NCBI RefSeq assembly: GCF_004101785.1
Contig: NZ_CP035130.1
Location: 1,674,001-1,738,000 of the forward strand
Reading direction: 5' to 3'
Origin: Gudongella oleilytica
GTDB taxonomy: Bacteria > Bacillota > Clostridia > Tissierellales > Tissierellaceae
DNA length: 64,000 nt
A program made the position numbers and the translations under genes. Shown one piece after another: positions 1 through 64,000 of this stretch (positions are counted from its first letter, which is position 1; each line of letters starts with the position of its first letter). The notes beneath the pieces were generated by a model that had not been told where the DNA came from, did not search any database, and worked only from the letters and a program-made list of their open reading frames with translations.

Positions 1-82
1 TCATGGCTACCAACTCAACTCTAGTGCCCCGCGGATATTGCTTGCGAATTCTATCAACCGTTTCTTTATTCGGAAACATCAT
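1..82 (-). CDS. DUF4314 family phage protein (5' part only)
   Basis: The reading frame opens with two tandem ATG codons (82-80 and 79-77) behind a GGAGG ribosome site at about 89-93 and runs off the left edge. The visible residues begin MFPNKETVDRIRKQYPRG. This matches the start of the small DUF4314 proteins common next to terminase genes in Firmicutes prophages; their function is unknown. It overlaps the last 17 bases of the upstream phage gene, as expected in a tightly packed late operon. Only 27 codons are visible, so the family call rests on the N-terminus alone. Confidence 0.7.
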   Translation of the reverse strand, partial: MMFPNKETVDRIRKQYPRGTRVELVAM

Positions 83-1022
83 CGCACACCTCCGTGCTTT
101 TCTTGGTGCCGGACTTGAACGCAGAATTTCCGACAAGGTTTTTCAGGAGAATTTTGCGCACCTGTTTATACTCATCCCCGATAAACCCGAGCCGCAACAG
201 AAAGCAGCGGAAGGCGTATTTTTCATTATCGACTGCCTTCTCATGTGCTGTGACTCGTTTTTGCTTTTTGGCTGCTGCACAAAGCGCGCCGATGAAACGG
301 GAGTATGCAGCTACTTCATCGCTTTCGGCCGTGAACTTGAACCACGGAAATTTGAGCGTGGTCTCCGTCCGTTCAACAGGAAGGGCCTCTACGTCAAGGG
401 CTTTCTTGATGAGCTCCGCTTTGCTGGCAATCAGCTTTTCCAGATTGGTGATTCCTTCATCGGTCATAAAGGAGAGTGGCATTTCAATGGTCAGCTGGTC
501 GGATTCATCTGGTTCGGGAACATCGCTAGCCTGCATGCCATTTTCACCCTGCCAGTCCTCGCGGAGAGTACGCCCAAGCCCAAGCTCCTCGCGCTCGTCC
601 ATCCGTAAATCCTCAAAGGCGTGAATGTCATCGCCGCCGTACTGCCCGCGATTTGAGTAGTCGGGTACATTCTCGGCATCGAGCTTCATGCGGCGCATTT
701 CACGCTCAGCCCAAAGCTCAGCTTCACCATTTAACTCTTCAATGGAGGATGTTGCACCCATTCCGCCAAGCCCACTCTCGTAGGTATCGGGTTCATCATA
801 TTCGCGCTCCACCGCTTCAAAACCATGAAGCCCATGCAGGTCAGCCTCGAGGTCAAGATTGTCTGGGCCTTTGACTACGCCGTTTTTATCGATGTGGTAT
901 CTGCCTACCTCGTAGGCGAAGGTCGGCGCTCCAAGATAATTGGTCGGGGCATTCAATTCCTGACTGATCGCTGTTATTAGGGATTTTCGTTCCAGACCCG
1001 TTACGTTGTAGTTGATTTTCAT
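66..1022 (-). CDS. Phage protein of unknown function (often labelled virulence-related)
   Basis: A 318-residue protein beginning MKINYNVTGLERKSLITAIS, preceded by a GGAGG site at about 1031-1035. Proteins with this N-terminus occur in many Firmicutes prophages beside methylase and terminase genes and carry inherited labels such as virulence-related protein, with no proven function. The first 80 residues look like a compact conserved domain with the segment YLGAPTFAYEVG. Residues 60-180 are very acidic and low in order-promoting residues. The C-terminal 130 residues hold a second globular region. It sits between the methyltransferase gene and the DUF4314 gene on the same strand, so it belongs to the packaging-proximal transcript. 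The gene is clearly real, but its function is not known. Confidence 0.75.
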   Translation of the reverse strand: MKINYNVTGLERKSLITAISQELNAPTNYLGAPTFAYEVGRYHIDKNGVVKGPDNLDLEADLHGLHGFEAVEREYDEPDTYESGLGGMGATSSIEELNGEAELWAEREMRRMKLDAENVPDYSNRGQYGGDDIHAFEDLRMDEREELGLGRTLREDWQGENGMQASDVPEPDESDQLTIEMPLSFMTDEGITNLEKLIASKAELIKKALDVEALPVERTETTLKFPWFKFTAESDEVAAYSRFIGALCAAAKKQKRVTAHEKAVDNEKYAFRCFLLRLGFIGDEYKQVRKILLKNLVGNSAFKSGTKKSTEVCDDVSE

Positions 1023-1047
1023 GGTATAAACCTCCGTTTATTCTGGA

Positions 1048-1073
1048 TTCCGAAGGCTTCACACGCCTTCCGG
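1048..1073 (-). other. Intercistronic hairpin
   Basis: GAAGGC (1052-1057) and GCCTTC (1065-1070) pair around a 7-base loop, ahead of the ribosome site of the 318-residue gene. The same hexamer pair forms the inner stem of the two repeated elements at 9510-9588 and 13861-13929, which have longer loops. The remaining spacer (1023-1137) holds no gene that I can see. Confidence 0.4.
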
Positions 1074-1137
1074 TGATTACATTCATCACTCTAAAAGGCT
1101 GTAATAGCAAGTCTTTTGTGTAGTTTTAGATTAATAA

Positions 1138-2391
1138 TTACCTACTCGCGACCTCTTTCACCAAATCAGCATATTTAAGCGTAACGCCTCCTCGCTCACA
1201 GGTAATGTCCTCGCCACCGTTTTGCATGAATTCAGCGTAGCGGCGCAGGATGACGCTTGCGTACTTTTCATCAAGTTCAAGCATAAAACAGGTGCGGTCA
1301 AGTTGCTCGCAGGCAATAAGCGTCGATCCGCTACCGCCGAAGGTATCCAGCACGATTGCGTTGGCTTGACTGCTGTTGGCTATAGGATATGCCAATAAAT
1401 CCAGCGGCTTGCTCGTCGGGTGGTCGGCGTTCTTTTTCGGCTTATCGAAATTCCAAATCGTGGTCTGCTTGCGGTCGGAGTACCACTTATGCTTGGCTGT
1501 ATCCTTGAAAGTGTACAGCACCGGCTCGTGCATCTGTTGATAGTCGCCTCGCCCAAGCACGAGGGAGTTTTTCACCCAGATGCAAGTGGTGGAGTAGTGG
1601 AAGCCAGCGTCCACGCAGGCGCGGAAGAAGTTCACTTTTTCTGAATCCGAATGGAAGCAGTAAAAAGCCCCGCCGTCAGCGAGGTTTTCGTAAAAGCACT
1701 TGAACGACGAGAGCAGGAAGTTGTAGAACTGATCCGCTTTCATGCTGTCGTTTTTAATTTTCAGTCCGCTCGCCGATTCAAAACTGACGTTGTACGGCGG
1801 GTCGGTCAGGACCAGGTTTGCCTTGCGACCGTCCATTAGCTTTTTAACTGTGACTGAATCAGTAGCATCGCCGCAAATCAGCCGGTGACGCCCAAGTGTC
1901 CATACATCGCCGGGCAAAACAAAAGCCGCCTCGGTGAGAGCGGCAGTAAGATCAAAGTCGTCGTCTTGCACGTCGCCGCTATCCGCAGCGAACAGTTTCT
2001 CAATTTCCTCAAGTCCGAAGCCGGTGAGTTCAAGGTCGAAGCCGAGGTCTTTCAATTCTCCGAATTCGATAGCAAGAAGTTCTTCATCCCAGCCAGCGTT
2101 CAAAGCCAGTCTGTTGTCAGCTAAGATGTAGGCGCGTTTTTGAGCATCGGTTAGATGTTCTACAAACACGCAGGGTAATTCCGATAAACCTTCGGCTTTG
2201 GCGGCTAGGACACGCCCATGTCCCGCTATAATGTTCAAATCCTTATCCACAATGATCGGACTCACAAATCCGAACTCACGGAGCGAAGAACGAAGCTGTA
2301 GAATCTGCTCCTTACTGTGGGTGCGGGCGTTCCTTGCATATGGGATTAGGCGGTCAATGTCCACCTTTTCAAATCGTTCTGTAGTTTGCAT
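1138..2391 (-). CDS. ParB-domain DNA methyltransferase (phage)
   Basis: A 417-residue protein. Residues 1-130 form a ParB/Spo0J-type nuclease-like domain with the signature segment AGHGRVLAAKAEG. Residues 165-400 form an N4/N6 amino-methyltransferase with the catalytic motif DPPY in LTDPPYNVSFE (about residue 197) and the AdoMet-binding motif FGGSGST (about 352). DPPY preceding the FGGSG motif fits a beta-class arrangement. Such fusions are common phage enzymes that modify adenine or cytosine in the phage genome, protecting it from host restriction or marking pac sites. It lies just downstream of the small terminase gene (4 bases apart) on the same strand. The target sequence cannot be read from the protein. 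Confidence 0.88.
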   Translation of the reverse strand: MQTTERFEKVDIDRLIPYARNARTHSKEQILQLRSSLREFGFVSPIIVDKDLNIIAGHGRVLAAKAEGLSELPCVFVEHLTDAQKRAYILADNRLALNAGWDEELLAIEFGELKDLGFDLELTGFGLEEIEKLFAADSGDVQDDDFDLTAALTEAAFVLPGDVWTLGRHRLICGDATDSVTVKKLMDGRKANLVLTDPPYNVSFESASGLKIKNDSMKADQFYNFLLSSFKCFYENLADGGAFYCFHSDSEKVNFFRACVDAGFHYSTTCIWVKNSLVLGRGDYQQMHEPVLYTFKDTAKHKWYSDRKQTTIWNFDKPKKNADHPTSKPLDLLAYPIANSSQANAIVLDTFGGSGSTLIACEQLDRTCFMLELDEKYASVILRRYAEFMQNGGEDITCERGGVTLKYADLVKEVASR

Positions 2392-2394
2392 TTA

Positions 2395-2895
2395 TTAAAA
2401 CCCCCTGTTTGTGAGCAGTTCCAAGAAGGCATTCTTCTCTTCATTTTGGTTACTGCTGTAACGGTTGATGATTTGCATGATCAGGTTGAAGTCGGCTTGC
2501 ATCGCTTTGTAATAGCCTGCGCCTGCTGTGACGTAGGGCGACAGCTTCAATTCCTTAGTCATACGTCCGATTTTACGATTCATCGCTTCGCAGGCGAGGA
2601 AGCCCTGCCTGTTCAGCACATAGTCGGTTATCGTCTGCGGCGCGACCAAGCCGTCGCAACCGCGAGCTGCTATGTACTCCTCAATTTCTTTTCGAAGAAT
2701 ATCTGCTGAGGGTACTTCCTTTTCGCATTCCTTCATTGCCATGGAGAAATACTCGGTCATGACATTTTGCGATGCTATCTTTTTGGCAGCCGGCTTTGGT
2801 TTTGTTATGCTGACTGTCGGTTTGCCTTCAAGTTTTTTGTCTATTGGATTTTTCCGAGGACGGCCTGCCCCCGGACGGTAGCCTCCGCTGGGCAT
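2395..2895 (-). CDS. Phage terminase small subunit, P27 family
   Basis: The start is taken at the ATG at 2895, giving MPSGGYRPGAGRPRKNP, because GAGGTGA lies 7-13 bases upstream; a longer open frame to 2994 begins with low-complexity lysine/asparagine residues and lacks a site. The 166-residue product has the GGYRPGAGRPRK basic arm typical of P27-type small terminases, followed by a helical region. Small terminases recognise phage DNA and load the large terminase for packaging. HNH nuclease, small terminase and (off the edge) large terminase is the usual order, and the HNH gene is immediately upstream here. Confidence 0.85.
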   Translation of the reverse strand: MPSGGYRPGAGRPRKNPIDKKLEGKPTVSITKPKPAAKKIASQNVMTEYFSMAMKECEKEVPSADILRKEIEEYIAARGCDGLVAPQTITDYVLNRQGFLACEAMNRKIGRMTKELKLSPYVTAGAGYYKAMQADFNLIMQIINRYSSNQNEEKNAFLELLTNRGF

Positions 2896-3007
2896 TTGCG
2901 TCACCTCATTTTGATTTTGATTTTCCGTTTTGATTTTTTGATTTTTGATTTTTGAAAAATTCACACGAAAGGTCGCGCCCGTTCTCCAGCACATAGATCA
3001 CAGAGAT

Positions 3008-3385
3008 TCAGACCGCCCCTCCGTGTTGATGGTTATGCCAGCGATCGCCTCGCCCCGCATGGATTTGTGCGTGACAAGACTTACATAAAGCTATAAGATT
3101 GCTGCGTGCATGCGTGCCACCTTCAGCAAGAGGAACAATATGATGGACCTCTTCAATCGGCACCAGCTTGCCTTGCTCCAGGCACTTCTCACAGAGAGGA
3201 TGTTCCTTCGCATAACTGTCGCGGATGCGTTTCCATGCTCGTCCATACCTACGGCGTACAGCAGGAGCTCTGTCATACTTCTCGTAGCGAGCGTTTTCTT
3301 TTTTCTCATGCTCCTGACAAAATCTTCGGTCCGTCAAATTTGGACAACCGGGATAAGCACAAGGTCGCTTTGGTTTATATGGCAT
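3008..3385 (-). CDS. Phage HNH endonuclease
   Basis: A 125-residue protein with a Cys-rich N-terminus (CAYPGC, then CQEH) and a classical HNH core: C-x2-C in CEKC, the HH of EVHHIVPLAEGG at about residue 83, the N of RSNLIALC, and the zinc ligands CKSCH. HNH proteins next to terminase genes assist DNA cleavage during headful or cos packaging in many siphophages. The gene starts the packaging block after a hairpin at 3413-3442 and precedes the small terminase on the same strand. Confidence 0.9.
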   Translation of the reverse strand: MPYKPKRPCAYPGCPNLTDRRFCQEHEKKENARYEKYDRAPAVRRRYGRAWKRIRDSYAKEHPLCEKCLEQGKLVPIEEVHHIVPLAEGGTHARSNLIALCKSCHAQIHAGRGDRWHNHQHGGAV

Positions 3386-3412
3386 GAGTTCACCTCACTT
3401 TCTGGGCATAAC

Positions 3413-3442
3413 AAAAGCCACCCCAGATTTCTCCAAGGTGGC
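3413..3442 (-). terminator. Hairpin with short U-tract between early and packaging genes
   Basis: GCCACC (3417-3422) pairs with GGTGGC (3437-3442). On the minus strand the stem is followed by TTTTGTT. It lies between the ArpU-like regulator and the HNH gene, where phage early transcription would end and late transcription begin. The U-tract is short, so read-through is likely. The surrounding spacer (3386-3518) is A+T-rich with no gene. Confidence 0.5.
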
Positions 3443-3518
3443 CTTCTGTATTTTATTTCGCTATTGTAATACTATCAAAAGAAACTATGAACATCTACTA
3501 ACATTTCCTATCATATTT

Positions 3519-3929
3519 TCATGCACGGGTGGAAATTCTTGCAATAGCCTTGTCTCTGATGCGGTAGATATGCTGGATACTGTAATCCATATCAACAGCG
3601 ATCTGCTCCCATGTTTCAAAGCAAAGATAGCGTTTTTCAAGCAGCGTTTGATATTCCGTATTGTCAACCGTTTTAATAAGGGCTACGATTTCACGCTTAA
3701 GGTCAACGAGACAGTCGATATCCCGATTGATCTCAGCTTGAAGATCAATTATTTTTGTAACAGCATCCGCCATTGTGGAAGTTGCATTGTTAGGGTTCTT
3801 TGGCATGCCCGTAAGTGTTGACGTTGCCTTTTCAGCAAGATCGTTGAGTGAAGCAACTTGCTCCAGCTTGCTTGTTATGCGTTGGTCTAGGCGATAAGCC
3901 TGTCCCAGATATTCTTTTACCGTCATCAT
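3519..3929 (-). CDS. DUF1492/ArpU-like phage regulator
   Basis: A 136-residue protein. The N-terminal 100 residues are predicted coiled coil (LDQRITSKLEQVASLND and onward). The C-terminal 45 residues resemble a sigma region 4 helix-turn-helix (YLCFETWEQIAVDMDYS, then IYRIRDKAIARI). DUF1492/ArpU proteins are thought to control late transcription in phages of Gram-positive bacteria. Its position directly ahead of the packaging block fits that role. It overlaps the 72-residue gene upstream by 4 bases. The first ATG at 3929 is followed by a second at 3926; either could be used. Confidence 0.75.
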   Translation of the reverse strand: MMTVKEYLGQAYRLDQRITSKLEQVASLNDLAEKATSTLTGMPKNPNNATSTMADAVTKIIDLQAEINRDIDCLVDLKREIVALIKTVDNTEYQTLLEKRYLCFETWEQIAVDMDYSIQHIYRIRDKAIARISTRA

Positions 3930-4144
3930 ATAACCTCCTCCTTGAGTTTTCGGATAAGTATTTCTGCGTCAATAGAGGAAAGCTCCGTGCACCAGTCGGA
4001 ACGGAAGAATCGCTCGACCTCTATTTTTGTATATAAAGCAGTCTCGTTGCGGGGATGTTTCTTCAGCCTTTTTAGCGCATTGCGGTAATCCTTGACCGCT
4101 TGCAAAATGATTGCATTTGCCAATCTTTCGTATGAGTCGTTCAT
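3926..4144 (-). CDS. Small phage protein of unknown function
   Basis: A 72-residue, mostly helical protein beginning MNDSYERLANAIILQAVKDY, with a basic stretch at residues 20-32. It overlaps the helicase gene upstream by 4 bases and the ArpU-like gene downstream by 4 bases, which is translational coupling and supports it as a real gene. Short proteins with this N-terminus commonly follow the SNF2 helicase in Firmicutes prophages. No function is known to me. Confidence 0.7.
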   Translation of the reverse strand: MNDSYERLANAIILQAVKDYRNALKRLKKHPRNETALYTKIEVERFFRSDWCTELSSIDAEILIRKLKEEVI

Positions 4145-5502
4145 GCATTTTTTCTCCTTTCCGTCAGGTTCGCTTTGACCGCAGCAATCAGCGCAGCCTG
4201 GATATTATCTTTAAGCCGCAGGGCCTTCATGACCTGCTCGTCAATCGTGTCCTTTGCGATGATATGGTGAATAATAACGGTATCCTTTTGGCCCTGTCGC
4301 CAGAGCCGGGCATTGGTTTGCTGATAAAGCTCCAAGCTCCAGGTAAGTGAGAACCATACAAGGGTGGAACCGCCTGCCTGCAGGTTCAAGCCGTGGCCAG
4401 CAGACGCCGGATGGATCACTGCAATGGGTATCTCACCATTGTTCCATCGACGGATACTATCAGCTGAATCCAAACGCTCGGCAGGGAAGCGCTCCAGTAT
4501 CCTCTCAAGGTCATGCTTGAACCAGTAAGCGATAAGTACAGGCTTGCCATTGGCGGCTTCAATCAGATCCTCCAGGGCATCCAGCTTACGGTCATGCAGG
4601 TGGGCTAGCCCGTGGTCCTCATCATAGACCGCACCGTTTGCCATCTGAAGCAGCTTCCCTGAAAGGGCTGCAGAATTAGCTGCATCAATCTCCTTCTCCT
4701 TAAGGGACAACACCATATCATCCTTCATGGTTTTATAGTGCTTTTCCTCAGTAGCTGACATCTGGACGAAGACCTCGTTCATTATTAGTTCTGGTAGCCT
4801 CAAATGGTCAGTACCCTTCATAGAGATGGTGATGTCTGAGATCAAGCGATAGATAGCTTCCTCAGCACCCGGCTTTGGCTTATAGGAAAACACCATTTGA
4901 GCGTTTCGCTTATCGGGGACAAAGAAGGTGGACCGATAGTTACCGATAAAGCGACCCAGGCGCTGCCCCATGTCCAGTAATCTGAACTCTGCCCATAAAT
5001 CCATCAATCCGTTACTGGAAGGAGTCCCCGTAAGCCCGACAATCCGCTTCACACTGGGTCGCACCTTCATAAGGCTCTTAAACCGCTTTGCCTGATGGGA
5101 TTTGAAGGAGGACAGCTCATCGACCACCACCATGTCATAGTCAAAGGGCAAACCGCTTTTCGTGACCAGCCATTCGACATTTTCGCGGTTAATGAGGTGT
5201 ACCTGCACCTTTTGCAGCAGTGCTGCTTTCCGCTCTTGCTCGCTTCCAACCGCAACCGCATAGGTTAAGCCGCATAGATGCTCCCATTTTTCAATTTCAG
5301 CAGGCCATGTATCCCGAGCCACTCTGAGGGGTGCGATAACCAGCACCTTTCGAATCAGGAAGCTGTCGAGTGTCAGGTCGAAAATGGCAGTCAGTGCGAT
5401 TACACTTTTGCCAAGACCACAATCAAGGAAAAGTGCAGCGATTGGATGGGAAAGAAGATAATCTATCGAGTGTTTCTGATAGTCATGAGGTTCGTATTTC
5501 AT
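4141..5502 (-). CDS. Phage SNF2-family DEAD/DEAH-box helicase
   Basis: A 453-residue superfamily 2 ATPase. The Walker A segment is DCGLGKSVIAL (about residues 28-38). The Walker B motif is the variant VVDELSSFKS, with DELS in place of DEAH. Motif III is TGTPSSNGLMDLW. The C-terminal lobe holds HPASAGHGLNLQAGG and the arginine-finger motif QTNARLWRQGQKD. Such helicases are standard replication or recombination genes of these phages. It overlaps VRR-NUC upstream by 20 bases, so nuclease and helicase are probably coupled in expression and perhaps in action. Confidence 0.9.
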   Translation of the reverse strand: MKYEPHDYQKHSIDYLLSHPIAALFLDCGLGKSVIALTAIFDLTLDSFLIRKVLVIAPLRVARDTWPAEIEKWEHLCGLTYAVAVGSEQERKAALLQKVQVHLINRENVEWLVTKSGLPFDYDMVVVDELSSFKSHQAKRFKSLMKVRPSVKRIVGLTGTPSSNGLMDLWAEFRLLDMGQRLGRFIGNYRSTFFVPDKRNAQMVFSYKPKPGAEEAIYRLISDITISMKGTDHLRLPELIMNEVFVQMSATEEKHYKTMKDDMVLSLKEKEIDAANSAALSGKLLQMANGAVYDEDHGLAHLHDRKLDALEDLIEAANGKPVLIAYWFKHDLERILERFPAERLDSADSIRRWNNGEIPIAVIHPASAGHGLNLQAGGSTLVWFSLTWSLELYQQTNARLWRQGQKDTVIIHHIIAKDTIDEQVMKALRLKDNIQAALIAAVKANLTERRKNA

Positions 5503-5764
5503 CGATCATCCCTCCAATCAACCCTTCATCGTCCAATACAAATACCAGAAAGCCCAAGGCCCTTAACAGCTCATGCCTTCTCATCTGCAAAGGTCGTGGT
5601 TTACAGCCCATCGCCTTAACCTCAACGAAGGCTATTTTTGCACCCGGTAAAAGAAGAAGTCGGTCTGGCATTCCATCAAAGCCAGGCGAAACCAGCTTCA
5701 CGGCAATTCCACCGACAGCCTTCACCGCCCGGACCAGTTTTTGCTCTATTAATTTTTCACGCAT
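5483..5764 (-). CDS. VRR-NUC domain nuclease (phage)
   Basis: The start at 5764 (MREKLIEQKLVRAVKAVGG) is chosen because AAGGAGG lies at 5770-5776. The 93-residue product contains the nuclease residues of the VRR-NUC fold: GMPDRLLLLPG with the catalytic D, and FVEVKA with the E-x-K pair. It is a stand-alone PD-(D/E)XK nuclease of the type seen in phage replication modules, probably resolving branched DNA. It is followed by the SNF2 helicase gene, overlapping it. Confidence 0.88.
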   Translation of the reverse strand: MREKLIEQKLVRAVKAVGGIAVKLVSPGFDGMPDRLLLLPGAKIAFVEVKAMGCKPRPLQMRRHELLRALGFLVFVLDDEGLIGGMIDEIRTS

Positions 5765-5985
5765 AAGAACCTCCTTGTGCCCATGTCTATGCCCAAGCAC
5801 TTAAAACTCTTACGCGCGTATATGCGCTTATACGTGCCTATTACTCCTTTACTACTTATAACTACAACATTGAATAGATGAGTTATCGGCACAATAGGAA
5901 CAAGCACGCCTTGAACCCAGGCATATGAAGGGCTTGCGACTTTGCCCATCTTACGTGCCTTACTACTGATAAGCTTAACTGGCAT
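5749..5985 (-). CDS. Small open reading frame between vapE and VRR-NUC, doubtful
   Basis: A 78-codon frame starting MPVKLISSKARKMGKVASP with GAGGTG 7 bases upstream, just after the vapE stop. The first 25 residues look protein-like and basic. From about residue 27 onward the sequence is irregular and A+T-rich, and the frame overlaps the VRR-NUC start. It may be a real small gene that has lost its original 3' part, or chance. No family recognised. Confidence 0.35.
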   Translation of the reverse strand: MPVKLISSKARKMGKVASPSYAWVQGVLVPIVPITHLFNVVVISSKGVIGTYKRIYARKSFKCLGIDMGTRRFLCVKN

Positions 5986-5988
5986 GCG

Positions 5989-8322
5989 CTACACCTCGTC
6001 TTCCAAGCGGACGAACACCCGCTGAGGACCATAAAGCGGCACATGTTTTTTGCCCGTCTTGTTGCCGTCAAACTTTCTCCAGCCGCCAATCTTATTCAGG
6101 ATGCCTTCAATTTCATAGGAGTCACCCTTCCTAATCGATTCGCGGGCCTTGCAGAAGCACTCGCACCAGATCTCCATGACGCAGACCTGGTTTCGTTTGA
6201 CACTGCCAGCCTTAAGCGGCTCGCCAAACTCGCCACCGTTGAGATGATTACGACGCTGATACAGGTCTAGCTTGTCCCAACCATCCGGCAGCATGACCTC
6301 CAGGTATTCAGCAACCAGACCCTCGCGGTCGTCACTTTCCATCGCATCCCGCTGCTGCGTGACAGCTTCCTCGGCCAGAGCACCCTTAAGGAAAAGCTCC
6401 TCATGAGCCTTGTAGCGCTCAATTGCCTCAGCCCAGATCTGATCCACCTCAGAAAGCTCCCAGGCATAATGCTTGCCATGACCCATGACACGCACAGGCC
6501 AGAACCGACGATTACCCGTGATATCCCGGAGGAAGCCGCCATCAGAGTTGGTGGTGCCAACGATAATGCAGGAGCGCGGATGGCTCTCCACCGAAACGCC
6601 ATAGGACTGTCGATATTTGTCGTCAGTGCGCGTAATGAACGACTTCACTGTTTCCACATCCATCTTTTTGATGCCAGCCAGCTCTCCGAGCTCTAAGATC
6701 CAATAGCCCTGAAGCTTCTCCGGTGCAGTTTTATCCTTCATATCCGAGATGGAAAGTGAGTCGGAATACCATGGACCGCCCAGTCTGGAAAATAGCGTAG
6801 ACTTGCCGATACCCTGGGAGCCGTTCAGAACTAAGATGGAGTCGAATTTTGTCCCCGGCCGGTAGATCCGGGCCACCGCTGCCACCAGCGTTTTTCGCGT
6901 AACCGCTCGGACGTAGGGTGTATCGTCGGCACCAAGATAGTCAATCAGCAGTGTGTCTAACCGCTCTACTCCATCCCACTTGAGAGTGCTGAGATAGTTT
7001 TTAATCGGGTGATACAGCCGTTCCACCGATACCACACCCAGAAGCGCATCCTTGAACTTGGTTGGTGACCAGATCCCATAGCTGCGCTCAAAATAGAGCT
7101 TAGCGCAAGCCAGGTCAGTGTCACTCCAGCCGGGCTTGACCTGCGGCCACGGCAGCTCGCTGATGACGTCAATCAGGTTCTTGAACTGGTTGAACACGAT
7201 GGGCTGCAGTGCCGGGTCATATCGCAGAATGGTAGAAATGTTGGAAAGCGTATCCTTGATCTTCCCGTTCTTTTCAAGCTCCAGCCGACCTTGCCAATCC
7301 TCTTCCTCGGAGAACTCCTCCTCGAGCTGGAGCTTTCTTTCCTGGGTAAGCTGTGCCTTCACCCGAGCATCCTTCACAGCAAATTCAGACATTGCCTTAA
7401 AGGATGCCTTTTCCTCAAGCTCTGCATATTTATGGAGCCGAACTAGATCAAAGGCATTTAGGAGCTTCCCGCAAACCGGATCTGTTGCATGGTGGGAATA
7501 AGCAAACTTGCCTCCGTAAACAACCACACCGGCACTGGAGTCGGCCGGAATATAGTCAAACCTGCCCTCCATCGCAGAGGGCTCATAAACCTCCGGTAAA
7601 AACTCGGCAATGGCATCCTCTATGGAGTAAGCCCTGCAAAACGCTCCAATTACTCCGCTTTTTTCGAGTGGGTCCTTTTGTTGTTTCAAGCTATGCTGGA
7701 TAACCTCCGATTGCCGTTTTGAGGTCGGCCACATGGAGGTATCACGCCAATCGGCGTATTTTGATAGGTAGGTATCCGGATCAAGCAAGGAACCGTCCTT
7801 TTCCTGGAACACAAACTCTCCGTCCGATGGCGTGGAGGGCCAGTACATCAAGCGAGATGGCTCATAGGTGGTATCATCAAACATGTCGATGCCAATTTCC
7901 TTGGCCACCATGCGGCCCAGAGCCGGATATTCGTCTTCACTGACATCACGGGCCAGCGGGATGACCAAACGAAGACGATGAGCCTCCGGTGTATGCTTAT
8001 GAGTGGAATACAGGCAGCATGCCCAGTCATAGAGGGACTCAAGCTGCGCCCAGGTGTCCGGCGTTGCATAGTCCATATCCAAAGTAAGCATCGATCGGCA
8101 AATCACATAACCATTTCTGCGCTTACCTTCCCGGAGTGCACCACCTACGAAACCACCGATGTCCTTGATGGAATCCTGACGAGCCTTAGTCATCTTGCGA
8201 AACTCTGATACTGTCTCAGTGGTACGCTTCGTGGTGCGAACCGTGTCCTTGAAGGCTGGCCAGGTAATCTCCTTGTTCTTCCACTTTTTATCCATACGGC
8301 TATTGCCGACAGCAAGCTTCAT
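5989..8322 (-). CDS. VapE-family primase-helicase (phage replication)
   Basis: A 777-residue two-part replication protein. Residues 60-200 resemble an archaeo-eukaryotic primase-polymerase domain, with the metal-binding LTLDMDYA (about 80-87) and the basic segment HRLRLVIPL. Residues 400-680 are a VapE-type helicase domain with Walker A LNGSQGIGKSTLFSRL (about 505) and ILELGELAG as Walker B, followed by a sensor segment IIVGTTNSDGGFL. Proteins of this kind prime and unwind phage or island DNA. Its start overlaps the stop of the gene upstream by 4 bases. It is the largest gene of the early operon. Confidence 0.92.
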   Translation of the reverse strand: MKLAVGNSRMDKKWKNKEITWPAFKDTVRTTKRTTETVSEFRKMTKARQDSIKDIGGFVGGALREGKRRNGYVICRSMLTLDMDYATPDTWAQLESLYDWACCLYSTHKHTPEAHRLRLVIPLARDVSEDEYPALGRMVAKEIGIDMFDDTTYEPSRLMYWPSTPSDGEFVFQEKDGSLLDPDTYLSKYADWRDTSMWPTSKRQSEVIQHSLKQQKDPLEKSGVIGAFCRAYSIEDAIAEFLPEVYEPSAMEGRFDYIPADSSAGVVVYGGKFAYSHHATDPVCGKLLNAFDLVRLHKYAELEEKASFKAMSEFAVKDARVKAQLTQERKLQLEEEFSEEEDWQGRLELEKNGKIKDTLSNISTILRYDPALQPIVFNQFKNLIDVISELPWPQVKPGWSDTDLACAKLYFERSYGIWSPTKFKDALLGVVSVERLYHPIKNYLSTLKWDGVERLDTLLIDYLGADDTPYVRAVTRKTLVAAVARIYRPGTKFDSILVLNGSQGIGKSTLFSRLGGPWYSDSLSISDMKDKTAPEKLQGYWILELGELAGIKKMDVETVKSFITRTDDKYRQSYGVSVESHPRSCIIVGTTNSDGGFLRDITGNRRFWPVRVMGHGKHYAWELSEVDQIWAEAIERYKAHEELFLKGALAEEAVTQQRDAMESDDREGLVAEYLEVMLPDGWDKLDLYQRRNHLNGGEFGEPLKAGSVKRNQVCVMEIWCECFCKARESIRKGDSYEIEGILNKIGGWRKFDGNKTGKKHVPLYGPQRVFVRLEDEV

Positions 8323-8735
8323 TCAAATTCCTCCTCACACTTGTCGTTGAAACGCCGGATGGGTATGCCGCGCTTTTTTGCCTTGGCGATTTCCCGCGAC
8401 ATGCCAGCTGATATATGGCGACCGAACACCCAAAGCTCGTCGCATTTCCCGAGCCAGACCAGCCCGAAAAACAACCCAAGCTCCCGCTCGGTAAGGTCAT
8501 TTTCATCCAGCACCTGCGGATAAAGCAGGTGGGGAGCGAAGGGAATCGCCCCACTTACCACCGCAAAACGTGTGTACCGGATAGCCCTCATGGTGTTTGT
8601 TTCAATATCTCCGGCAAAGGGTGAGCAGATGAACACGCAGGGCTTCCATGCTTTCGCTTTTTCCTCCCGAGCTACAGCCGCTAAAGCATCGGCAGCTGTT
8701 GGGTCGGGGTAGTGCTCTGCGTTAAATCTGTCCAT
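8319..8735 (-). CDS. DUF4406/DUF7768-type nucleoside deoxyribosyltransferase-like protein
   Basis: The start at 8735 (MDRFNAEHYPDPTAADAL) is chosen because GGAGGTGG lies 6-13 bases upstream; it overlaps the antirepressor end by 14 bases. The 138-residue product carries VFICSPFAGDIETNTMRAIRY and later CDELWVFGRHISAGMSREI, the pattern of small Rossmann-like proteins related to nucleoside 2-deoxyribosyltransferases (DUF4406). Such proteins are frequent in phage replication regions, and a role in nucleotide metabolism is assumed rather than shown. Confidence 0.75.
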   Translation of the reverse strand: MDRFNAEHYPDPTAADALAAVAREEKAKAWKPCVFICSPFAGDIETNTMRAIRYTRFAVVSGAIPFAPHLLYPQVLDENDLTERELGLFFGLVWLGKCDELWVFGRHISAGMSREIAKAKKRGIPIRRFNDKCEEEFE

Positions 8736-9504
8736 TGCCGCCACCTCCAACGAGAAAGTAATTGACGAAGTACTGCTGACCCTTGCCAGTGACCTTGGTG
8801 GTCTTTGAAATGGTGACATGACCATCTGAATGGGTGATGGCCGTTTCCTTGACCTTGAACAGCCCCAGTTCCATTGCCTTTTGTGTTGGTGCATTGTAGT
8901 CTGTGCCCTTGCGCTTAATCAGGAAGCCATCCTGTCTTAACCTTTCAAACAAACGGTTCTGGCCGATATCAATTCCGTTGCCTTTGAGAATCTTGGCAAG
9001 CTCGCCGATAAGAATGGTTCCGTCTGATACGGACACCGCATCGGCAAAGACCACCTTGGGCTTGTCTACCTCAGTCTGAAGCTGCAGGCGTTCCTTTGCC
9101 TGACGTTCCTCCTTCAGCGCAGTCAGTACCTTGATCCAGACATCTGGGTCATTCATGATTTCTTCCAGCTTATCCGAGGTAAGATAGGCTCCGTGCTTTC
9201 GGATGGTTGGCAGGACCTCGTGGGTGACCCAGCGTTTAAATTTCCGGGCCTCGGGTTTGTCTGAACGCAGGATAACGTTGTAAAGCCCGCTCTCATTGAC
9301 GATGTTTGTTTGCTGCTGCCGCCCCATACTGTCGATGACGTAAGCCTGACTTACATCATCCGAATCAAGTCGATCTGCAATCATGCGAGCATTACTAAGC
9401 TCCAGCACATCACACACATCCTTGAGCACCCACCAAGGCTCGCCACCTCTCTGGATTGTTCTGACTTCCTTGCCCTCGTAGGAGAAAACCTGTAAATTGT
9501 TCAT
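8722..9504 (-). CDS. Phage antirepressor, BRO-N plus KilAC
   Basis: A 260-residue protein. Residues 1-110 are a BRO-N DNA-binding domain (EPWWVLKDVCDVLELSNARM, then GLYNVILRSDKPEARKFKRW). Residues 130-250 are a KilAC/ANT domain (GELAKILKGNGIDIGQNRL, then FLIKRKGTDYNAPTQKAM). Proteins of this build counteract the lysogeny repressor. Unusually for an antirepressor, it is placed deep in the early operon behind DNA polymerase and has its own structured leader (9510-9588). Translation starts at the ATG at 9504. Confidence 0.9.
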   Translation of the reverse strand: MNNLQVFSYEGKEVRTIQRGGEPWWVLKDVCDVLELSNARMIADRLDSDDVSQAYVIDSMGRQQQTNIVNESGLYNVILRSDKPEARKFKRWVTHEVLPTIRKHGAYLTSDKLEEIMNDPDVWIKVLTALKEERQAKERLQLQTEVDKPKVVFADAVSVSDGTILIGELAKILKGNGIDIGQNRLFERLRQDGFLIKRKGTDYNAPTQKAMELGLFKVKETAITHSDGHVTISKTTKVTGKGQQYFVNYFLVGGGGNGQI

Positions 9505-9509
9505 AATAG

Positions 9510-9588
9510 AACCGTCCTTTCTGAAGGCGCGAAGATTTTGTATTTGGCCTTCGCTTTAAGCCAGGAGAAAGGACGGTTTCGGACGGTC
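9510..9588 (-). promoter_or_regulatory. Repeated structured leader, copy A (before antirepressor)
   Basis: On the minus strand this spacer folds as a long stem: the 13-base arm at 9566-9578 pairs perfectly with 9510-9522, and an inner GAAGGC/GCCTTC stem adds to it. The downstream arm contains AGAAAGGA, the antirepressor's Shine-Dalgarno site, so the stem would hide it. Eighteen bases beginning TAAGCCAGG and the TCGGACGGTC block are shared with copy B at 13861-13929. The function, probably translational control or attenuation, is inferred from structure only. Confidence 0.6.
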
Positions 9589-9601
9589 TATATAAAATTT
9601 T

Positions 9602-11569
9602 CTAATCTTTTTTATAGAATGGGCACACATAGCCCTCGGCACGAAGCAATAACCCTTTTGCCCAAGACGGAGTTTTGCTCATTTTTGAGCATAAGTCTTG
9701 TAGTGAGAGTTTTTCATCCGCTTCGATTACAATTTCATCATGCACATGCATGACAATCTCATAAGCCTTAAAAGCCTGCAGCGCATGACAGAGGATATCG
9801 CGTGAAATGGCTTGGACGATGTTTTCCACAAGCTTTGGGCCATAGGTTTCGATGCGCTCCCATTTCTTCGTTGCGCCTACACCCTCATAGGTCACCGCAT
9901 CGCTTCCAAAGCGATTCTGGCCGAGCTTCGGCTTCACATATGAAAGTCGTCTGCCTGAAGGTAGCGTTATGAACAGCATGCCGCTTCTGCATTCAAATTG
10001 AATACCGTGGGTTGTCGTTACAGCTCGCTCCCTGACAGCGGTCATGACAGCCCTGTCTACCTCCCACCAAAACCGGACGATGTAGGGGTTGGCCGACCTC
10101 CATGCATTGACTAGCGACTGAAGCTCAACTTCTTCAACACCCATATCAAGGGCACCCATGGCTTTCAGCGCACCGACCGAGCCCCCATAGCCTAAGGCAA
10201 GCTCAGCAATTTTACCTTTTTGCCTTAAAGGACTGCCTTTAGTGATTTCCTCAATGGGGACATGAAACATCTGACTAGCCGATGCTTCATAGATCCGGCC
10301 GTGGGTAGCAAACACCTCGTTTCGCCAGGACTCGCCAGCCAGCCACGCAATAACGCGGGCTTCGATCGCTGAAAAGTCAGCTACAATGAACGTATAACCG
10401 GCTTTTGGAATAAAGGCGGTTCGGATGAGCTCCGACAGCACCTCCGGCACAGTATCATAGAGCGCTTCCAGCAGGTCATACTGACCAAGCCTCACCATCT
10501 GCCTTGCTTGCTCCAAATCTGGCAGGTGGTTTTGGGGCAGATTCTGCACCTGCACGAGTCTTCCGGCCCAGCGCCCGGTCCGATTCGCACCGTAAAACTG
10601 TAAAAGCCCACGAACCCTGCCATCAGAGCAGACGGCATTTTGCATGGCAGTATATTTCTTGACACTGCTTTTGGCCAGAGACTGCCTGAGCTCCAGCACC
10701 TGGCCGAGCGGCTCAGGCGCTGTTTTCAGAAGCTCCTTTACGGCAGCCTTGCCCAGGGTGTCGGTTTCTAAGCCCTGTTCTGCCAGCCACGCCTTCATCT
10801 GCGCGACTGAGTTTGGGTTATCCAGCTCAGTCATTTGCTGCATCCGATAGGTGAGCTCCTGTTTGGCCCTGCTGTCAAAGCGAATGGCCTCACCTACGAG
10901 CTCCAGATCCAGACGGATGCCACGATCATTTATTTCTTGATCAAGAATATAATTCGGCCATTCAAAAGATGGTACAGGGAACTTGTGAAGCTTGGCTTGG
11001 ATCTCAAGCTCGGTTTCCACATCACGGGCATTGTATGCTTTATACTTCTCCCACTTTTCCGGGGCATCAGCCGGCAGGTTCCTCTCCCGCCCGCCATTTA
11101 CCTTTGACGGCTTGCAGGGCATCGAGAAATATCGGATCAGGTCTTTTCCTTCCTTGAGCTTTTGCTTTTCAAGTCCCAGCACCGCTCCGGCACCTTCCAG
11201 TGAAAGAGGCAAGCCCAGATAGGCCGACCAAACCATGGTACAGCGCCAGGATACTGGGCTTATAAATTGGCTTTCAGGATTATTCTGATCCAGCGTTATA
11301 CCTTGCCTAGACAGCCATCGTGATAGGCAGATCCGTTCAAACTGGGCATTGAAGGCCCACTTTATGACTGCATCATCCGTAAGAGCTCTGATGATTTCCT
11401 CCGGCAGAGCTTCACCGCTGGCAAGGTCAACAACCTGTACTTCACCACCATCAATGGAATAACCGAACAGCAGTATGTCAAAGTCCGGGACCTCCGAGTA
11501 ACGGTAAACACCGCTTTTCATCAGATCAAAGCTGGAGAACGTTTCAATATCGCATGAGAGTGTTTTCAT
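9602..11569 (-). CDS. Phage DNA polymerase, family A
   Basis: A 655-residue polymerase I-like enzyme without a 5'-3' nuclease domain. The 3'-5' exonuclease begins at the N-terminus (SCDIETFSSFDL, with D6 and E8) and includes AYNARDVETELEI near residue 180. Polymerase motif A is FIVADFSAIEARVIAWLAG (about 397), motif B is RQKGKIAELALGYGGSVG (about 450), and motif C is VMHVHDEIVIEAD (about 617). It replicates the phage genome. The gene starts behind GGAGG at 11572-11578 and is preceded by a GC-rich hairpin. Confidence 0.95.
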   Translation of the reverse strand: MKTLSCDIETFSSFDLMKSGVYRYSEVPDFDILLFGYSIDGGEVQVVDLASGEALPEEIIRALTDDAVIKWAFNAQFERICLSRWLSRQGITLDQNNPESQFISPVSWRCTMVWSAYLGLPLSLEGAGAVLGLEKQKLKEGKDLIRYFSMPCKPSKVNGGRERNLPADAPEKWEKYKAYNARDVETELEIQAKLHKFPVPSFEWPNYILDQEINDRGIRLDLELVGEAIRFDSRAKQELTYRMQQMTELDNPNSVAQMKAWLAEQGLETDTLGKAAVKELLKTAPEPLGQVLELRQSLAKSSVKKYTAMQNAVCSDGRVRGLLQFYGANRTGRWAGRLVQVQNLPQNHLPDLEQARQMVRLGQYDLLEALYDTVPEVLSELIRTAFIPKAGYTFIVADFSAIEARVIAWLAGESWRNEVFATHGRIYEASASQMFHVPIEEITKGSPLRQKGKIAELALGYGGSVGALKAMGALDMGVEEVELQSLVNAWRSANPYIVRFWWEVDRAVMTAVRERAVTTTHGIQFECRSGMLFITLPSGRRLSYVKPKLGQNRFGSDAVTYEGVGATKKWERIETYGPKLVENIVQAISRDILCHALQAFKAYEIVMHVHDEIVIEADEKLSLQDLCSKMSKTPSWAKGLLLRAEGYVCPFYKKD

Positions 11570-11585
11570 ATGGCCTCCTTAGCGG

Positions 11586-11613
11586 AAAAGGGCGGCAAGA
11601 AATCCCGCCGCCC
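11586..11613 (-). terminator. GC-rich hairpin between DUF2815 gene and polymerase
   Basis: GGGCGGC (on the minus strand, 11613-11607) pairs with GCCGCCC (11596-11590) and is followed by TTTTCC. This looks like an intrinsic terminator or attenuator that would lower polymerase expression relative to the DUF2815 protein upstream. Confidence 0.55.
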
Positions 11614-11638
11614 AATCTTTAGTATTTTGCGTATCCCC

Positions 11639-12220
11639 TTAGCCAAGGAAGTCCTCGCCGTCATAGTCTGATGCAAAATCATCTGCAGCACTAGTCCTTC
11701 CACCCAGGGGCTCGCCATCCTGGACCTTCTGGATATTGCCTAAGCCGCAGGCGACACCTCGGTTGCCGTTGGAGTTGAAGGCGTAAAAATTGATGCTGAC
11801 CCTTGCGTATACTCCGGAGTAAACCTCCGAACGGCTTATGATCGGATTCAGGGACTTGTCCACTATCTCCGGAGCAGAATTGGAGTTGGCGTTCACAAAG
11901 TAGCTGTCTGCGTATGCCTCATCGTCCGGGCGGTCGATATCACCGTCACGAAGTGGAAGCTTCAGAGCGGCCTTATTCGGAATCTTCCCACCAAACTTAC
12001 CGCGACCTTCCTCGATGGCAGCATCAACCGCTTTGTTAATAGCCTCAAGGGTTTTGGTATCGTACTTTGGAATGATGAGAGAAACGCTGTATTTTTCTGC
12101 GCCTCCATTGATGCTTTTGGGCTCATGGACATTGGCATAGCTGAGACGGACTATGCCTGTGACAACCTTAGTGGGATTCACCCTAACACCTGTGTTTGTT
12201 TTATTTGCTGTGTTTGACAT
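11639..12220 (-). CDS. DUF2815 family protein (phage ssDNA-binding-like)
   Basis: The start at 12220 (MSNTANKTNTGVRVNPTKVV) fits an AAGGAGG site a few bases upstream; a longer frame to 12340 overlaps the previous gene and is unlikely. The 193-residue product has the beta-rich DUF2815 core (GIVRLSYANVHEPKSING, VSLIIPKYD, then VYSGVYARVSINFYAFNSN) and an acidic C-terminal tail ending SDYDGEDFLG. Acidic tails of this type are the hallmark of single-stranded DNA-binding proteins. The gene order nuclease, binding protein, polymerase supports a replication/recombination role. Confidence 0.85.
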   Translation of the reverse strand: MSNTANKTNTGVRVNPTKVVTGIVRLSYANVHEPKSINGGAEKYSVSLIIPKYDTKTLEAINKAVDAAIEEGRGKFGGKIPNKAALKLPLRDGDIDRPDDEAYADSYFVNANSNSAPEIVDKSLNPIISRSEVYSGVYARVSINFYAFNSNGNRGVACGLGNIQKVQDGEPLGGRTSAADDFASDYDGEDFLG

Positions 12221-12221
12221 A

Positions 12222-13346
12222 TTAAATTTCCTCCTTAAAATCTTGTTTTGCGGATGTATTGATTTCCGGTCGTTTATCGGTAATGGGTACCAGCGCCGGC
12301 TTTCCCGGTGGCTTTTCAATGAGCTCACCAAGGATTTCACTAAATTTTGCTTTGCTCATCAGCTTCTCCATTTCGGTGAGGGTAATCAGGGATTGTCGGT
12401 ATATATCGCGGTAACCGGCAGCCTTTGCAGCCTCTGCGACGGCTTCCTCGTTCTTATACCTTCTGTTTGAGCGGCCCTCCACCAGCTTGAAGCCACACCA
12501 GCGCTTGCCGTGGTTGAGTGCTGCTTCAAGGGCATAGTTTCTGATGTCATTTGCCCAGGCTGTCAGGTCGTCCAGCTTTGCTATGATGCCTTCGATGTCG
12601 TCGTCCGTGAGGACTGGTGGCAACGAGAACTCAAACCGTGCAAGGTTCAGCTTTTCCTCAGCCCTTGCCCGACACTTGACTGCTGCCCGGCAGAACTGAC
12701 AATGATCGCCGGGTACAAATTCACCGCCACCTTCAAAGGCGAGCTTTGCAGTCGGGACCAAGATCTCTTCAGCCCACTGATAGAGAGACTCCTTAAACAC
12801 TGTGTAGGTGCTGGCATTTTCTCTTCGTGGCTGGTAAATTGACATTGACACTTCGCTTATGTCGTATATCCCGTCGAATAGCTCTAAGGCAGATAAGCCA
12901 TAAAGCTTCATTTGTGGATTTTCTTCAGCGTGGACCAGGGTCCATCCGAATTTGAAATCTACGATATGAAGCGTCCTATCGCCGATAACCACACAGTCAC
13001 CGGTGCCAAAGCCATCCGGTACGAAGCGTGAAAAGTCCAGGCGCTGCTCAATCAGGATCGTTGGATCTGAGCAGGTTTGCTTTAGCCCCGCAAGAATCTC
13101 CAATACGAAATCAACGTAGCCATCGGTGGCGGCTTCCATTTCATCTGAGTCATACTTTGAGACTGGTCTTTTCGTGCGTAGCTTGAGGGCCTTTCGCAGC
13201 TTGTGTTCTGCTAGTGCATGGGCAGCAGAGCCCTCGGCGGCGGCCTCGCCGCTGTTGTCTGCAAACTCCTGTTCCAGTCGAGGTGCTCTTGTACAGATCA
13301 ACCAGCGATGCGCACTTGATGCGGATAGAATCGCATGCTTGCTCAT
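12222..13346 (-). CDS. DUF2800 RecB/Cas4-like nuclease (phage)
   Basis: A 374-residue protein. The N-terminal segment SASSAHRWLICTRAPRLEQ is typical of DUF2800. A PD-(D/E)XK nuclease core follows, with GTGDCVVIGDRTLHIVDFKFG supplying D and the D-x-K equivalents near residues 115-135. A cysteine cluster is CQFCRAAVKCRARAE (about 225), plus CT near the start, resembling the iron-sulfur cluster of Cas4/AddB nucleases. It probably acts as a DNA exonuclease in phage recombination together with the DUF2815 protein. Its ATG overlaps the previous stop by 4 bases. Confidence 0.87.
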   Translation of the reverse strand: MSKHAILSASSAHRWLICTRAPRLEQEFADNSGEAAAEGSAAHALAEHKLRKALKLRTKRPVSKYDSDEMEAATDGYVDFVLEILAGLKQTCSDPTILIEQRLDFSRFVPDGFGTGDCVVIGDRTLHIVDFKFGWTLVHAEENPQMKLYGLSALELFDGIYDISEVSMSIYQPRRENASTYTVFKESLYQWAEEILVPTAKLAFEGGGEFVPGDHCQFCRAAVKCRARAEEKLNLARFEFSLPPVLTDDDIEGIIAKLDDLTAWANDIRNYALEAALNHGKRWCGFKLVEGRSNRRYKNEEAVAEAAKAAGYRDIYRQSLITLTEMEKLMSKAKFSEILGELIEKPPGKPALVPITDKRPEINTSAKQDFKEEI

Positions 13347-13660
13347 TTGAGTACCTCCGCATCCGCCAATAGAGCTGCATAATTTACCGGATCAATCTGG
13401 CTGAGCTTTGGTGCTCCGTACTTTTCGAGAAGCCCCCGCACCTCTGCAGTAAACCCTTCCTGGCTTTTTTCGGCCAATGCTGCTCTGACGTGCTCAAGTG
13501 ATACCGGCTTTTCTGTGGTTTTTGGTTCAATAAAGGTCGGTACCCCTGGTGCAACCTTGGCAGGTTCATTGCCCGCCATCGTCTCAGCTGCAGCTTGGAT
13601 GCTGTCCGCCAGAGAGCGCATGTTATCGACCACATCAAGGAGTAGCTTGATTTTACTCAC
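13343..13660 (-). CDS. Small phage protein of unknown function
   Basis: The start is placed at the GTG at 13660 (MSKIKLLLDVVDNMRSLADS), 8 bases after GGAGG; a TTG further up (13681) would put the ribosome site inside the gene. The product is 105 residues: an N-terminal helix, a Pro/Thr linker at residues 40-55, and a C-terminal domain with EVRGLLEKYGAPKLSQID. Relatives are regularly found next to DUF2800 genes in prophages, sometimes under misleading names. Coupled by overlap to both neighbours. Confidence 0.7.
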   Translation of the reverse strand: MSKIKLLLDVVDNMRSLADSIQAAAETMAGNEPAKVAPGVPTFIEPKTTEKPVSLEHVRAALAEKSQEGFTAEVRGLLEKYGAPKLSQIDPVNYAALLADAEVLK

Positions 13661-13847
13661 CGCTTTCACCTCCCTCCTCAACGATGGACAGCGCTTTTAC
13701 GCTGTCGCCGGGTACAATGACCGTCAGCCTTTGCTTGTCTCCAAGCAGGAAGCGAAGTAGTCGCTCCCGCATGGTGACATGTCGGCAGCCGACGATCCCG
13801 CCACCTGGCGGTTCCTTTGAAACACTGATTCTGAGTGTGTGTCTCAT
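13653..13847 (-). CDS. Small phage protein of unknown function
   Basis: A 64-residue basic protein (MRHTLRISVSKEPPGGGIV) starting at the ATG at 13847, with AGGTG 6 bases upstream; a GTG at 13856 is the alternative. It overlaps the start of the 105-residue gene by 8 bases. Residues 20-45 are rich in Arg and Leu. No family known to me. It is the first gene behind the second copy of the repeated leader. Confidence 0.6.
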   Translation of the reverse strand: MRHTLRISVSKEPPGGGIVGCRHVTMRERLLRFLLGDKQRLTVIVPGDSVKALSIVEEGGESGE

Positions 13848-13860
13848 GTGCTTCACCTTG

Positions 13861-13929
13861 CCTTTCTGAAGGCTGTATTGTTTGTGCCTTCTGATGTAAG
13901 CCAGGAGAAAGGACCGAATCGGACGGTCC
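13861..13929 (-). promoter_or_regulatory. Repeated structured leader, copy B
   Basis: The element begins immediately after the sigma-like gene's stop. It contains a GGACCG/CGGTCC hairpin, then CCTTTCT (13912-13906 on the minus strand) pairing with AGAAAGG (13867-13861), enclosing a GAAGGC/GCCTTC stem. Its sequence matches copy A at 9510-9588 in several blocks. It lies between genes of one operon. Confidence 0.6.
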
Positions 13930-14321
13930 TAATCAAGAAAATTTCTGAGCTTCTTTTTTGCTCTATCTACGGCATGGCGAATGGCAGATTCATCCTTACC
14001 CTCTAAAGCGGCAAGGTCGGTATATGACCAACCCTCCAGCAGGCACTTGCGAAGCAGGTATTGCTGGCGTTCGTTCAGGCAGGACATGGCCTGGCCGATA
14101 ACCTCAGAGTCGATTAAATCCGCGAGCAGGTCGGTGCCATCGCTAAAATAGCGAACATCCTCGTATTCAAAGGTAGAAAGCTGTGTGTGGCGATCTCTTC
14201 GAGAATTTTTGCGGTCATTTTTCTTCTCTGCTTCGATTGACTCCAAATAGAAGGTTCCAACCTCTTCGGATACCTCCAGTTCGATGATTTTACCGTCAGC
14301 ATTTTTGTAATTGATTTTCAT
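13929..14321 (-). CDS. Phage sigma-70 region 4-like regulator
   Basis: A 130-residue protein. Residues 70-130 match sigma-factor region 4: LNERQQYLLRKCLLEGWSY, TDLAALEGKDESAIRHAV, then DRAKKKLRNFL, a helix-turn-helix with a basic C-terminus. No regions 2 or 3 are present, so it cannot act as a full sigma factor; it more likely redirects host RNA polymerase or activates phage promoters. The N-terminus (KINYKNADGKIIELEVSEEV) is a short beta segment. Its ribosome site lies inside a hairpin (14325-14350). Confidence 0.8.
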   Translation of the reverse strand: MKINYKNADGKIIELEVSEEVGTFYLESIEAEKKNDRKNSRRDRHTQLSTFEYEDVRYFSDGTDLLADLIDSEVIGQAMSCLNERQQYLLRKCLLEGWSYTDLAALEGKDESAIRHAVDRAKKKLRNFLD

Positions 14322-14324
14322 TGT

Positions 14325-14350
14325 TTGGCTCCTTTCAGTGCAGGAGCCAA
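14325..14350 (-). promoter_or_regulatory. Hairpin covering the sigma-like gene's ribosome site
   Basis: Eight bases at 14343-14350 pair perfectly with 14325-14332 around a 10-base loop. The AAAGGAG Shine-Dalgarno site (minus strand, 14335-14329) lies partly in the downstream arm, 8 bases before the ATG. The site would be hidden in the folded RNA. Confidence 0.6.
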
Positions 14351-14367
14351 GCGTGAGATATGTAAAA

Positions 14368-14458
14368 GAGCCGAATGGTCACAAAACGCAAATGGCCGGA
14401 TGGTTACGAATTTGCATTTCGTAACTCATCCGGCCATTTGGTAGCTCGCACTCGGCTC
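14368..14458. repeat. Large nested inverted repeat in early leader
   Basis: The arm at 14390-14410 is almost perfectly complementary to 14418-14439 around a 7-base loop. An outer pair GAGCCGA (14368-14374) and TCGGCTC (14452-14458) encloses it. It separates the 48-residue gene from the sigma-like gene and lacks a U-tract on either strand. It could be an RNA structure or a protein-binding palindrome. Nothing else is seen in the 14351-14483 spacer. Confidence 0.6.
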
Positions 14459-14483
14459 CGTTGCTCGGTATGAATTTATTGTC

Positions 14484-14630
14484 TTACTTTTTCTTTGGCG
14501 ACGGCCTTGTCTGTGACAACGCACTACCCGCCACTGATTTGGTCTTTGCGCTGGTTCCACCGTCTCTTAAAATGGACGACGCCTTGCGCGCAACTGATGG
14601 GGAAGTCTGTTTACTATTGCTTTTAGCCAC
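14484..14630 (-). CDS. Very small basic phage protein, 48 residues
   Basis: A GTG start at 14630 lies 8 bases after GGAGG (14637-14641) and gives MAKSNSKQTSPSVARKASSI, ending in PSPKKK. It is Ser/Lys-rich and resembles tiny basic proteins found near the start of early operons in Clostridia prophages and conjugative elements. The strong ribosome site and conserved placement support it; the function is unknown. Confidence 0.7.
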   Translation of the reverse strand: MAKSNSKQTSPSVARKASSILRDGGTSAKTKSVAGSALSQTRPSPKKK

Positions 14631-14666
14631 TGGAATCACCTCCTTTCACTGATCTCATAGCACCAA

Positions 14667-14819
14667 CTAAGATGCTTTGAGTTCTGATTTTTCGTTGCAG
14701 GTAACTGTAACGAATTTCCCACACTGTGGACACTTGAGGTTTACCTCGACTTCTTCTTTTGGAAGGTCCGATATATCAAAGGCTCTCCGGCCGCAGTTTG
14801 GGCACTTCATTTTCTTCAT
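14667..14819 (-). CDS. Com-like zinc-ribbon protein, 50 residues
   Basis: The first gene of the minus-strand early operon. An ATG at 14819 follows GGAG. The product begins MKKMKCPNCGRRAFDIS and has two C-x2-C knuckles (CPNC and CPQC) spaced as a zinc ribbon. Phage Mu Com-type proteins with this layout bind RNA or DNA to regulate expression. It sits directly below the early promoter at 14995-15023. The role here is inferred from size and motif. Confidence 0.7.
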   Translation of the reverse strand: MKKMKCPNCGRRAFDISDLPKEEVEVNLKCPQCGKFVTVTCNEKSELKAS

Positions 14820-14910
14820 AGGCAGTCTCCTTTCAACGTAACAGTGAATTGTGTATATTTTGTAGTTTTATAGATCCGCGCTCTCATATAACTGTTTTGT
14901 CTAATATTTA

Positions 14911-14939
14911 TTGACATTGCCCACATTCTGTGGTAATAT
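14911..14939 (+). promoter_or_regulatory. Repressor promoter
   Basis: TTGACA (14911-14916) and TAATAT (14934-14939) are separated by 17 bases. It points towards the repressor gene at 15065. An operator palindrome (14921-14933) fills the spacer. It is a near-exact inverted copy of the early promoter at 14995-15023, so the two promoters face each other. Confidence 0.8.
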
Positions 14940-15044
14940 CGTATTGCGGTTGAGATTTCAGAGTGTTTGTCCATAAAATCAAGTTTCTGAAATAAAATTA
15001 CCACGAATAGTGGGCATTGTCAATATCTAAACCACAAATAGTGT
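14921..15044. promoter_or_regulatory. Three repressor operators
   Basis: CCACATTCTGTGG (14921-14933), CCACGAATAGTGG (15001-15013) and the imperfect CCACAAATAGTGT (15032-15044) share the pattern CCAC-N5-GTGG. The first two lie in the spacers of the opposed promoters; the third lies between the early promoter and the repressor start. Binding by the product of 15065-15565 is the natural reading. Confidence 0.7.
14995..15023 (-). promoter_or_regulatory. Early lytic promoter
   Basis: On the minus strand, TTGACA (15023-15018), a 17-base spacer and TAATTT (15000-14995). It fires leftward into the zinc-ribbon gene and the whole phage early operon. The spacer holds operator 15001-15013. Confidence 0.8.
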
Positions 15045-15064
15045 TTATGTTAAGGAGGTGCAGT

Positions 15065-15565
15065 ATGGGCATCGCACTAGGGCAATATATAAAAGCCGTA
15101 AGAAAAGAAGCAAAACTGTCGGCGCTCAAACTGAGTAAAGACGTAGGGATTTCAAAATCATATTTAGATTATATTGAGAGTGGGGCTCGTGAACCTCAGA
15201 TTGATATCCTTGTCAAAATAGCTGCTGCACTTAAAACTCCTCTCGAGGCTTTGTTTGACATACAAAAAAAAGAACAGCTCGAAGCTGCTATAAATAAGTG
15301 GAGAGCTGAAAACACAACTATCAACGATTCAGATCTTAGAGCAGTCGCAAGAACTGCTGATGGAGGACTGGCCATTGATGAACAGGCTTTGGCTATGGCA
15401 CAGGAAGCCTTCCGGGATTCTAATAACGCAGCAAAACTTGCAGATTTCATAGAAAATGAACATCTTCGTGCGATAGTAAAAGCGGGGGCTGAGCTTACAA
15501 ACGAGGACCTTGAAAAATTAAGAAAGGTTATGGAATCTCTTTATCCAGATGAGTTTGAGAAATGA
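15065..15565 (+). CDS. XRE-family lysogeny repressor
   Basis: The start at 15065 (MGIALGQYIKAVRKEAKLSA) follows AAGGAGGTG. The product is 166 residues. Residues 5-65 are a lambda-repressor-like helix-turn-helix (LKLSKDVGISKSYLDYIESG). The C-terminal part is helical (FIENEHLRAIVKAGAEL, then LEKLRKVMESLYP) and lacks a LexA-type Ser-Lys peptidase, so induction probably works through the ImmA/IrrE-like protease whose gene overlaps its 3' end by 17 bases. In known systems (ICEBs1 ImmR/ImmA) such a protease cleaves the paired repressor. It probably binds the three operators upstream. Confidence 0.88.
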   Translation: MGIALGQYIKAVRKEAKLSALKLSKDVGISKSYLDYIESGAREPQIDILVKIAAALKTPLEALFDIQKKEQLEAAINKWRAENTTINDSDLRAVARTADGGLAIDEQALAMAQEAFRDSNNAAKLADFIENEHLRAIVKAGAELTNEDLEKLRKVMESLYPDEFEK

Positions 15566-16262
15566 ATCTGAAGCCGCGTTGAGGGTTTACTATGCGGCTC
15601 ATAAGTTTCTGTATGATTTCGGGATTCGCTGGCTCCCCGTGAACCCCATTGATATTATCAGTTCTCAACCAAACTGGAGATTAAAATATGTTCATCAACT
15701 CGCCTACGAAATCGGGAAAAGTACAGATTATGTTTGTAACCACGTTATGCGAAGTAAAGATGGACTTGCAATGTATGATGTTGCTCATGACCAATATGAC
15801 ATCATATTAAATGCCGGGGATGAAATTCCTCAAACGAGGATGCTTTGGACGGCGACTCATGAGATTGGTCATATCTATCTTGGCCATCTCAAGGACAATA
15901 AGGTTAGCAGCATTACAGCAGATAACCTCGATTACAACCTTTATAATCAGTTAGAATTTGAAGCAGATATATTCGCCGGAGAAGTATTGGCTTCCAAGTG
16001 GATTATGCGGCACTTGGACATTGTAGATGAGCGCGACATCGCTATGATATGCGGTATTTCTGATGATGCAGCGCTCAACCGCTATAAAAAAGCAACGGAG
16101 GATTACTCTTTTGAGCCTGCAAATGCCGTGTTTACCCTACATAATTTCGGGGAGTACATGAAAGAAGTAACAATTTGCAGGGATAGGCATGACTTTGAGC
16201 TTGGAAGATTCATTTCTCTGAGCTGCTACAGTAAGGTTGTAATAGGCATGTGCGTTTTGTAA
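15549..16262 (+). CDS. ImmA/IrrE-type metallopeptidase, 3' end replaced by IS3
   Basis: The 237-codon frame encodes a zinc peptidase with HEIGHIYLGH (about residues 99-108) and the downstream FEADIFAGEVLA that completes the metal site. It would cleave or antagonise the repressor encoded just upstream, which it overlaps by 17 bases. The last ~14 codons (from about 16219) come from the left end of the IS3-family element. A two-knuckle zinc-ribbon tail found beyond that element (17480-17732) is probably its lost C-terminus. The catalytic domain is intact, so some activity may remain. Confidence 0.85.
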   Translation: MSLRNESEAALRVYYAAHKFLYDFGIRWLPVNPIDIISSQPNWRLKYVHQLAYEIGKSTDYVCNHVMRSKDGLAMYDVAHDQYDIILNAGDEIPQTRMLWTATHEIGHIYLGHLKDNKVSSITADNLDYNLYNQLEFEADIFAGEVLASKWIMRHLDIVDERDIAMICGISDDAALNRYKKATEDYSFEPANAVFTLHNFGEYMKEVTICRDRHDFELGRFISLSCYSKVVIGMCVL

Positions 16263-16292
16263 AATATTATCAAATCGAAAGGAGCATGCCAA

Positions 16293-16574
16293 ATGCATTA
16301 TGTAGAACCCGAACTCAAAGAGAGGATCATCAAGCTACGCATTCAAGAGGGCCGAACCTATCAGAGCCTATCCGATGAATATGGTTTCCCTCGGACTGCC
16401 ATGAGTCGTTGGGTGAAAAAGTATCGAGCGGATGCGGCCAATAGTGAGCGAAAGGCCAAACAGATCGCCGACATGGAAGAGATACGGAGCCTCCAGCGGG
16501 AAGTGGAAGAGCTTCAAAAGGAAAACGACTTCCTAAAAAAAGCGGCGGCGTTCTTTGCCAAGGAGAGCAAATAG
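16293..16574 (+). CDS. IS3-family transposase OrfA
   Basis: A 93-residue protein with a helix-turn-helix at residues 20-50 (RTYQSLSDEYGFPRTAMSRW) and a leucine-zipper-like coiled coil at 55-85 (EEIRSLQREVEELQKENDFL). It binds the element's ends. AAAGGAG lies ahead of the ATG. The coding end carries the heptamer A-AAA-AAA (16535-16541), where ribosomes shift by -1 into orfB. Confidence 0.92.
   Translation: MHYVEPELKERIIKLRIQEGRTYQSLSDEYGFPRTAMSRWVKKYRADAANSERKAKQIADMEEIRSLQREVEELQKENDFLKKAAAFFAKESK
16535..16541 (+). promoter_or_regulatory. Programmed -1 frameshift site
   Basis: Seven A residues sit in phase as A-AAA-AAA in the orfA frame. The -1 frame is open from there without a stop to the orfB region and continues IARYHFIDKYARRFGTNWLM into the annotated orfB start, giving a fused OrfAB transposase. 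Confidence 0.7.
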
Positions 16575-16627
16575 CTCGATACCACTTTATCGACAAGTAT
16601 GCCAGGCGCTTTGGAACCAATTGGCTC

Positions 16628-17455
16628 ATGGAGCGCCTGGGGGTTTGTCCGAATGGGTATTACAACTACAAGAAGCATCGCAAGAGCGCCGGTGAAAAGA
16701 AAAAGGCTTCTGTATTGAGAACCATTGAACGGCTGTATCATGAGACCGGCGGGAGACCCGGCTATCGCATGATGAAACAGCTTTTGGCCAACCAAGGCAT
16801 TGTACTCAGCGAGCAAACCGTGCGCAAGTATATGAACGTGGAGCTTGGACTCAAATCTGTGACACGGAAGCCGAAATACCGCTACCGCAAAGGGCCGAAA
16901 GCGCTGACAGTATTTGACAACCTTCTGCGGGAGGGCTTTTGTGCAGATAGGAGGAATGTACGCTGGTGTATCGACTTCACATACCTCTTTCTTGCCAATC
17001 GGAGCAAGCGATACAACTGCTGCATCATGGATTTGTTTGACCGTCGTGTCGTAGCCAGCGTGAACAGCGATCGCATCGACACAAAGCTTGCGATCGCCGC
17101 CTTAGGCAAGGCCATTGCGAACACCGGGGGTGAAACCGGAATGATTCTTCATTCCGACCGCGGCAGCCAGTTCACATCGAAGGAATTCATCGAATTCTGC
17201 GAAGAGCACGGTGTGATCCAAAGCATGAGCAAGCCTGGCTGCCCTTACGACAACGCTCCCATCGAGCGCTACTTCAACACTTTGAAGGCGGAGCTGATCA
17301 ACTTGAGATCCTTCGAAACCGAAGCCATGCTGTACGAAGAAGTAACCGCTTACGCCTACGGTTGGTACAACAATCAGAGACCTCATACCTACAACGGCGG
17401 CTTGCCGCCAGCTAAGGTCGTTGAAAAACAACAGAGCCATTACAATTTTGCTTGA
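16628..17455 (+). CDS. IS3-family transposase OrfB (DDE integrase core)
   Basis: A 275-codon frame counted from the internal ATG; the functional protein is probably the OrfAB fusion entered at 16541. The rve domain has the catalytic D in WCIDFTYLF, the second D in LHSDRGSQFTS and the E in NAPIERYFNTLKAE, which completes the DDE triad. The HTH_21 region (GGRPGYRMMKQLLANQGI) precedes it. No stop or deletion interrupts the frame, so the element looks active. Confidence 0.92.
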   Translation: MERLGVCPNGYYNYKKHRKSAGEKKKASVLRTIERLYHETGGRPGYRMMKQLLANQGIVLSEQTVRKYMNVELGLKSVTRKPKYRYRKGPKALTVFDNLLREGFCADRRNVRWCIDFTYLFLANRSKRYNCCIMDLFDRRVVASVNSDRIDTKLAIAALGKAIANTGGETGMILHSDRGSQFTSKEFIEFCEEHGVIQSMSKPGCPYDNAPIERYFNTLKAELINLRSFETEAMLYEEVTAYAYGWYNNQRPHTYNGGLPPAKVVEKQQSHYNFA

Positions 17456-17479
17456 CCAGAACACTCAGAATCCAGCTCA

Positions 17480-17732
17480 GCAGAAATTGCCTAAACCATT
17501 GCCTCCCTTCCTGAGAAAACCCGATACTTGTCCGCATTGTGGAAACACTCGCGGTATAACCACGCAATCAAACTTCTGCATTGCTTGTGGAAGTGCATTA
17601 AAAAAGGGACTATTAATATCGCTTGAACCTTGTGACCACATCAATGGTAAAGATGCAGCATTTTGTGAAATGTGTGGGTACAGAGTTCATCGAACTAGGC
17701 AAGGCTTTTGTTTTGAAGACTGGGAAGTATAA
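17480..17732 (+). pseudogene. Detached zinc-ribbon tail of the ImmA/IrrE-like gene
   Basis: Reading on from the IS3 right end, the frame encodes QKLPKPLPPFLRKPDTCPHC and then three further Cys pairs (CIAC, CDH, CEMC), a double zinc ribbon ending FEDWEV. It has no start of its own: the ATG at 17421 lies inside the transposase gene. It is best explained as the C-terminal part of the metallopeptidase gene cut off by the element. The join is not exactly in frame without a target duplication, so a small change at the junction is assumed. Confidence 0.6.
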
Positions 17733-17759
17733 AAAATAATATGAATGTGAGGTAAGGTG

Positions 17760-17779
17760 ATGATCGTGGGAGAACTCAA
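17760..17779 (+). pseudogene. hsdM: First codons of hsdM, cut off by IS256
   Basis: ATG at 17760 follows GAGGTAAGGTG and encodes MIVGEL before the IS256-family insertion. Removing the element and one copy of the 8-bp duplication joins it in frame to the rest of hsdM, giving MIVGELKNQIDKIWDD. It begins 27 bases after the zinc-ribbon stop, so hsdM was part of the repressor operon. Confidence 0.75.
17772..17779 (+). repeat. Target-site duplication, left copy (GAACTCAA)
   Basis: An 8-bp direct repeat with 19146-19153, directly abutting the terminal inverted repeats of the IS256-family element. IS256 elements typically duplicate 8-9 bp. Confidence 0.85.
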
Positions 17780-19145
17780 GGTACCGTCCAGTATTTTTCG
17801 CAAATTAGTTTTTGACCGTTTGGGTTCTGCCTATACGACAACCGTTTCCGGGATCGTCAGATCCATCATCTCCAGCCGTTTCATGTTCAAATAGCGTTTC
17901 GATCCCCACTGGGTGCCGGCCACGTGCCTGAGCCTCGCACAGACGAGCATCAAGGCGGAATTGCCATCAGGGAAAGTGCCCACGACTTTTGTACGGCGCT
18001 TGATCTCCCGGTTCATTCGTTCAATGGTATTGGTCGTTCGGATCTTGGTCCAATGCTCGCTGGGGAAACTCATATAGCTCAGGGTTTCCTCAATTCCGGC
18101 TTCCAGTTTCTTCGCCGCCTCATGCAGTTTCATCTCTCGAAGTTGAATGGCAACCTGTTTGGCCTTCTCCCGGGCCGCCTCTTTGCTCTCCTGTGCGTGG
18201 ATCGCTTTCAGCATCCGGCTGATCAGCTTCATCCGGATTCTGGGAGTCGTTGTGAAGATATTTCGGTAGAAATGGACCACGCAGCGTTGGTATTTGGCTT
18301 CCGGGAAGACTTCAGCCACCGATTCCACCATTCCAAGGCAGCGGTCTCCAACGATGAGGCGTACTCCGGATAGTCCTCTACTTTTCAACCACTTGAGGAA
18401 CTGGGTCCAGCTTTCCTTATCTTCCTTCATTCCTTCTGCTGCGCCGATCACTTCCCGGTAGCCGTCTTCGTTAACGGCGATGGCGACCAATACGGCCACG
18501 TTCTCATATTCGCCGCCCCAGTTGCGTTTCAGGTAGATGCCATCCACGTAGACATAGGGATAACTTCCTCCCTGCAGCGGGCGATTTCGCCACTCCTCGA
18601 TATGGACATAGGCCTTCTTGTTCAGCTCACTAATCGTGGCAGGAGATACACGGCTTCCCCAGAGTACCTGGGTGATATCCTCCACCCGCCGAACCGATAC
18701 GCCAGCCAGGTACATCTCGATCAAGGCTTCCTCAACCGAGCTTTCTCGACGTTGGTATCGCTCAATGATGGCTGTCTCAAAGGCAACACCTTTCAGTTTC
18801 GGAATCTTTAGATTCACATCGCCAGACGTTGTTGTGAGGTTTCGGTCGTAGTGACCGGATCGGTAGCCGGCACGATCCGCCGTCCGTTCATACTTCCCGG
18901 CATTCGTAAGGGCGTCAGCTTCCGAATCCAGAAGCTCATTGAGAGTCTCTTCCACGCTCTTTCGGACCAGGTCTTTCAATTCCTCTTTGATTACGCCTTC
19001 GTTTAATTGTATAATCTTATTGGACATGTGTTTGGCCTCCTTTGGTAGTTTGTGTGTTGCAACTCTATTTTACCAAACGGCCTCGCCCATGTCCTTTCTA
19101 TTTTTGGGCTGGAATTCTAATTTGCGAAACTTATTGTACATTATC
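17780..19145 (-). mobile_element. IS256-family insertion sequence, 1366 bp
   Basis: The 29-base ends match at 22 positions, with a perfect inner core TTTCGCAAATTAG (17796-17808 and, inverted, 19117-19129). The element carries one transposase gene on the minus strand and is flanked by GAACTCAA on both sides. It lies in codon 7 of hsdM. Confidence 0.9.
17831..19027 (-). CDS. IS256-family (mutator-type) transposase
   Basis: A 398-residue full-length transposase. The DDE catalytic core includes YVYVDGIYLKRNWGG (first D, about residue 161), VRLIVGDRCLGMVESVAEVF (second D) and TTNTIERMNREIKRRTKVVG (E). The N-terminal DNA-binding part holds LDSEADALTNAGKYERT. No frameshift or stop is seen, so the element is probably still mobile. 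A GGAGG-like site precedes the ATG at 19027. Confidence 0.95.
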   Translation of the reverse strand: MSNKIIQLNEGVIKEELKDLVRKSVEETLNELLDSEADALTNAGKYERTADRAGYRSGHYDRNLTTTSGDVNLKIPKLKGVAFETAIIERYQRRESSVEEALIEMYLAGVSVRRVEDITQVLWGSRVSPATISELNKKAYVHIEEWRNRPLQGGSYPYVYVDGIYLKRNWGGEYENVAVLVAIAVNEDGYREVIGAAEGMKEDKESWTQFLKWLKSRGLSGVRLIVGDRCLGMVESVAEVFPEAKYQRCVVHFYRNIFTTTPRIRMKLISRMLKAIHAQESKEAAREKAKQVAIQLREMKLHEAAKKLEAGIEETLSYMSFPSEHWTKIRTTNTIERMNREIKRRTKVVGTFPDGNSALMLVCARLRHVAGTQWGSKRYLNMKRLEMMDLTIPETVVV

Positions 19146-20672
19146 GAACTCAAAAACCAAATCGATAAGATTTGGGATGATATGTATTCATACGGTATCG
19201 CAAATCCATTAGTAGTTATAGAACAGTTAACATATCTGTTCTTTATACGATCATTGGATGATATTGAAACAGCAAATGAAAAGAAAGACGCTATGCTCGG
19301 CGGAGCGCCGACAGAACGTATATTTCCGAAAGATGAAATTGGACAGACATTACGTTGGAGTAAATTCTGTGACCTTAAGGCAGAAGAAATATATGACCGA
19401 TTGCGAGAAAGGGTGTTTCCTTTTATAAAGGGAAATAACACGTCAATTCGCATGCCCGACGGTACACGGCATACGATAGATGGTTTGAAAATCAATAAAA
19501 AGAGTGCTTACGCTCAATACATGAAGGATGCAAACTTCCTATTGCCGAATGCGCTGATTACGCAAAAGGTTGTCACAGCGATCAAAGACTTGCCATTGCA
19601 GGACAGGGATATGAAGGGTGATATTTATGAGTACATGATATCCAAGCTTCAGACAGCCGGTCGTATAGGGCAATTTAGAACACCGCGCCACATAATCAGC
19701 ATGATGGTGCGAATGGTTGACCCGCAGCTCACAGACACCATTGCGGACCCTGCTTGCGGAACGGGTGGTTTTCTTGTCGTAGCCGGGCATTACGTTCGTG
19801 AAAATAACGAGTATGAACTTCGGACAAACACAAAAGCCCGTGAACATTATCAAAACAGAATGTTCACAGGCTATGATACCGACCAAACCATGCTCCGAAT
19901 TACAGCAATGAACACTATTTTACATGGCATGGATAATGCAAATATTAAGTTTAATGATTCGCTTTCCAAGAGCAATACAGATGAGGATAAGTACACAGTA
20001 GTTCTTGCAAACCCACCATTTAAAGGTTCTCTCGATCATGACTCAGTTGCACCGTCATTAATATCGGTTGCTGATACAAAAAAGACTGAGTTATTATTCG
20101 TAGCTCTTTTTCTTAGAATGTTAGATGCAGGCGGTCGTTGCGCTTGTATCGTGCCGGAAGGTGTATTATCAGGACCATCAAACGCTCATAAACAAATACG
20201 GAAAGAATTAGTAGAGAAGCATAAGCTTCAGGCGGTTATTTCAATGCCATCAGGAGTATTCAAGCCTTATTCCGGTGTCTCAACAGCGGTTCTGGTCTTT
20301 ACTAAAACGGGCACAGGCGGTACTGATAACATCTGGTTTTATGACATGCGATCTGATGGTCGTTCCCTTGATGACAAGCGAACGGAATCTGGCACTGATG
20401 GTGATGTCGATGACATTGTTGCTCGTTATAAAAATCTTACGGTTGATCCTGCCCAAGAAGCAGAACGAACACGCAAAGATCAATCTTTTCTTGTGCCAGC
20501 GCAAGAAGTAATCGACAAAAACTGGGATTTACGCTTTAAAACATACAAAGAAAACAATGGAGAACAACTTGAGTTTGATCATCCATCTGTCAGTATTGCC
20601 CGCTTCCGAGAACTTGAGGAAGAAATTCTCGTGGGTATTAGCGAATTGGAGGCAATGTTTGAAGATGAATAA
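19089..20672 (+). CDS. hsdM: Type I restriction-modification methyltransferase HsdM, start displaced by IS256
   Basis: The body of the M subunit: an N-terminal helical domain (WDDMYSYGIANPLVVIEQLT) and an N6-adenine methylase domain with AdoMet motif DPACGTGGFLV and catalytic NPPF (VVLANPPFKGS). M and S together bind and methylate the target; R is added for restriction. The native first six codons lie at 17760-17777 beyond the inserted element. The frame is open into the element, so an ATG at 19089 (MSFLFLGWNSNLRNL) or a TTG at 19134 could start translation, but neither has a clear ribosome site. Expression and so activity of the whole system is doubtful. Confidence 0.85.
   Translation: MSFLFLGWNSNLRNLLYIIELKNQIDKIWDDMYSYGIANPLVVIEQLTYLFFIRSLDDIETANEKKDAMLGGAPTERIFPKDEIGQTLRWSKFCDLKAEEIYDRLRERVFPFIKGNNTSIRMPDGTRHTIDGLKINKKSAYAQYMKDANFLLPNALITQKVVTAIKDLPLQDRDMKGDIYEYMISKLQTAGRIGQFRTPRHIISMMVRMVDPQLTDTIADPACGTGGFLVVAGHYVRENNEYELRTNTKAREHYQNRMFTGYDTDQTMLRITAMNTILHGMDNANIKFNDSLSKSNTDEDKYTVVLANPPFKGSLDHDSVAPSLISVADTKKTELLFVALFLRMLDAGGRCACIVPEGVLSGPSNAHKQIRKELVEKHKLQAVISMPSGVFKPYSGVSTAVLVFTKTGTGGTDNIWFYDMRSDGRSLDDKRTESGTDGDVDDIVARYKNLTVDPAQEAERTRKDQSFLVPAQEVIDKNWDLRFKTYKENNGEQLEFDHPSVSIARFRELEEEILVGISELEAMFEDE
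19146..19153 (+). repeat. Target-site duplication, right copy (GAACTCAA)
   Basis: Second copy of the 8-bp duplication. The next base continues the hsdM reading frame (AAA-AAC-CAA). Confidence 0.85.
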
Positions 20673-21768
20673 GACATTCTCTGAATTATTTATATTTCAG
20701 CCAAAATCAAAAATAAAAGCAGGCGAGGGCAACGAGCAAGGTACTGTTCCTTTTTATACATGCAGTCCTATTCAAGATAAGTTTGTAGAAACGGCTTTAT
20801 ATAACGGCGAAGCGTTAATACTCGGAACAGGTGGAAATCCAACTCTTCATTACGCTCACGGGCAATTTTCAACATCTACAGACTGTCTTGTCGCATATCC
20901 AAACGATGGAATTAATGCTCAATATGCATATTATTATCTTTTGTCGGATGCGGAAATTCTTGAAAAGGGATTTAAAGGCTCTGGGTTAAAGCATATCTCA
21001 AAGACCTATATCAAAGACATAGAAATACCTATTGAAAATGAATCAGTGCAAGATAAAATTGTTGCTGCCCTGAACAAAGAGCAATTTCTCATCAATAGGC
21101 GGCAACTTCAAATTGAAACGCTTAGTAAAGCTGAAACTGATACTTTTGCAAGTATGTTTGGAGATCCTTTAACCAACCCCAAAGGCTGGCCGACTTGTTC
21201 ATTGTCTGAAATAAGCAAACTCGAACGTGGTAGGTTTTCACCCCGGCCTAGAAACGATCCGAAATATTACAATGGTTCATACCCTTTTGTACAAACCGGC
21301 GATATTAATGGATGCGATCATCGTTTATCAACTTATACGCAAACATTAAATGATTTAGGAATACGCGTAAGTAAGGAGTTCCCGGCAGGTACAATTATGA
21401 TTGCGTTGGTTGGTGCAACAGTTGGCGCTACTGCTATTCTTCAGAGAAATGTATATGCACCGGATAGTGCAATTGGTATAACTGTTGATCCGGAAAAATG
21501 TACGAATGTTTTTCTGGAGATGCAGCTGAGATATTGGAGACAATGGCTCTTGGATTATGCGCCTGATGCCGCGAGGGCAAATATCAATCTGGAAATTCTA
21601 TCACCCTTGCAAGTTATAGTTCCACCACTCCCATTGCAACTTGAATTTGAAAACAAGATGAACTTTCTTGAGGAACAAAAGCTACGTCTCCGAGCTAGTC
21701 TTGAGATATTAGAGACGACGTATAAATCCACCTTGCAGAAAGCCTTTAATGGCGAACTATTCCAATGA
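20665..21768 (+). CDS. hsdS: Type I restriction-modification specificity subunit HsdS
   Basis: The start at 20665 (MNKTFSELFIFQPKSKIKAG) overlaps the hsdM end by 8 bases, with GGAGG 12 bases upstream. The 367-residue product has the two-half layout of S subunits: target-recognition domain 1 (about 1-130), a conserved helix (KIVAALNKEQFLINRRQLQI, about 132-160), target-recognition domain 2 (about 170-330, with PFVQTGDINGC) and a second conserved helix (EEQKLRLRASLEILETTYK). The two domains read the two parts of a split target sequence, which cannot be predicted here. Confidence 0.9.
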   Translation: MNKTFSELFIFQPKSKIKAGEGNEQGTVPFYTCSPIQDKFVETALYNGEALILGTGGNPTLHYAHGQFSTSTDCLVAYPNDGINAQYAYYYLLSDAEILEKGFKGSGLKHISKTYIKDIEIPIENESVQDKIVAALNKEQFLINRRQLQIETLSKAETDTFASMFGDPLTNPKGWPTCSLSEISKLERGRFSPRPRNDPKYYNGSYPFVQTGDINGCDHRLSTYTQTLNDLGIRVSKEFPAGTIMIALVGATVGATAILQRNVYAPDSAIGITVDPEKCTNVFLEMQLRYWRQWLLDYAPDAARANINLEILSPLQVIVPPLPLQLEFENKMNFLEEQKLRLRASLEILETTYKSTLQKAFNGELFQ

Positions 21769-21787
21769 GTGAAAGGAGGGATATTGG

Positions 21788-24700
21788 ATGGCAAACTTTG
21801 ATTTTTTATTAAGCAACCGAGAGTTTCAGGCTTTTTCTTCCGCTTGTATAGAAGCAGAGAGTTCTATTGCTGCTAGCCCTGCCTTGTGTGCGCTTGGGAC
21901 TAGAAAAAGTGCGGAACTCGCTGTAAAGTGGCTCTATTCAGTAGATAAGAGTTTAAAGATGCCTTTTAAGGACAATTTGTCTGCACTTATCTACAACCCC
22001 TCATTTGCGGACTCGGTTGATGATGAAATAATGGGCAAACTCAAGTTCATCATTAAGCTTGGCAACTTTGCAGCACATACAGGAAAAAATATCAGTCGTC
22101 ATGAGGCTACCTTATCGCTTGGGTGCCTTTTTGACGTTGTGCTATTTATCGACTACTGTTATGGCTCGGCATATGAAGATAGAAAATTTGATGAATCCCT
22201 TCTTCCATCGGAGCTGGCTGAATCTATATCAAAGGATGAATTTAACAATCTTAAAGCTGAATTAGATGCTAAGGATGAAGAACGTCAGAAATTGCTCGAT
22301 GACCTAAAAAAAATGCAATCCGAGATGGAATCCCTCCGAGCAAGCAATACCGCTTCAAGGGCATATTCCGCAGGAACGAAGAGTGAAGCGGATACCCGTA
22401 AAAGCTACATCGACGTTGACCTAAAGGCGATGGGCTGGAAGTTCCGAGTTGACTGCTTTGAAGAGGTACCAGTTTTCGGTATGCCTAACGATTCTGGAGA
22501 TGGCTATATTGATTACGTCTTAAATGGTGATAATGGTCTGCCCTTAGCAGTTGTAGAAGCTAAAAGAACTACGGTCGACCCGAAAGTTGGTCGACATCAG
22601 GCGAAACTTTATGCCGATTGTCTTGAAAATCAATATGGACAACGTCCCTTTATTTTTTACACAAATGGTTACGATACTTGGTTTTGGGATGATACAAATT
22701 ACCCAGAGCGCAAGGTCTATTCAGTATTTTCAAAAGAAGATTTGCAGCGAATCATGAACCGTCGCGAGCAGCGAATTCCTTTTGACAACATCCAAATCAA
22801 CCCTGAAATTACGGATCGTCACTATCAGAAGACTGCCATACAACGAATTTGCGGAGAATTTTCACAGAGCCGCCGCAAGTCTCTTTTAGTTATGGCAACC
22901 GGAACTGGTAAAACTAGAACGGCTGTGTCTCTCGTCGATGTATTGACATCACATGCATGGGCGACAAATATTCTATTTCTGGCTGATAGAGTTGAACTGG
23001 TCAAGCAGGCAAAGTCAGCGTTTACAAAGCACATGCCGAACTTATCATCCTGTAACCTTTGCAAACGTGGAGACGACAAACCTGCTGATAGAGCAATTTT
23101 CTCTACGTATCCAACTATAATGAATGCAATCAATGAGGAAAAAACTGAGGACGGGAAAAAGCTGTTTACTCCAGCGCACTTCGACCTTATCATCATTGAC
23201 GAAGCGCATCGAAGTATTTTCAAGAAGTACAGAGCCATTTTTGATTATTTTGATGCTCTTCTGGTGGGGCTGACCGCTACACCAAAAGATGATGTTGGAC
23301 ACAATACTTATGAGTTTTTCGGTCTAGAAAATAATATGCCCACTTATGCCTATGAGTATGGTACAGCAGTGTCCGAGGGGTATCTTACAGATTACCATTG
23401 CATCGAAAAACTATTTCGTATACCTACAGAAGGCATCCATTATGATGAACTTTCAGATGAGCAACAGACAATGTTTGAAGAGGCTTTTGATGAGAATGAA
23501 GAAATCCCTGACTTCATAAGCGGAGAAGCCATAAACTCTCAGTACTATAACATTCACACTAATCAAGCAATAATTCAAGACCTGATGACTAAAGGGTTAA
23601 AAGTTGAAGGCGGCGACAAATTAGGCAAAACCATTATCTTTGCTAAGAACCATTCACATGCAGAATTCATAAAGAATCAATTTGATGCTCTCTACCCACA
23701 GTATCATGGCGATTTTGCACGTGTTATTGATAATTACGAGAAGTATTCTGAGGATTTATTAACCGCCTTTAAGCAAAAAGATAAATATCCGCAAATTGCC
23801 ATATCTGTTGATATGCTGGATACAGGTATCGACGTACCTGAAATCCTCAACCTTGTCTTTTTCAAACGAGTGCTTTCCAAAACTAAGTTTTGGCAGATGT
23901 TTGGACGTGGCACGAGGCTTTGTGAGAATATTTTCGGCCCGGGCGAAGATAAAAAGCAGTTCTATATCTTTGATTACCTTGGTAACTTTGAGTTCTTCCG
24001 TCAAGATCCAAAGGGAAAAGAATCGGATGAAACTATCTCTTTGGCTGAATATACTTTCAAACTGAAAGTGATGCTGATTCGCGAACTCCAGGAAATGAAA
24101 TTCCAAGAATCTGAGCTCATCAATTTCCGACAAAGCCTTGTCCAGGATATTTCAACCAGCATTTCTTCGTTAAACAAAGAACAGTTCCAGGTTAAACAAA
24201 ACCTGCAGCTGGTGGAAAAGTATGCCGACTCAGACGCATTCCAGTGCATTGGTGCAATTGAAGCCGGTAATATCATATCCCACTTAGCGGGACTAGTTCC
24301 AGCTCTTGATGATGATGAGTCTGCACGTCGGCTAGATGCACTAATGTACAAATTATCTATTGCTCATGTAACTGGAGATGATAACACTCAGCGTTCTATC
24401 ATTAATCGAGTTAAAACAATTGCTCGTACCTTAGAGCCAAAGGCAACAATCCCTCAGGTACTGGAGCGCCGTGAAATAATAAGCCAAGTGCAGCAGGATT
24501 GCTTTTGGGCATCAGCAACACTTCTTGACATTGAAGAAATACGTCAGCAATTACGTGATCTGATGCAATACCTGAAGAAAGAAATGCGCGCTAAAGTCAT
24601 CAATGTAACTGATAGCGTCTTGCTTGAAAAAGAAGGAGAGCGCTTTGCTGATGACCCTGCCATGGAAGGTTATTATCAAAGAGCTGAACGGTACGTTAAG

Positions 24701-25132
24701 GATAATGAAAATAAACCTGCCATTCACAAATTAAAGAACAACGAAACGCTGAATGATGCAGATTGGGACGAGCTTGAGCAAATATTCTGGCATGAGGTAG
24801 GGACGGAGAAAGAGTATGAAGCAGCAGCTAACGGCGTTTCATTAGGTCGGTTTATTCGCGGAATCACCGGACTGTCACAGGAGGCAGCTTTGGCAGCTTT
24901 CTCTGGTTTCCTAGATGGTCAATTATTCACCGAACCGCAAATTACATTTGTCTACTATATCGTAGACTGGATTACTCGCTGGGGCACGCTGACTCCGGAA
25001 GATATGAAAGATGATGAATTTGCCGGCGGAGCAGACATTTTCGAAATATTCAGTGACAACCTTGATGCCTTCCGACGTATTAGGTCAACAATTGAAAGTA
25101 TAAATTCGAACGCTATACGGACGGCGGCATAG
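21788..25132 (+). CDS. hsdR: Type I restriction enzyme HsdR with N-terminal DUF4145
   Basis: A 1114-residue protein starting at an ATG behind AAAGGAGGG. Residues 1-140 form a DUF4145 domain, followed by a coiled coil (155-190). The nuclease domain has ESS-type VVEAKRTTVDPKVGRHQA (about 256-275), where E and K are catalytic. The motor domain has Walker A MATGTGKTRTAV (about 370), DEAH in IIIDEAHRSIF and TATPKDD. A long helical C-terminus binds the M subunit. R translocates DNA and cuts unmodified DNA. It needs HsdM, whose start is broken here. Confidence 0.93.
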   Translation: MANFDFLLSNREFQAFSSACIEAESSIAASPALCALGTRKSAELAVKWLYSVDKSLKMPFKDNLSALIYNPSFADSVDDEIMGKLKFIIKLGNFAAHTGKNISRHEATLSLGCLFDVVLFIDYCYGSAYEDRKFDESLLPSELAESISKDEFNNLKAELDAKDEERQKLLDDLKKMQSEMESLRASNTASRAYSAGTKSEADTRKSYIDVDLKAMGWKFRVDCFEEVPVFGMPNDSGDGYIDYVLNGDNGLPLAVVEAKRTTVDPKVGRHQAKLYADCLENQYGQRPFIFYTNGYDTWFWDDTNYPERKVYSVFSKEDLQRIMNRREQRIPFDNIQINPEITDRHYQKTAIQRICGEFSQSRRKSLLVMATGTGKTRTAVSLVDVLTSHAWATNILFLADRVELVKQAKSAFTKHMPNLSSCNLCKRGDDKPADRAIFSTYPTIMNAINEEKTEDGKKLFTPAHFDLIIIDEAHRSIFKKYRAIFDYFDALLVGLTATPKDDVGHNTYEFFGLENNMPTYAYEYGTAVSEGYLTDYHCIEKLFRIPTEGIHYDELSDEQQTMFEEAFDENEEIPDFISGEAINSQYYNIHTNQAIIQDLMTKGLKVEGGDKLGKTIIFAKNHSHAEFIKNQFDALYPQYHGDFARVIDNYEKYSEDLLTAFKQKDKYPQIAISVDMLDTGIDVPEILNLVFFKRVLSKTKFWQMFGRGTRLCENIFGPGEDKKQFYIFDYLGNFEFFRQDPKGKESDETISLAEYTFKLKVMLIRELQEMKFQESELINFRQSLVQDISTSISSLNKEQFQVKQNLQLVEKYADSDAFQCIGAIEAGNIISHLAGLVPALDDDESARRLDALMYKLSIAHVTGDDNTQRSIINRVKTIARTLEPKATIPQVLERREIISQVQQDCFWASATLLDIEEIRQQLRDLMQYLKKEMRAKVINVTDSVLLEKEGERFADDPAMEGYYQRAERYVKDNENKPAIHKLKNNETLNDADWDELEQIFWHEVGTEKEYEAAANGVSLGRFIRGITGLSQEAALAAFSGFLDGQLFTEPQITFVYYIVDWITRWGTLTPEDMKDDEFAGGADIFEIFSDNLDAFRRIRSTIESINSNAIRTAA

Positions 25133-25157
25133 ACAATATAAGCAAGGGTGGTAAGCC

Positions 25158-25865
25158 ATGATTAATTACAATGTATATTGCGACGAAAGTTGTCATTTAG
25201 AACATGATGGAATAAATATCATGGTTCTCGGAGCTGTTTGGTGTCCTCACGACTGCGTAAAAGAAATCAATGAACGCATACGCAAAATAAAAGTCAGAAA
25301 TGGCATATCTGAAACAGCAGAAATGAAATGGACAAAAATAAGTCCTGCTAAAACCCAATTATATGAAGACCTGGTCAATTATTTTTTTGATGAAGCAGAT
25401 CTTCATTTCAGAGCTTTGCTGATTCCTGATAAAACAAAGCTTGACCATGAAAGATTTAATCAGACGCACGATTTGTGGTACTATAAAATGTATTTCGAGA
25501 TGCTTAAGGCTATACTCTCGCCTACCGATTCCTATGAAATCTATATTGATGTCAAAGATAGTCACACAAATAGGAAAGCACAAAAATTAAAAGAAGTCTG
25601 CTGTAATTCCATGTATGATTTTGCATCACGCACCATTAAAAAAATACAACCCATACGTTCAGATGAAGTGCAAATCATGCAAATCGTCGACGTCTTAATT
25701 GGAGCTTTAGGTTATAATAATCGTATTTTCCCTGAAAACCACCAACTGAGCAAGGCAAAGCTCGACATTATCAAACTAATAAAAGAACGATCCGGTTATT
25801 CTTTAGATCGAAGTACCCTTCTTCGTGAAGATAAGCTTAATTTGTTCTTTTGGGATGCGAGGTAA
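25158..25865 (+). CDS. DUF3800 family protein
   Basis: A 235-residue protein starting 25 bases after hsdR. It opens with the family signature NVYCDESCHLEHDGINIMVL, with the D-E-S acidic pair, then YEIYIDVKDSHTNRK and EVQIMQIVDVLIGALGYN near the C-terminus. The acidic residues are laid out as in RNase H-like nucleases, so a metal-dependent nuclease activity is plausible but unproven. DUF3800 genes are common in prophages and defence islands. Its position in the restriction operon suggests a co-acting or accessory defence gene. Confidence 0.85.
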   Translation: MINYNVYCDESCHLEHDGINIMVLGAVWCPHDCVKEINERIRKIKVRNGISETAEMKWTKISPAKTQLYEDLVNYFFDEADLHFRALLIPDKTKLDHERFNQTHDLWYYKMYFEMLKAILSPTDSYEIYIDVKDSHTNRKAQKLKEVCCNSMYDFASRTIKKIQPIRSDEVQIMQIVDVLIGALGYNNRIFPENHQLSKAKLDIIKLIKERSGYSLDRSTLLREDKLNLFFWDAR

Positions 25866-25871
25866 CTGATA

Positions 25872-26387
25872 ATGGAAAATAATTGTTGGTTGCCAAATCT
25901 AGAGTTTTTTGAAGACTATAATAGCGAATGGGCCGCATACCAAAACGCTCTTTATACAATTTTCAAAAAAGATTTTATAGATTCCAGACCGTCTTTTAAA
26001 GGGATACGAGTTAGTATTAGAAAGCACCCAGTGGAGTATGGAAAGGAAGAAGCTTTTTTTCATGTCACTTGTCAGGATTATAACGGTGATGGTGAACGAG
26101 CACCAGATTTTCGCCGTTGCGAGAGAATTCGCTGGGTTAAGAGTTTTATTGAAGAACATAATTGCGACAGTTCAGCTTGCGCAGAATGCGATGGAATTAA
26201 GCTTTGGGAAGAACCCGCCCCTAGAGGAAGCTACAAAAGAGTTCACTTGCTTTTAGAAGAAGAGCGATATATGGTTGTAGTTGAGCCCCGCGATTCATAT
26301 TGTTTATTGATTACAGCTTTTTATTTTGAGCAAGATCACTCATTAAGAAAAAAGCTTCAGCACTATGCGGAATATTCGAATAGTTGA
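25872..26387 (+). CDS. Uncharacterised 171-residue protein at end of restriction operon
   Basis: It begins 6 bases after the DUF3800 stop with GAGGT upstream. I do not recognise the family with certainty. The first 60 residues are rich in aromatic residues (WLPNLEFFEDYNSEWAAYQN). Two Cys pairs lie at C-x4-C-x2-C (CDSSACAEC, about 115). The C-terminal third runs RVHLLLEEERYMVVVEPRD, then LLITAFYFE and LRKKLQHYAEY, a beta-hairpin-helix pattern seen in BECR/RelE-type RNases of phage toxins. That likeness is by eye only. With the DUF3800 gene it may be a two-gene module. Confidence 0.7.
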   Translation: MENNCWLPNLEFFEDYNSEWAAYQNALYTIFKKDFIDSRPSFKGIRVSIRKHPVEYGKEEAFFHVTCQDYNGDGERAPDFRRCERIRWVKSFIEEHNCDSSACAECDGIKLWEEPAPRGSYKRVHLLLEEERYMVVVEPRDSYCLLITAFYFEQDHSLRKKLQHYAEYSNS

Positions 26388-26437
26388 AAATCATGAACAA
26401 TTTTTAAATTCTTGCGTATACTATTACTAAGCTAGGA

Positions 26438-26577
26438 TATAATATGCTTTAGAACGTGCGTTCTGGTCCGAAATTTTTCTGGACAAAATGCGTATCATGT
26501 GCTATGCTCTAAGTAGCTCATTTACCATGTGTAAAAGGAGTTCCTGAAAACGTCTTGTTTATAGCAAGGCGTTTTTT
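26438..26577 (+). ncRNA. Possible short transcript ending at a terminator
   Basis: A TATAAT box (26438-26443) with a poorly spaced TTGCGT 20 bases upstream precedes about 100 bases without an open frame that end in a good terminator. A GGTCC/GGACA hairpin lies at about 26466-26485. It may instead be only the 3' end of the defence operon. Tentative. Confidence 0.25.
26549..26577 (+). terminator. Intrinsic terminator of the plus-strand operon
   Basis: CGTCTTG (26551-26557) pairs with CAAGGCG (one G-U) and is followed by TTTTTT (26572-26577). It is the only strong terminator after the seven-gene plus-strand run. Confidence 0.75.
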
Positions 26578-26629
26578 GCTGTCTAAAAAAGAAATAATAT
26601 ATTTTTGGACTAAAAGTATTTTGCTAACT

Positions 26630-26702
26630 AATGTCCAACGATTACTTCAAATGCTCAACGATATGCCCGAAAAATGCACACCCCCACCTAATGTCAAACG
26701 AT
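26630..26702 (+). repeat. Three phased 13-base direct repeats near ssrA
   Basis: AATGTCCAACGAT (26630-26642), AATGCTCAACGAT (26650-26662) and AATGTCAAACGAT (26690-26702) start exactly 20 and 40 bases apart. Such phased repeats suit binding by a recombinase arm domain or a partner protein. The surrounding 26578-26828 holds no gene. Confidence 0.6.
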
Positions 26703-26772
26703 TTGATGCCACGCTACCAGCTCTTAAAATCAGCGAACAATGAAAAATTCCAATGGCAGCGGCCCAAAAAAT

Positions 26773-26814
26773 GAAACAAGCAGTCTCCGAAAAACCTCGT
26801 GAACCGCTTGTTTC
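26773..26814. repeat. Inverted repeat GAAACAAGC / GCTTGTTTC
   Basis: Nine-base arms (26773-26781 and 26806-26814) with a 24-base centre, followed at once by a second GTTTCA copy. This is a layout seen at recombination sites. It lies 70 bases from the 3' end of ssrA. Tentative. Confidence 0.45.
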
Positions 26815-26828
26815 AAGCCGTTTCAGGG

Positions 26829-26877
26829 TAAAATAAAACCACCAACCGATAAAATACTTTTTATCAATTGATGGTAT
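26829..26877 (-). terminator. ssrA terminator
   Basis: On the minus strand, directly after the tmRNA CCA end: ACCA and TGGT, CAA and TTG, and GATAAAA and TTTTATC pair in turn, followed by TTTATTTT. Confidence 0.65.
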
Positions 26878-26883
26878 TACTTT

Positions 26884-27233
26884 TGGTGGAGGCGGTGGGT
26901 GTCGAACCCACGTCCGAAAATCCTTCCACAAGAGCTTCTCCGAGTGCAGTCAGCAATTTCACATTCCCTCTACCCATCTCCTGCTGACAGGATATGGGCT
27001 TTAGTAGCTTCATAGGTTCCGTTTCCAGCTCAAAGCTTTGCCGGACTCGGTTCCCCACTTAGATGACGATTCTATCCAGGTCGTGGGAATCCCGGCAGAA
27101 TCGAGCAGCTATATTAAGCTGCTAGTGCGTAATTATCGTTTGCGTTTAATTTAGTTGCCACTTTTAACGTTGCTTGGCGACAACGACTCGCTACTCCTGA
27201 TTCCGTATCCCCGTCGAAACCAAGTTCGCCCCC
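26884..27233 (-). ncRNA. ssrA: tmRNA (ssrA)
   Basis: A 350-nt one-piece tmRNA. The 5' end GGGGGCGAACTTGG and the 3' end with GGGTTCGACACCC and CCA form the tRNA-like acceptor and T arms. The open frame encodes the tag ANDNYALAA (27143-27117) followed by TAA. It rescues stalled ribosomes with SmpB, whose gene lies 60 bases upstream. The 3' end faces the mobile region, and tmRNA 3' ends are common integration sites for phages and islands. Confidence 0.96.
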
Positions 27234-27254
27234 GATACTTTTTATTGCAGATAA

Positions 27255-27283
27255 ATTATAACATATGTTCGAGTTTGTGTCAA
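27255..27283 (-). promoter_or_regulatory. ssrA promoter
   Basis: A perfect vegetative promoter: TTGACA (27283-27278), 17 bases, TATAAT (27260-27255), about 22 bases before the mature tmRNA 5' end. Strong constant expression is expected. Confidence 0.85.
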
Positions 27284-27292
27284 TTTTCGCCT

Positions 27293-27757
27293 CTATTGGT
27301 ACTTCTCGCTGGAATGTTGTGCTATCCTTCTCTCAGCATCCTTTTTAGCAATAGTGTCTCGTTTGTCGTATAACTTTTTTCCTCTTGCCAGAGCAAGCTC
27401 CAGTTTAACCTTACCATCCTTGAGATATATTGAAAGAGGAACCAGAGTAAACCCCTTTTGCTTCGTTTCACCTATCAGCTTCCTTATTTCCCTTCTATGA
27501 AGGAGTAGCTTTCTTTTTCTTAAAGGGTCTACATTGTAAATATTCCCCTGCTCATATGGACTTATATGCATCCCGTTAACATATACCTCGCCGTCATCAA
27601 TGGAAGCATAGGACTCCTTGATATTGACCTTGCCCTGACGTATGGATTTTACTTCAGTACCGGTGAGGACTATGCCTGCCTCCATGGTATCCTCTATGAA
27701 AAATTCGTGTCTTGCTTTTCTATTGGTTGCAATTACTTTAGTTCCAAGCTTTTTCAT
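27293..27757 (-). CDS. smpB: SsrA-binding protein SmpB
   Basis: A 154-residue protein of usual length. The OB-fold core is conserved: [39 protein letters not shown], and the basic C-terminal tail [20 protein letters not shown] that enters the mRNA channel of stalled ribosomes. It binds tmRNA and brings it to the ribosome. Located between rnr and ssrA, and probably transcribed from the promoter at 27788-27816 and from rnr. Confidence 0.97.
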
Positions 27758-27787
27758 GCAATCACCCTTTGAAAGTTTTCGAACTTC

Positions 27788-27816
27788 AGTGTAGCAAATT
27801 TAGTCATCTGTGTCAA
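27788..27816 (-). promoter_or_regulatory. Probable smpB promoter
   Basis: TTGACA (27816-27811), 17-base spacer, TACACT (27793-27788). The -35 box overlaps the last codons of rnr. Confidence 0.6.
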
Positions 27817-29929
27817 TATTGGCAGAGGCTATGGCAAAGTCAATATTCTTTTTACCAATATCCGCTCCTATGACTTTTATCCTTACCTCGTCGCCCAGTC
27901 TGTAAGTCCTTTTGGTCCTTTCGCCAACTATCATGTAGTTTCCCTCATCGAAGAAGTAGAAATCATCCTCCATATTACTGAAGTGGACTAATCCTTCAAT
28001 CGTGTTTTCAAGCTGCACGAACATCCCAAATGATGTCACAGAGGACACAATCCCGTCGTATTCCTCGCCGATCCTCTCAGCCATAAATTGAGCCTTCTTA
28101 AGGTCATCGACCTCTCTCTCGGCCTCCTCAGCCCTTCTTTCTGTCATTGATGTATGTTCAGCAACCTCCGGAAGCCAGCCTTCAAGGTGCTCCATCCTCC
28201 TATGGCTTAAGCTTCCCCGCAGAGTTTCCTTTATGATCCTGTGGATCTGAAGGTCAGGATATCTTCTTATTGGAGAAGTAAAATGCGAGTAATACTGTGC
28301 AGCAAGCCCAAAGTGTTTGCCTGGCTCTGAGCTATAAACAGCTTTTTGCATCGTCCTAAGAAGCAAGGTTGAGATTACGGGCTCCTCTCTCCTCCCTTTT
28401 ATCTCATCCGTAAGTCTTTGGAAGTCCTTGGGGTGAAGCTCCTTACCCCTTACTGAATAACCGAAGTTATGGATGAACCTAAGGAAATCAGCTAACTTTT
28501 CAGGATTTGGATCCTCATGTATCCTGTACAGGAATGGTACTTGAGCCCAGAAGAATCTTTCAGCAACAGTCTCATTGCAGACCAGCATAAACTCCTCGAT
28601 AAGTCTGTTCGCAACCCTTCTTTCCAGCTTCCTTACATCTATTGGCTTGCCATTCTCATCCAATTCGATGTAGCTTTCAGGGAAGTCAAAATCAATGCTT
28701 CCTCTTCGTTCCCTTCTCGATCTCAATATATCCATAAGCTCCTTCATGACGAAAAGCTCCTCTGCAACATCTCTCAATTTCCCCTCAGTTGAGGTCTTGC
28801 CTTCAAGCAAATCGGAGACATCATCATAAATAAGCCTTGCTTTGCTGTTTATTACTGATTCAAATATTTCATGGGCATAAACCTTGCCTTTTTTATCTAT
28901 GTCCATAATAACTGACATGGCAAGTCTGTCTTCCTTCGGATTCAGAGAACAAATACCATTGCTTAATTCATGGAGCAGCATTGGGATCACTCTATCGAGA
29001 AGATATACTGAGTTTCCCCTTTTAAGGGCTTCCTTGTCGAGTGGTGAGCCATCTTTCACGTAATGCGATACGTCGGCGATGTGGACCCCAAGCCTGTATC
29101 CTCCATTATCGAGGCTTTCTATGGATACTGCATCGTCAAGGTCCTTGGCATCTGCACCATCTATTGTGAACAGCTTAAGTTGTCTTAGATCTCTTCTTCG
29201 TGAAATCTCATCTTCAGGGATCCTCATTGGAACTGCTTGCGCTTCCTTAATGACATCTTCAGGGAAAACACTCGGCAGATTAAACATCCTTACTATGGAT
29301 AGTATGTCAGTTCCCTTCTCCCACGGGTATCCCAGAACCTCAATAACGTTCCCTTCGGGATTTCTCCTTGGTTCAGGCCATCTTGTAAGCTCCACGATTA
29401 CCTTTTGCCCATCCTTTGCATTCATTGATCCGGCTTTTGGGATGAAAATATCATAAGAGAGCTTATGATTGTCAGGAATAACAAACCCGAAATTCCCATT
29501 CCCCTCGTAGGTACCGATTACAGTCTCATTAGCCCTTTCAAGGATCCTGATTATCTCACCTTCCTGCTTTCTTGACGTCTCTCTGCGTTTAAGGATGTTA
29601 ACAACTACCTTGTCCCCATGCATAGCACCATTCATGTTCTCTGCGGATATAAATACGTCCTCGCCAGGTCTGTCCTTCGATATTACAAAACCGAATCCCT
29701 TTTCATTACCTTCCAAAACTCCCAGTGCCATATATTCGCTATTTAACAACCCATATCTTTCGTTCCGTGCTTTAAGTATTATACCTTCCTTTTCCATGCT
29801 TTCCAGCGATTTGAAAAACTCCCTTTGATCCTTTCTATCGATCTTAAAGGCAACGGCTATCTCCTCTTTCAGCATTGGCTTATATTTTGGCTGCTTCATA
29901 AATTCAATGATTATCTCTCTCATCGACAT
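27800..29929 (-). CDS. rnr: Ribonuclease R
   Basis: A 709-residue exoribonuclease of the RNB family. The order is an N-terminal helix-turn-helix, two cold-shock domains (GVLEGNEKGFGFVISKDRPG is the first), the RNB catalytic domain with TIDGADAKDLDDAVSIE (the Asp cluster, about residues 268-284), and an S1 domain ending near IDFAIASANID. It degrades structured RNA and, with SmpB-tmRNA, the mRNAs of stalled ribosomes. The start is placed at the ATG at 29929 with GGGGAG 7 bases upstream; a GTG at 29935 and an ATG at 29923 are in frame. Confidence 0.95.
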   Translation of the reverse strand: MSMREIIIEFMKQPKYKPMLKEEIAVAFKIDRKDQREFFKSLESMEKEGIILKARNERYGLLNSEYMALGVLEGNEKGFGFVISKDRPGEDVFISAENMNGAMHGDKVVVNILKRRETSRKQEGEIIRILERANETVIGTYEGNGNFGFVIPDNHKLSYDIFIPKAGSMNAKDGQKVIVELTRWPEPRRNPEGNVIEVLGYPWEKGTDILSIVRMFNLPSVFPEDVIKEAQAVPMRIPEDEISRRRDLRQLKLFTIDGADAKDLDDAVSIESLDNGGYRLGVHIADVSHYVKDGSPLDKEALKRGNSVYLLDRVIPMLLHELSNGICSLNPKEDRLAMSVIMDIDKKGKVYAHEIFESVINSKARLIYDDVSDLLEGKTSTEGKLRDVAEELFVMKELMDILRSRRERRGSIDFDFPESYIELDENGKPIDVRKLERRVANRLIEEFMLVCNETVAERFFWAQVPFLYRIHEDPNPEKLADFLRFIHNFGYSVRGKELHPKDFQRLTDEIKGRREEPVISTLLLRTMQKAVYSSEPGKHFGLAAQYYSHFTSPIRRYPDLQIHRIIKETLRGSLSHRRMEHLEGWLPEVAEHTSMTERRAEEAEREVDDLKKAQFMAERIGEEYDGIVSSVTSFGMFVQLENTIEGLVHFSNMEDDFYFFDEGNYMIVGERTKRTYRLGDEVRIKVIGADIGKKNIDFAIASANIDTDD

Positions 29930-29974
29930 ATCCACTCTCCCCTTCCATCATAATCATTATGTACCCTTGCGGGC

Positions 29975-30009
29975 AAAAAAATGTAAGATACTTAAAATAT
30001 CCTACATTT
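29975..30009 (-). terminator. Terminator after ddl
   Basis: A 12-bp stem with one G-U pair (minus strand AAATGTAGGATA with TATCTTACATTT) followed by seven T. It overlaps the ddl stop codon and separates the cell-wall genes from rnr. Confidence 0.75.
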
Positions 30010-31168
30010 TGCCTGTTTTTGATCCGAACTGGGTTCTTGCAAACAGATTTGAATCAAAGGTGTACATGTTTTTCTCTTTTTCCTTGTGGGTTATCAGGGC
30101 GATTTCTATCATCTTATCGATAAGAGTTTTAAAATCGTATCCTTTGCCCTCCCATAGATAGAAAGCAAGAGATCCGGGGAGAGTGTTTATCTCGTTTACA
30201 TACACACTGCCGTTTTCAGCTAAAAGAAAGTCAATTCTTGCATTTCCTCTTCCATCGATTGCCATGAAGGCATGTTTTGCAAGGTTTTCGATTTGCTTTC
30301 TCATATCGTCCGGTATATTGGCAGGAATTGCTCTTTTAGAATCTTCCCCTTTTTCTGATTTGTCCCCGCGGATATATTTATCGTCAAATGACAACAGGTC
30401 TGTCCAGCCTATAGGCTCTTCGCAAAGAGATGCCTCTACCTGGTCATCATAACCAAGAACGGCACAGTTTATCTCTCTCGGGTTTTCAACAGCCTTCTCA
30501 ATTATTAGCTTCCGGTCGTAGCTTGCGGCAATCTGGAAGGCAAACTCCAGCATCTCCCTGTTTTTAGCCTTTGATATTCCTATACTTGATCCAAGGTTTG
30601 CCGGTTTTACGAATACAGGATACCCTAGCTTCTTCTCAATTTCCTCTATGACCTGGGATTTCCCGGAGATCCATTGTGATCTATAGAACCATAGGAATTC
30701 TACAACAGGAAGATCGTTTGCCTTATATACGTCCTTCATTACAATCTTGTCCATCCCTACTGCCGATGCCAGAACACCTGCACCAGCGTAGGGCAGATTC
30801 AGCAACTCAAGAAGTCCCTGTACGCTTCCATCCTCACCGTTAGTTCCGTGGAAAGCTGGGAAAAATATATCCACCTTATCAAATACCTTCTTGCCGAAAA
30901 TCCCTGCTTCTTCAGGATGAAGATATAGGTTCCCATCCCCATGGATCCCTGAAAGCATGATCCTCTTTGTGTCTTTCAAATTGTTCTCCTTAAAGGATTT
31001 AAAGCTCAGCAGGCTCCTTCCCGTTAGCCATCTACCGTCTTTGTCTACGTATACAGGAATTGGATCATATTTGGTTTTGTCCATATTCTCAATGATCTGC
31101 ATTGCAGTTATCACAGAAACCTCGTGTTCTACACTTCTACCGCCAAACAGCACTCCTACCTTTTTCAC
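30002..31168 (-). CDS. ddl: D-alanine--D-alanine ligase
   Basis: A 388-residue ATP-grasp ligase joining two D-alanines for the peptidoglycan stem peptide. The start is GTG at 31168 (MKKVGVLFGGRSVEHEVS), a typical Ddl N-terminus. GYPVFVKPANLGSSIGISKA is the ATP-binding lobe and ARIDFLLAENGSVYVNEINT holds the metal ligands. It is slightly longer than usual (about 350-370), with an insert around SEKGEDSKRAIPANIP. It follows murF by 12 bases, so both ligases that make and use D-Ala-D-Ala are co-expressed. Nothing seen points to D-lactate or D-serine specificity. Confidence 0.92.
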   Translation of the reverse strand: MKKVGVLFGGRSVEHEVSVITAMQIIENMDKTKYDPIPVYVDKDGRWLTGRSLLSFKSFKENNLKDTKRIMLSGIHGDGNLYLHPEEAGIFGKKVFDKVDIFFPAFHGTNGEDGSVQGLLELLNLPYAGAGVLASAVGMDKIVMKDVYKANDLPVVEFLWFYRSQWISGKSQVIEEIEKKLGYPVFVKPANLGSSIGISKAKNREMLEFAFQIAASYDRKLIIEKAVENPREINCAVLGYDDQVEASLCEEPIGWTDLLSFDDKYIRGDKSEKGEDSKRAIPANIPDDMRKQIENLAKHAFMAIDGRGNARIDFLLAENGSVYVNEINTLPGSLAFYLWEGKGYDFKTLIDKMIEIALITHKEKEKNMYTFDSNLFARTQFGSKTGKM

Positions 31169-31180
31169 AGATGGACCCCC

Positions 31181-32698
31181 CTACTCACTGTAGTTATCCG
31201 GCAGGTCGTTTTCAAACAAAACGACGTCACCAGATTTTGAGATTTTTCCTAACTCAACTGTAGCCTCACTTAAATTATTTACGACAATTATATTGTCTAA
31301 TTTAAAATTGCTTTCCAGCAACCCCTCAAATATCGGCCTGGTTCTCTTCTCGCCGACAAGAATTGCATAATCACATACCTTGCCGATGTTTACTCCAAAT
31401 TCTCTGTTGGCCTCTTCCTCCATATCACCCAATTCTATCATACCTGGTGTGACAATGATTTTTTTGCCATCCTTGAATTGACCCAACACCTCCAAGGCTG
31501 CTTTAGTACCTATCGGATTAGAGTTAAAAGCATCGTCGATAATTATTATCCCATTAGGGGCTTTTATCAGATTTAGCCTATGTTCAACCGGTTCTACCTT
31601 TGAGATGCCCCTCGCTATCTCTTCAAAGCTAAGACCTAGTATTTTTGCAGCACAGGCACCTGCGAGCAGATTATATATATTATGTTTGCCTAAAAGCTTG
31701 GTTGAACACATTATACTGTTTCCTTCCCTGTCCCTCAGCGTGAAGGTTGAACCCTCCTCAGTAACCTGGATATCCTCAGCATATACATCGAGCTTCTCGG
31801 TGTTTTCAAATCCATAGAGGAGCTTCTCCTTAAATGTTTTATCAGCAAGCTTCCTGATGTGTTCATTGTCATAGTTGAAAACAGCTACGCCATCAGTTGG
31901 AAGCTCTTCTATAAGCTCATATTTGGTTTTCATGATATTGTCGATGTTTTTAAAAGTTTCAATATGGACAGGGCCTATTGATGTCAGGATACCTATCTTT
32001 GGCTGCGCAAGTTCAGCCAGTTCTCTGATCTCTCCAATTACCTTGGCACCCATCTCTGCTATGAAAACCTCATGTTCATCCTTCAGGTCGTTGTTGATCA
32101 CCTTTGATAAGCCCATTGGGGTATTGTAGGATTCGGGTGTGTTCAGGACATTGAACCGCTCTGAAAGTATTGTCCCTACTATGAATTTGGTGCTTGTTTT
32201 ACCAAAGCTTCCTGTTATCCCTACCACTTTAAGATCTTCCCTTGATCTAATCTTGTTCTGAGCAGATGTGTAAAATCCCATATTTATTCTGTTTTCCACA
32301 GGCTTCATAAGTATGGTGGACCAAGCCAGAATAATGGGCTGAAGATAATAAACAACACCAAGGGAAATTAAGACCAAAATAGCAGTAAATATAACATTAT
32401 CAACCAAAGATCCCAATAAAATCACAGGAATGGAATATATAATGACTGACAGAACAAGATTCGCCCTAAAAAGCCTCGTTGCTCTCTGAGTCATTACAAG
32501 TGGTTTTTTTATAGGCTGTGATTCCTTAGAGAAGCTGTATGCTCTTTTTTTATTGCTTCCCAGCCATTTGAGATAATGTTCAGCATCATAGCCCTCAAGC
32601 TGCACCATATGAAGCGATTCCTTCGTCCTTTTTTCAGCAGCGACCATGAATACTGACCCTATTACTACTACCAACAAAATAAATTGTAATTCCATCAT
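31181..32698 (-). CDS. murF: UDP-MurNAc-tripeptide--D-alanyl-D-alanine ligase MurF, membrane-anchored form
   Basis: A 505-residue Mur ligase. Residues 150-505 carry the ligase core: ATP loop VVGITGSFGKTSTKFIVGTI, then SYNTPMGLSKVINNDL, EMGAKVIGEI and the C-terminal DDAFNSNPIGTKAALEVL. It adds D-Ala-D-Ala to the nucleotide precursor. Unusually, the first 135 residues hold three hydrophobic segments (FILLVVVIGSVFMVAAE, LVLSVIIYSIPVILLG and VIFTAILVLISLGVVYY), so the enzyme is likely tied to the membrane. It overlaps the hydrolase gene by 4 bases and is followed by ddl. Confidence 0.9.
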   Translation of the reverse strand: MMELQFILLVVVIGSVFMVAAEKRTKESLHMVQLEGYDAEHYLKWLGSNKKRAYSFSKESQPIKKPLVMTQRATRLFRANLVLSVIIYSIPVILLGSLVDNVIFTAILVLISLGVVYYLQPIILAWSTILMKPVENRINMGFYTSAQNKIRSREDLKVVGITGSFGKTSTKFIVGTILSERFNVLNTPESYNTPMGLSKVINNDLKDEHEVFIAEMGAKVIGEIRELAELAQPKIGILTSIGPVHIETFKNIDNIMKTKYELIEELPTDGVAVFNYDNEHIRKLADKTFKEKLLYGFENTEKLDVYAEDIQVTEEGSTFTLRDREGNSIMCSTKLLGKHNIYNLLAGACAAKILGLSFEEIARGISKVEPVEHRLNLIKAPNGIIIIDDAFNSNPIGTKAALEVLGQFKDGKKIIVTPGMIELGDMEEEANREFGVNIGKVCDYAILVGEKRTRPIFEGLLESNFKLDNIIVVNNLSEATVELGKISKSGDVVLFENDLPDNYSE

Positions 32699-33495
32699 AT
32701 TCCTCCAGAGTCAGTTCCACCCATCTTACTCTCGCCCTCTTTGAAAAAGGCTTTGAGTACTAAGGAAAACCTGTTATATTCATCTACATACGAGAAGTGA
32801 CCTGCACCCTCAAATATCACGAGACCGCTGTCCTTTATTTCCCTCTCCATAATCTTTGCCTGATATAACGGAGTAGCTTCGTCCTTGTCTCCCCATATCA
32901 GCAGAGTGGGAGCCTTTATATCCTTCAATATGGGCTTAAGGTTTTCATTAACTACCCTAACAAGTATTTTCCTCATTATGCCCTGAGCATTCTGATAATC
33001 ATCAGATCCAAACTTTTTGCGGAGTCTTTCCATCCTTACAGGATCTTCCTGCCAAAAGAAAACCAGTCTCCATAAAAGCTTCATCAGCTTGAATCCTTTG
33101 ACCTTCAGATGATACTTTATAGTTCTCCTTGGTATTAAGCCAGCGCTATCTATCAGTACGAGCTTATCAATCAAATCAGGGTGCCTTGCTGATAATATTA
33201 TCGATAGCTTTCCACCGAAGGAATGTCCTACGAGTGATAACCTTTCGATCCCAAGCCTGTCAATAAATATCTTGAGTATATCCGCATAATGGAAGGATCC
33301 GAAAACCTCCTTTGGGGTTCCTGAACTGCCAAATCCCGGCAGGTCCAGAGCAATCACTCTATGCGTACCGGAAAGAATGTTGACAATGGGTCTAACCGAA
33401 GCGATGCTTGCACCCCAGCCATGGAGTATGAGTACTGTCTCACCTGAGCCCTCAATAATGTAATTCAGTTCTATTCCTTCAATATTAATATTCAA
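32695..33495 (-). CDS. Alpha/beta-fold hydrolase
   Basis: A 266-residue hydrolase with the oxyanion segment LHGWGASIASV, nucleophile elbow GHSFGGKLS (Ser about residue 94), the acid in LLIWGDKDEATP and the His in FEGAGHFSYVDE. This is a complete Ser-Asp-His triad. The substrate is unknown; a cap domain at residues 125-190 is rich in basic and aromatic residues. Its overlap with murF suggests a link to cell-wall work, but that is only context. Confidence 0.88.
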   Translation of the reverse strand: MNINIEGIELNYIIEGSGETVLILHGWGASIASVRPIVNILSGTHRVIALDLPGFGSSGTPKEVFGSFHYADILKIFIDRLGIERLSLVGHSFGGKLSIILSARHPDLIDKLVLIDSAGLIPRRTIKYHLKVKGFKLMKLLWRLVFFWQEDPVRMERLRKKFGSDDYQNAQGIMRKILVRVVNENLKPILKDIKAPTLLIWGDKDEATPLYQAKIMEREIKDSGLVIFEGAGHFSYVDEYNRFSLVLKAFFKEGESKMGGTDSGGI

Positions 33496-33583
33496 ATATG
33501 ATCCTTCTCCTATCTGGACTATTAATGCTACACGTTAAAATTATACCATATCGGGGCACTTTTATACAGTAGTTCCACTACAC

Positions 33584-33607
33584 AAAAAATCCCTCTCGCG
33601 AGGGATT
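33584..33607 (-). terminator. Terminator after hppA
   Basis: Perfect 8-bp stem AATCCCTC/GAGGGATT with a 4-base loop (33588-33607), followed on the minus strand by a run of T. Confidence 0.88.
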
Positions 33608-33612
33608 CTCTT

Positions 33613-35613
33613 CTAAAACAGCTTGCCTCCGTAGGTAACGAATACCTGGGCGAAAACAAGAGCTACAATAGTCATAAGTTTTATCAGGATATTCATCGAT
33701 GGTCCTGATGTATCCTTGAACGGATCTCCAACAGTATCGCCGGTTACAGCAGCTTTGTGAGCCTCACTGCCCTTTCCACCATGATTCCCCTCTTCGATGT
33801 ACTTCTTGGCATTATCCCAAGCTCCACCTGCATTGGACATGAATATCGCCATTAATACACCCGTAACAAGTGCACCTGCGAGAAGCCCTCCCAGAGCTTC
33901 CGCACCAAGTATCAAACCAATTGCTATTGGAACTACAACTGCCAGCATCCCTGGAACTATCATTTCCTTGAGTGCCGCCTTTGTACTTATATCTACACAG
34001 GTTGCATATTCAGGGGTCGCAGTTCCTTCCATGATACCTGGTATTTCCCTGAATTGTCTTCTTACTTCCTCGATCATCTTGAAAGCAGCTTTTCCTACTG
34101 CATCCATGGTCAATGCACCAAACAGGAACGGAAGCATCCCGCCTATCAAAAGACCTGCTATAACGGTTGGTTTAGTTATGTCGATCGATGCAAGCTTAAC
34201 AGCTTGCGTATAGGAAGCAAATAAAGCAAGTGCTGTAAGAGCTGCTGAACCTATGGCAAAGCCTTTACCTATAGCTGCTGTAGTATTTCCTACTGAGTCG
34301 AGCTTATCAGTTATTTTTCTAACTTCTTTAGGAAGATGGCACATTTCTGCAATACCACCGGCATTATCTGCAATAGGACCATAAGCGTCAACTGCAATGG
34401 TCATACCTGCAGTTGACAGCATTCCAACCGCTGCCAGCGCAATACCATAAAGTCCTTTTGCCGGCTCAGCATTTCCGCCTGCCACATAGTATGCCACAAG
34501 AATACCGATTGCAATTACAATGATTGGAGCTGCTGTTGACATCATTCCAACTGAGAGGCCCCCGATTATATTTGTTGAGGCTCCTGTTTCAGATTCCTTT
34601 GCTATCCTCTTAACTGGCCTGTAGTCTGCTGATGTAAACATCTCAGTTATTTTTGCAATAGCAAGTCCAACTACAAGTCCTGCCATTATAGCTACAAATG
34701 GCGCAAAAGCTCCCAATATGACCTGACTTAAAAATGCAGCTGCTACCATTGTCACTATTGAGCTTACAAGCGTACCTTTGTTAAGTGATTTTTGTGGGTC
34801 TGCATCACCCTTAACGAAAAATGCTCCAACAATTGAAGCTAAAATACCGACTGCTGCCAAAGCAAGTGCAAACAGTACACCTTGCTCCCCAAATGCTACC
34901 AATCCAAGAGTTATAGCCGATATTATCGCTCCGACATAAGACTCAAAAAGGTCAGCACCCATTCCTGCTACGTCACCAACGTTGTCACCAACGTTATCAG
35001 CGATTACCGCCGGGTTTCTTGGGTCATCCTCTGGGATCCCTGCCTCCACCTTACCAACAAGGTCAGCTCCAACGTCTGCTGCCTTAGTGTAAATACCTCC
35101 ACCAACTCTTGCAAAAAGTGCAATTGATGAAGCGCCCAATCCAAATCCTGTAATGATCGCCGGATCTTTAAAAATAATGTAAGAAACTCCAACGCCAATG
35201 ATGCCAAGTCCTACTACGCTCATTCCCATAACTGCCCCTCCTGAGAATGCAACGTTAAGAGCTTTGGTCATTCCACTTTCCATAGCAGCATTAGCTGTTC
35301 TTACATTTGCTTTTGTTGCAACCTTCATTCCAAAGTAGCCTGCAAGCATTGAGAATGCGGCCCCGAATACGAAAGTTATTGCTGTAGTAATATTGATCAA
35401 TAATGCCAGTACTACGAATAATGATACGATAAAGATTGCCAATGACTTATATTGTCTTGACAGGAATGCCATGGCACCTTCCTGGATGTAGGTTGAAATT
35501 TCTTTCATTCGGTCGTTGCCTGGGCTTACCTTGTTGATAGTTGATGCTTTGTAGAATGCAAACAACAAAGCAACCACTCCAGTCAATGGAGCGGCGATCA
35601 AAATAAAATCCAT
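33613..35613 (-). CDS. hppA: Membrane-bound pyrophosphatase, K+-dependent type
   Basis: A 666-residue, roughly 16-helix ion pump that uses pyrophosphate. The substrate site is clear: [19 protein letters not shown], then [15 protein letters not shown], and near the C-terminus [14 protein letters not shown]. The sequence [14 protein letters not shown] (about residue 465) has Ala where K+-independent enzymes have Lys, the known marker for K+-dependent pumps. Whether it moves H+ or Na+ cannot be decided safely. It saves energy from biosynthetic pyrophosphate, useful in a fermenter. It begins 13 bases after secG. Confidence 0.95.
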
Positions 35614-35626
35614 TTTACCCTCCTCC

Positions 35627-35854
35627 TTAAAATGCTGCCAGTGCTATAGCAGAAATTATAAACACTATTGACGAAGCAATAGTAACCTTCCTCAACATAG
35701 CTTGTCTGCTGGTACCAATGCTCTTTCCGAACAATGAATCGGCAGATCCGCCACCCATGGCTCCAAGGCCCTCTGACTTGCTTTCCTGCATGACGATGCT
35801 GACTATCATGGTGATGCTGGCTACCAGCATTAAGACTGAAAACAAAGTTGACAT
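35627..35854 (-). CDS. secG: Preprotein translocase subunit SecG
   Basis: A 75-residue membrane protein with two hydrophobic helices ([20 protein letters not shown] at the start and [17 protein letters not shown] at the end) around the conserved cytoplasmic loop [20 protein letters not shown]. It is part of the SecYEG export channel. The start is the ATG at 35854 behind GGGGGTG; an upstream GTG at 35860 is in frame but too near the site. Transcribed with hppA from the promoter at 35908-35936. Confidence 0.95.
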
Positions 35855-35907
35855 TCCCACACCCCCTGTATCCCAAATAATTATTTATCCAAGTCTATAA
35901 CATTAAC

Positions 35908-35936
35908 ATTTTAACATAGCCTAATAGTAAAAGCAA
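35908..35936 (-). promoter_or_regulatory. secG-hppA promoter
   Basis: TTGCTT (35936-35931), 17-base spacer, TAAAAT (35913-35908), 54 bases before the secG start. Confidence 0.65.
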
Positions 35937-35955
35937 CGGCAAAAGTCATTTGTGT

Positions 35956-36396
35956 TTATTCCCTTTTTGCTTTTTGACACTTCGGACACACTCCTCTTAT
36001 TTCAAGATTGTGGCCTACTATCTCGTAACCGGTGGATTTCCTGATCTTAATTTCATAGTCCCCCAGAGGACAACCCTTTATCGGTATTATCTCATTGCAC
36101 ACAGTGCAAACGATGTGATGTCTGTGCTCTCTGTGATTCAACTCATAGGTGGCCTTTCCCTCGAGATTGAGATTCGTTTTTATAAGGATATCTTTTTGAG
36201 TAAAGGCATCCAGTATTCTATATACAGTTGACAGGTTGGCAGTGCCTTTTTCTCCTCCCGAAAGTGTAAGATATATATCCTCAGCAGTCAATGGCGAATC
36301 TGCTTCAGAAAGAAGCTGTAATATCCCTACCCGTTGCTTTGTAACCTTGATGCTGCTTGCCTTCAACAGTAATACTATATCGTCCTGTTTCATCAT
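35956..36396 (-). CDS. zur: Zinc uptake regulator, Fur family
   Basis: A 146-residue Fur-family repressor. The winged helix is at residues 10-80 (VTKQRVGILQLLSEAD, NLSTVYRILDAF). The metal-sensing part has EHRHHIVCTVCNEIIPIKGC, and the structural zinc site has two C-x2-C pairs (CTVC and CPKC). It ends the znuA-znuC-znuB operon, 8 bases after znuB, which identifies it as Zur rather than Fur or PerR. With zinc bound it would repress the box at 38983-38997, making an autoregulated circuit. Confidence 0.9.
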   Translation of the reverse strand: MMKQDDIVLLLKASSIKVTKQRVGILQLLSEADSPLTAEDIYLTLSGGEKGTANLSTVYRILDAFTQKDILIKTNLNLEGKATYELNHREHRHHIVCTVCNEIIPIKGCPLGDYEIKIRKSTGYEIVGHNLEIRGVCPKCQKAKRE

Positions 36397-36404
36397 CCAC
36401 CCTC

Positions 36405-37232
36405 CTAACTTCTTAGAATAGGCTTTAATGCAAAGAATACAATGAAAACCAGTGCATTTACCATTACTATTGTGGCACCTGACGGGAAATTTAAAACGTA
36501 GGATGCAAGTACCCCTATTATGACTGCTGCAACTGATATCAATGCTGAAATCACTATAGTTGATTTGAAACTCCTTGAAACCTGAAGTGCAGTGACCGTT
36601 GGGAATACTATCATGCTTGAGATTAACATTGTACCTACTACTCTTATCCCCAGGACTATTGTTATGGAAGCAAGAGTTGCAATAAGGTAGTTCATGAGCT
36701 TTGTTCTGATGCCTATTACGCTGGCAAATTCCTCATCATGCGTGACTGCAAACAGATCATTGTAGAAAAATACGACAAGCGCGATCACAAATCCTGCCAA
36801 AACAATAGACAAGTACATATCTGAGTCCGTTATTGCCAAGATGCTCCCAAACAAATAGCTGAACAGGTCTATGTTGAATCCACCGGCAACACTTGAAATC
36901 AAGACACCTAAGGCTACGGAAAAGGATGAGACCAATCCAATTGCAGCATCTCCATGAAGCCCCGCCTTTTCATTCAATTGCATTATGAATATAGATGATA
37001 GTATTACAATGGGGATAGAAACCAATAGTGGCGAAGTTCCAAAAAATAGTGCTATTGCAACTGTAGCGAAGCTCACGTGGGCCAGGCCGTCGCCTATCAT
37101 GGAATATTTCTTAAGTACAAGGAAAATACCGAGGAGCGCACTACTGAGTGCTATGAATATCCCAACTATTATGGCTCGCTGCATGAAGCTATAGCTTAAA
37201 GCCTCCTTAATCAATTCAAATATATCGGTCAA
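36405..37232 (-). CDS. znuB: Zinc ABC transporter permease ZnuB
   Basis: A 275-residue ABC-3 family permease with about eight hydrophobic helices (AIIVGIFIALSSALLGIFLV is the first, ATIVMVNALVFIVFFAL the last) and the cytoplasmic coupling region GDGLAHVSFATVAIALFFG. It forms the membrane channel for zinc (or manganese) taken from ZnuA. It follows znuC by 16 bases. Metal choice is inferred from the neighbouring zur gene and the His-rich binding protein. Confidence 0.93.
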   Translation of the reverse strand: MTDIFELIKEALSYSFMQRAIIVGIFIALSSALLGIFLVLKKYSMIGDGLAHVSFATVAIALFFGTSPLLVSIPIVILSSIFIMQLNEKAGLHGDAAIGLVSSFSVALGVLISSVAGGFNIDLFSYLFGSILAITDSDMYLSIVLAGFVIALVVFFYNDLFAVTHDEEFASVIGIRTKLMNYLIATLASITIVLGIRVVGTMLISSMIVFPTVTALQVSRSFKSTIVISALISVAAVIIGVLASYVLNFPSGATIVMVNALVFIVFFALKPILRS

Positions 37233-37248
37233 TTTGACACGTCACCTC

Positions 37249-37944
37249 TCAATGAATATGGTCGTATTCCGGAAATTCTGCAGCTGGGCCAAAATAATCG
37301 ATTTCCCTATCCAGCAGCATAATCTTTCCAGCATATTTTCTGATCGAAGCAATGTCATGAGATACCAGAAGGATACTATTTCCCTCATTTTTATTGATGT
37401 CTCCGATCAGCATGAAAAAGTCACTTCTTACCTTTGGATCCAAAGCACTTGTCGGCTCGTCCAATATCAATAGCCTGGGATTGTTGACCATGGCTCTCGC
37501 CAGTAGAACTCTCTGCTGCTGTCCTCCCGACAGGTCGCCGATTTTTTTATGCTTCAGGCTGTATATATCAAGCCTTTTAAGGATATCGTCTATTTTCCTG
37601 TCGTCCTCCTTGCCTATCCTTTTAGGAAAGCTTTTTGAACCGATCAAGCCGACTGCAATGACCTCATGTACCTCAGCTGGAAAAAGAGTATTCCCAGTCA
37701 CAGCAACTTGCGGAAGATACCCTATGCTTCCCCTGGACCCCTTGGCTGAATAGGAGACTACCTCTCCTGATGCAGCTTCAACCAAACCGAGAAGCGCCTT
37801 GACCAGTGTTGTTTTTCCTGATCCATTTGCTCCGACAAGCCCAATATAATCTCCCTCGTTTATCTCAAAGGAAATATTTTTCAAAACCTCCTGTTGCCTG
37901 TAATTGACGCACAGATCCCTGACTTCTAATATTTTATTCATCAT
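37249..37944 (-). CDS. znuC: Zinc ABC transporter ATPase ZnuC
   Basis: A 231-residue ATP-binding subunit with Walker A GANGSGKTTLVKAL, signature LSGGQQQRVLLARAM, Walker B LLILDEPTSALD and the switch His in LLVSHDIAS. It powers zinc import through ZnuB. Its start overlaps the znuA end by 11 bases, so the two are translationally coupled. The C-terminal tail is His-containing (YDHIH). Confidence 0.95.
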   Translation of the reverse strand: MMNKILEVRDLCVNYRQQEVLKNISFEINEGDYIGLVGANGSGKTTLVKALLGLVEAASGEVVSYSAKGSRGSIGYLPQVAVTGNTLFPAEVHEVIAVGLIGSKSFPKRIGKEDDRKIDDILKRLDIYSLKHKKIGDLSGGQQQRVLLARAMVNNPRLLILDEPTSALDPKVRSDFFMLIGDINKNEGNSILLVSHDIASIRKYAGKIMLLDREIDYFGPAAEFPEYDHIH

Positions 37945-38920
37945 ATCCCAGCCCTATCTTTAGGTTCTCAAGATTTTCATACATAAAATCAATATAGCCT
38001 TTTCCTGACTCAAGGTCATCAATGGATACGTTGTGAACACCATGCAGAAGAAGTATCTGGATCCCAGTTTCCTCTGCAATCACTCTGGCAACTTTGGGAT
38101 CGGCAAGCTCTTCATAAAATATCGCCTGGGCATTTGTAGAAGCAATAGTCTCCATAAGACTTGCTATGCTCTTGGGACTTGGTTCAGAATTTGGTGAAAA
38201 GCCTTCATAAGGGGACATATGCTCAAGGCCATATCTGTGGGCGAAATATCCGAATGCGAAATGCCCTCCAGATAGAATTGTGTTTGACTTCGAATGGTCA
38301 ACTACATCTCGTATGTCCTGATCCAGCTTGATCAGCTTTTCCTTGAGTATTTCGGTGTTCTCAGTATAGTATGCGGAGTTCTCAGGATCTTCTTCATGTA
38401 GAGCGGTATTTATACTGTCAGCCATAATGACAGCCATGTTCGGATCAGTCCAGTAATGCGGATCAACTCCATGATCCCCATCCTCGTGGCCATCTTCATC
38501 CCCTTGGTCATTTACATGATCGTCCAGCTTAAGCGCAGGGATATCCTCTGACAGATCAACAACCAATACCCCCTGAGATTTCAAATTCTCTACTATATTA
38601 GCTGCCCAGGGCTCCATGGCTTCACCAGTATACAAAAATATATCTGTTTTGGATAGGGATACTATATCCTTCGGTGTTGGCTCAAAGGAATGTGCTTCCA
38701 TTCCAGGAGGCAATAAAAGTGTGACTTCAACCAATTCTCCCCCTATTTCCCTGGCAAAATCATACTGAGGAAATAGCGTCGCTGTAATGGATATCTTTCC
38801 ACCTACAGTCTCATGATTTACAAGCTCTTGTTCATTAGTGGCTGTACCTGCTTCACAACCACCTGCAAATATTAAGGTAAAAACCGCAATCATTATAATA
38901 AGAATTTTCATTGATTTCAT
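37934..38920 (-). CDS. znuA: Zinc-binding lipoprotein ZnuA/AdcA
   Basis: A 328-residue cluster A-I solute-binding protein. A lipoprotein signal (ILIIMIAVFTLIFAGGCEAG) puts it outside the membrane. Metal ligands are in AHSFEPTPKD, the HFAFGYFAHRYGLEH region and a C-terminal FYEELADPKVAR with acid ligand. A flexible His/Asp loop (DEDGHEDGDHGVDPHYW, about residue 150) is typical of zinc rather than manganese binders. First gene of the zinc operon; AAGGAGGT precedes the ATG, and a Fur-type box lies 63 bases upstream. Confidence 0.95.
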   Translation of the reverse strand: MKSMKILIIMIAVFTLIFAGGCEAGTATNEQELVNHETVGGKISITATLFPQYDFAREIGGELVEVTLLLPPGMEAHSFEPTPKDIVSLSKTDIFLYTGEAMEPWAANIVENLKSQGVLVVDLSEDIPALKLDDHVNDQGDEDGHEDGDHGVDPHYWTDPNMAVIMADSINTALHEEDPENSAYYTENTEILKEKLIKLDQDIRDVVDHSKSNTILSGGHFAFGYFAHRYGLEHMSPYEGFSPNSEPSPKSIASLMETIASTNAQAIFYEELADPKVARVIAEETGIQILLLHGVHNVSIDDLESGKGYIDFMYENLENLKIGLGYDE

Positions 38921-38967
38921 TGTTTGACCTCCTTAGCGATTACTTGTAAGTTATACCCTCGCAGAAA

Positions 38968-39016
38968 AAAATAAAACGCAAATGCAAATTATTTGCATGT
39001 GCGTTTTATTTTACCT
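38968..39016 (-). terminator. Terminator after eno, overlapping the Zur box
   Basis: The long palindrome with outer arms AAAACGCA/TGCGTTTT is followed on the minus strand by TTTTATTTTTTTC. It lies 24 bases after eno and ends glycolytic transcription just before the zinc operon. Confidence 0.75.
38983..38997. promoter_or_regulatory. Putative Zur box, 7-1-7 inverted repeat
   Basis: TGCAAATTATTTGCA is a perfect 7-1-7 palindrome, the exact build of Fur/PerR/Zur boxes. It lies 63-77 bases before znuA and within a larger palindrome (38971-39010). Zur binding is inferred from the gene at 35956. Confidence 0.65.
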
Positions 39017-39039
39017 CTGTATCAATAGGTTGTCAAAGA

Positions 39040-41873
<2,834 letters not shown>

Positions 41874-41881
<8 letters not shown>

Positions 41882-42641
41882 TTGCTTCCTCCGTCTTATA
41901 GTTGATTAGTCTCCCAAAATCACTGGCCTTAAGGCTTGCGCCACCTACCAGCGCACCATCTATGTGCTCCATGGACATAAGCTCCTTTATGTTGTCCGGT
42001 TTGACACTCCCACCGTACTGGACCCTTATAACAGAGGAAGTGCCCTTGTCATATAGTGACTCCAGGGTCTTTCTTATAAGGCCGCACATCTCATTCGCTT
42101 GCTCGGATGTCGCTGTCTTGCCTGTACCTATAGCCCAAATAGGTTCGTAAGCTACAACTGTTTTTTCAGCATCCTTTGATCCAATATCTTTAAAAGCCTT
42201 CACTATCTGATCCTTTACCAGGGTCAGATGAATTCCATCCTCTCTTTGCCCAAGGGTCTCGCCCACGCATACAATAGGTATCAAGCCATCATTTAATGCT
42301 GCCTTGAGCTTCATATTGACAGTCTCGTCAGTTTCACAGAAATATTGTCTGCGCTCGGAATGACCTATTATTACATATTCCGTCCCTAGCTCCTTAAGCA
42401 TTACAGACGAAATTTCGCCTGTATAAGCTCCTTTTTTTTCCCAGTGGAGGTTTTGTGCTCCGATCTTTATCCCAGTTTCCCTTGTAAGCTCTATTGCAGC
42501 CTGTATCGATGTGTAAGGAACACAAAGCACAGTCTCAACATCTCCACTCAATTCTATCTCAAGGATCTCCTTTATGAGATCATTCGTCTGCTCGATTGTA
42601 TTATTCATCTTCCAGTTTCCTGCTATTATTGGTTTTCTCAA
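41874..42641 (-). CDS. tpiA: Triosephosphate isomerase
   Basis: A 255-residue TIM barrel. Catalytic residues are Lys in AGNWKMNN, His in VIIGHSERRQYF and Glu in VVAYEPIWAIGTGKTA; phosphate binding is in VQYGGSVKPDN and GALVGGASL. Full length. It lies 12 bases after pgk and overlaps gpmI. Confidence 0.98.
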
Positions 42642-42653
42642 CCGAATTCCTCC

Positions 42654-43844
42654 TTATTCACTGATGGCGTCTATACCGGGGAGCAGTTTCCCTTCAAGAA
42701 GCTCAAGTGATGCTCCTCCTCCGGTCGAAACATGAGTCATCCTATCTGCAAGCCCTGCTTTCTCAACAGCAGCAGCAGAATCTCCTCCACCAACTATAGT
42801 TATTGCACCCGACTTTACCATAGCCTCAGCAATCGCATAGGTTCCCTTATTAAAGCTGTCCATTTCAAAAACACCCATTGGCCCGTTCCAGATTATCGTC
42901 TTCGCCTCACTGATTACACTCTCGAACAGTGCTATGGAATCAGGACCTATATCAAGACCCATCATATCAGAAGGTATACTCTCAACTGGAACATTAAAAT
43001 GCTCAGAGTCGTTCTTAAACTCCCTTGCAACAACTACATCTATGGGAAGTATCAGAGCTACACCATACTTCCTTGCTTTTTCCATAAGCTCTTTGGCAAG
43101 ATCCAGCTTATCCTCCTCTAAAAGTGAGGTGCCTATTTCAAGCCCCTTGGCTTTAAGGAATGTGAATGCCATGCCTCCTCCAATTATTATTGTATTGACC
43201 TTGGTAATAAGATTTTCTATAACTCCTATCTTGTCTGATACCTTAGCTCCACCTAATATAGCCACAAATGGTCTTAGCGGTTCATCAAGCGCTTTGCCCA
43301 TTATCCCTACTTCCTTTTCTACCAGGAATCCCAGTGCTGAGGGAAGATGTCTTGAAACTCCAACATTCGATGCATGAGCACGGTGTGAGGTTCCAAAGGC
43401 GTCGTTGATATAAATATCCGCCAATGAGGCTAAGCTCTCAGCAAACTCCTCTCCGTTTTTCTCCTCTTCCTTACGGAATCTTGTATTCTGAAGCATCATG
43501 ACCTGTCCTGGTTTAAGGGACTCAGCCATTGCCTTCACCTTGTCACTGACGACCATATCATCGTCTGCGAAGATGACCTCTCTGTCGAGCAGCTCAGACA
43601 GTCTTTTGGCCACTGGAGCCATTGAATATTTTGCCTTGGGTTCTCCCTTTGGCCTGCCTAAATGTGACATAAGAATGACGGATGCATCGTTGTCCAGAAG
43701 ATATTTTATAGTGGGCAATGATGCTGTTATCCTTATGTCATCAGTTATATTCATTTCCTCATCCATAGGTACATTATAGTCTACTCTTACGAGTACTCGC
43801 TTCCCTTGAATATCCATATCTCTTATTGTTTTTTTATTCAACAT
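42654..43844 (-). CDS. pgk: Phosphoglycerate kinase
   Basis: The start at 43844 (MLNKKTIRDMDIQGKRVLVR) follows GAAGGTGG; the open frame reaches 43895 but that extension is spacer. The 396-residue enzyme has VRVDYNVPMDE, the hinge and nucleotide segments ILGGAKVSDKIGVIENL, and the C-terminal GGGDSAAAVEKAGLADRMTH with STGGGASLELLEG. It makes ATP from 1,3-bisphosphoglycerate. It follows gap after a strong hairpin. Confidence 0.97.
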   Translation of the reverse strand: MLNKKTIRDMDIQGKRVLVRVDYNVPMDEEMNITDDIRITASLPTIKYLLDNDASVILMSHLGRPKGEPKAKYSMAPVAKRLSELLDREVIFADDDMVVSDKVKAMAESLKPGQVMMLQNTRFRKEEEKNGEEFAESLASLADIYINDAFGTSHRAHASNVGVSRHLPSALGFLVEKEVGIMGKALDEPLRPFVAILGGAKVSDKIGVIENLITKVNTIIIGGGMAFTFLKAKGLEIGTSLLEEDKLDLAKELMEKARKYGVALILPIDVVVAREFKNDSEHFNVPVESIPSDMMGLDIGPDSIALFESVISEAKTIIWNGPMGVFEMDSFNKGTYAIAEAMVKSGAITIVGGGDSAAAVEKAGLADRMTHVSTGGGASLELLEGKLLPGIDAISE

Positions 43845-43883
43845 GCCATCCACCTTCTTTATAGTTTTGTGGTAACGCAAAAC

Positions 43884-43908
43884 GGGTCGGGTCATATGGA
43901 CCCGACCC
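43884..43908 (-). promoter_or_regulatory. Strong hairpin between gap and pgk
   Basis: Perfect 9-bp stem GGGTCGGGT/ACCCGACCC with a 7-base loop, followed on the minus strand by GTTTT. It may partially end transcription or protect the 3' end of gap mRNA, allowing gap to be made at a different level from pgk. Confidence 0.6.
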
Positions 43909-43916
43909 TGATAATA

Positions 43917-44924
43917 CTACATCTTTGAAGCTATGAGACTTGCCAGGTCGACTACTCTTCTTGAGTAACCCCACTCATTGTCATACCATGATACTACTTT
44001 AACCATGTTGTCTATTACCATTGTAGAGTCGGCATCCACTATAGATGACCTATTATCTCCAACGAAATCTCTTGATACCAGAGGTTCTTCACTGAATCCG
44101 AGGATTCCTTTTAATTCTCCCTCGCTTGCTTCCTTGAGGAATGCATTTACCTCTTCCTTGGTAGTCGGTTTTTCCACTTCGAAAACTACGTCCACAAGTG
44201 ACACTGTAGGCACTGGAACCCTTAATGCAAATCCATTCAGCTTGCCCTTAAGCTCCGGAAGAACAAGGGAAACCGCTTTTGCTGCACCTGTAGTAGTCGG
44301 TATTATATTCTCGGCTGCAGCTCTTGCTCTTCTAAGATCCTTATGTCTCTTGTCATGGACCATCTGGTCATTTGTATACGCATGAACAGTGGTCATAAGG
44401 CCTTTCTTTACCCCCAGCTTGTCAAGTATCACCTTTGCAACAGGAGCAAGACAGTTTGTCGTACAGGATGCGTTGGATATTACCACGTGTTTCTCCGGGT
44501 CATACAAATGGTCATTAACACCCATTACAATGGTTATGTCCTCATCCTTTGCAGGAGCGGTTATCATCACCTTTTTGGCACCTGCTTCAATGTGTTTCAT
44601 AAGGTCTTTCTTATCCTTGAAAGCTCCGGTGGAGTCTATAGCAAGGTCTACTCCAAGCTTTCCCCAGGGAATATCTATCGGATCTCTGAAAGCAACCACT
44701 GGAATCTTCTTCCCATTAATAATAAATCCTTTGTCATAAGTCTCGATGGTTCCCTCGAACTTCCCATATATACTGTCATACTTGAAAAGATGAGCCAAAT
44801 CCGGAATGTTGCCAGATGCATTTATAGCAACTATCTCAAAGTCCTCTACATTTTGCTCAGCCCAAACCCTGACCACATCTCTACCTATCCTGCCAAATCC
44901 GCTTAATCCCACTCTTAAAGTCAT
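43917..44924 (-). CDS. gap: Glyceraldehyde-3-phosphate dehydrogenase, type I
   Basis: A 335-residue enzyme. NAD binding begins VGLSGFGRIGRDVVRVW; the catalytic Cys is in SNASCTTNCLAPVAKV (about residue 153) and the base His in HAYTNDQ. DNEWGYSRRVVDL is the C-terminal signature. It oxidises glyceraldehyde-3-phosphate to 1,3-bisphosphoglycerate. First enzyme gene after the regulator cggR, 18 bases apart. Confidence 0.98.
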   Translation of the reverse strand: MTLRVGLSGFGRIGRDVVRVWAEQNVEDFEIVAINASGNIPDLAHLFKYDSIYGKFEGTIETYDKGFIINGKKIPVVAFRDPIDIPWGKLGVDLAIDSTGAFKDKKDLMKHIEAGAKKVMITAPAKDEDITIVMGVNDHLYDPEKHVVISNASCTTNCLAPVAKVILDKLGVKKGLMTTVHAYTNDQMVHDKRHKDLRRARAAAENIIPTTTGAAKAVSLVLPELKGKLNGFALRVPVPTVSLVDVVFEVEKPTTKEEVNAFLKEASEGELKGILGFSEEPLVSRDFVGDNRSSIVDADSTMVIDNMVKVVSWYDNEWGYSRRVVDLASLIASKM

Positions 44925-44942
44925 ATAAATTCCTCCTCTTGA

Positions 44943-45956
44943 TTAGTTTTTAATTTCTAATATTCTATTTGCCACAGCTTCATCTATGACCAGAGTCATG
45001 TCCTTTCGGATCGATGAAACGGCAATAATCGCCTCTGCCTTCTCAGTTCCGCCGGCAACTCCGATAACCTCCGGAACTTTTAGATATGTTTCCAGTGAAA
45101 GCCCCACTGTTTTATACTCCCAAAGATCTCTTCCTGAAATGTCAAAATAATGTCCAAACGCCTCTGCCACCGCATTATTCCTCATCAGGTCATCAAACTT
45201 GCTTTCAGGGAGCGTCCTCCTCCTTGCCATTGTATCGGCGCGACCTATACCAAATAGCAATACTCTCATGTGATCGATCATTTTCAGTATTTCTTTTATC
45301 TCCTCGTTTCCGAGGGCAAGCCGTTTTGCATCTTCGCCCATGCTGTCAGGGAGATAAAGCAGTCTGTATTTCGCTCCCAAAGCTTGTCCGATCTTTGCTG
45401 CTATTGAGTTTGATTGAGTGTATATATCAGTCCCAAGTCCTCCTCTGGCAGGTATTATAGTAACATCCGGATATCTTTTCTCTGATGTTATCACGTCTGC
45501 CACGACAGCCATAGTACTGCCTCCTGTAACGCCAACGATATCTCTGCCATCAAGCTTTTTCTTCAGTATTTCCGCTGCTGAACGACCCATCTCAGCGAGA
45601 ACCAGATTGCTTGTTGAAGAATCTCCAGGTACTACCATTAAACACTTTACTCCTATAGCTTTTATAACCCTTTCTGTCAGCTCAGGTATCCCCTTGATGG
45701 AATTATACGCTTCATCCAGACTCTCCAATAGCTCCAGACCCGAGTCTGTAACATACATACCCATATTGTCTGAGTTTAATAACCTAAGACCTTTCATAAT
45801 ATCCAGCTCTGACCTGGCTATCCTTTCAGATAAGCCAAGCTCAGCTGCCAAGGTTCTCCTTCCAACCGGTTGTCTGAAGGCAACTGTCTTAAGGATAAGA
45901 TATCTCCTTTCGAGGATGTCTATTGCCTCAGGTGCTATTATTGACAATCTATTCAA
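44943..45956 (-). CDS. cggR: Central glycolytic genes regulator CggR
   Basis: A SorC/DeoR-type repressor of about 337 residues. The helix-turn-helix is at residues 25-60 (RRTLAAELGLSERIARSELD) and the sugar-phosphate-binding domain spans 85-335 (GVTGGSTMAVVADVI, VVPGDSSTSN). In Bacillus it is released by fructose-1,6-bisphosphate. The start is odd: the only common codons in frame are TTG at 45956 and one further in, yet GGAGGTGG lies 16 bases before that TTG, which is too far. An in-frame ATT at about 45968 would suit the site better, as in infC. Adjacent gap and the operator at 45985-46021 fix the identity. Confidence 0.93.
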   Translation of the reverse strand: MNRLSIIAPEAIDILERRYLILKTVAFRQPVGRRTLAAELGLSERIARSELDIMKGLRLLNSDNMGMYVTDSGLELLESLDEAYNSIKGIPELTERVIKAIGVKCLMVVPGDSSTSNLVLAEMGRSAAEILKKKLDGRDIVGVTGGSTMAVVADVITSEKRYPDVTIIPARGGLGTDIYTQSNSIAAKIGQALGAKYRLLYLPDSMGEDAKRLALGNEEIKEILKMIDHMRVLLFGIGRADTMARRRTLPESKFDDLMRNNAVAEAFGHYFDISGRDLWEYKTVGLSLETYLKVPEVIGVAGGTEKAEAIIAVSSIRKDMTLVIDEAVANRILEIKN

Positions 45957-45984
45957 GAATTCTATAATACCACCTCCTATACTA

Positions 45985-46021
45985 TGGACTAATTATGTCC
46001 CGGCGATTATATATTTGTCCC
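45985..46021 (-). promoter_or_regulatory. CggR operator
   Basis: On the minus strand, TGGGAC (46022-46017) and CGGGAC (46002-45997) are direct repeats exactly 20 bases apart, the spacing of the known Bacillus operator (CGGGAC-N6-TGTC-N4 twice). They lie downstream of the promoter at 46052-46080 and before cggR, so CggR would block elongation or initiation of its own operon. Confidence 0.7.
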
Positions 46022-46051
46022 ACCATGGGTAAAAAAATATAGCTCACTTAT

Positions 46052-46080
46052 ATTATAGTACAGGGTTGGCTTATTTGCAA
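46052..46080 (-). promoter_or_regulatory. cggR-gap operon promoter
   Basis: TTGCAA (46080-46075), 17-base spacer, TATAAT (46057-46052). The spacer also carries one arm of an 8-bp hairpin (GGGTTGGC 46063-46070 with GCCAACCC 46082-46089) that follows rpoN, so end of rpoN and start of the glycolytic operon overlap. Confidence 0.75.
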
Positions 46081-46092
46081 GGCCAACCCCAA

Positions 46093-47463
46093 TTAATATC
46101 TCCTTCTGAGTGTCGATGATGGAATATTCAACTCATCTCTGTATTTTGCGACTGTTCTTCTGGATATCTCGACGCCTTTCTTTTCGAGGATCTCAGATAT
46201 TTGCTGGTCACTTAAAGGTTTTTTGGGATCTTCACCAGCCACCATGGATCTAATCATCGATTTCACGCATGTAGCGGATACGTCCCCGTCAGTGCCTGAA
46301 AGCCCTGTGGTAAAGAAATATTTAAGTTCAAATACTCCTCTTGGAGTTTGTACATATTTCCCATTAGTAGCCCGTGAAATCGTAGATTCGTGCATCTTTA
46401 CGTCCTCTGCGACTTCCTTCAGAGTCATCGGCACGAGAACCTTTTCCCCATGCCTGAAAAATTCTCTTTGTCTGTTCAGAATCGATTCAATTACTTTATA
46501 AAGCGTTTTCCTTCTCTGTTCAATGCTCTTGATTATCCAAAGGGCTGAATTGAACTTTTCCTGTAGAAATTCAGAGGTTTTTTCATCAGTTGTGTTTATT
46601 ATAAGATTCTTGTAATACTCATTAATGTTAAGCCTAGGTCCGGAAATGTCGTTAATGGTTATAATTAACTCTCCATCGATCTCTTCAATGGATGCATCAG
46701 GTACGATATACCTAATGTCCTCTCCATCGCTTCTGAAGGTTCTTCCTGGTTTTGGTTCAAGGGACTTGACCCAGTCTGCGTATTCCTGTGCATCCTCGAT
46801 TGTTATGCCCAAATCCTTTGATATCTTTGCCAGCTTATTGGAAGCAATATCCTCCAGGTAATTCATGATGATATTTTTAAGTATCTGATCTTTAGTATCT
46901 TTCACCTGCAGCAGCAAGCATTCTTTAAGATCCCTTGCACCGACCCCGGTTGGTTCAAAGCTTTGGATCACTGAAAGCATAAGCTCGACCTCTTCAATCG
47001 AGACGCAAAGCTGAGCGGCAATATCCTCAGCAGTTGAGGAAAAATAACCATTGCAGTCTATATTGTTTATGATGTAATCGGCTATTCTGTACTCTCTTGA
47101 GCCTATGCTTATCATGTTCAGCTGCTCAGTAAGATGATCCCTGAGGGTAGGCGAATAGCTGATGTAATTATCCATGGAGTACTCATTTCTGGATCTGTCG
47201 ATTTCACTTTTGTAGCTTATATCATCGAAGCTTTCAAGAAACTCCTTCAAATCAACGTCCTTATCTTCCTTCAGGTTTTCTATCGTTTGGGAGTCCACGT
47301 CGCTTCTTTCCATTTCGAGCATCGGATTTTCCTCCAGCTCCTTTGAAAGATAATCCCGAAGCTCCAGGCTTGTATATTGGAGCAGCTGAATAGCCTGCCT
47401 GAGTTCTGGAGTCATTACCAGCTTCTGGCTTTGCTCTAACGTTAAATCATAATTTAACCTCAT
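46093..47463 (-). CDS. rpoN: RNA polymerase sigma-54 factor
   Basis: A 456-residue sigma-54. The Gln/Leu-rich activator-interacting region is at the N-terminus (LTLEQSQKLVMTPELRQAIQ), the acidic linker at 50-75, the core-binding domain at 100-250, and the RpoN box RRTVAKYRDEL near the C-terminus. It directs transcription that needs an AAA+ activator; no activator gene or clear -24/-12 site is seen in this window. Own promoter at 47496-47524. In a conserved place next to cggR. Confidence 0.97.
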   Translation of the reverse strand: MRLNYDLTLEQSQKLVMTPELRQAIQLLQYTSLELRDYLSKELEENPMLEMERSDVDSQTIENLKEDKDVDLKEFLESFDDISYKSEIDRSRNEYSMDNYISYSPTLRDHLTEQLNMISIGSREYRIADYIINNIDCNGYFSSTAEDIAAQLCVSIEEVELMLSVIQSFEPTGVGARDLKECLLLQVKDTKDQILKNIIMNYLEDIASNKLAKISKDLGITIEDAQEYADWVKSLEPKPGRTFRSDGEDIRYIVPDASIEEIDGELIITINDISGPRLNINEYYKNLIINTTDEKTSEFLQEKFNSALWIIKSIEQRRKTLYKVIESILNRQREFFRHGEKVLVPMTLKEVAEDVKMHESTISRATNGKYVQTPRGVFELKYFFTTGLSGTDGDVSATCVKSMIRSMVAGEDPKKPLSDQQISEILEKKGVEISRRTVAKYRDELNIPSSTLRRRY

Positions 47464-47495
47464 AATGCTCCCCCCTCCCGAAATACTACATTTAT

Positions 47496-47524
47496 ATTAT
47501 ATCAAATCAGGGTGGGGTAAACAA
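47496..47524 (-). promoter_or_regulatory. rpoN promoter
   Basis: TTGTTT (47524-47519), 17-base spacer, TATAAT (47501-47496), 33 bases before the rpoN ATG, with a GGGAGGGGGG site between. Confidence 0.75.
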
Positions 47525-47571
47525 TTGTTTATGCAATTTTCATACCTATTTCAGTGTAAATCGAGAAAAAA

Positions 47572-47618
47572 GCAAAAAATAATATCGGGGAATATCCGTT
47601 TTATGACATTCCCCCAAT
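47572..47618 (-). terminator. Terminator of the glycine reductase operon
   Basis: On the minus strand an imperfect 11-12-bp stem (TTGGGGGAAT with ATTCCCCGA) lies 12 bases after grdD and ends in TTTTTT. Confidence 0.75.
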
Positions 47619-47629
47619 AATATCTTAGT

Positions 47630-48811
47630 TTAGCAGTCTTCAGCCTGTCCTACTGAATAGCCTGCTTTAGAGAGTACTCCCAGTGCTTCGCTTATCTTTG
47701 TTTCATTTACCATCACTATTGGTCCTGTGCATCCCATTCCGGACTCTGCATAAATTCCACTTGACCATAGAACCTTGACTGCATCCTCAAGCTCCATAAT
47801 ATCTATTCCATCTATAGTGCCTGTTACAGGCTCTTTCTCAGGAGCTTTAGCTACTGCTTTGGATTCCTCTTTTTTCACTTCTTTTGTAAGTGATGAAAGA
47901 AGCTCTTTAAGCCCAGCCTTGTTGGCTGCCTCAAATTCTTTCTTTGCAACTGCTAAAACATCTCCCTGTACCAGCTCGACAGCATATGAAATTGCGTTTG
48001 CAATCACAGGAGCACCTGATGCTCTTGACAGTATCATTATAAGTCTGTCATAGTTTTCACCTATGCCAGGACCATATCCGTAGCCTTGAGACTCGTAGCT
48101 GCCACCTGTTGTAAAGGATGAAAACACCTTCATCATAATATTGCCAGTCAAGGTATCTGTTATCATTACATCAGGAGTTCCTGCAAGGAGGTCATTTCCT
48201 CTCATTACAGCTCCTCCGTCAGCTCTTGAGGATTCAGTGAAGTTTATTTGATAACCCTTCACAGTCAGTTCCTTGAAAGCCCTTTCTACCTGTCTGGCTC
48301 CGTCAACATTGAGTATGCCTACTGTAGGGTTCTTTATGCCAATAGCCTTGGCTGCTATAACACCATAGATACCATTCTTTACCATAGCCTCAACTCTATG
48401 CGCTGAGGATGTACCGGTAGTCGTAGCAATGATCATTTCCCGACCTTTACCCGGGGTTACAACTCTTCCGACAGTCGATACTCCTATGGGGAAGCTGTAA
48501 TGAAGAGTAACGCAAGCATCAAGCTCCTTGGAGTCCAGCATTCTCTCCATCTCTTTATAGCCCTGGTCCTCATTCTCCACAACTACCTGGGTCAGGGCCG
48601 AATCAACCTTTGGTCCTATCAGTACCACTTCAATATGAGACGCTCTTTTTTGTGCCATTTCAGCACCCTTGATCATGTTTTCGACTCCCAGTTCGCTGCC
48701 AAGGGTAGTCAAACCTACTCGGACCTTCTTGCCAAAGCTACCGGTCTCCATTGCATCTGCGATCTCATTAAAGATGCTGCCTATCATTGTTTTTATATTA
48801 TCTGTTGCCAT
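47630..48811 (-). CDS. grdD: Glycine reductase complex protein C, subunit alpha GrdD
   Basis: The start at 48811 (MATDNIKTMIGSIFNEIADA) is chosen over an upstream in-frame codon overlapping grdC. The 393-residue protein resembles phosphate acyltransferases (PlsX-like fold: GLTTLGSELGVENMIKGAEM). With GrdC it releases acetyl phosphate from the carboxymethyl-selenoether on GrdA. The Cys in GMGCTGPIVMV near the C-terminus (about residue 367) is the residue implicated in acetyl transfer. Last gene of the operon. Confidence 0.95.
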   Translation of the reverse strand: MATDNIKTMIGSIFNEIADAMETGSFGKKVRVGLTTLGSELGVENMIKGAEMAQKRASHIEVVLIGPKVDSALTQVVVENEDQGYKEMERMLDSKELDACVTLHYSFPIGVSTVGRVVTPGKGREMIIATTTGTSSAHRVEAMVKNGIYGVIAAKAIGIKNPTVGILNVDGARQVERAFKELTVKGYQINFTESSRADGGAVMRGNDLLAGTPDVMITDTLTGNIMMKVFSSFTTGGSYESQGYGYGPGIGENYDRLIMILSRASGAPVIANAISYAVELVQGDVLAVAKKEFEAANKAGLKELLSSLTKEVKKEESKAVAKAPEKEPVTGTIDGIDIMELEDAVKVLWSSGIYAESGMGCTGPIVMVNETKISEALGVLSKAGYSVGQAEDC

Positions 48812-48821
48812 ATCGTCACCT

Positions 48822-50360
48822 CTATCCTTGCAGAAGGTGTGAAGCAAAATCTCTCATGGCTTCTGCCACAAGGCTTCTTACCTCATCCTGGGATACACCC
48901 TTGCTTTCCTCCACGATTCCTTGGTTTTTCTCCATTACTATTGAAACACCGTCGAACAGATTTGTCATTCTGCCCAGGAAAAGACTTCCCTTACCAACTA
49001 TCATAACTCTTTTGATGTTGCCCTTTTCAAGTTCTTCCTTAGCAAACCCTACATAGGGAACCCCTGAAGGTATATGACCTTGAGTTGGAGCCCAGCCTTC
49101 CATGCCGTGCTTGATTATAAAGTCATTGATATCATTTCTGTCCAGCTCGCCCCTCTTTACTCCCAAAGCAGCGATCATTTTATAGTTTGCATTTGGAACA
49201 TCGCCTGCTCCAGCCGGTTTTGTTACATCCGGATTCTGCATTTCAACTGAGTACTTATCGATATCAGTTATCTTGAGATTCCCTCTGTCCAGTGGTTCAG
49301 TTACGAGAGAAGTGATGACTGCCTGCGGTGATGATCCTGTTCCAACTGTATGTCTTCCAACCAGATCTGTTCTCAAAACCGGGCTGACACCATCGTTTTC
49401 ACTGATAAGAACTGCAAAGCCCCCGATTACATCCTCGAGAACAGGCAGACCTTTCTTGACATGGTCTTTCCCGTTCATACCCAACTTAGCTGTTGAGCCA
49501 CCAGATACTATAAGAACGTTCTTGAAGGTTCCTGCTTTAACTAATGACGCTGCCGATATCATTGCGTGAGTTGGTGCTGCACAGAAGCCTCTTACGTCTG
49601 ATCCTGAAGCATTTACCAAACCTGCAACCTCAGCTATGGCCTTTGCGAAATTTCCTCCTCCACGCTGATTCATATCACCACATGCTTCCTCTGAGCATTC
49701 CAGTACATATTCTATCTCAGCAGGATCTATTCCTGTGTTCTTTACGAGGTGAAGAGCTGCAAGAACTCCTGAAGCCTTGGACACAAGATTCTCAAAGATA
49801 ACATGTGCATTTAGATTCACGTCGACATCATGGGCTCGTTTAACACAACCTATTAGCTGATTATCCAGGTAAATAGGCTCTGCTCCCTGTTCTGCAATTA
49901 GCTTCTCGATATCAGCAAGCTCGTCTCCAGCCTTCATTCTTGAAATCAGCTCATCGCTAATGAGTGGATGGTCACCAAGCTGCTTTTTGACCTTAGCGGT
50001 GAAGTCAGTGGTTAGCTTGACGAGATCGAAAGCATCGACTATTTTAATAAGACCGATAAATTCGTCCTGGGGCAATATTTCTCCATACTTACCGTTCCTG
50101 GATGCTCCCGGGACATCCAGTCCTACCCACGGCTGTGGATTTGATCTTAGATCCTCAGGTGTATTGTTCCCTATATATACTTGATTTGGCAGATAGTTTA
50201 CAGCCTCCTCATAGCTCCTGAGACTGTTGGGAAGATTCTTAAGATACTCTGAATTTGGATTAAGGTGCTTCTCTGTTGTCTGAGTGGTACCGTTATGGAG
50301 TACCATGTCAGGAGCATGCACCAGAATATAGCTTGTTCCTTTTACTACTGAATAACTCAA
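48822..50360 (-). CDS. grdC: Glycine reductase complex protein C, subunit beta GrdC
   Basis: Related to ketoacyl-ACP synthase III. The start is placed at the TTG at 50360 (MSYSVVKGTSYILVHAPD): GGAGGTGA lies 8 bases before it, and an ATG at 50375 overlaps that site, so it would leave no room for the ribosome. That gives 512 residues. The segment GLVNASGSDVRGFCAAPTHAM holds the conserved Cys of this family. It forms acetyl phosphate with GrdD, the step that conserves energy from glycine reduction. Confidence 0.93.
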   Translation of the reverse strand: MSYSVVKGTSYILVHAPDMVLHNGTTQTTEKHLNPNSEYLKNLPNSLRSYEEAVNYLPNQVYIGNNTPEDLRSNPQPWVGLDVPGASRNGKYGEILPQDEFIGLIKIVDAFDLVKLTTDFTAKVKKQLGDHPLISDELISRMKAGDELADIEKLIAEQGAEPIYLDNQLIGCVKRAHDVDVNLNAHVIFENLVSKASGVLAALHLVKNTGIDPAEIEYVLECSEEACGDMNQRGGGNFAKAIAEVAGLVNASGSDVRGFCAAPTHAMISAASLVKAGTFKNVLIVSGGSTAKLGMNGKDHVKKGLPVLEDVIGGFAVLISENDGVSPVLRTDLVGRHTVGTGSSPQAVITSLVTEPLDRGNLKITDIDKYSVEMQNPDVTKPAGAGDVPNANYKMIAALGVKRGELDRNDINDFIIKHGMEGWAPTQGHIPSGVPYVGFAKEELEKGNIKRVMIVGKGSLFLGRMTNLFDGVSIVMEKNQGIVEESKGVSQDEVRSLVAEAMRDFASHLLQG

Positions 50361-50428
50361 GTGAGTCACCTCCATAATATATTTCTGTATGGAAATGGGT
50401 GATTTGTCAATCACCCATTTCCAGTAAA

Positions 50429-51739
50429 TTATTTTTCGAATACTGTTTGTTCAGTTACTTCAACCGTCAATGCGTTAAGAGCTTTTTCAACGATTTTTCT
50501 TCTCAGAGCTTTCTCCTCCGCCGGATCCAATGCTGGATTTCCAAGCGGGTGAGGTATAGCGATCGCAGGAACGATCCTGTTTGCTCCTACTGTCAGCGAT
50601 ATTGGAACTACAGTACAGATGTGGACTACTGGTATCCCGGCTCTTTCTACTTCTTTTACCATCGTTGCACCGCAACGAGTACAGGTACCTCAGGTTGAGG
50701 TCAGGATAACTGCATCTACTCCATCAGCGACAAGTTCTTTGCTGAATTCAGCAGCAAATTTCTTGGAGCTGGCTACTGCAGTACCATTACCTACTGTAGT
50801 ATAGAAGTATCTATGAAGCTCACCAATCTTGCCTTCCTTCTCAAGATCTCTCAATACATCTACAGGAAGAACTCTGTCAGCGTCAAGATTTGCATATACA
50901 GGGTCGTATCCGCCGTGAGCAGTTGCATAGGTATCAACAGTCAGGTCATAAACTCCATCTATGTCGTATTTCCCGTACTTGGAAGCTGATGATGATTCTA
51001 TGTGATCCGGATTTCCCTTTGGCACAATACCGCCTGAGGTTACAAGTGCGATCTTAGCTTTGGAAAGATCCTTTACTGCAGGATTTGGTGGTACTCTGTC
51101 AAAGTCTGGCATTGGATATTCTGTCTCGAACTCCTCACCCTTCAATTTCTTAAGGAGCATATCTACAGCTCTCTCTGATCCTCTTTTTTCTGCGAAATAG
51201 TTCTTTCTGACTCCTCTTGGAAGGTAGCCTTCAACCTCAGGAGCACCTATCTCTTCCTTGCTGACAAGCTTCTTTGCCAGCGGAACCATAGCTGCAACTG
51301 CATCCTTCATTCCTACAGCACTATTCTTGGTGGATATTATATAAACTGACTTCTTATACATATCAGCGCCCGGGTTTTCGATATACATGCCAGTCAAAGC
51401 AGGTATCCCCAGTTCCGCTTGAACGGCTTCTGTTATCGCACCACAAGCAACTCCGTATCTTCCTGCATTGAAAGCAGGGCCTGCTATAAACAGATCAGGC
51501 GAGTAGCCCTTGACCATCTCCAGCACAGCAGCCTTGGCATCATCCATGTTCTCACCAAAATAGCTGTCCCCGCAGATAACAGTAGCAACGATTTCAGCTT
51601 CCCCTCCAAAACCAGCCTGAATAGCAAGACCAGGACCAAGTGCACCTTCTCTGACCTCTGGTTTGTGGTCAGCTTTTTCCTCTCCGCCTATGCCGGCAAA
51701 GAACTGGTTAATATAATGTACAATTCTTAATTTCCCCAT
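50429..51739 (-). CDS. grdB: Glycine reductase protein B, substrate subunit GrdB (selenoprotein)
   Basis: The gene runs through an in-frame TGA at 50692-50690 read as selenocysteine: TST-Sec-GTCTRCGATMVK, the U-x2-C-x2-C centre of GrdB (Sec at residue 350). The full product is 436 residues, matching the family. Protein B binds glycine as a Schiff base through the pyruvoyl group of GrdE, and GrdB's selenium passes the carboxymethyl group to GrdA. A 76-residue frame after the TGA has no start of its own and is the C-terminus. A SECIS hairpin is expected just after the TGA but I did not fold one. Confidence 0.96.
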
Positions 51740-51772
51740 TTGGTTCCCTCCTCTCCTTATATTAGTGGAGTA

Positions 51773-52246
51773 TCAATATTTAGTATGCTGATTTCTCATA
51801 GCACTGACTTCAGCAATGATCGCATCCACGTCAAGCACCATTTCCATCATGCCTATTTGATCATCATAAACTCCTGCATCTACTGCTTCCTTAAACTCAG
51901 GCTCTACTGCGTGGTATACTTTGAGTCCCAACGGAACTCCTGCTAATGGACCTGCGAATGTAGGGTCTCCAGCTGTTACCGTCTCAGCAGCCAATCCTGC
52001 TGATTCAGCCTCTGCTCCACCGATCAACACGACTATGTTCTCTGCGCCGTATTTCTCAGCCATGTCCTTTACCCTCTTTTGATTCTCAAGATCCATCGCT
52101 CCTGCAGCCGTTCAGACAAAACACTCAGTTGCTGAAAATACTACCTCTGCAGGTGTGGTCTTTATGCATTCTTCCATAGCCGGTCCTGGTATACCATCTC
52201 TGTCGCCAATAATTATTACCTTTGAATTTTCATTGAAGATTGACAT
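51773..52246 (-). CDS. grdA: Glycine reductase protein A GrdA (selenoprotein)
   Basis: A 157-residue selenoprotein beginning [20 protein letters not shown]. The TGA at 52114-52112 is read as selenocysteine 45 in CFV[14 protein letters not shown], the exact GrdA active site with Cys 42. Reading only after the TGA would give a misleading 107-residue protein starting MDLENQ. GrdA carries the carboxymethyl group as a selenoether between proteins B and C and is then reduced by thioredoxin. It lies between grdE and grdB. Confidence 0.97.
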
Positions 52247-52284
52247 TCTTCCACATCCTTTCATTTCGATTTATATTGCTGATA

Positions 52285-53571
52285 TTAGAATCCTCTTGCA
52301 GACATCTTATTGAAGCCTATTTCATTCGTAGCTCCTGTTATTGCCTGGATCTCAACAGTTATTGTACCATCTGGTGCAAGGCTTCCATCAAAGCCACCTG
52401 CTATGATATCAGTGTATGCAAGCGTACCAATTACCTTGTCCATCTTTGGAAGTACGATTACCTCATTTGCATTTCCGCCTGTAACTACTGCATCCGCTGC
52501 TTTGTCAGCATCTGCCAGTGACTGGCTTGCACCGTCTCTGCCAGCATACTCGTCAGTTATAATTACAGTTTTGATGTTCTTGGCTTCTATTTTCTTACAG
52601 TTCATAATAAGGTCCGTATCTGGATTTCCAAAGCCCTCCTGAGAGATTATTACTCCGTCAAGGTTAAGGAACTCAGCCAGCTTAGCTGTCCAGTTTGATG
52701 ATCTTTCCTTATCGGCAAGGTACACGTTTTCGTTGGTGATTATTACTCCTGCAAAGTTAATCTCTTTGCCATGAACCTTCAACATATCGTGAACGACCGG
52801 ATTGTTCTGGTGATGGTAGGTTGTATTCTTATCACAAGCTGATACGCAGTTACCACTTACTATAGCGCCGTCCATTATCTCTGTTGGGTACATTATTGTT
52901 GGAACTATCTGCTTTGCATCCACTCCATATACATAGGTGTCATGTAGCAATCCTTGAGTCTGCAGCATTTGGACATATCCGATCCTTGGAAGGTCAGGAT
53001 ATTTTTTCATACCGTCGACGAACGCATCCACTTCGAAAACCTCTACTAAATCCGGCGCGACCTTTTTTGCTGTCTCAGCAAGGTAAGCTGCCGCTTTAAA
53101 TCCTGCAAATCTGACCGCCTTTTCATGATCATGCTGCTTCAGACCTTCAACAGGCTCACAATTCATCACTACGTTGATCGTTTTGGAAAACGGCGTGTAT
53201 TCTGCTCCAGGACCTGTCATGTCGACTATACCCTCCTGGAATCCAACGATCTTGCCTGTAGTCATTACTGCACAGCCCTTAAGTACATTAGTTTTACCTG
53301 AACCGACGACATCCACTTTTGATAGTATTCCTGGGAATACTCCACCGGGTCCTTCCACCTTGACCCTTGGTTCAACAACGTCCTTTACAGGTGTGATCCT
53401 TACACTTTCACCTGGCTTTGCGATGTCGACGCTGACCGAAGCAATGTGCTCATCCTCCATAATCAAGTTGATTAACTCTTCCTTCTTTATGGTAAGCACT
53501 CCGTTCTCCAGTACTGTCGATTCACCGAATTTTACATCCTTAATTAGTACTTGGCCTAATTCAAGACGCAT
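52285..53571 (-). CDS. grdE: Glycine reductase protein B, proprotein GrdE
   Basis: A 428-residue proprotein, start at 53571 (MRLELGQVLIKDVKFGESTV) behind GAGGAGG; an in-frame GTG at 53580 overlaps that site. It is cleaved before the Cys in SGNCVSACDKNTTYHH (about residue 242) to give two chains, the new end becoming a pyruvoyl group that captures the amino group of glycine. Residues on both sides are conserved as in characterised enzymes. It works with GrdB. Confidence 0.96.
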   Translation of the reverse strand: MRLELGQVLIKDVKFGESTVLENGVLTIKKEELINLIMEDEHIASVSVDIAKPGESVRITPVKDVVEPRVKVEGPGGVFPGILSKVDVVGSGKTNVLKGCAVMTTGKIVGFQEGIVDMTGPGAEYTPFSKTINVVMNCEPVEGLKQHDHEKAVRFAGFKAAAYLAETAKKVAPDLVEVFEVDAFVDGMKKYPDLPRIGYVQMLQTQGLLHDTYVYGVDAKQIVPTIMYPTEIMDGAIVSGNCVSACDKNTTYHHQNNPVVHDMLKVHGKEINFAGVIITNENVYLADKERSSNWTAKLAEFLNLDGVIISQEGFGNPDTDLIMNCKKIEAKNIKTVIITDEYAGRDGASQSLADADKAADAVVTGGNANEVIVLPKMDKVIGTLAYTDIIAGGFDGSLAPDGTITVEIQAITGATNEIGFNKMSARGF

Positions 53572-53637
53572 TGACTTCACCTCCTCAGATAATTGGTTGA
53601 TATCGTATTATCCGGCACTCCGGACTTATTGCCACAA

Positions 53638-53955
53638 TTAGCAATACTTCTTGATCAATTCCTCTACTGACTTAGTAGTAGCTTCATCTCCAACAACAGC
53701 ATCTACTCTTTCACCATTTTTATATATAGCAATTACAGGAAGTCCAAGAACCTTCTGTCCTATAGCTACTCTTCTCGCAACTGTGATATCAAGTGATGTA
53801 AACTTGATCTTGTCTCCATAAACCTCTTCATATTCATGTACATGAGGCATAAGAGCCTTGCATGGTTCACAGGAAGGGCTCCAGAAATCAACCAGTACTG
53901 TACCTTCTGCGTTTAGGACCTCAGATTCAAAATTCTCTTTGTTCAATTCAATCAT
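53638..53955 (-). CDS. trxA: Thioredoxin of the glycine reductase system
   Basis: A 105-residue thioredoxin fold. The active site is WSPSCEPCK (Cys 29 and 32): CEPC in place of the usual CGPC, as reported for thioredoxins of glycine-reducing clostridia. The cis-Pro is in GLPVIAIY. It passes electrons from TrxB to oxidised GrdA. It is placed between trxB and grdE in the operon. Confidence 0.95.
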   Translation of the reverse strand: MIELNKENFESEVLNAEGTVLVDFWSPSCEPCKALMPHVHEYEEVYGDKIKFTSLDITVARRVAIGQKVLGLPVIAIYKNGERVDAVVGDEATTKSVEELIKKYC

Positions 53956-53969
53956 TTCACTACCTCCTA

Positions 53970-54902
53970 TTAAAAGTGTTCTTCTATATACTTCTCAGCC
54001 TGAGTCGCCGCTATGGCACCATCAGCTGTAGCAGTAACCACTTGTCTGAGCGGCTTGACCCTGTTGTCTCCCGCTGCAAATACTCCTGGAATATTTGTCT
54101 TCATATTGTCATCGGTCTTTATGTACCCATTCTCCATATCAACCATACCCTCAAAAAGCTTCGTGGCAGGATCATAACCCACAAAAACAAATATACCAAA
54201 GGTACCGTCATCCTCATCGGCAAAATACTCAGTTTCTTCGCCAGTCTTGACATTCTTCACTACCATTGACTGAAGTATCCCATCACCCTTTACCTCAGTT
54301 ATAACTGAATCCCACATGAAAGCTATCTTCTCATTCTTGAAGGCTTTTTCTTGTATGGATTTCGCGGCTCTTAGCGCATCTCTTCTGTGAACAATGGTAA
54401 CTTTCCTTGCAAACTTAGTCAGATACATTGCTTCCTCAACGGCTGAGTCCCCACCGCCTACCACGAAAACCTCAAGGTCCTCAAAGAAAGCTCCGTCGCA
54501 GGTTGCACAGTAGGAAATGCCTCTTCCTGTCAATTCTTTTTCTCCCGGGCAGCCTATGTGTTTTGGAACAGCACCGGTCGCAATGATTATGGTCTTAGTT
54601 TTGTACTCATTTTTCTCACATTTTACCGTCTTAATGTCACCCTCAAGATCAACTGATACTACTGTGTCAGAGACCTTTTCTGCTCCGAACTCTTCTGCCT
54701 GCTGCACCATTCTGGCAACCAAGCTTGGTCCTGTTGCGTGTTCGATCGAACCAGGATAGTTTGCAACCTCATCAGTGGTTGCGATCTGGCCGCCTGCAGC
54801 TTCCTTCTCAACGATAAGAGTCTTAAGTCTTGCTCTTGCAGCATAAAGTCCTGCAGAGAGTCCTGCTGGTCCGGCTCCGATAATAACTACATCGTAAACC
54901 AT
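53970..54902 (-). CDS. trxB: Thioredoxin reductase
   Basis: A 310-residue flavoenzyme. FAD binding: VVIIGAGPAGLSAGLYAARA; redox centre CATCDGAFF (about residue 135); NAD(P)H-binding GGGDSAVEEAMYL; C-terminal GVFAAGDNRVKPLRQVVTA. The start at 54902 follows AAGGAGGT; the open frame reaches 54953 but that part is riboswitch leader. First gene of the glycine reductase operon, under the glycine riboswitch. Confidence 0.96.
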   Translation of the reverse strand: MVYDVVIIGAGPAGLSAGLYAARARLKTLIVEKEAAGGQIATTDEVANYPGSIEHATGPSLVARMVQQAEEFGAEKVSDTVVSVDLEGDIKTVKCEKNEYKTKTIIIATGAVPKHIGCPGEKELTGRGISYCATCDGAFFEDLEVFVVGGGDSAVEEAMYLTKFARKVTIVHRRDALRAAKSIQEKAFKNEKIAFMWDSVITEVKGDGILQSMVVKNVKTGEETEYFADEDDGTFGIFVFVGYDPATKLFEGMVDMENGYIKTDDNMKTNIPGVFAAGDNRVKPLRQVVTATADGAIAATQAEKYIEEHF

Positions 54903-54953
54903 CAAAGTACCTCCTTTATAGTTTTGTAGTATTCTGTTCTTTATCCAGCCCAA

Positions 54954-54996
54954 TAAAAAAACAGAATAAATAGACCTATTCGCCTACTTACTCTGT
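54954..54996 (-). terminator. Riboswitch-controlled terminator
   Basis: A 13-bp stem with two G-U pairs (54984-54996 with 54961-54973) followed by a T run. Its first six bases (CAGAGT, 54996-54991 on the minus strand) also complete the P1 stem of the second glycine aptamer, so binding of glycine would prevent the terminator: an ON switch. Confidence 0.85.
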
Positions 54997-55165
54997 TTAT
55001 TAACCTGAGAGATTCTCCCGATCCAAATGAAGGGATTGCTCCTTCGGTGAGTGACGCCTTTCCAGAGTTCTGTCCTATTGCGGTCCTTTTGCCTGAGAGG
55101 TTCGCAACAGAGGGGCTATCTCTGTCATTTACTCCTTCGGCGCCACCTTGTGGGCTCTCCCGCAA
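54990..55165 (-). promoter_or_regulatory. Tandem glycine riboswitch
   Basis: Two aptamers are visible on the minus strand, each with the conserved CCGAAGGAG core and CTCTCAGG. The first begins GCGGGAGAGCCC (55165) and ends AAAGGACCGC. The second spans GGACAGAACTCTGG to the CAGAGT at 54996-54991, with P1 formed by ACTCTG (55068-55063). It precedes trxB and so controls the whole reductase operon in response to its substrate. Confidence 0.95.
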
Positions 55166-55232
55166 TGATCATCCAAAATAATTCAAAATTTTTCATGACA
55201 TTTTGTTACATTTTTAACAACTTTACAAGGTA

Positions 55233-55262
55233 ATTATATCCTATCTCATTCAAGGTAGTCAA
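55233..55262 (-). promoter_or_regulatory. Glycine reductase operon promoter
   Basis: TTGACT (55262-55257), 18-base spacer, TATAAT (55238-55233), about 68 bases before the first aptamer. The spacer 55166-55232 is A+T-rich leader without a gene. Confidence 0.75.
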
Positions 55263-55292
55263 TAGTATTATAGAAATATTTAATTGATAACA

Positions 55293-56900
55293 TTAATCCT
55301 TAAATTTGTCCAATACGTACATTGCGATATTGCTTGCATGGTCTGAGACCCTCTCCAGATTGCTTATGGCATCCAGAAATACGATCCCTGAGCCTGTGCT
55401 GCAAAGCATCTTGTTTAACCTGTCGATATGGTTTGATCTGTTTTGCTTTTCAAGCATATCAACCTCATCCTCAAGTACAAGGACCTGTCTGGCCATAGCC
55501 TCATCTGTGATTCTATATGCCTCTATCGAGGTCCTGAATGCGTTATCGCAAACATCGAACATCTCACTCAGCTCCTCAACTGCCTGTGGAGTGAAGTACA
55601 GGTTGTTATCATACTTGTACTGAGCTAATTCTGTAATATTCTCGATGTGGTCTCCAACTCTCTCGATGTCACCTATTACGTAAAGCAACGCATTTACATC
55701 AGCATGCTGCTCATCGGACAATGGTGCATTGGATAGTTGGACCAGATAATCAGTGATTTCACGTTGTATCTTGTTGATCGATTTTTCCCTTGCAAGTATA
55801 GCGTCTACTCCATCAATTTTATCCTCGAGCATAACCACCTTACATGCGGAAAGATTTTCCAAAACAAGGTTCCCCATCCTATTCGCCTCTCGCATTGCTT
55901 GCCCTAAAGCTATGGACGGAGTCTCTATAATACGCCTGTCCAGGTACCTGGACTCAGTGATATCGGCCTCGTCCTTCCCAGGAACCAACTTTTCTGCTGC
56001 TCTTACTAAAAACATGGCAAATGGATACTGAATTATTCCGTTTATGATGTTGAAGGAAGTGTGGGCATTTGCTATCTGCCTTTGAACGTCATCCGGAGAC
56101 AGATATGTTACCAGCCACGCTATAGGGTACCTAAGAAAAGTCATGAATATTATCGTACCAATAAGATTGAATAAAAAGTGAATAATTGCAGCTCGCTTAG
56201 CGGTTTTGTTGGCACCGATGCTTGAAATCATGGCTGTAGTAGTTGTACCTATGTTCTCTCCAAAAAGGATGGGAAAAGCTATATGCATCGAAATAAGGCC
56301 TTCACCTGCCAACGCCTGTAACAGTCCAATTGAGGCTGAGCTTGACTGAACTATAGTAGTAAGTCCTAAGCCAACAAGCATGCCCAGTATTGGATTATTC
56401 AAGCTTGACATTATGTTGGTAAAAGCAGGCAGATTCGCGAGGGGTTTAAGTCCATCTCCCATCATATCCATACCGATAAAAAGAATACCAAATCCAATAA
56501 GTATTTCTGACATATTTTTTGCTTTTTTGTTCCTTGCACCTATCCACATAGCCACACCAATTGCAACAGCCAAGGGTGCGTAGTCTGTAAGCTTAAAAGC
56601 TATTAATTGGGCCGTTATGGTTGTACCTATATTCGCCCCCATAATAACTCCCACAGCCTGTGGCAATGTCATCAATCCTGCGTTTACAAATCCTATAACC
56701 ATGACTGTTGTTGCACTGCTGCTCTGAACAATCATAGTAACGATAGTTCCGACTATAATACCAGTGAATCTGTTGGTCGTTAGTGCTTCAATCATTTTCT
56801 TCAGCTTATTCCCAGCTGCCTTCTCCAAGCCAGCTCCCATAAGGTTCATACCATAAAGGAACAAACCCAATCCTCCCAATACTGGAAGTGCCAAATCCAT
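55293..56900 (-). CDS. Na/Pi cotransporter family protein with PhoU-like domain
   Basis: A 535-residue membrane protein. The first 320 residues hold two inverted Na/Pi-transporter repeats with their signature loops QSSSATTVMVIGF (about 58) and QSSSASIGLLQAL (about 183). The C-terminal 190 residues are helical and PhoU-like (EVDMLEKQNRSNHIDRLNKM). Members import phosphate with sodium in some bacteria; others are of unproven function. No phosphate regulon neighbours are seen. It stands alone upstream of the grd promoter. Confidence 0.9.
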   Translation of the reverse strand: MDLALPVLGGLGLFLYGMNLMGAGLEKAAGNKLKKMIEALTTNRFTGIIVGTIVTMIVQSSSATTVMVIGFVNAGLMTLPQAVGVIMGANIGTTITAQLIAFKLTDYAPLAVAIGVAMWIGARNKKAKNMSEILIGFGILFIGMDMMGDGLKPLANLPAFTNIMSSLNNPILGMLVGLGLTTIVQSSSASIGLLQALAGEGLISMHIAFPILFGENIGTTTTAMISSIGANKTAKRAAIIHFLFNLIGTIIFMTFLRYPIAWLVTYLSPDDVQRQIANAHTSFNIINGIIQYPFAMFLVRAAEKLVPGKDEADITESRYLDRRIIETPSIALGQAMREANRMGNLVLENLSACKVVMLEDKIDGVDAILAREKSINKIQREITDYLVQLSNAPLSDEQHADVNALLYVIGDIERVGDHIENITELAQYKYDNNLYFTPQAVEELSEMFDVCDNAFRTSIEAYRITDEAMARQVLVLEDEVDMLEKQNRSNHIDRLNKMLCSTGSGIVFLDAISNLERVSDHASNIAMYVLDKFKD

Positions 56901-56973
56901 AGCGTCATCCTCCTTTTGTCTGAATCACCCAAATATATTAACATACAATGATGATTTTTGTACACCCAATTTA

Positions 56974-57441
56974 TCAGGCCAGTCCAGGGAATCCAAGCTG
57001 CCTTAAAGCTTCAAAGATAATTATATTGGCTGAGTTTGACAAATTCAGGGATCTTGCAATATTTTCTCTCATAGGTATCTTTATGGCTGTGTCAAGATTC
57101 CTTGCAATCAGATCTGGAGGCAGTCCCTTTGTCTCCTTGCCAAATACAAAGAAGCTCCCATCCTCGTAAGTAAATTCTGAATATAACCTGTTAGCCTTTG
57201 TAGTTGCATAATAGAACTTTGATCCTGTGTATTTGTCGAGTATTTCGTTGAAACTGTCATAGTAGCTTATTTCTACGAGATGCCAATAATCAAGCCCGGA
57301 CCTTTTCAGGTATTTGTCGCTTACAGAAAAACCAAGAGGTCTTACCAGATGAAGCCTGGTACCGGTCAGAGCACATGTCCTGGCAATGCTTCCGGTATTG
57401 TGAGGGATCTCAGGTTCTACCAATACTATATTAAGAGCCAT
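56974..57441 (-). CDS. trmL: tRNA (cytidine/uridine-34-2'-O)-methyltransferase TrmL
   Basis: A 155-residue SPOUT enzyme of typical minimal length; start at 57441 (MALNIVLVEPEIPHNTGSIA) behind GGAGG. The AdoMet knot is formed by FVFGKETKGLP and IPMRENIARSLNLSNSANI. It methylates the wobble ribose of leucine tRNAs. The HAD phosphatase gene ends 12 bases upstream, so both are probably one transcript. Confidence 0.93.
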   Translation of the reverse strand: MALNIVLVEPEIPHNTGSIARTCALTGTRLHLVRPLGFSVSDKYLKRSGLDYWHLVEISYYDSFNEILDKYTGSKFYYATTKANRLYSEFTYEDGSFFVFGKETKGLPPDLIARNLDTAIKIPMRENIARSLNLSNSANIIIFEALRQLGFPGLA

Positions 57442-57453
57442 GGCATCCTCCAA

Positions 57454-58272
57454 TCAAAATACATATTTTTCTATTGCAAGAGCTACACCATCTTCTTCGT
57501 TGCTGCTTGTAATGAAATCTGCCTGCTCTTTGACTATATCTTCTGCATTTCCCATAGCAACTCCTACTCCAGCAAATTTAATCATGGAAAGGTCATTTTC
57601 ATTGTCGCCGATTGCCATTACCTCATCAGCAGTTATGCCAAGTCGTTCACATAGGAGCTTTACTGCCGACCCCTTTGATACTCCTCTGTCCATTACCTCC
57701 AGATTGTCTCTCCAGCTCTTCGAAAGCTCCACTGATTCCAGACTCTCCAGGTTTTTCCTGAGCTGTATCAGCTTGTCCTGATCCTTGTCAATAAAAAGGA
57801 ACTTATAAATTTTAAGCTGTTCATTGTTTACAATATCCTCAGGGGAATTATAAAGCCTTATGTCTATTGACTGACCCTTAAGCTTTTCAGTTGTAGGCGT
57901 GTAATAATCGACGATTTCCTTAACATAAGTCCTGGTGAAGAAGGTATCCTCGTTGTAAAAATGAAAATATATGCCCATCTCATGTCCTGCTTTCATTACT
58001 CTCTCTATATCTCTCCTGGAAATTGGGCGGTCTATGACCTTATTAAGGTCCTTGTCAACCACAACAGCTCCATTGCTGGCTGCTATATAGCTTTCAAGAC
58101 CCAGCTCCTTCGAGTAGTGAACAGCTGACTTAAGTACTCTGCCGGTTGCGATTACAATCTCTATCTCCTTGTTTTTAGCCATCTCGATTGCTTCTCTCGT
58201 TCTTCTTGTAAGCAGGTTCTGTCTATTTAACAGTGTTCCATCCATATCGATTGCAATTAGTTTTATGCTCAT
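57454..58272 (-). CDS. Cof-type HAD-IIB phosphatase
   Basis: A 272-residue HAD hydrolase. Motif I is AIDMDGTLLNRQN (Asp nucleophile 8), motif II IVIATGRVL, motif III Lys in SKGSAVKLLCERLG, motif IV AIGDNENDLSMI. A C2B cap spans 85-190. Such enzymes dephosphorylate sugar phosphates or flavin precursors; the substrate is not evident. Translated just ahead of trmL. Confidence 0.92.
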   Translation of the reverse strand: MSIKLIAIDMDGTLLNRQNLLTRRTREAIEMAKNKEIEIVIATGRVLKSAVHYSKELGLESYIAASNGAVVVDKDLNKVIDRPISRRDIERVMKAGHEMGIYFHFYNEDTFFTRTYVKEIVDYYTPTTEKLKGQSIDIRLYNSPEDIVNNEQLKIYKFLFIDKDQDKLIQLRKNLESLESVELSKSWRDNLEVMDRGVSKGSAVKLLCERLGITADEVMAIGDNENDLSMIKFAGVGVAMGNAEDIVKEQADFITSSNEEDGVALAIEKYVF

Positions 58273-58345
58273 TTCAGTCCTCCCAACAACCTAAATATAA
58301 CATATCACAGGACAAAATAAAACAAAAAGACCGGCTTGCGCCAGC

Positions 58346-59596
58346 CTATATTTTACGTATCTCAGTTATTAACGCCTCAGCGTCAATAACCTCAACAAGT
58401 CCCTTCAGTCTCATTTCTTCAAGGATCTTATTTGCCTCTCCGCCTGTAAAATCAAACTCCTCATCAGTCGAGAATAGCCTGATTACCTTAATTCCATTAT
58501 CAAGAGCTGTTCTTGCAAGTTTAAGATTCAAAAGATTCCCACTACCCATCGGAGTAGGTGATATGACTACTGCATGAGAGTTCATTATCTGTTCAAAGGC
58601 TTTTTTTGACGCCTTTTCAGATATCGCTGAGAAGGGCTTTTCCTCAATTAAAGTCAATCTAAGTGCTTTGGCGTGCTGCCAATCTGTATCTCCAACGTTG
58701 ATAACGCCGAGGCTCAAATCATGTCCCTCCTGATTCAGGATGTTCATCAGTTCAAGACTTGTGCCCCCTCCTCCAATTATATGTATCCTTCTCTTCTCCG
58801 AACCCCTTAATCTTCTTTTGATCTCAATTGGCGTTACTGTGACATTCCCTGTGTATCTGCTAGTTTCTACTACTACCCGCATCCCATAGGTGTTTTCGAT
58901 ATTTTCAGGAGTTATAACAGCTTCAGGACTCCCCTGAGCAATTATTTCTCCTTCCTTCATAAGTAATATCCTGTCCGAATATCTGGATGCAAGATTAATG
59001 TCATGAATTACCAGTACTATTGCCAGTTCCTTTTCTGAGTTCAGTCTCTTTAAAAGGTCAAGTATTTCTATTTGATGATTTATATCCAAATGTGAAGTGG
59101 GTTCGTCAAGAAGCATGACCGAGGTGTTTTGTGCAAGCGACTTCGCAATAAAAACCCTCTGTCTCTCGCCTCCTGAGATCTCGGTTATAAGTCTGTCCTT
59201 GATATGCAATGTATTTGTTCTTTCCATAGCCTCATAGGCAAGATCCATATCCTTGGAATCTTCCCTTGCAAACCTTCCAAGGAAAGGGTGGCGCCCCATC
59301 AACACTACCTCTTCAACAGTAAACTCAAAATCAAGGGATGTGTCCTGCGGAACCATGGATATCCTCTGCGCGATCTCCTTACGGTTATAGGTATCCAAAG
59401 ATTTTCCCATGAGGGTTATTTCTCCGCTGTCAGGTACGTAAATATGGCTCAAGGTTTTGAGCAATGTTGATTTACCTGAGCCATTTGGACCAATTATGCT
59501 CAGAAACTCACCCTTCTTGACCTCGAGACTCACATCGTTTACCACTGGCTTTCTTGAATATGAATATACTATCCTATTCGCTTCCAAAACAGTCAT
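58346..59596 (-). CDS. btuD: Cobalamin/iron-type ABC transporter ATPase with C-terminal extension
   Basis: A 416-residue protein. Residues 1-255 are a complete FecCD-type ATPase: GPNGSGKSTLLKTL, ISGGERQRVFIAKSL, VMLLDEPTSHLDINHQ. An added domain of about 150 residues follows (RRIHIIGGGGTSLELMNILN, then VVISPTPMGSGNLLNLKLA), Rossmann-like by pattern and of unknown role. With BtuC and BtuF it imports cobalamin or related corrinoids, as the upstream B12 riboswitch indicates. Confidence 0.88.
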   Translation of the reverse strand: MTVLEANRIVYSYSRKPVVNDVSLEVKKGEFLSIIGPNGSGKSTLLKTLSHIYVPDSGEITLMGKSLDTYNRKEIAQRISMVPQDTSLDFEFTVEEVVLMGRHPFLGRFAREDSKDMDLAYEAMERTNTLHIKDRLITEISGGERQRVFIAKSLAQNTSVMLLDEPTSHLDINHQIEILDLLKRLNSEKELAIVLVIHDINLASRYSDRILLMKEGEIIAQGSPEAVITPENIENTYGMRVVVETSRYTGNVTVTPIEIKRRLRGSEKRRIHIIGGGGTSLELMNILNQEGHDLSLGVINVGDTDWQHAKALRLTLIEEKPFSAISEKASKKAFEQIMNSHAVVISPTPMGSGNLLNLKLARTALDNGIKVIRLFSTDEEFDFTGGEANKILEEMRLKGLVEVIDAEALITEIRKI

Positions 59597-59614
59597 AGTT
59601 ATACACCAGGCTTC

Positions 59615-60673
59615 CTACAATGATTTCTTCTTGCTTCTTAAAAGGAATATGAAAAATGGCCCCCCAAAAAGAGCTGTTATTATGCCTACAGGTATCTCGA
59701 CAGGAGATATTGCAGTCCTTGCAACAGTATCGGCAAATATCATGAATATGCCACCGCCTATGGCAGATACCGGCAATAAAATCCTATGATCCGGGCCAGT
59801 TACAATCCGCGCCATATGTGGGATTATAAGCCCCACAAACCCTATTATGCCACTAACAGATACCACTGTTGACGTAAGGAAGGTACCAATAAGCAACACA
59901 TATAGCTTTGTTCGTTCTACGTTAACTCCAAGAGACTTTGCGGATTCCTCTCCTGTAAGCAGTATGTTTATATCCCTTGAAAAGTATAAGAGGAGCAGCA
60001 TACCTGTAAAAACAGGCAGAGCAAGAGCAGTAACAGGTGACCACCCTTTCCCTGCAAGACTTCCAAGGGTCCAATAAATTATTTTTGTCATGTCCTTGTT
60101 GTATATTACCATCAGAAATGACATTACAGCAGTAAGAAACTGACCCACTGCCACTCCCGCGAGCAAAAGTGTCGTAACAGGTACCTGATTCTTTATTTTT
60201 CCTATGTTGTATACAAACGCAACAGCAATCAATGCACCAAGAAAAGCTGCCAGGGATATTCCTGAAAAACCGGCAAAGCTCATCTCAAGCTTGGTTATTA
60301 TTGCTATGGTAGCTCCTAAGGCAGCTCCTGATGATATTCCCAGTATATATGGGTCCGCCATGGGATTTTTGAGAAGTCCCTGAAAGGCACCTCCAGAGAT
60401 AGACAAAGCCGATCCAACCAGAACACCCAGCAAAACTCTGGGGAGCCTTACGTTCCAGATAATTGAATTTACTGCTGAAGATATGCCCTCCATATTAACA
60501 TAGTTATCCAGACCAGGCAATTTTGATCCAACAACTCTGAAGGCGTCAAATATGCTGATGTCGGCAGAGCCTATGGTGCTTGCTGCAACAACAGCAAAAA
60601 CAAGCACAGCAAGCATGGCTGCCGTTACGATCCCGTAGGAGTTCCTCTTTATCTTACCTTTCATTCCACTCAC
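59615..60673 (-). CDS. btuC: Cobalamin-type ABC transporter permease
   Basis: A 352-residue FecCD-family permease with about ten helices (GIVTAAMLAVLVFAVVAAST is the first). Family segments: RLPRVLLGVLVGSALSISGG, FQGLLKNPMADPYILGISSG, and GFVGLIIPHMARIVTGPDHR, the loop that couples to the ATPase. It lies 18 bases before btuD and 5 bases after btuF. Confidence 0.92.
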   Translation of the reverse strand: MSGMKGKIKRNSYGIVTAAMLAVLVFAVVAASTIGSADISIFDAFRVVGSKLPGLDNYVNMEGISSAVNSIIWNVRLPRVLLGVLVGSALSISGGAFQGLLKNPMADPYILGISSGAALGATIAIITKLEMSFAGFSGISLAAFLGALIAVAFVYNIGKIKNQVPVTTLLLAGVAVGQFLTAVMSFLMVIYNKDMTKIIYWTLGSLAGKGWSPVTALALPVFTGMLLLLYFSRDINILLTGEESAKSLGVNVERTKLYVLLIGTFLTSTVVSVSGIIGFVGLIIPHMARIVTGPDHRILLPVSAIGGGIFMIFADTVARTAISPVEIPVGIITALFGGPFFIFLLRSKKKSL

Positions 60674-60678
60674 AGCCT

Positions 60679-61620
60679 TTACTCGATCTCCGGGTGAATA
60701 GCCTTGATCAACATTTCCAGAGCCTCAATTATTCTAGGTCCCGGCCTTGACATAATGTTGCCGTCCAGTAGGTATATCTGCCCATTCTTTATTGCGTCTA
60801 TGTTTTCGTACCCGGGTCTTTCCGCGATAGACTCAGCGGTCTTTTCCGGTAGGTCATTGGCAGTAAGGTATATCTGTGGATTTCTTTCGATTAACTGCTC
60901 AATATCGAACTGAGGATATTCACTTTCAGCATCTCCAGCCACATTTATTCCACCGGCCAGGAGTATCAGCTGATCGACGAAAGATCCAGGTCCTGCAGCC
61001 ATCAATGGCTCATGCCAGATTTCATAAAATACAGTCTTTGCTTCAAGTCCCTTCACTTTTTCAATAAGCTCGGCTTCCTTCGCAATCATTTCCTGTGAAA
61101 GTGTCTCAGCTTCAGTGTTGTTGCCTGTAAGTACGCCTATCCTTTTTATGGTTTCAATTATCTCTTCAATACTTTCAGGCTCAAAACCAGCTATCTGGAT
61201 CCCTGCCTCTACAAGTCTCTGAGTTTCCTCTGTGATGCCTTCACCATAATTGATGACCAGATCAGGCTCAAGCTCAATTATCCTCTCCAGGTTCATTCCA
61301 TTGAAATCACCAATTTTCTCAACCTGCAGCACTTCCTCCGGATAATCGTCAAAGGTTGTAACCCCAATTACTCTGTCTCCTGCCCCTATGGCATAGAGTA
61401 TCTCAGTATTGCTTGGAGCTAATGATATGATCCTCTGAGCTGGTTCGTTGAGACTGATTTCATTACCAAAATCGTCCAGTATCGTAATAGTTTCGCCCTT
61501 AGTGTGTTCTTCAGGTGTTTCCTTTGGTATTGCCTCTGTTTGCTCCTTGGGTGCACATCCGGATACTACTGCCGCAAAAATCATCATAGCTGTTAATAGT
61601 ACTAACCATCTTCTTTTCAA
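60679..61620 (-). CDS. btuF: Corrinoid-binding lipoprotein
   Basis: The start is TTG at 61620 (MKRRWLVLLTAMMIFAAVVS) with GGGAGAGGA upstream; the longer open frame is terminator leader. The 313-residue product has a lipoprotein signal ending VVSGC. The periplasmic-binding fold is of the class III type (QRIISLAPSNTEILYAIGAG, then VINYGEGITEET and IYLLDGNIMSRPGPRI). It delivers B12 or related compounds to BtuC. Confidence 0.9.
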   Translation of the reverse strand: MKRRWLVLLTAMMIFAAVVSGCAPKEQTEAIPKETPEEHTKGETITILDDFGNEISLNEPAQRIISLAPSNTEILYAIGAGDRVIGVTTFDDYPEEVLQVEKIGDFNGMNLERIIELEPDLVINYGEGITEETQRLVEAGIQIAGFEPESIEEIIETIKRIGVLTGNNTEAETLSQEMIAKEAELIEKVKGLEAKTVFYEIWHEPLMAAGPGSFVDQLILLAGGINVAGDAESEYPQFDIEQLIERNPQIYLTANDLPEKTAESIAERPGYENIDAIKNGQIYLLDGNIMSRPGPRIIEALEMLIKAIHPEIE

Positions 61621-61645
61621 TCTTATCCTCTCCCTTTTAATTATG

Positions 61646-61672
61646 AAAAACAAAAACCTGTCCGGAGACAGG
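61646..61672 (-). terminator. Terminator of the cobalamin riboswitch
   Basis: CCTGTC/GACAGG stem (61657-61672) followed on the minus strand by TTTTTGTTTTT, between the aptamer and btuF. Cobalamin binding would favour this terminator, shutting off import when B12 is plentiful. Confidence 0.85.
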
Positions 61673-61719
61673 CTGATAGCGGTAAAATAGATCCCTCCCT
61701 CCGAGTCAAGAACCAATGG

Positions 61720-61880
61720 CTCTTGCTAACACAGGCAGATATCCTGACTTACGGATCATCCTAATTTCAGCGCCTTCCCGGTTTCCCAGTGGCATAAAGC
61801 TGATTTCGTTCCCGTTCACAGTAGCGGGGGCTGTAGTGGATTTTAACCACTTTCCCTTTTAAATCTCTTGGAGATACCCA
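61720..61880 (-). promoter_or_regulatory. Cobalamin riboswitch
   Basis: On the minus strand the conserved pieces are in order: AAAGGGAA, AAAATCCAC, the B12 box with GCCCCCGCTACTGTGA, GCCACTGG, CCGGGAAGG and GTAAGTCAGGATATCTGCC. Located directly before btuF-btuC-btuD, with a terminator between. Confidence 0.95.
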
Positions 61881-61883
61881 TGT

Positions 61884-61912
61884 GGTATATTTAGCTGTGG
61901 TAATCATATCAA
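61884..61912 (-). promoter_or_regulatory. btuF operon promoter
   Basis: TTGATA (61912-61907), 17-base spacer, TATACC (61889-61884), immediately before the riboswitch and 11 bases after the VanW gene stop. Confidence 0.6.
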
Positions 61913-61922
61913 AGTTCCGCTT

Positions 61923-63356
61923 CTATGGCAATACCTCCGGTAAAACTCCCTCTTCAACTGGCATGACAGGAGTTTGGTCAACCGCAGCTGGAGGTTGGAT
62001 TATCGGCTCAGCAGCAAGTGCAGGCCCTACCCTATAGATAAAATCCCTTTCTTTGTAATAATCTGAGGATATCCTTTCTCTGCTTATTACCTCTCCATTT
62101 TTGATTATCGACTTATAGGTGCTGACCTTGTAGCCCGTTCTACCCTCCTGAACAAGCTCTCTATAACCTGGAGGGAGAGAAGGATCAAAATTTTCATGAA
62201 CCTTATAGGGAATGGTTGCATGATGCTCAGTGTCTATCTTAACTGTATAATCCCTACCCCTCATGTCGCCATATATATAGAAGTATACCCTGGTTCCAAT
62301 GACCTCTGAGTCGATGTAGACTGGATAGTCAAAATTGTTCTTAAACCTTAGATCCAGATACCCTGTCGCTACAGCGCCGTCAGTTCCTCTGGGTACATAC
62401 GCAGGAGGCATTGAATGCGGATGTCTTTCAATGATTTCCAGGTCTGCAAGAAGAAGTGCATTATATAGTGTAGTAGATGTCTGGCAAACTCCTCCCCCCA
62501 TGCCTGGAGTCAGCTCACCGTTCAGTATCACTGGAGCTTCCTGATAACCGGCATCAGCTCTTCTGGGCCCGGTGGTCTCATTATAGGACAGCTCATCGCC
62601 CGGCATCAATAGAATTCCTTTAAAAGCTTTTGCTGAAAGCCTTATGTTGTTAACTCTTCCAGGAGCGCTGCCTTTGAAGCTTGTGGAGAATTCTGCTATC
62701 TTTCCGTTGATCCTTTCATAAAACTCAGCTTTTATTTCAGGCTCGATTATCTCGATCGGAAGCTCTACTCTTCCTCCCTCGGAAATTGCCAGCTCTGCAT
62801 CCTTTCTTAGTGTATCAAGGTCAACCGCAGTTCCATTGACATGTTTGGTGACATTGATCTCCCCATTGGAAAAATCAAAGTCGGCATCTATCGGGTCCCT
62901 TTTGTACTTTTCTGCTAATGTGTTCAATTCAAAATCTAGTCTCGGGACGCTGTATAAAGACTCAATTTCAATGTTTACAGGATCATTCCTCAACTCCTGT
63001 ATTCTCATGAACCTGTCTATTATGCTTCCGCTTCTTCCAATTTTATATGCCTCATCAAGCGCAGCCTCATAATCGTAGGTATATCCGAGCTTGGCATAGG
63101 ATATAAAGGTTTCCTCACCCGGGTGCTCCTCAGATTCTATGATAATTCCCTTTTCGTTGAAGCCATTCTCAAGGCTCTCCCGCAATTTGCTTTCTGCCTG
63201 CTGCCTAGTCAGGCCTCCTATTGGGACATTTGCAACCGAAACACCTTCATAATAACCATCTATGTTTATCCTGCCATCCAGGTAGGTGTAGCCTCCAAAC
63301 AAGGCTCCTGATATAATAAGCAGAACGACAATTGCTGCAACTACTCGTTTATCCAT
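61923..63356 (-). CDS. VanW family protein with G5 domain
   Basis: A 477-residue membrane-anchored surface protein, start at 63356 (MDKRVVAAIVVLLIISGALF) behind GGGAG. After the N-terminal helix come peptidoglycan-binding-like repeats (about 40-210), then the VanW domain (FSTSFKGSAPGRVNNIRLSA, GMGGGVCQTSTTLYNALL) and a C-terminal G5 domain (TIPYKVHENFDPSLPPGYRE). The final 25 residues are Pro-rich. VanW proteins accompany some vancomycin-resistance clusters but also occur widely without a link to resistance, as here. It probably acts in the cell wall. Overlaps nth by 8 bases. Confidence 0.9.
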   Translation of the reverse strand: MDKRVVAAIVVLLIISGALFGGYTYLDGRINIDGYYEGVSVANVPIGGLTRQQAESKLRESLENGFNEKGIIIESEEHPGEETFISYAKLGYTYDYEAALDEAYKIGRSGSIIDRFMRIQELRNDPVNIEIESLYSVPRLDFELNTLAEKYKRDPIDADFDFSNGEINVTKHVNGTAVDLDTLRKDAELAISEGGRVELPIEIIEPEIKAEFYERINGKIAEFSTSFKGSAPGRVNNIRLSAKAFKGILLMPGDELSYNETTGPRRADAGYQEAPVILNGELTPGMGGGVCQTSTTLYNALLLADLEIIERHPHSMPPAYVPRGTDGAVATGYLDLRFKNNFDYPVYIDSEVIGTRVYFYIYGDMRGRDYTVKIDTEHHATIPYKVHENFDPSLPPGYRELVQEGRTGYKVSTYKSIIKNGEVISRERISSDYYKERDFIYRVGPALAAEPIIQPPAAVDQTPVMPVEEGVLPEVLP

Positions 63357-63975
63357 TGTTGATCTCCCTTTCATAGTAGAGACATTCCGTATTTATAGGA
63401 CAAATCTCACATTCAGGCTTTCTGGCCTTGCAGATCCTCCGGCCGTGAAATATAAGCAGGTGGTGAGCTTTTGTCCACATATTCTTTGGGATATTTTTCA
63501 TCAGCTCTTCCTCAGTTTTTTCGACTGTCCTGGAATTTGCGAGTCCTATTCTGTTAGATACCCGAAAAACATGAGTGTCAACCGCGATCGCAGGAACTCC
63601 AAATGCGTTACTTGCAACAACATTGGCAGTTTTTCTCCCAACTCCTGGAAGCTTAATAAGTTCTTCTATCGTATCGGGTACTTGACCATTATGCTTTTCC
63701 AGGAGCAACTCACAGGTACTCAGAATATTGCTGCTTTTAGTATTGGACAGTCCACAGCTTCTTATCCTTTTTTCAAGCTCAATCCGGCCAAGTGATATGT
63801 AATCTTCCGGAGACGTAAGTTCAGCAAAAAGCTCTGAAGTCACCTTGTTTACCCTTACATCAGTGCATTGAGCTGATAAGATGGTCGCTATAAGAAGCTC
63901 AAAGGGAGTTGTAAAGTCAAGCTCTGGTCCTGCATCAGGATAAGTCTTAAGAAGCTTTTCTATGACTGATGCCAT
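63349..63975 (-). CDS. nth: Endonuclease III (5' end probably just outside the window)
   Basis: A DNA glycosylase/AP lyase for oxidised pyrimidines. The helix-hairpin-helix LPGVGRKTANVV holds the catalytic Lys, and the catalytic Asp is in AIAVDTHVFRVSNR. The iron-sulfur cluster ligands are present: C-x6-C-x2-C-x5-C in CKARKPECEICPINTEC. The ATG at 63975 has only a weak site; the frame is open to 63999 (RKKLTKKE before that Met), and the family usually starts about there, so the true start may lie a few bases beyond 64000. Confidence 0.94.
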   Translation of the reverse strand: MASVIEKLLKTYPDAGPELDFTTPFELLIATILSAQCTDVRVNKVTSELFAELTSPEDYISLGRIELEKRIRSCGLSNTKSSNILSTCELLLEKHNGQVPDTIEELIKLPGVGRKTANVVASNAFGVPAIAVDTHVFRVSNRIGLANSRTVEKTEEELMKNIPKNMWTKAHHLLIFHGRRICKARKPECEICPINTECLYYEREINNG

Positions 63976-64000
63976 TTCTTTTTTTGTCAGCTTTTTTCTC

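Follow-up and report, generated by a model that had tools for sequence, protein, structure and literature searches.

In a phage early operon of Gudongella oleilytica, two spacers 4 kb apart and flanked by unrelated genes carry near-copies of the same sequence, which raises the question of what such a repeated element does for the genes that follow it. The window, by which we mean the whole 64,000-nucleotide stretch analysed (contig NZ_CP035130.1, positions 1,674,001 to 1,738,000), holds copy A at 9510–9588, between a DNA polymerase I-like gene (9602–11569) and an antirepressor gene (Bro-N / ANT; 8722–9504), and copy B at 13861–13929, between the gene for a 130-aa sigma-region-4-like protein (13929–14321) and a 67-aa ORF of phrog_7234 (13653–13856), all on the minus strand. 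Because the genes and the element run on that strand, the element is read from it, and its order, 5' to 3', is GACCGTCCGA, CCTTTCT, CCTGGCTTA, GAAGGC, GCCTTC, AGAAAGG and the start codon.

The original prediction had noticed two shared blocks and a common pairing order in these spacers, together with a 13-bp outer stem in copy A covering the ribosome site of the antirepressor, and all of this is borne out. The 18-base block TAAGCCAGGAGAAAGGAC is identical at 9557–9574 and 13897–13914 (with up to three mismatches it has three matches in the window, two of them without mismatch, where 0.07 are expected), the 13-base block CCTTTCTGAAGGC is identical at 9516–9528 and 13861–13873, and a direct repeat of 51 nt with 78% identity joins 9538–9588 to 13878–13928. 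In copy A the SD arm of the antirepressor, AGAAAGGACGGTT (9510–9522), and an anti-SD arm, AACCGTCCTTTCT (9566–9578), make a perfect inverted repeat of 13 bp around an inner hairpin region, GAAGGC ... GCCTTC (9523–9552), that is seen in the repeat, the fold and the alignment of copies. In copy B the corresponding arm CCTTTCT (13906–13912) and the SD of the 67-aa ORF, AGAAAGG (13861–13867), can form 7 bp only, and the predicted minimum-energy fold pairs them partly with other partners. Folded as the minus-strand RNA, the mRNA sense, copy A reaches -32.0 kcal/mol (z -4.85) and copy B -30.2 kcal/mol (z -4.46), each better than 200 of 200 shuffles. The two copies are genuine and stand well above chance.

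No Rfam family matches the element, either in the whole window or in 9300–14100 with E up to 5; RF02960 DUF2800 RNA, a 158-nt structured RNA which the element does not match, stays below its covariance-model gathering score in the window and finds nothing with E up to 5 in 9300–14100. Among 10 relatives RF02960 has a sole match, in L191 (2874–3028, 103 bits) upstream of the sigma-like gene, so that this operon can combine control elements of two kinds. Rfam families do occur elsewhere on the minus strand of the window, namely a tmRNA (26884–27233), SECIS_4 (50652–50689), a tandem glycine riboswitch (54990–55172) and a cobalamin riboswitch (61717–61896), and ORFs that by eye resemble IS3-type and IS256-type transposases (16293–17455 and 17831–19027) adjoin the phage repressor region.

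An exact 16-mer scan of viral contigs returns 10 stretches, with the surrounding element in L011 alone, and blastn of copy B against phages returns 9 records, all with E of about 9. A pattern allowing two mismatches matched 51 genomes among 100 relatives and was dropped because its reversed control was matched fairly often too. The polymerase then served as bait to collect the best 80 of 316 viral and the best 80 of 157 bacterial loci, and a profile built from four copies, those of the window and of L011, identifies both positions in nine of these loci (L011 and L036 counted once), one match among the nine having an E of 0.07 only. Searches with the 67-aa ORF match 96 of 160 loci, the weakest match (L117, E 8) being spurious; four additional scans with this protein yield 40, 4, 23 and 36 loci, and the pooled B regions comprise 131 unique sequences, 91 of them less than 93% alike.

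These relatives reveal a common plan: an A/T-rich stretch, a first conserved box (box1), a variable spacer, a second box (box2), often a hairpin (GAGGGC ... GCCCTY), then the SD and the start codon. In the window type box1 is ACCGTCCGATTC or ..GAAAC and box2 is GGCTTA; copy A has box1 ACCGTCCGAAAC at 9576–9587, conserved in 23 aligned copies, and box2 at 9557–9562, and copy B has box1 ACCGTCCGATTC at 13916–13927 and box2 at 13897–13902, within the 18-base block, all aligned with the other copies. Box1 comes in dialects, ACCGTCCGATTC of the window type, ACCGTCAGATTY, ACGTCCTTTTG, GGGGTTCGAA of type II and TACTCAAA of type III, with GACTAAA or GCGGAAAA in Streptococcus phages; the type II form presumably resembles a tRNA T-arm (L156, 3404–3440, GGGGGTTCGATTCCCCC, and other type II loci). 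Two sites recur: the B site precedes the block that leads to the polymerase, ahead of its first gene, and the A site directly follows the polymerase stop, where the downstream genes vary. Strict patterns place the element at the A site in 95 of 161 loci (66 type I, 29 type II), and looser patterns find an A element at 120 of the 161, a B element at 86 and the two together at 77; the strict patterns are used for site counts because the loose type I pattern matches 363 of 3220 random windows (strict, 62 of 3220). Tandem second elements lacking an SD lie upstream of the main one at the B site of L135, L161, L165, L172 and L176, and also after the sigma-like stop in type III loci.

Within a phage the type agrees: all 58 unique A/B pairs, including two with out-of-register B matches (L040, L164), have the same box1 type at both sites. 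In type I the agreement of box1 is higher between true partners (0.82) than between shuffled ones (0.70), in part through relatedness, since the spacer also agrees better with its own partner (0.52 against 0.44). Both window copies are members of a widespread control element that opens early gene blocks in a large group of Firmicutes phages. The replication module carrying it belongs to the core genes of Candidatus Heliusviridae, whose core block comprises DUF2800, DUF2815 and DNA polymerase I (PMC9226167).

The fixed A and B sites next to gene starts do not support the earlier suggestion of a small mobile intergenic element. If the sequence were mobile, or marked recombination junctions between phage modules, this would explain why it sits at module borders and why modules carrying it have moved, as the order in Javan630 compared with that of the window indicates. 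We nevertheless consider it very improbable: a blastn-type search with copy A finds two copies in the host's own 2.36-Mb genome and otherwise only matches of 13–14 bases, and adjacency to start codons, overlap with the SD and constant internal spacing in relatives are not what such an element would be expected to show.

The explanation that we prefer, and to which we would give about an even chance, is that the element is a phage-specific promoter, with box1 as the -35 and box2 as the -10 region, whose spacer contains an anti-SD that hides the SD of read-through RNA. The boxes, their fixed spacing, the match of type within a phage, their positions, the terminators upstream in one class and the complementarity to the SD can be read directly from the sequences, and from them we infer promoter activity, its start point, its factor and the silencing of read-through RNA. 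Each such promoter would open an early gene block; the phage's own sigma-region-4-like protein would read box1, and transcription would begin just downstream of box2. RNA arriving from an upstream promoter would hold both strands of the stem, so that the SD would be hidden, and where a terminator-like hairpin overlaps the element this RNA would tend to stop before the next gene. RNA starting at the element would lack the 5' strand and leave the SD freer.

The fixed spacing is one point in favour of a promoter. All 66 type I A copies have their boxes 30 nt apart (the pattern allowed 29–31), and in eight Streptococcus phages the distance is 26 nt (6 sites) or 28 nt (15 sites), fixed by group in 21 of 21; the Streptococcus pattern was written after the sequences had been inspected, and shuffled spacers give 0.1 matches per set. 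A sigma70-like site is not found inside the element, where the two-box motif with its fixed spacing is present instead, and no complete sigma70-like site occurs between terminator and start codon in three loci scanned, although L299 (Javan630) has a 9-of-12 site that spans the start codon.

Placement bears on the principal rival, an RNA leader and nothing more, transcribed from upstream, in which a stem opens or closes over the SD and a phage protein acts on box1 or box2. In all 8 Streptococcus records, which form three groups of near-identical spacers, same-dialect elements stand on both strands of a divergent spacer of 252–401 bases between the polymerase block and the primase block; RNA from upstream genes is not expected to feed these elements. 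Elsewhere the upstream neighbours are late terminators, sigma-like genes or polymerase genes, and in the late-gene class the element follows the lysis genes and a terminator-like hairpin. Judged by eye from ORFs, 8 of 11 loci inspected have no sigma-like neighbour or have late genes upstream. Of 40 unique type I regions that have no adjacent sigma-like gene, 26 show a terminator-like hairpin immediately upstream, compared with 14 of 365 random regions. The window's own class has none in 18 regions, with none before copy B, type II has 3 in 15, and loci without the 67-aa ORF have 10 in 34, which counts against the promoter explanation. Javan630 has three sites in one dialect, all at block starts: one where its sigma-like gene ends, ahead of the antirepressor, one following the late terminator and one following the polymerase. 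Ruminococcus phage NatCom_38182 also has three, one of them where a gene ends whose region-4 match is sub-threshold. The Javan630 prophage record further contains, at 44205–46580, two aminoglycoside-type adenylyltransferase genes.

Upstream transcription is thus not expected to reach either the late-terminator class or the divergent spacers, and a constant distance between boxes with unstructured filling is likewise hard to reconcile with an RNA leader. That reading draws its support from the folding of both window copies far better than shuffles, from the overlap of the stem with the SD, and from the way in which the anti-SD of type I phages tracks its own SD (see below). It also has a precedent in phage Mu, where Com, a small zinc-finger protein, activates mom mRNA for translation (PMC6483171), and the window has a zinc-ribbon ORF (14667–14819) that weakly matches a family of phage translational regulators. 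This ribbon is found in few of these phages, however, HMM matches occurring in 9 of 161 loci, all nine of which also carry a sigma-like gene. Together with the absence of anti-SD covariation in type II, these points lead us to regard a pure RNA leader as rather unlikely. The proposal of a reusable RNA control element accordingly survives in that the element is reusable and tied to gene starts, whereas its conserved boxes and fixed distance look more like a promoter; of the two protein partners then suggested, the sigma-like protein is a good candidate and the zinc ribbon is not a general one.

The sigma-like protein, which would be the cognate factor, matches PF08281 above the curated cut-off (34.7 bits; cut-off 25.7) and belongs to phrog_11138. 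Its structural model (mean pLDDT 78, pTM 0.43), with an N-terminal part of two strands and a helix, resembles sigma -35-binding domains (3hug_E, target TM 0.82, rmsd 1.3, E 2.2e-3), and its best fold match by E value is an ECF sigma complex (E 9e-4). It shares this domain with sigma-70 region 4 (PF08281/PF04545) and ECF factors, but a region 2 match is lacking, Pfam giving region 4 alone, and the protein by itself would therefore not be expected to open a promoter. The gene lies directly upstream of the element in the window type, type II and type III. The putative recognition helix varies between dialects, which fits co-recognition, yet is confounded by shared ancestry. Against the promoter, a sigma-like gene is not found in Javan639, and at E < 1e-10 none is found for the ACCGTCAGATT and ACGTCCTTTT dialects, whose loci span at most 14 kb. 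That the sigma-like ORF might continue, after a frameshift, through the stretch between the boxes was considered and discarded, as some relatives by eye have stop codons there.

The second part of the proposed promoter, the hiding of the SD, begins from the observation that the stretch between box1 and box2 is complementary to the downstream SD, by 13 bp in copy A. The covariation that the original prediction called for is suggested in type I, absent in type II and equivocal in the window dialect. With 82 of 91 representatives parsed, the type I anti-SD gives -10.8 with its own SD and -9.45 with those of other phages (sd 0.29; 59 representatives; p 2e-4, relatedness not corrected), and the type II anti-SD does not follow its own SD (23 representatives, p 0.76). 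In the window dialect 65.5% of cells are paired, compared with 63.5% when shuffled and 42.6–54.7% when slid; 4 of 500 shuffles reach the observed pairing and 7 of 500 the covariation score, and pairs with two-sided changes number 5 against 6.3 in shuffles, which is no excess. RNAalifold finds no consensus in 37 B regions, and an initial duplex test was weak (-15.9 against -14.95, sd 0.41).

Predicted exposure of the SD is consistent with hiding, more clearly at A than at B. In the read-through RNA of copy A the SD is unpaired with a predicted value of 0.01, which rises to about 0.6 when the RNA is shortened to start after box2, and in copy B it goes from 0.32 to 0.5–0.75. Across relatives, the values rise at A from 0.20 to 0.38 in type I (31 of 37 rise) and from 0.19 to 0.39 in type II (14 of 18), and at B from 0.36 to 0.52 (32 of 46) and from 0.35 to 0.59 (12 of 15), respectively. 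Ordinary sites from the same loci, cut at a similar distance, also gain exposure, from 0.41 to 0.52 (135 of 200) and from 0.40 to 0.44 (121 of 200), which speaks against a special hiding mechanism; the gains of the elements (0.18, 0.20, 0.16 and 0.24) are numerically larger than those of ordinary sites (0.11 and 0.04). Read-through exposure is clearly lower than the ordinary 0.40–0.41 at A (0.20 and 0.19) and slightly so at B (0.36 and 0.35), and this nearness of the B values is a further point against hiding. Many type I A copies contain a hairpin, CACCTCCTGCC ... GGTAGGAGGTG, followed by T residues and terminator-like, and the A copies of type II by eye have box1 covered by a hairpin of terminator-like form.

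Some hairpins fall outside this scheme. Among 21 unique stretches of type III first copies, 16 form near-perfect hairpins of 13–17 bp without an SD and the other 5 are pattern misfires; hiding of an SD does not explain these box2 hairpins, because those first copies have no SD. They suit a different proposal, in which box1 and the box2 hairpin would act in RNA as the nut sites of lambda or the put sites of HK022 do, letting polymerase pass terminators in long early and late operons. A linear box plus a hairpin is the arrangement that this analogy would lead one to expect, terminators are present inside these operons, and where two operons diverge, the placing of a site close to the beginning of each is one that we take to parallel nutL and nutR. 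Terminators located just upstream of the element fit it poorly. So does the DNA-binding fold modelled for the sigma-like protein, and in divergent spacers the gap from terminator to box1 by eye leaves little room to place a promoter. We judge antitermination distinctly unlikely.

Box2 itself raises a further difficulty. In several dialects it is G/C-rich (GGCTAC, TGTCCTGTG), and a G/C-rich box is unusual for a -10 region, which tells against the promoter. In type I and Streptococcus copies it appears by eye to be palindromic (CTACCAGGTAG, CTTACTTAGTAAG), and this, with the single dialect shared by all sites of a phage, would be compatible with an operator at early promoters, bound at box2 by the lysogenic repressor, box1 being part of the promoter. 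The window-type box2 is not clearly palindromic, the flanking arms vary and the neighbouring gene is sigma-like, and as an explanation of the element an operator seems improbable to us, while a partly palindromic box2 may serve as one alongside other roles. Antitermination and the pure RNA leader remain rivals of the promoter because of this G/C-rich box2, the type III hairpins without an SD, the dialects in whose loci no sigma-like gene was seen, the lack of a terminator before copy B and the lack of an excess of two-sided changes.

A promoter with a hidden ribosome site would have close parallels in T4. The T4 genes e, soc, 49 and I-TevI have an inhibitory hairpin over the ribosome site, and e and I-TevI have a late promoter inside it (PMC3014915, PMC2988022), so that RNA from upstream hides the SD and RNA from the inside promoter, lacking the 5' strand, is translated. 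The same is predicted here, and in read-through RNA of the window copies the SD pairs with the upstream strand by prediction, as the values of 0.01 at A and 0.32 at B indicate. The differences are that the late promoters of T4 consist of TATAAATA boxes, for whose reading gp55 is used, whereas this element has two boxes in phage-specific dialects, that it stands at the starts of early replication blocks in Firmicutes phages, and that its start position is predicted from box2. In the literature searched we found no published account of the element and nothing on early-gene switching in this phage group, and in the main text of PMC9226167 the words promoter and sigma factor have no occurrence.

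It is tempting to extend the promoter explanation to the whole Firmicutes phage lineage that has the Heliusviridae replication module, a group reported from more than 90% of the participants of one gut cohort (PMC9226167). Such a lineage would use a private promoter family together with an orphan sigma-region-4 protein, their matched dialects changing together, and each promoter would carry an anti-SD or a terminator hairpin in its spacer, leaving each early block deaf to read-through; we put this forward tentatively, as a generalisation somewhat likelier to fail than to hold. If the promoter explanation is right, the element would provide a searchable operon-start signal and natural pairs of protein and DNA dialects for testing the recognition of -35 sequences by sigma region 4, and it would show that promoters which silence read-through RNA are known from T4 and from other phages as well.
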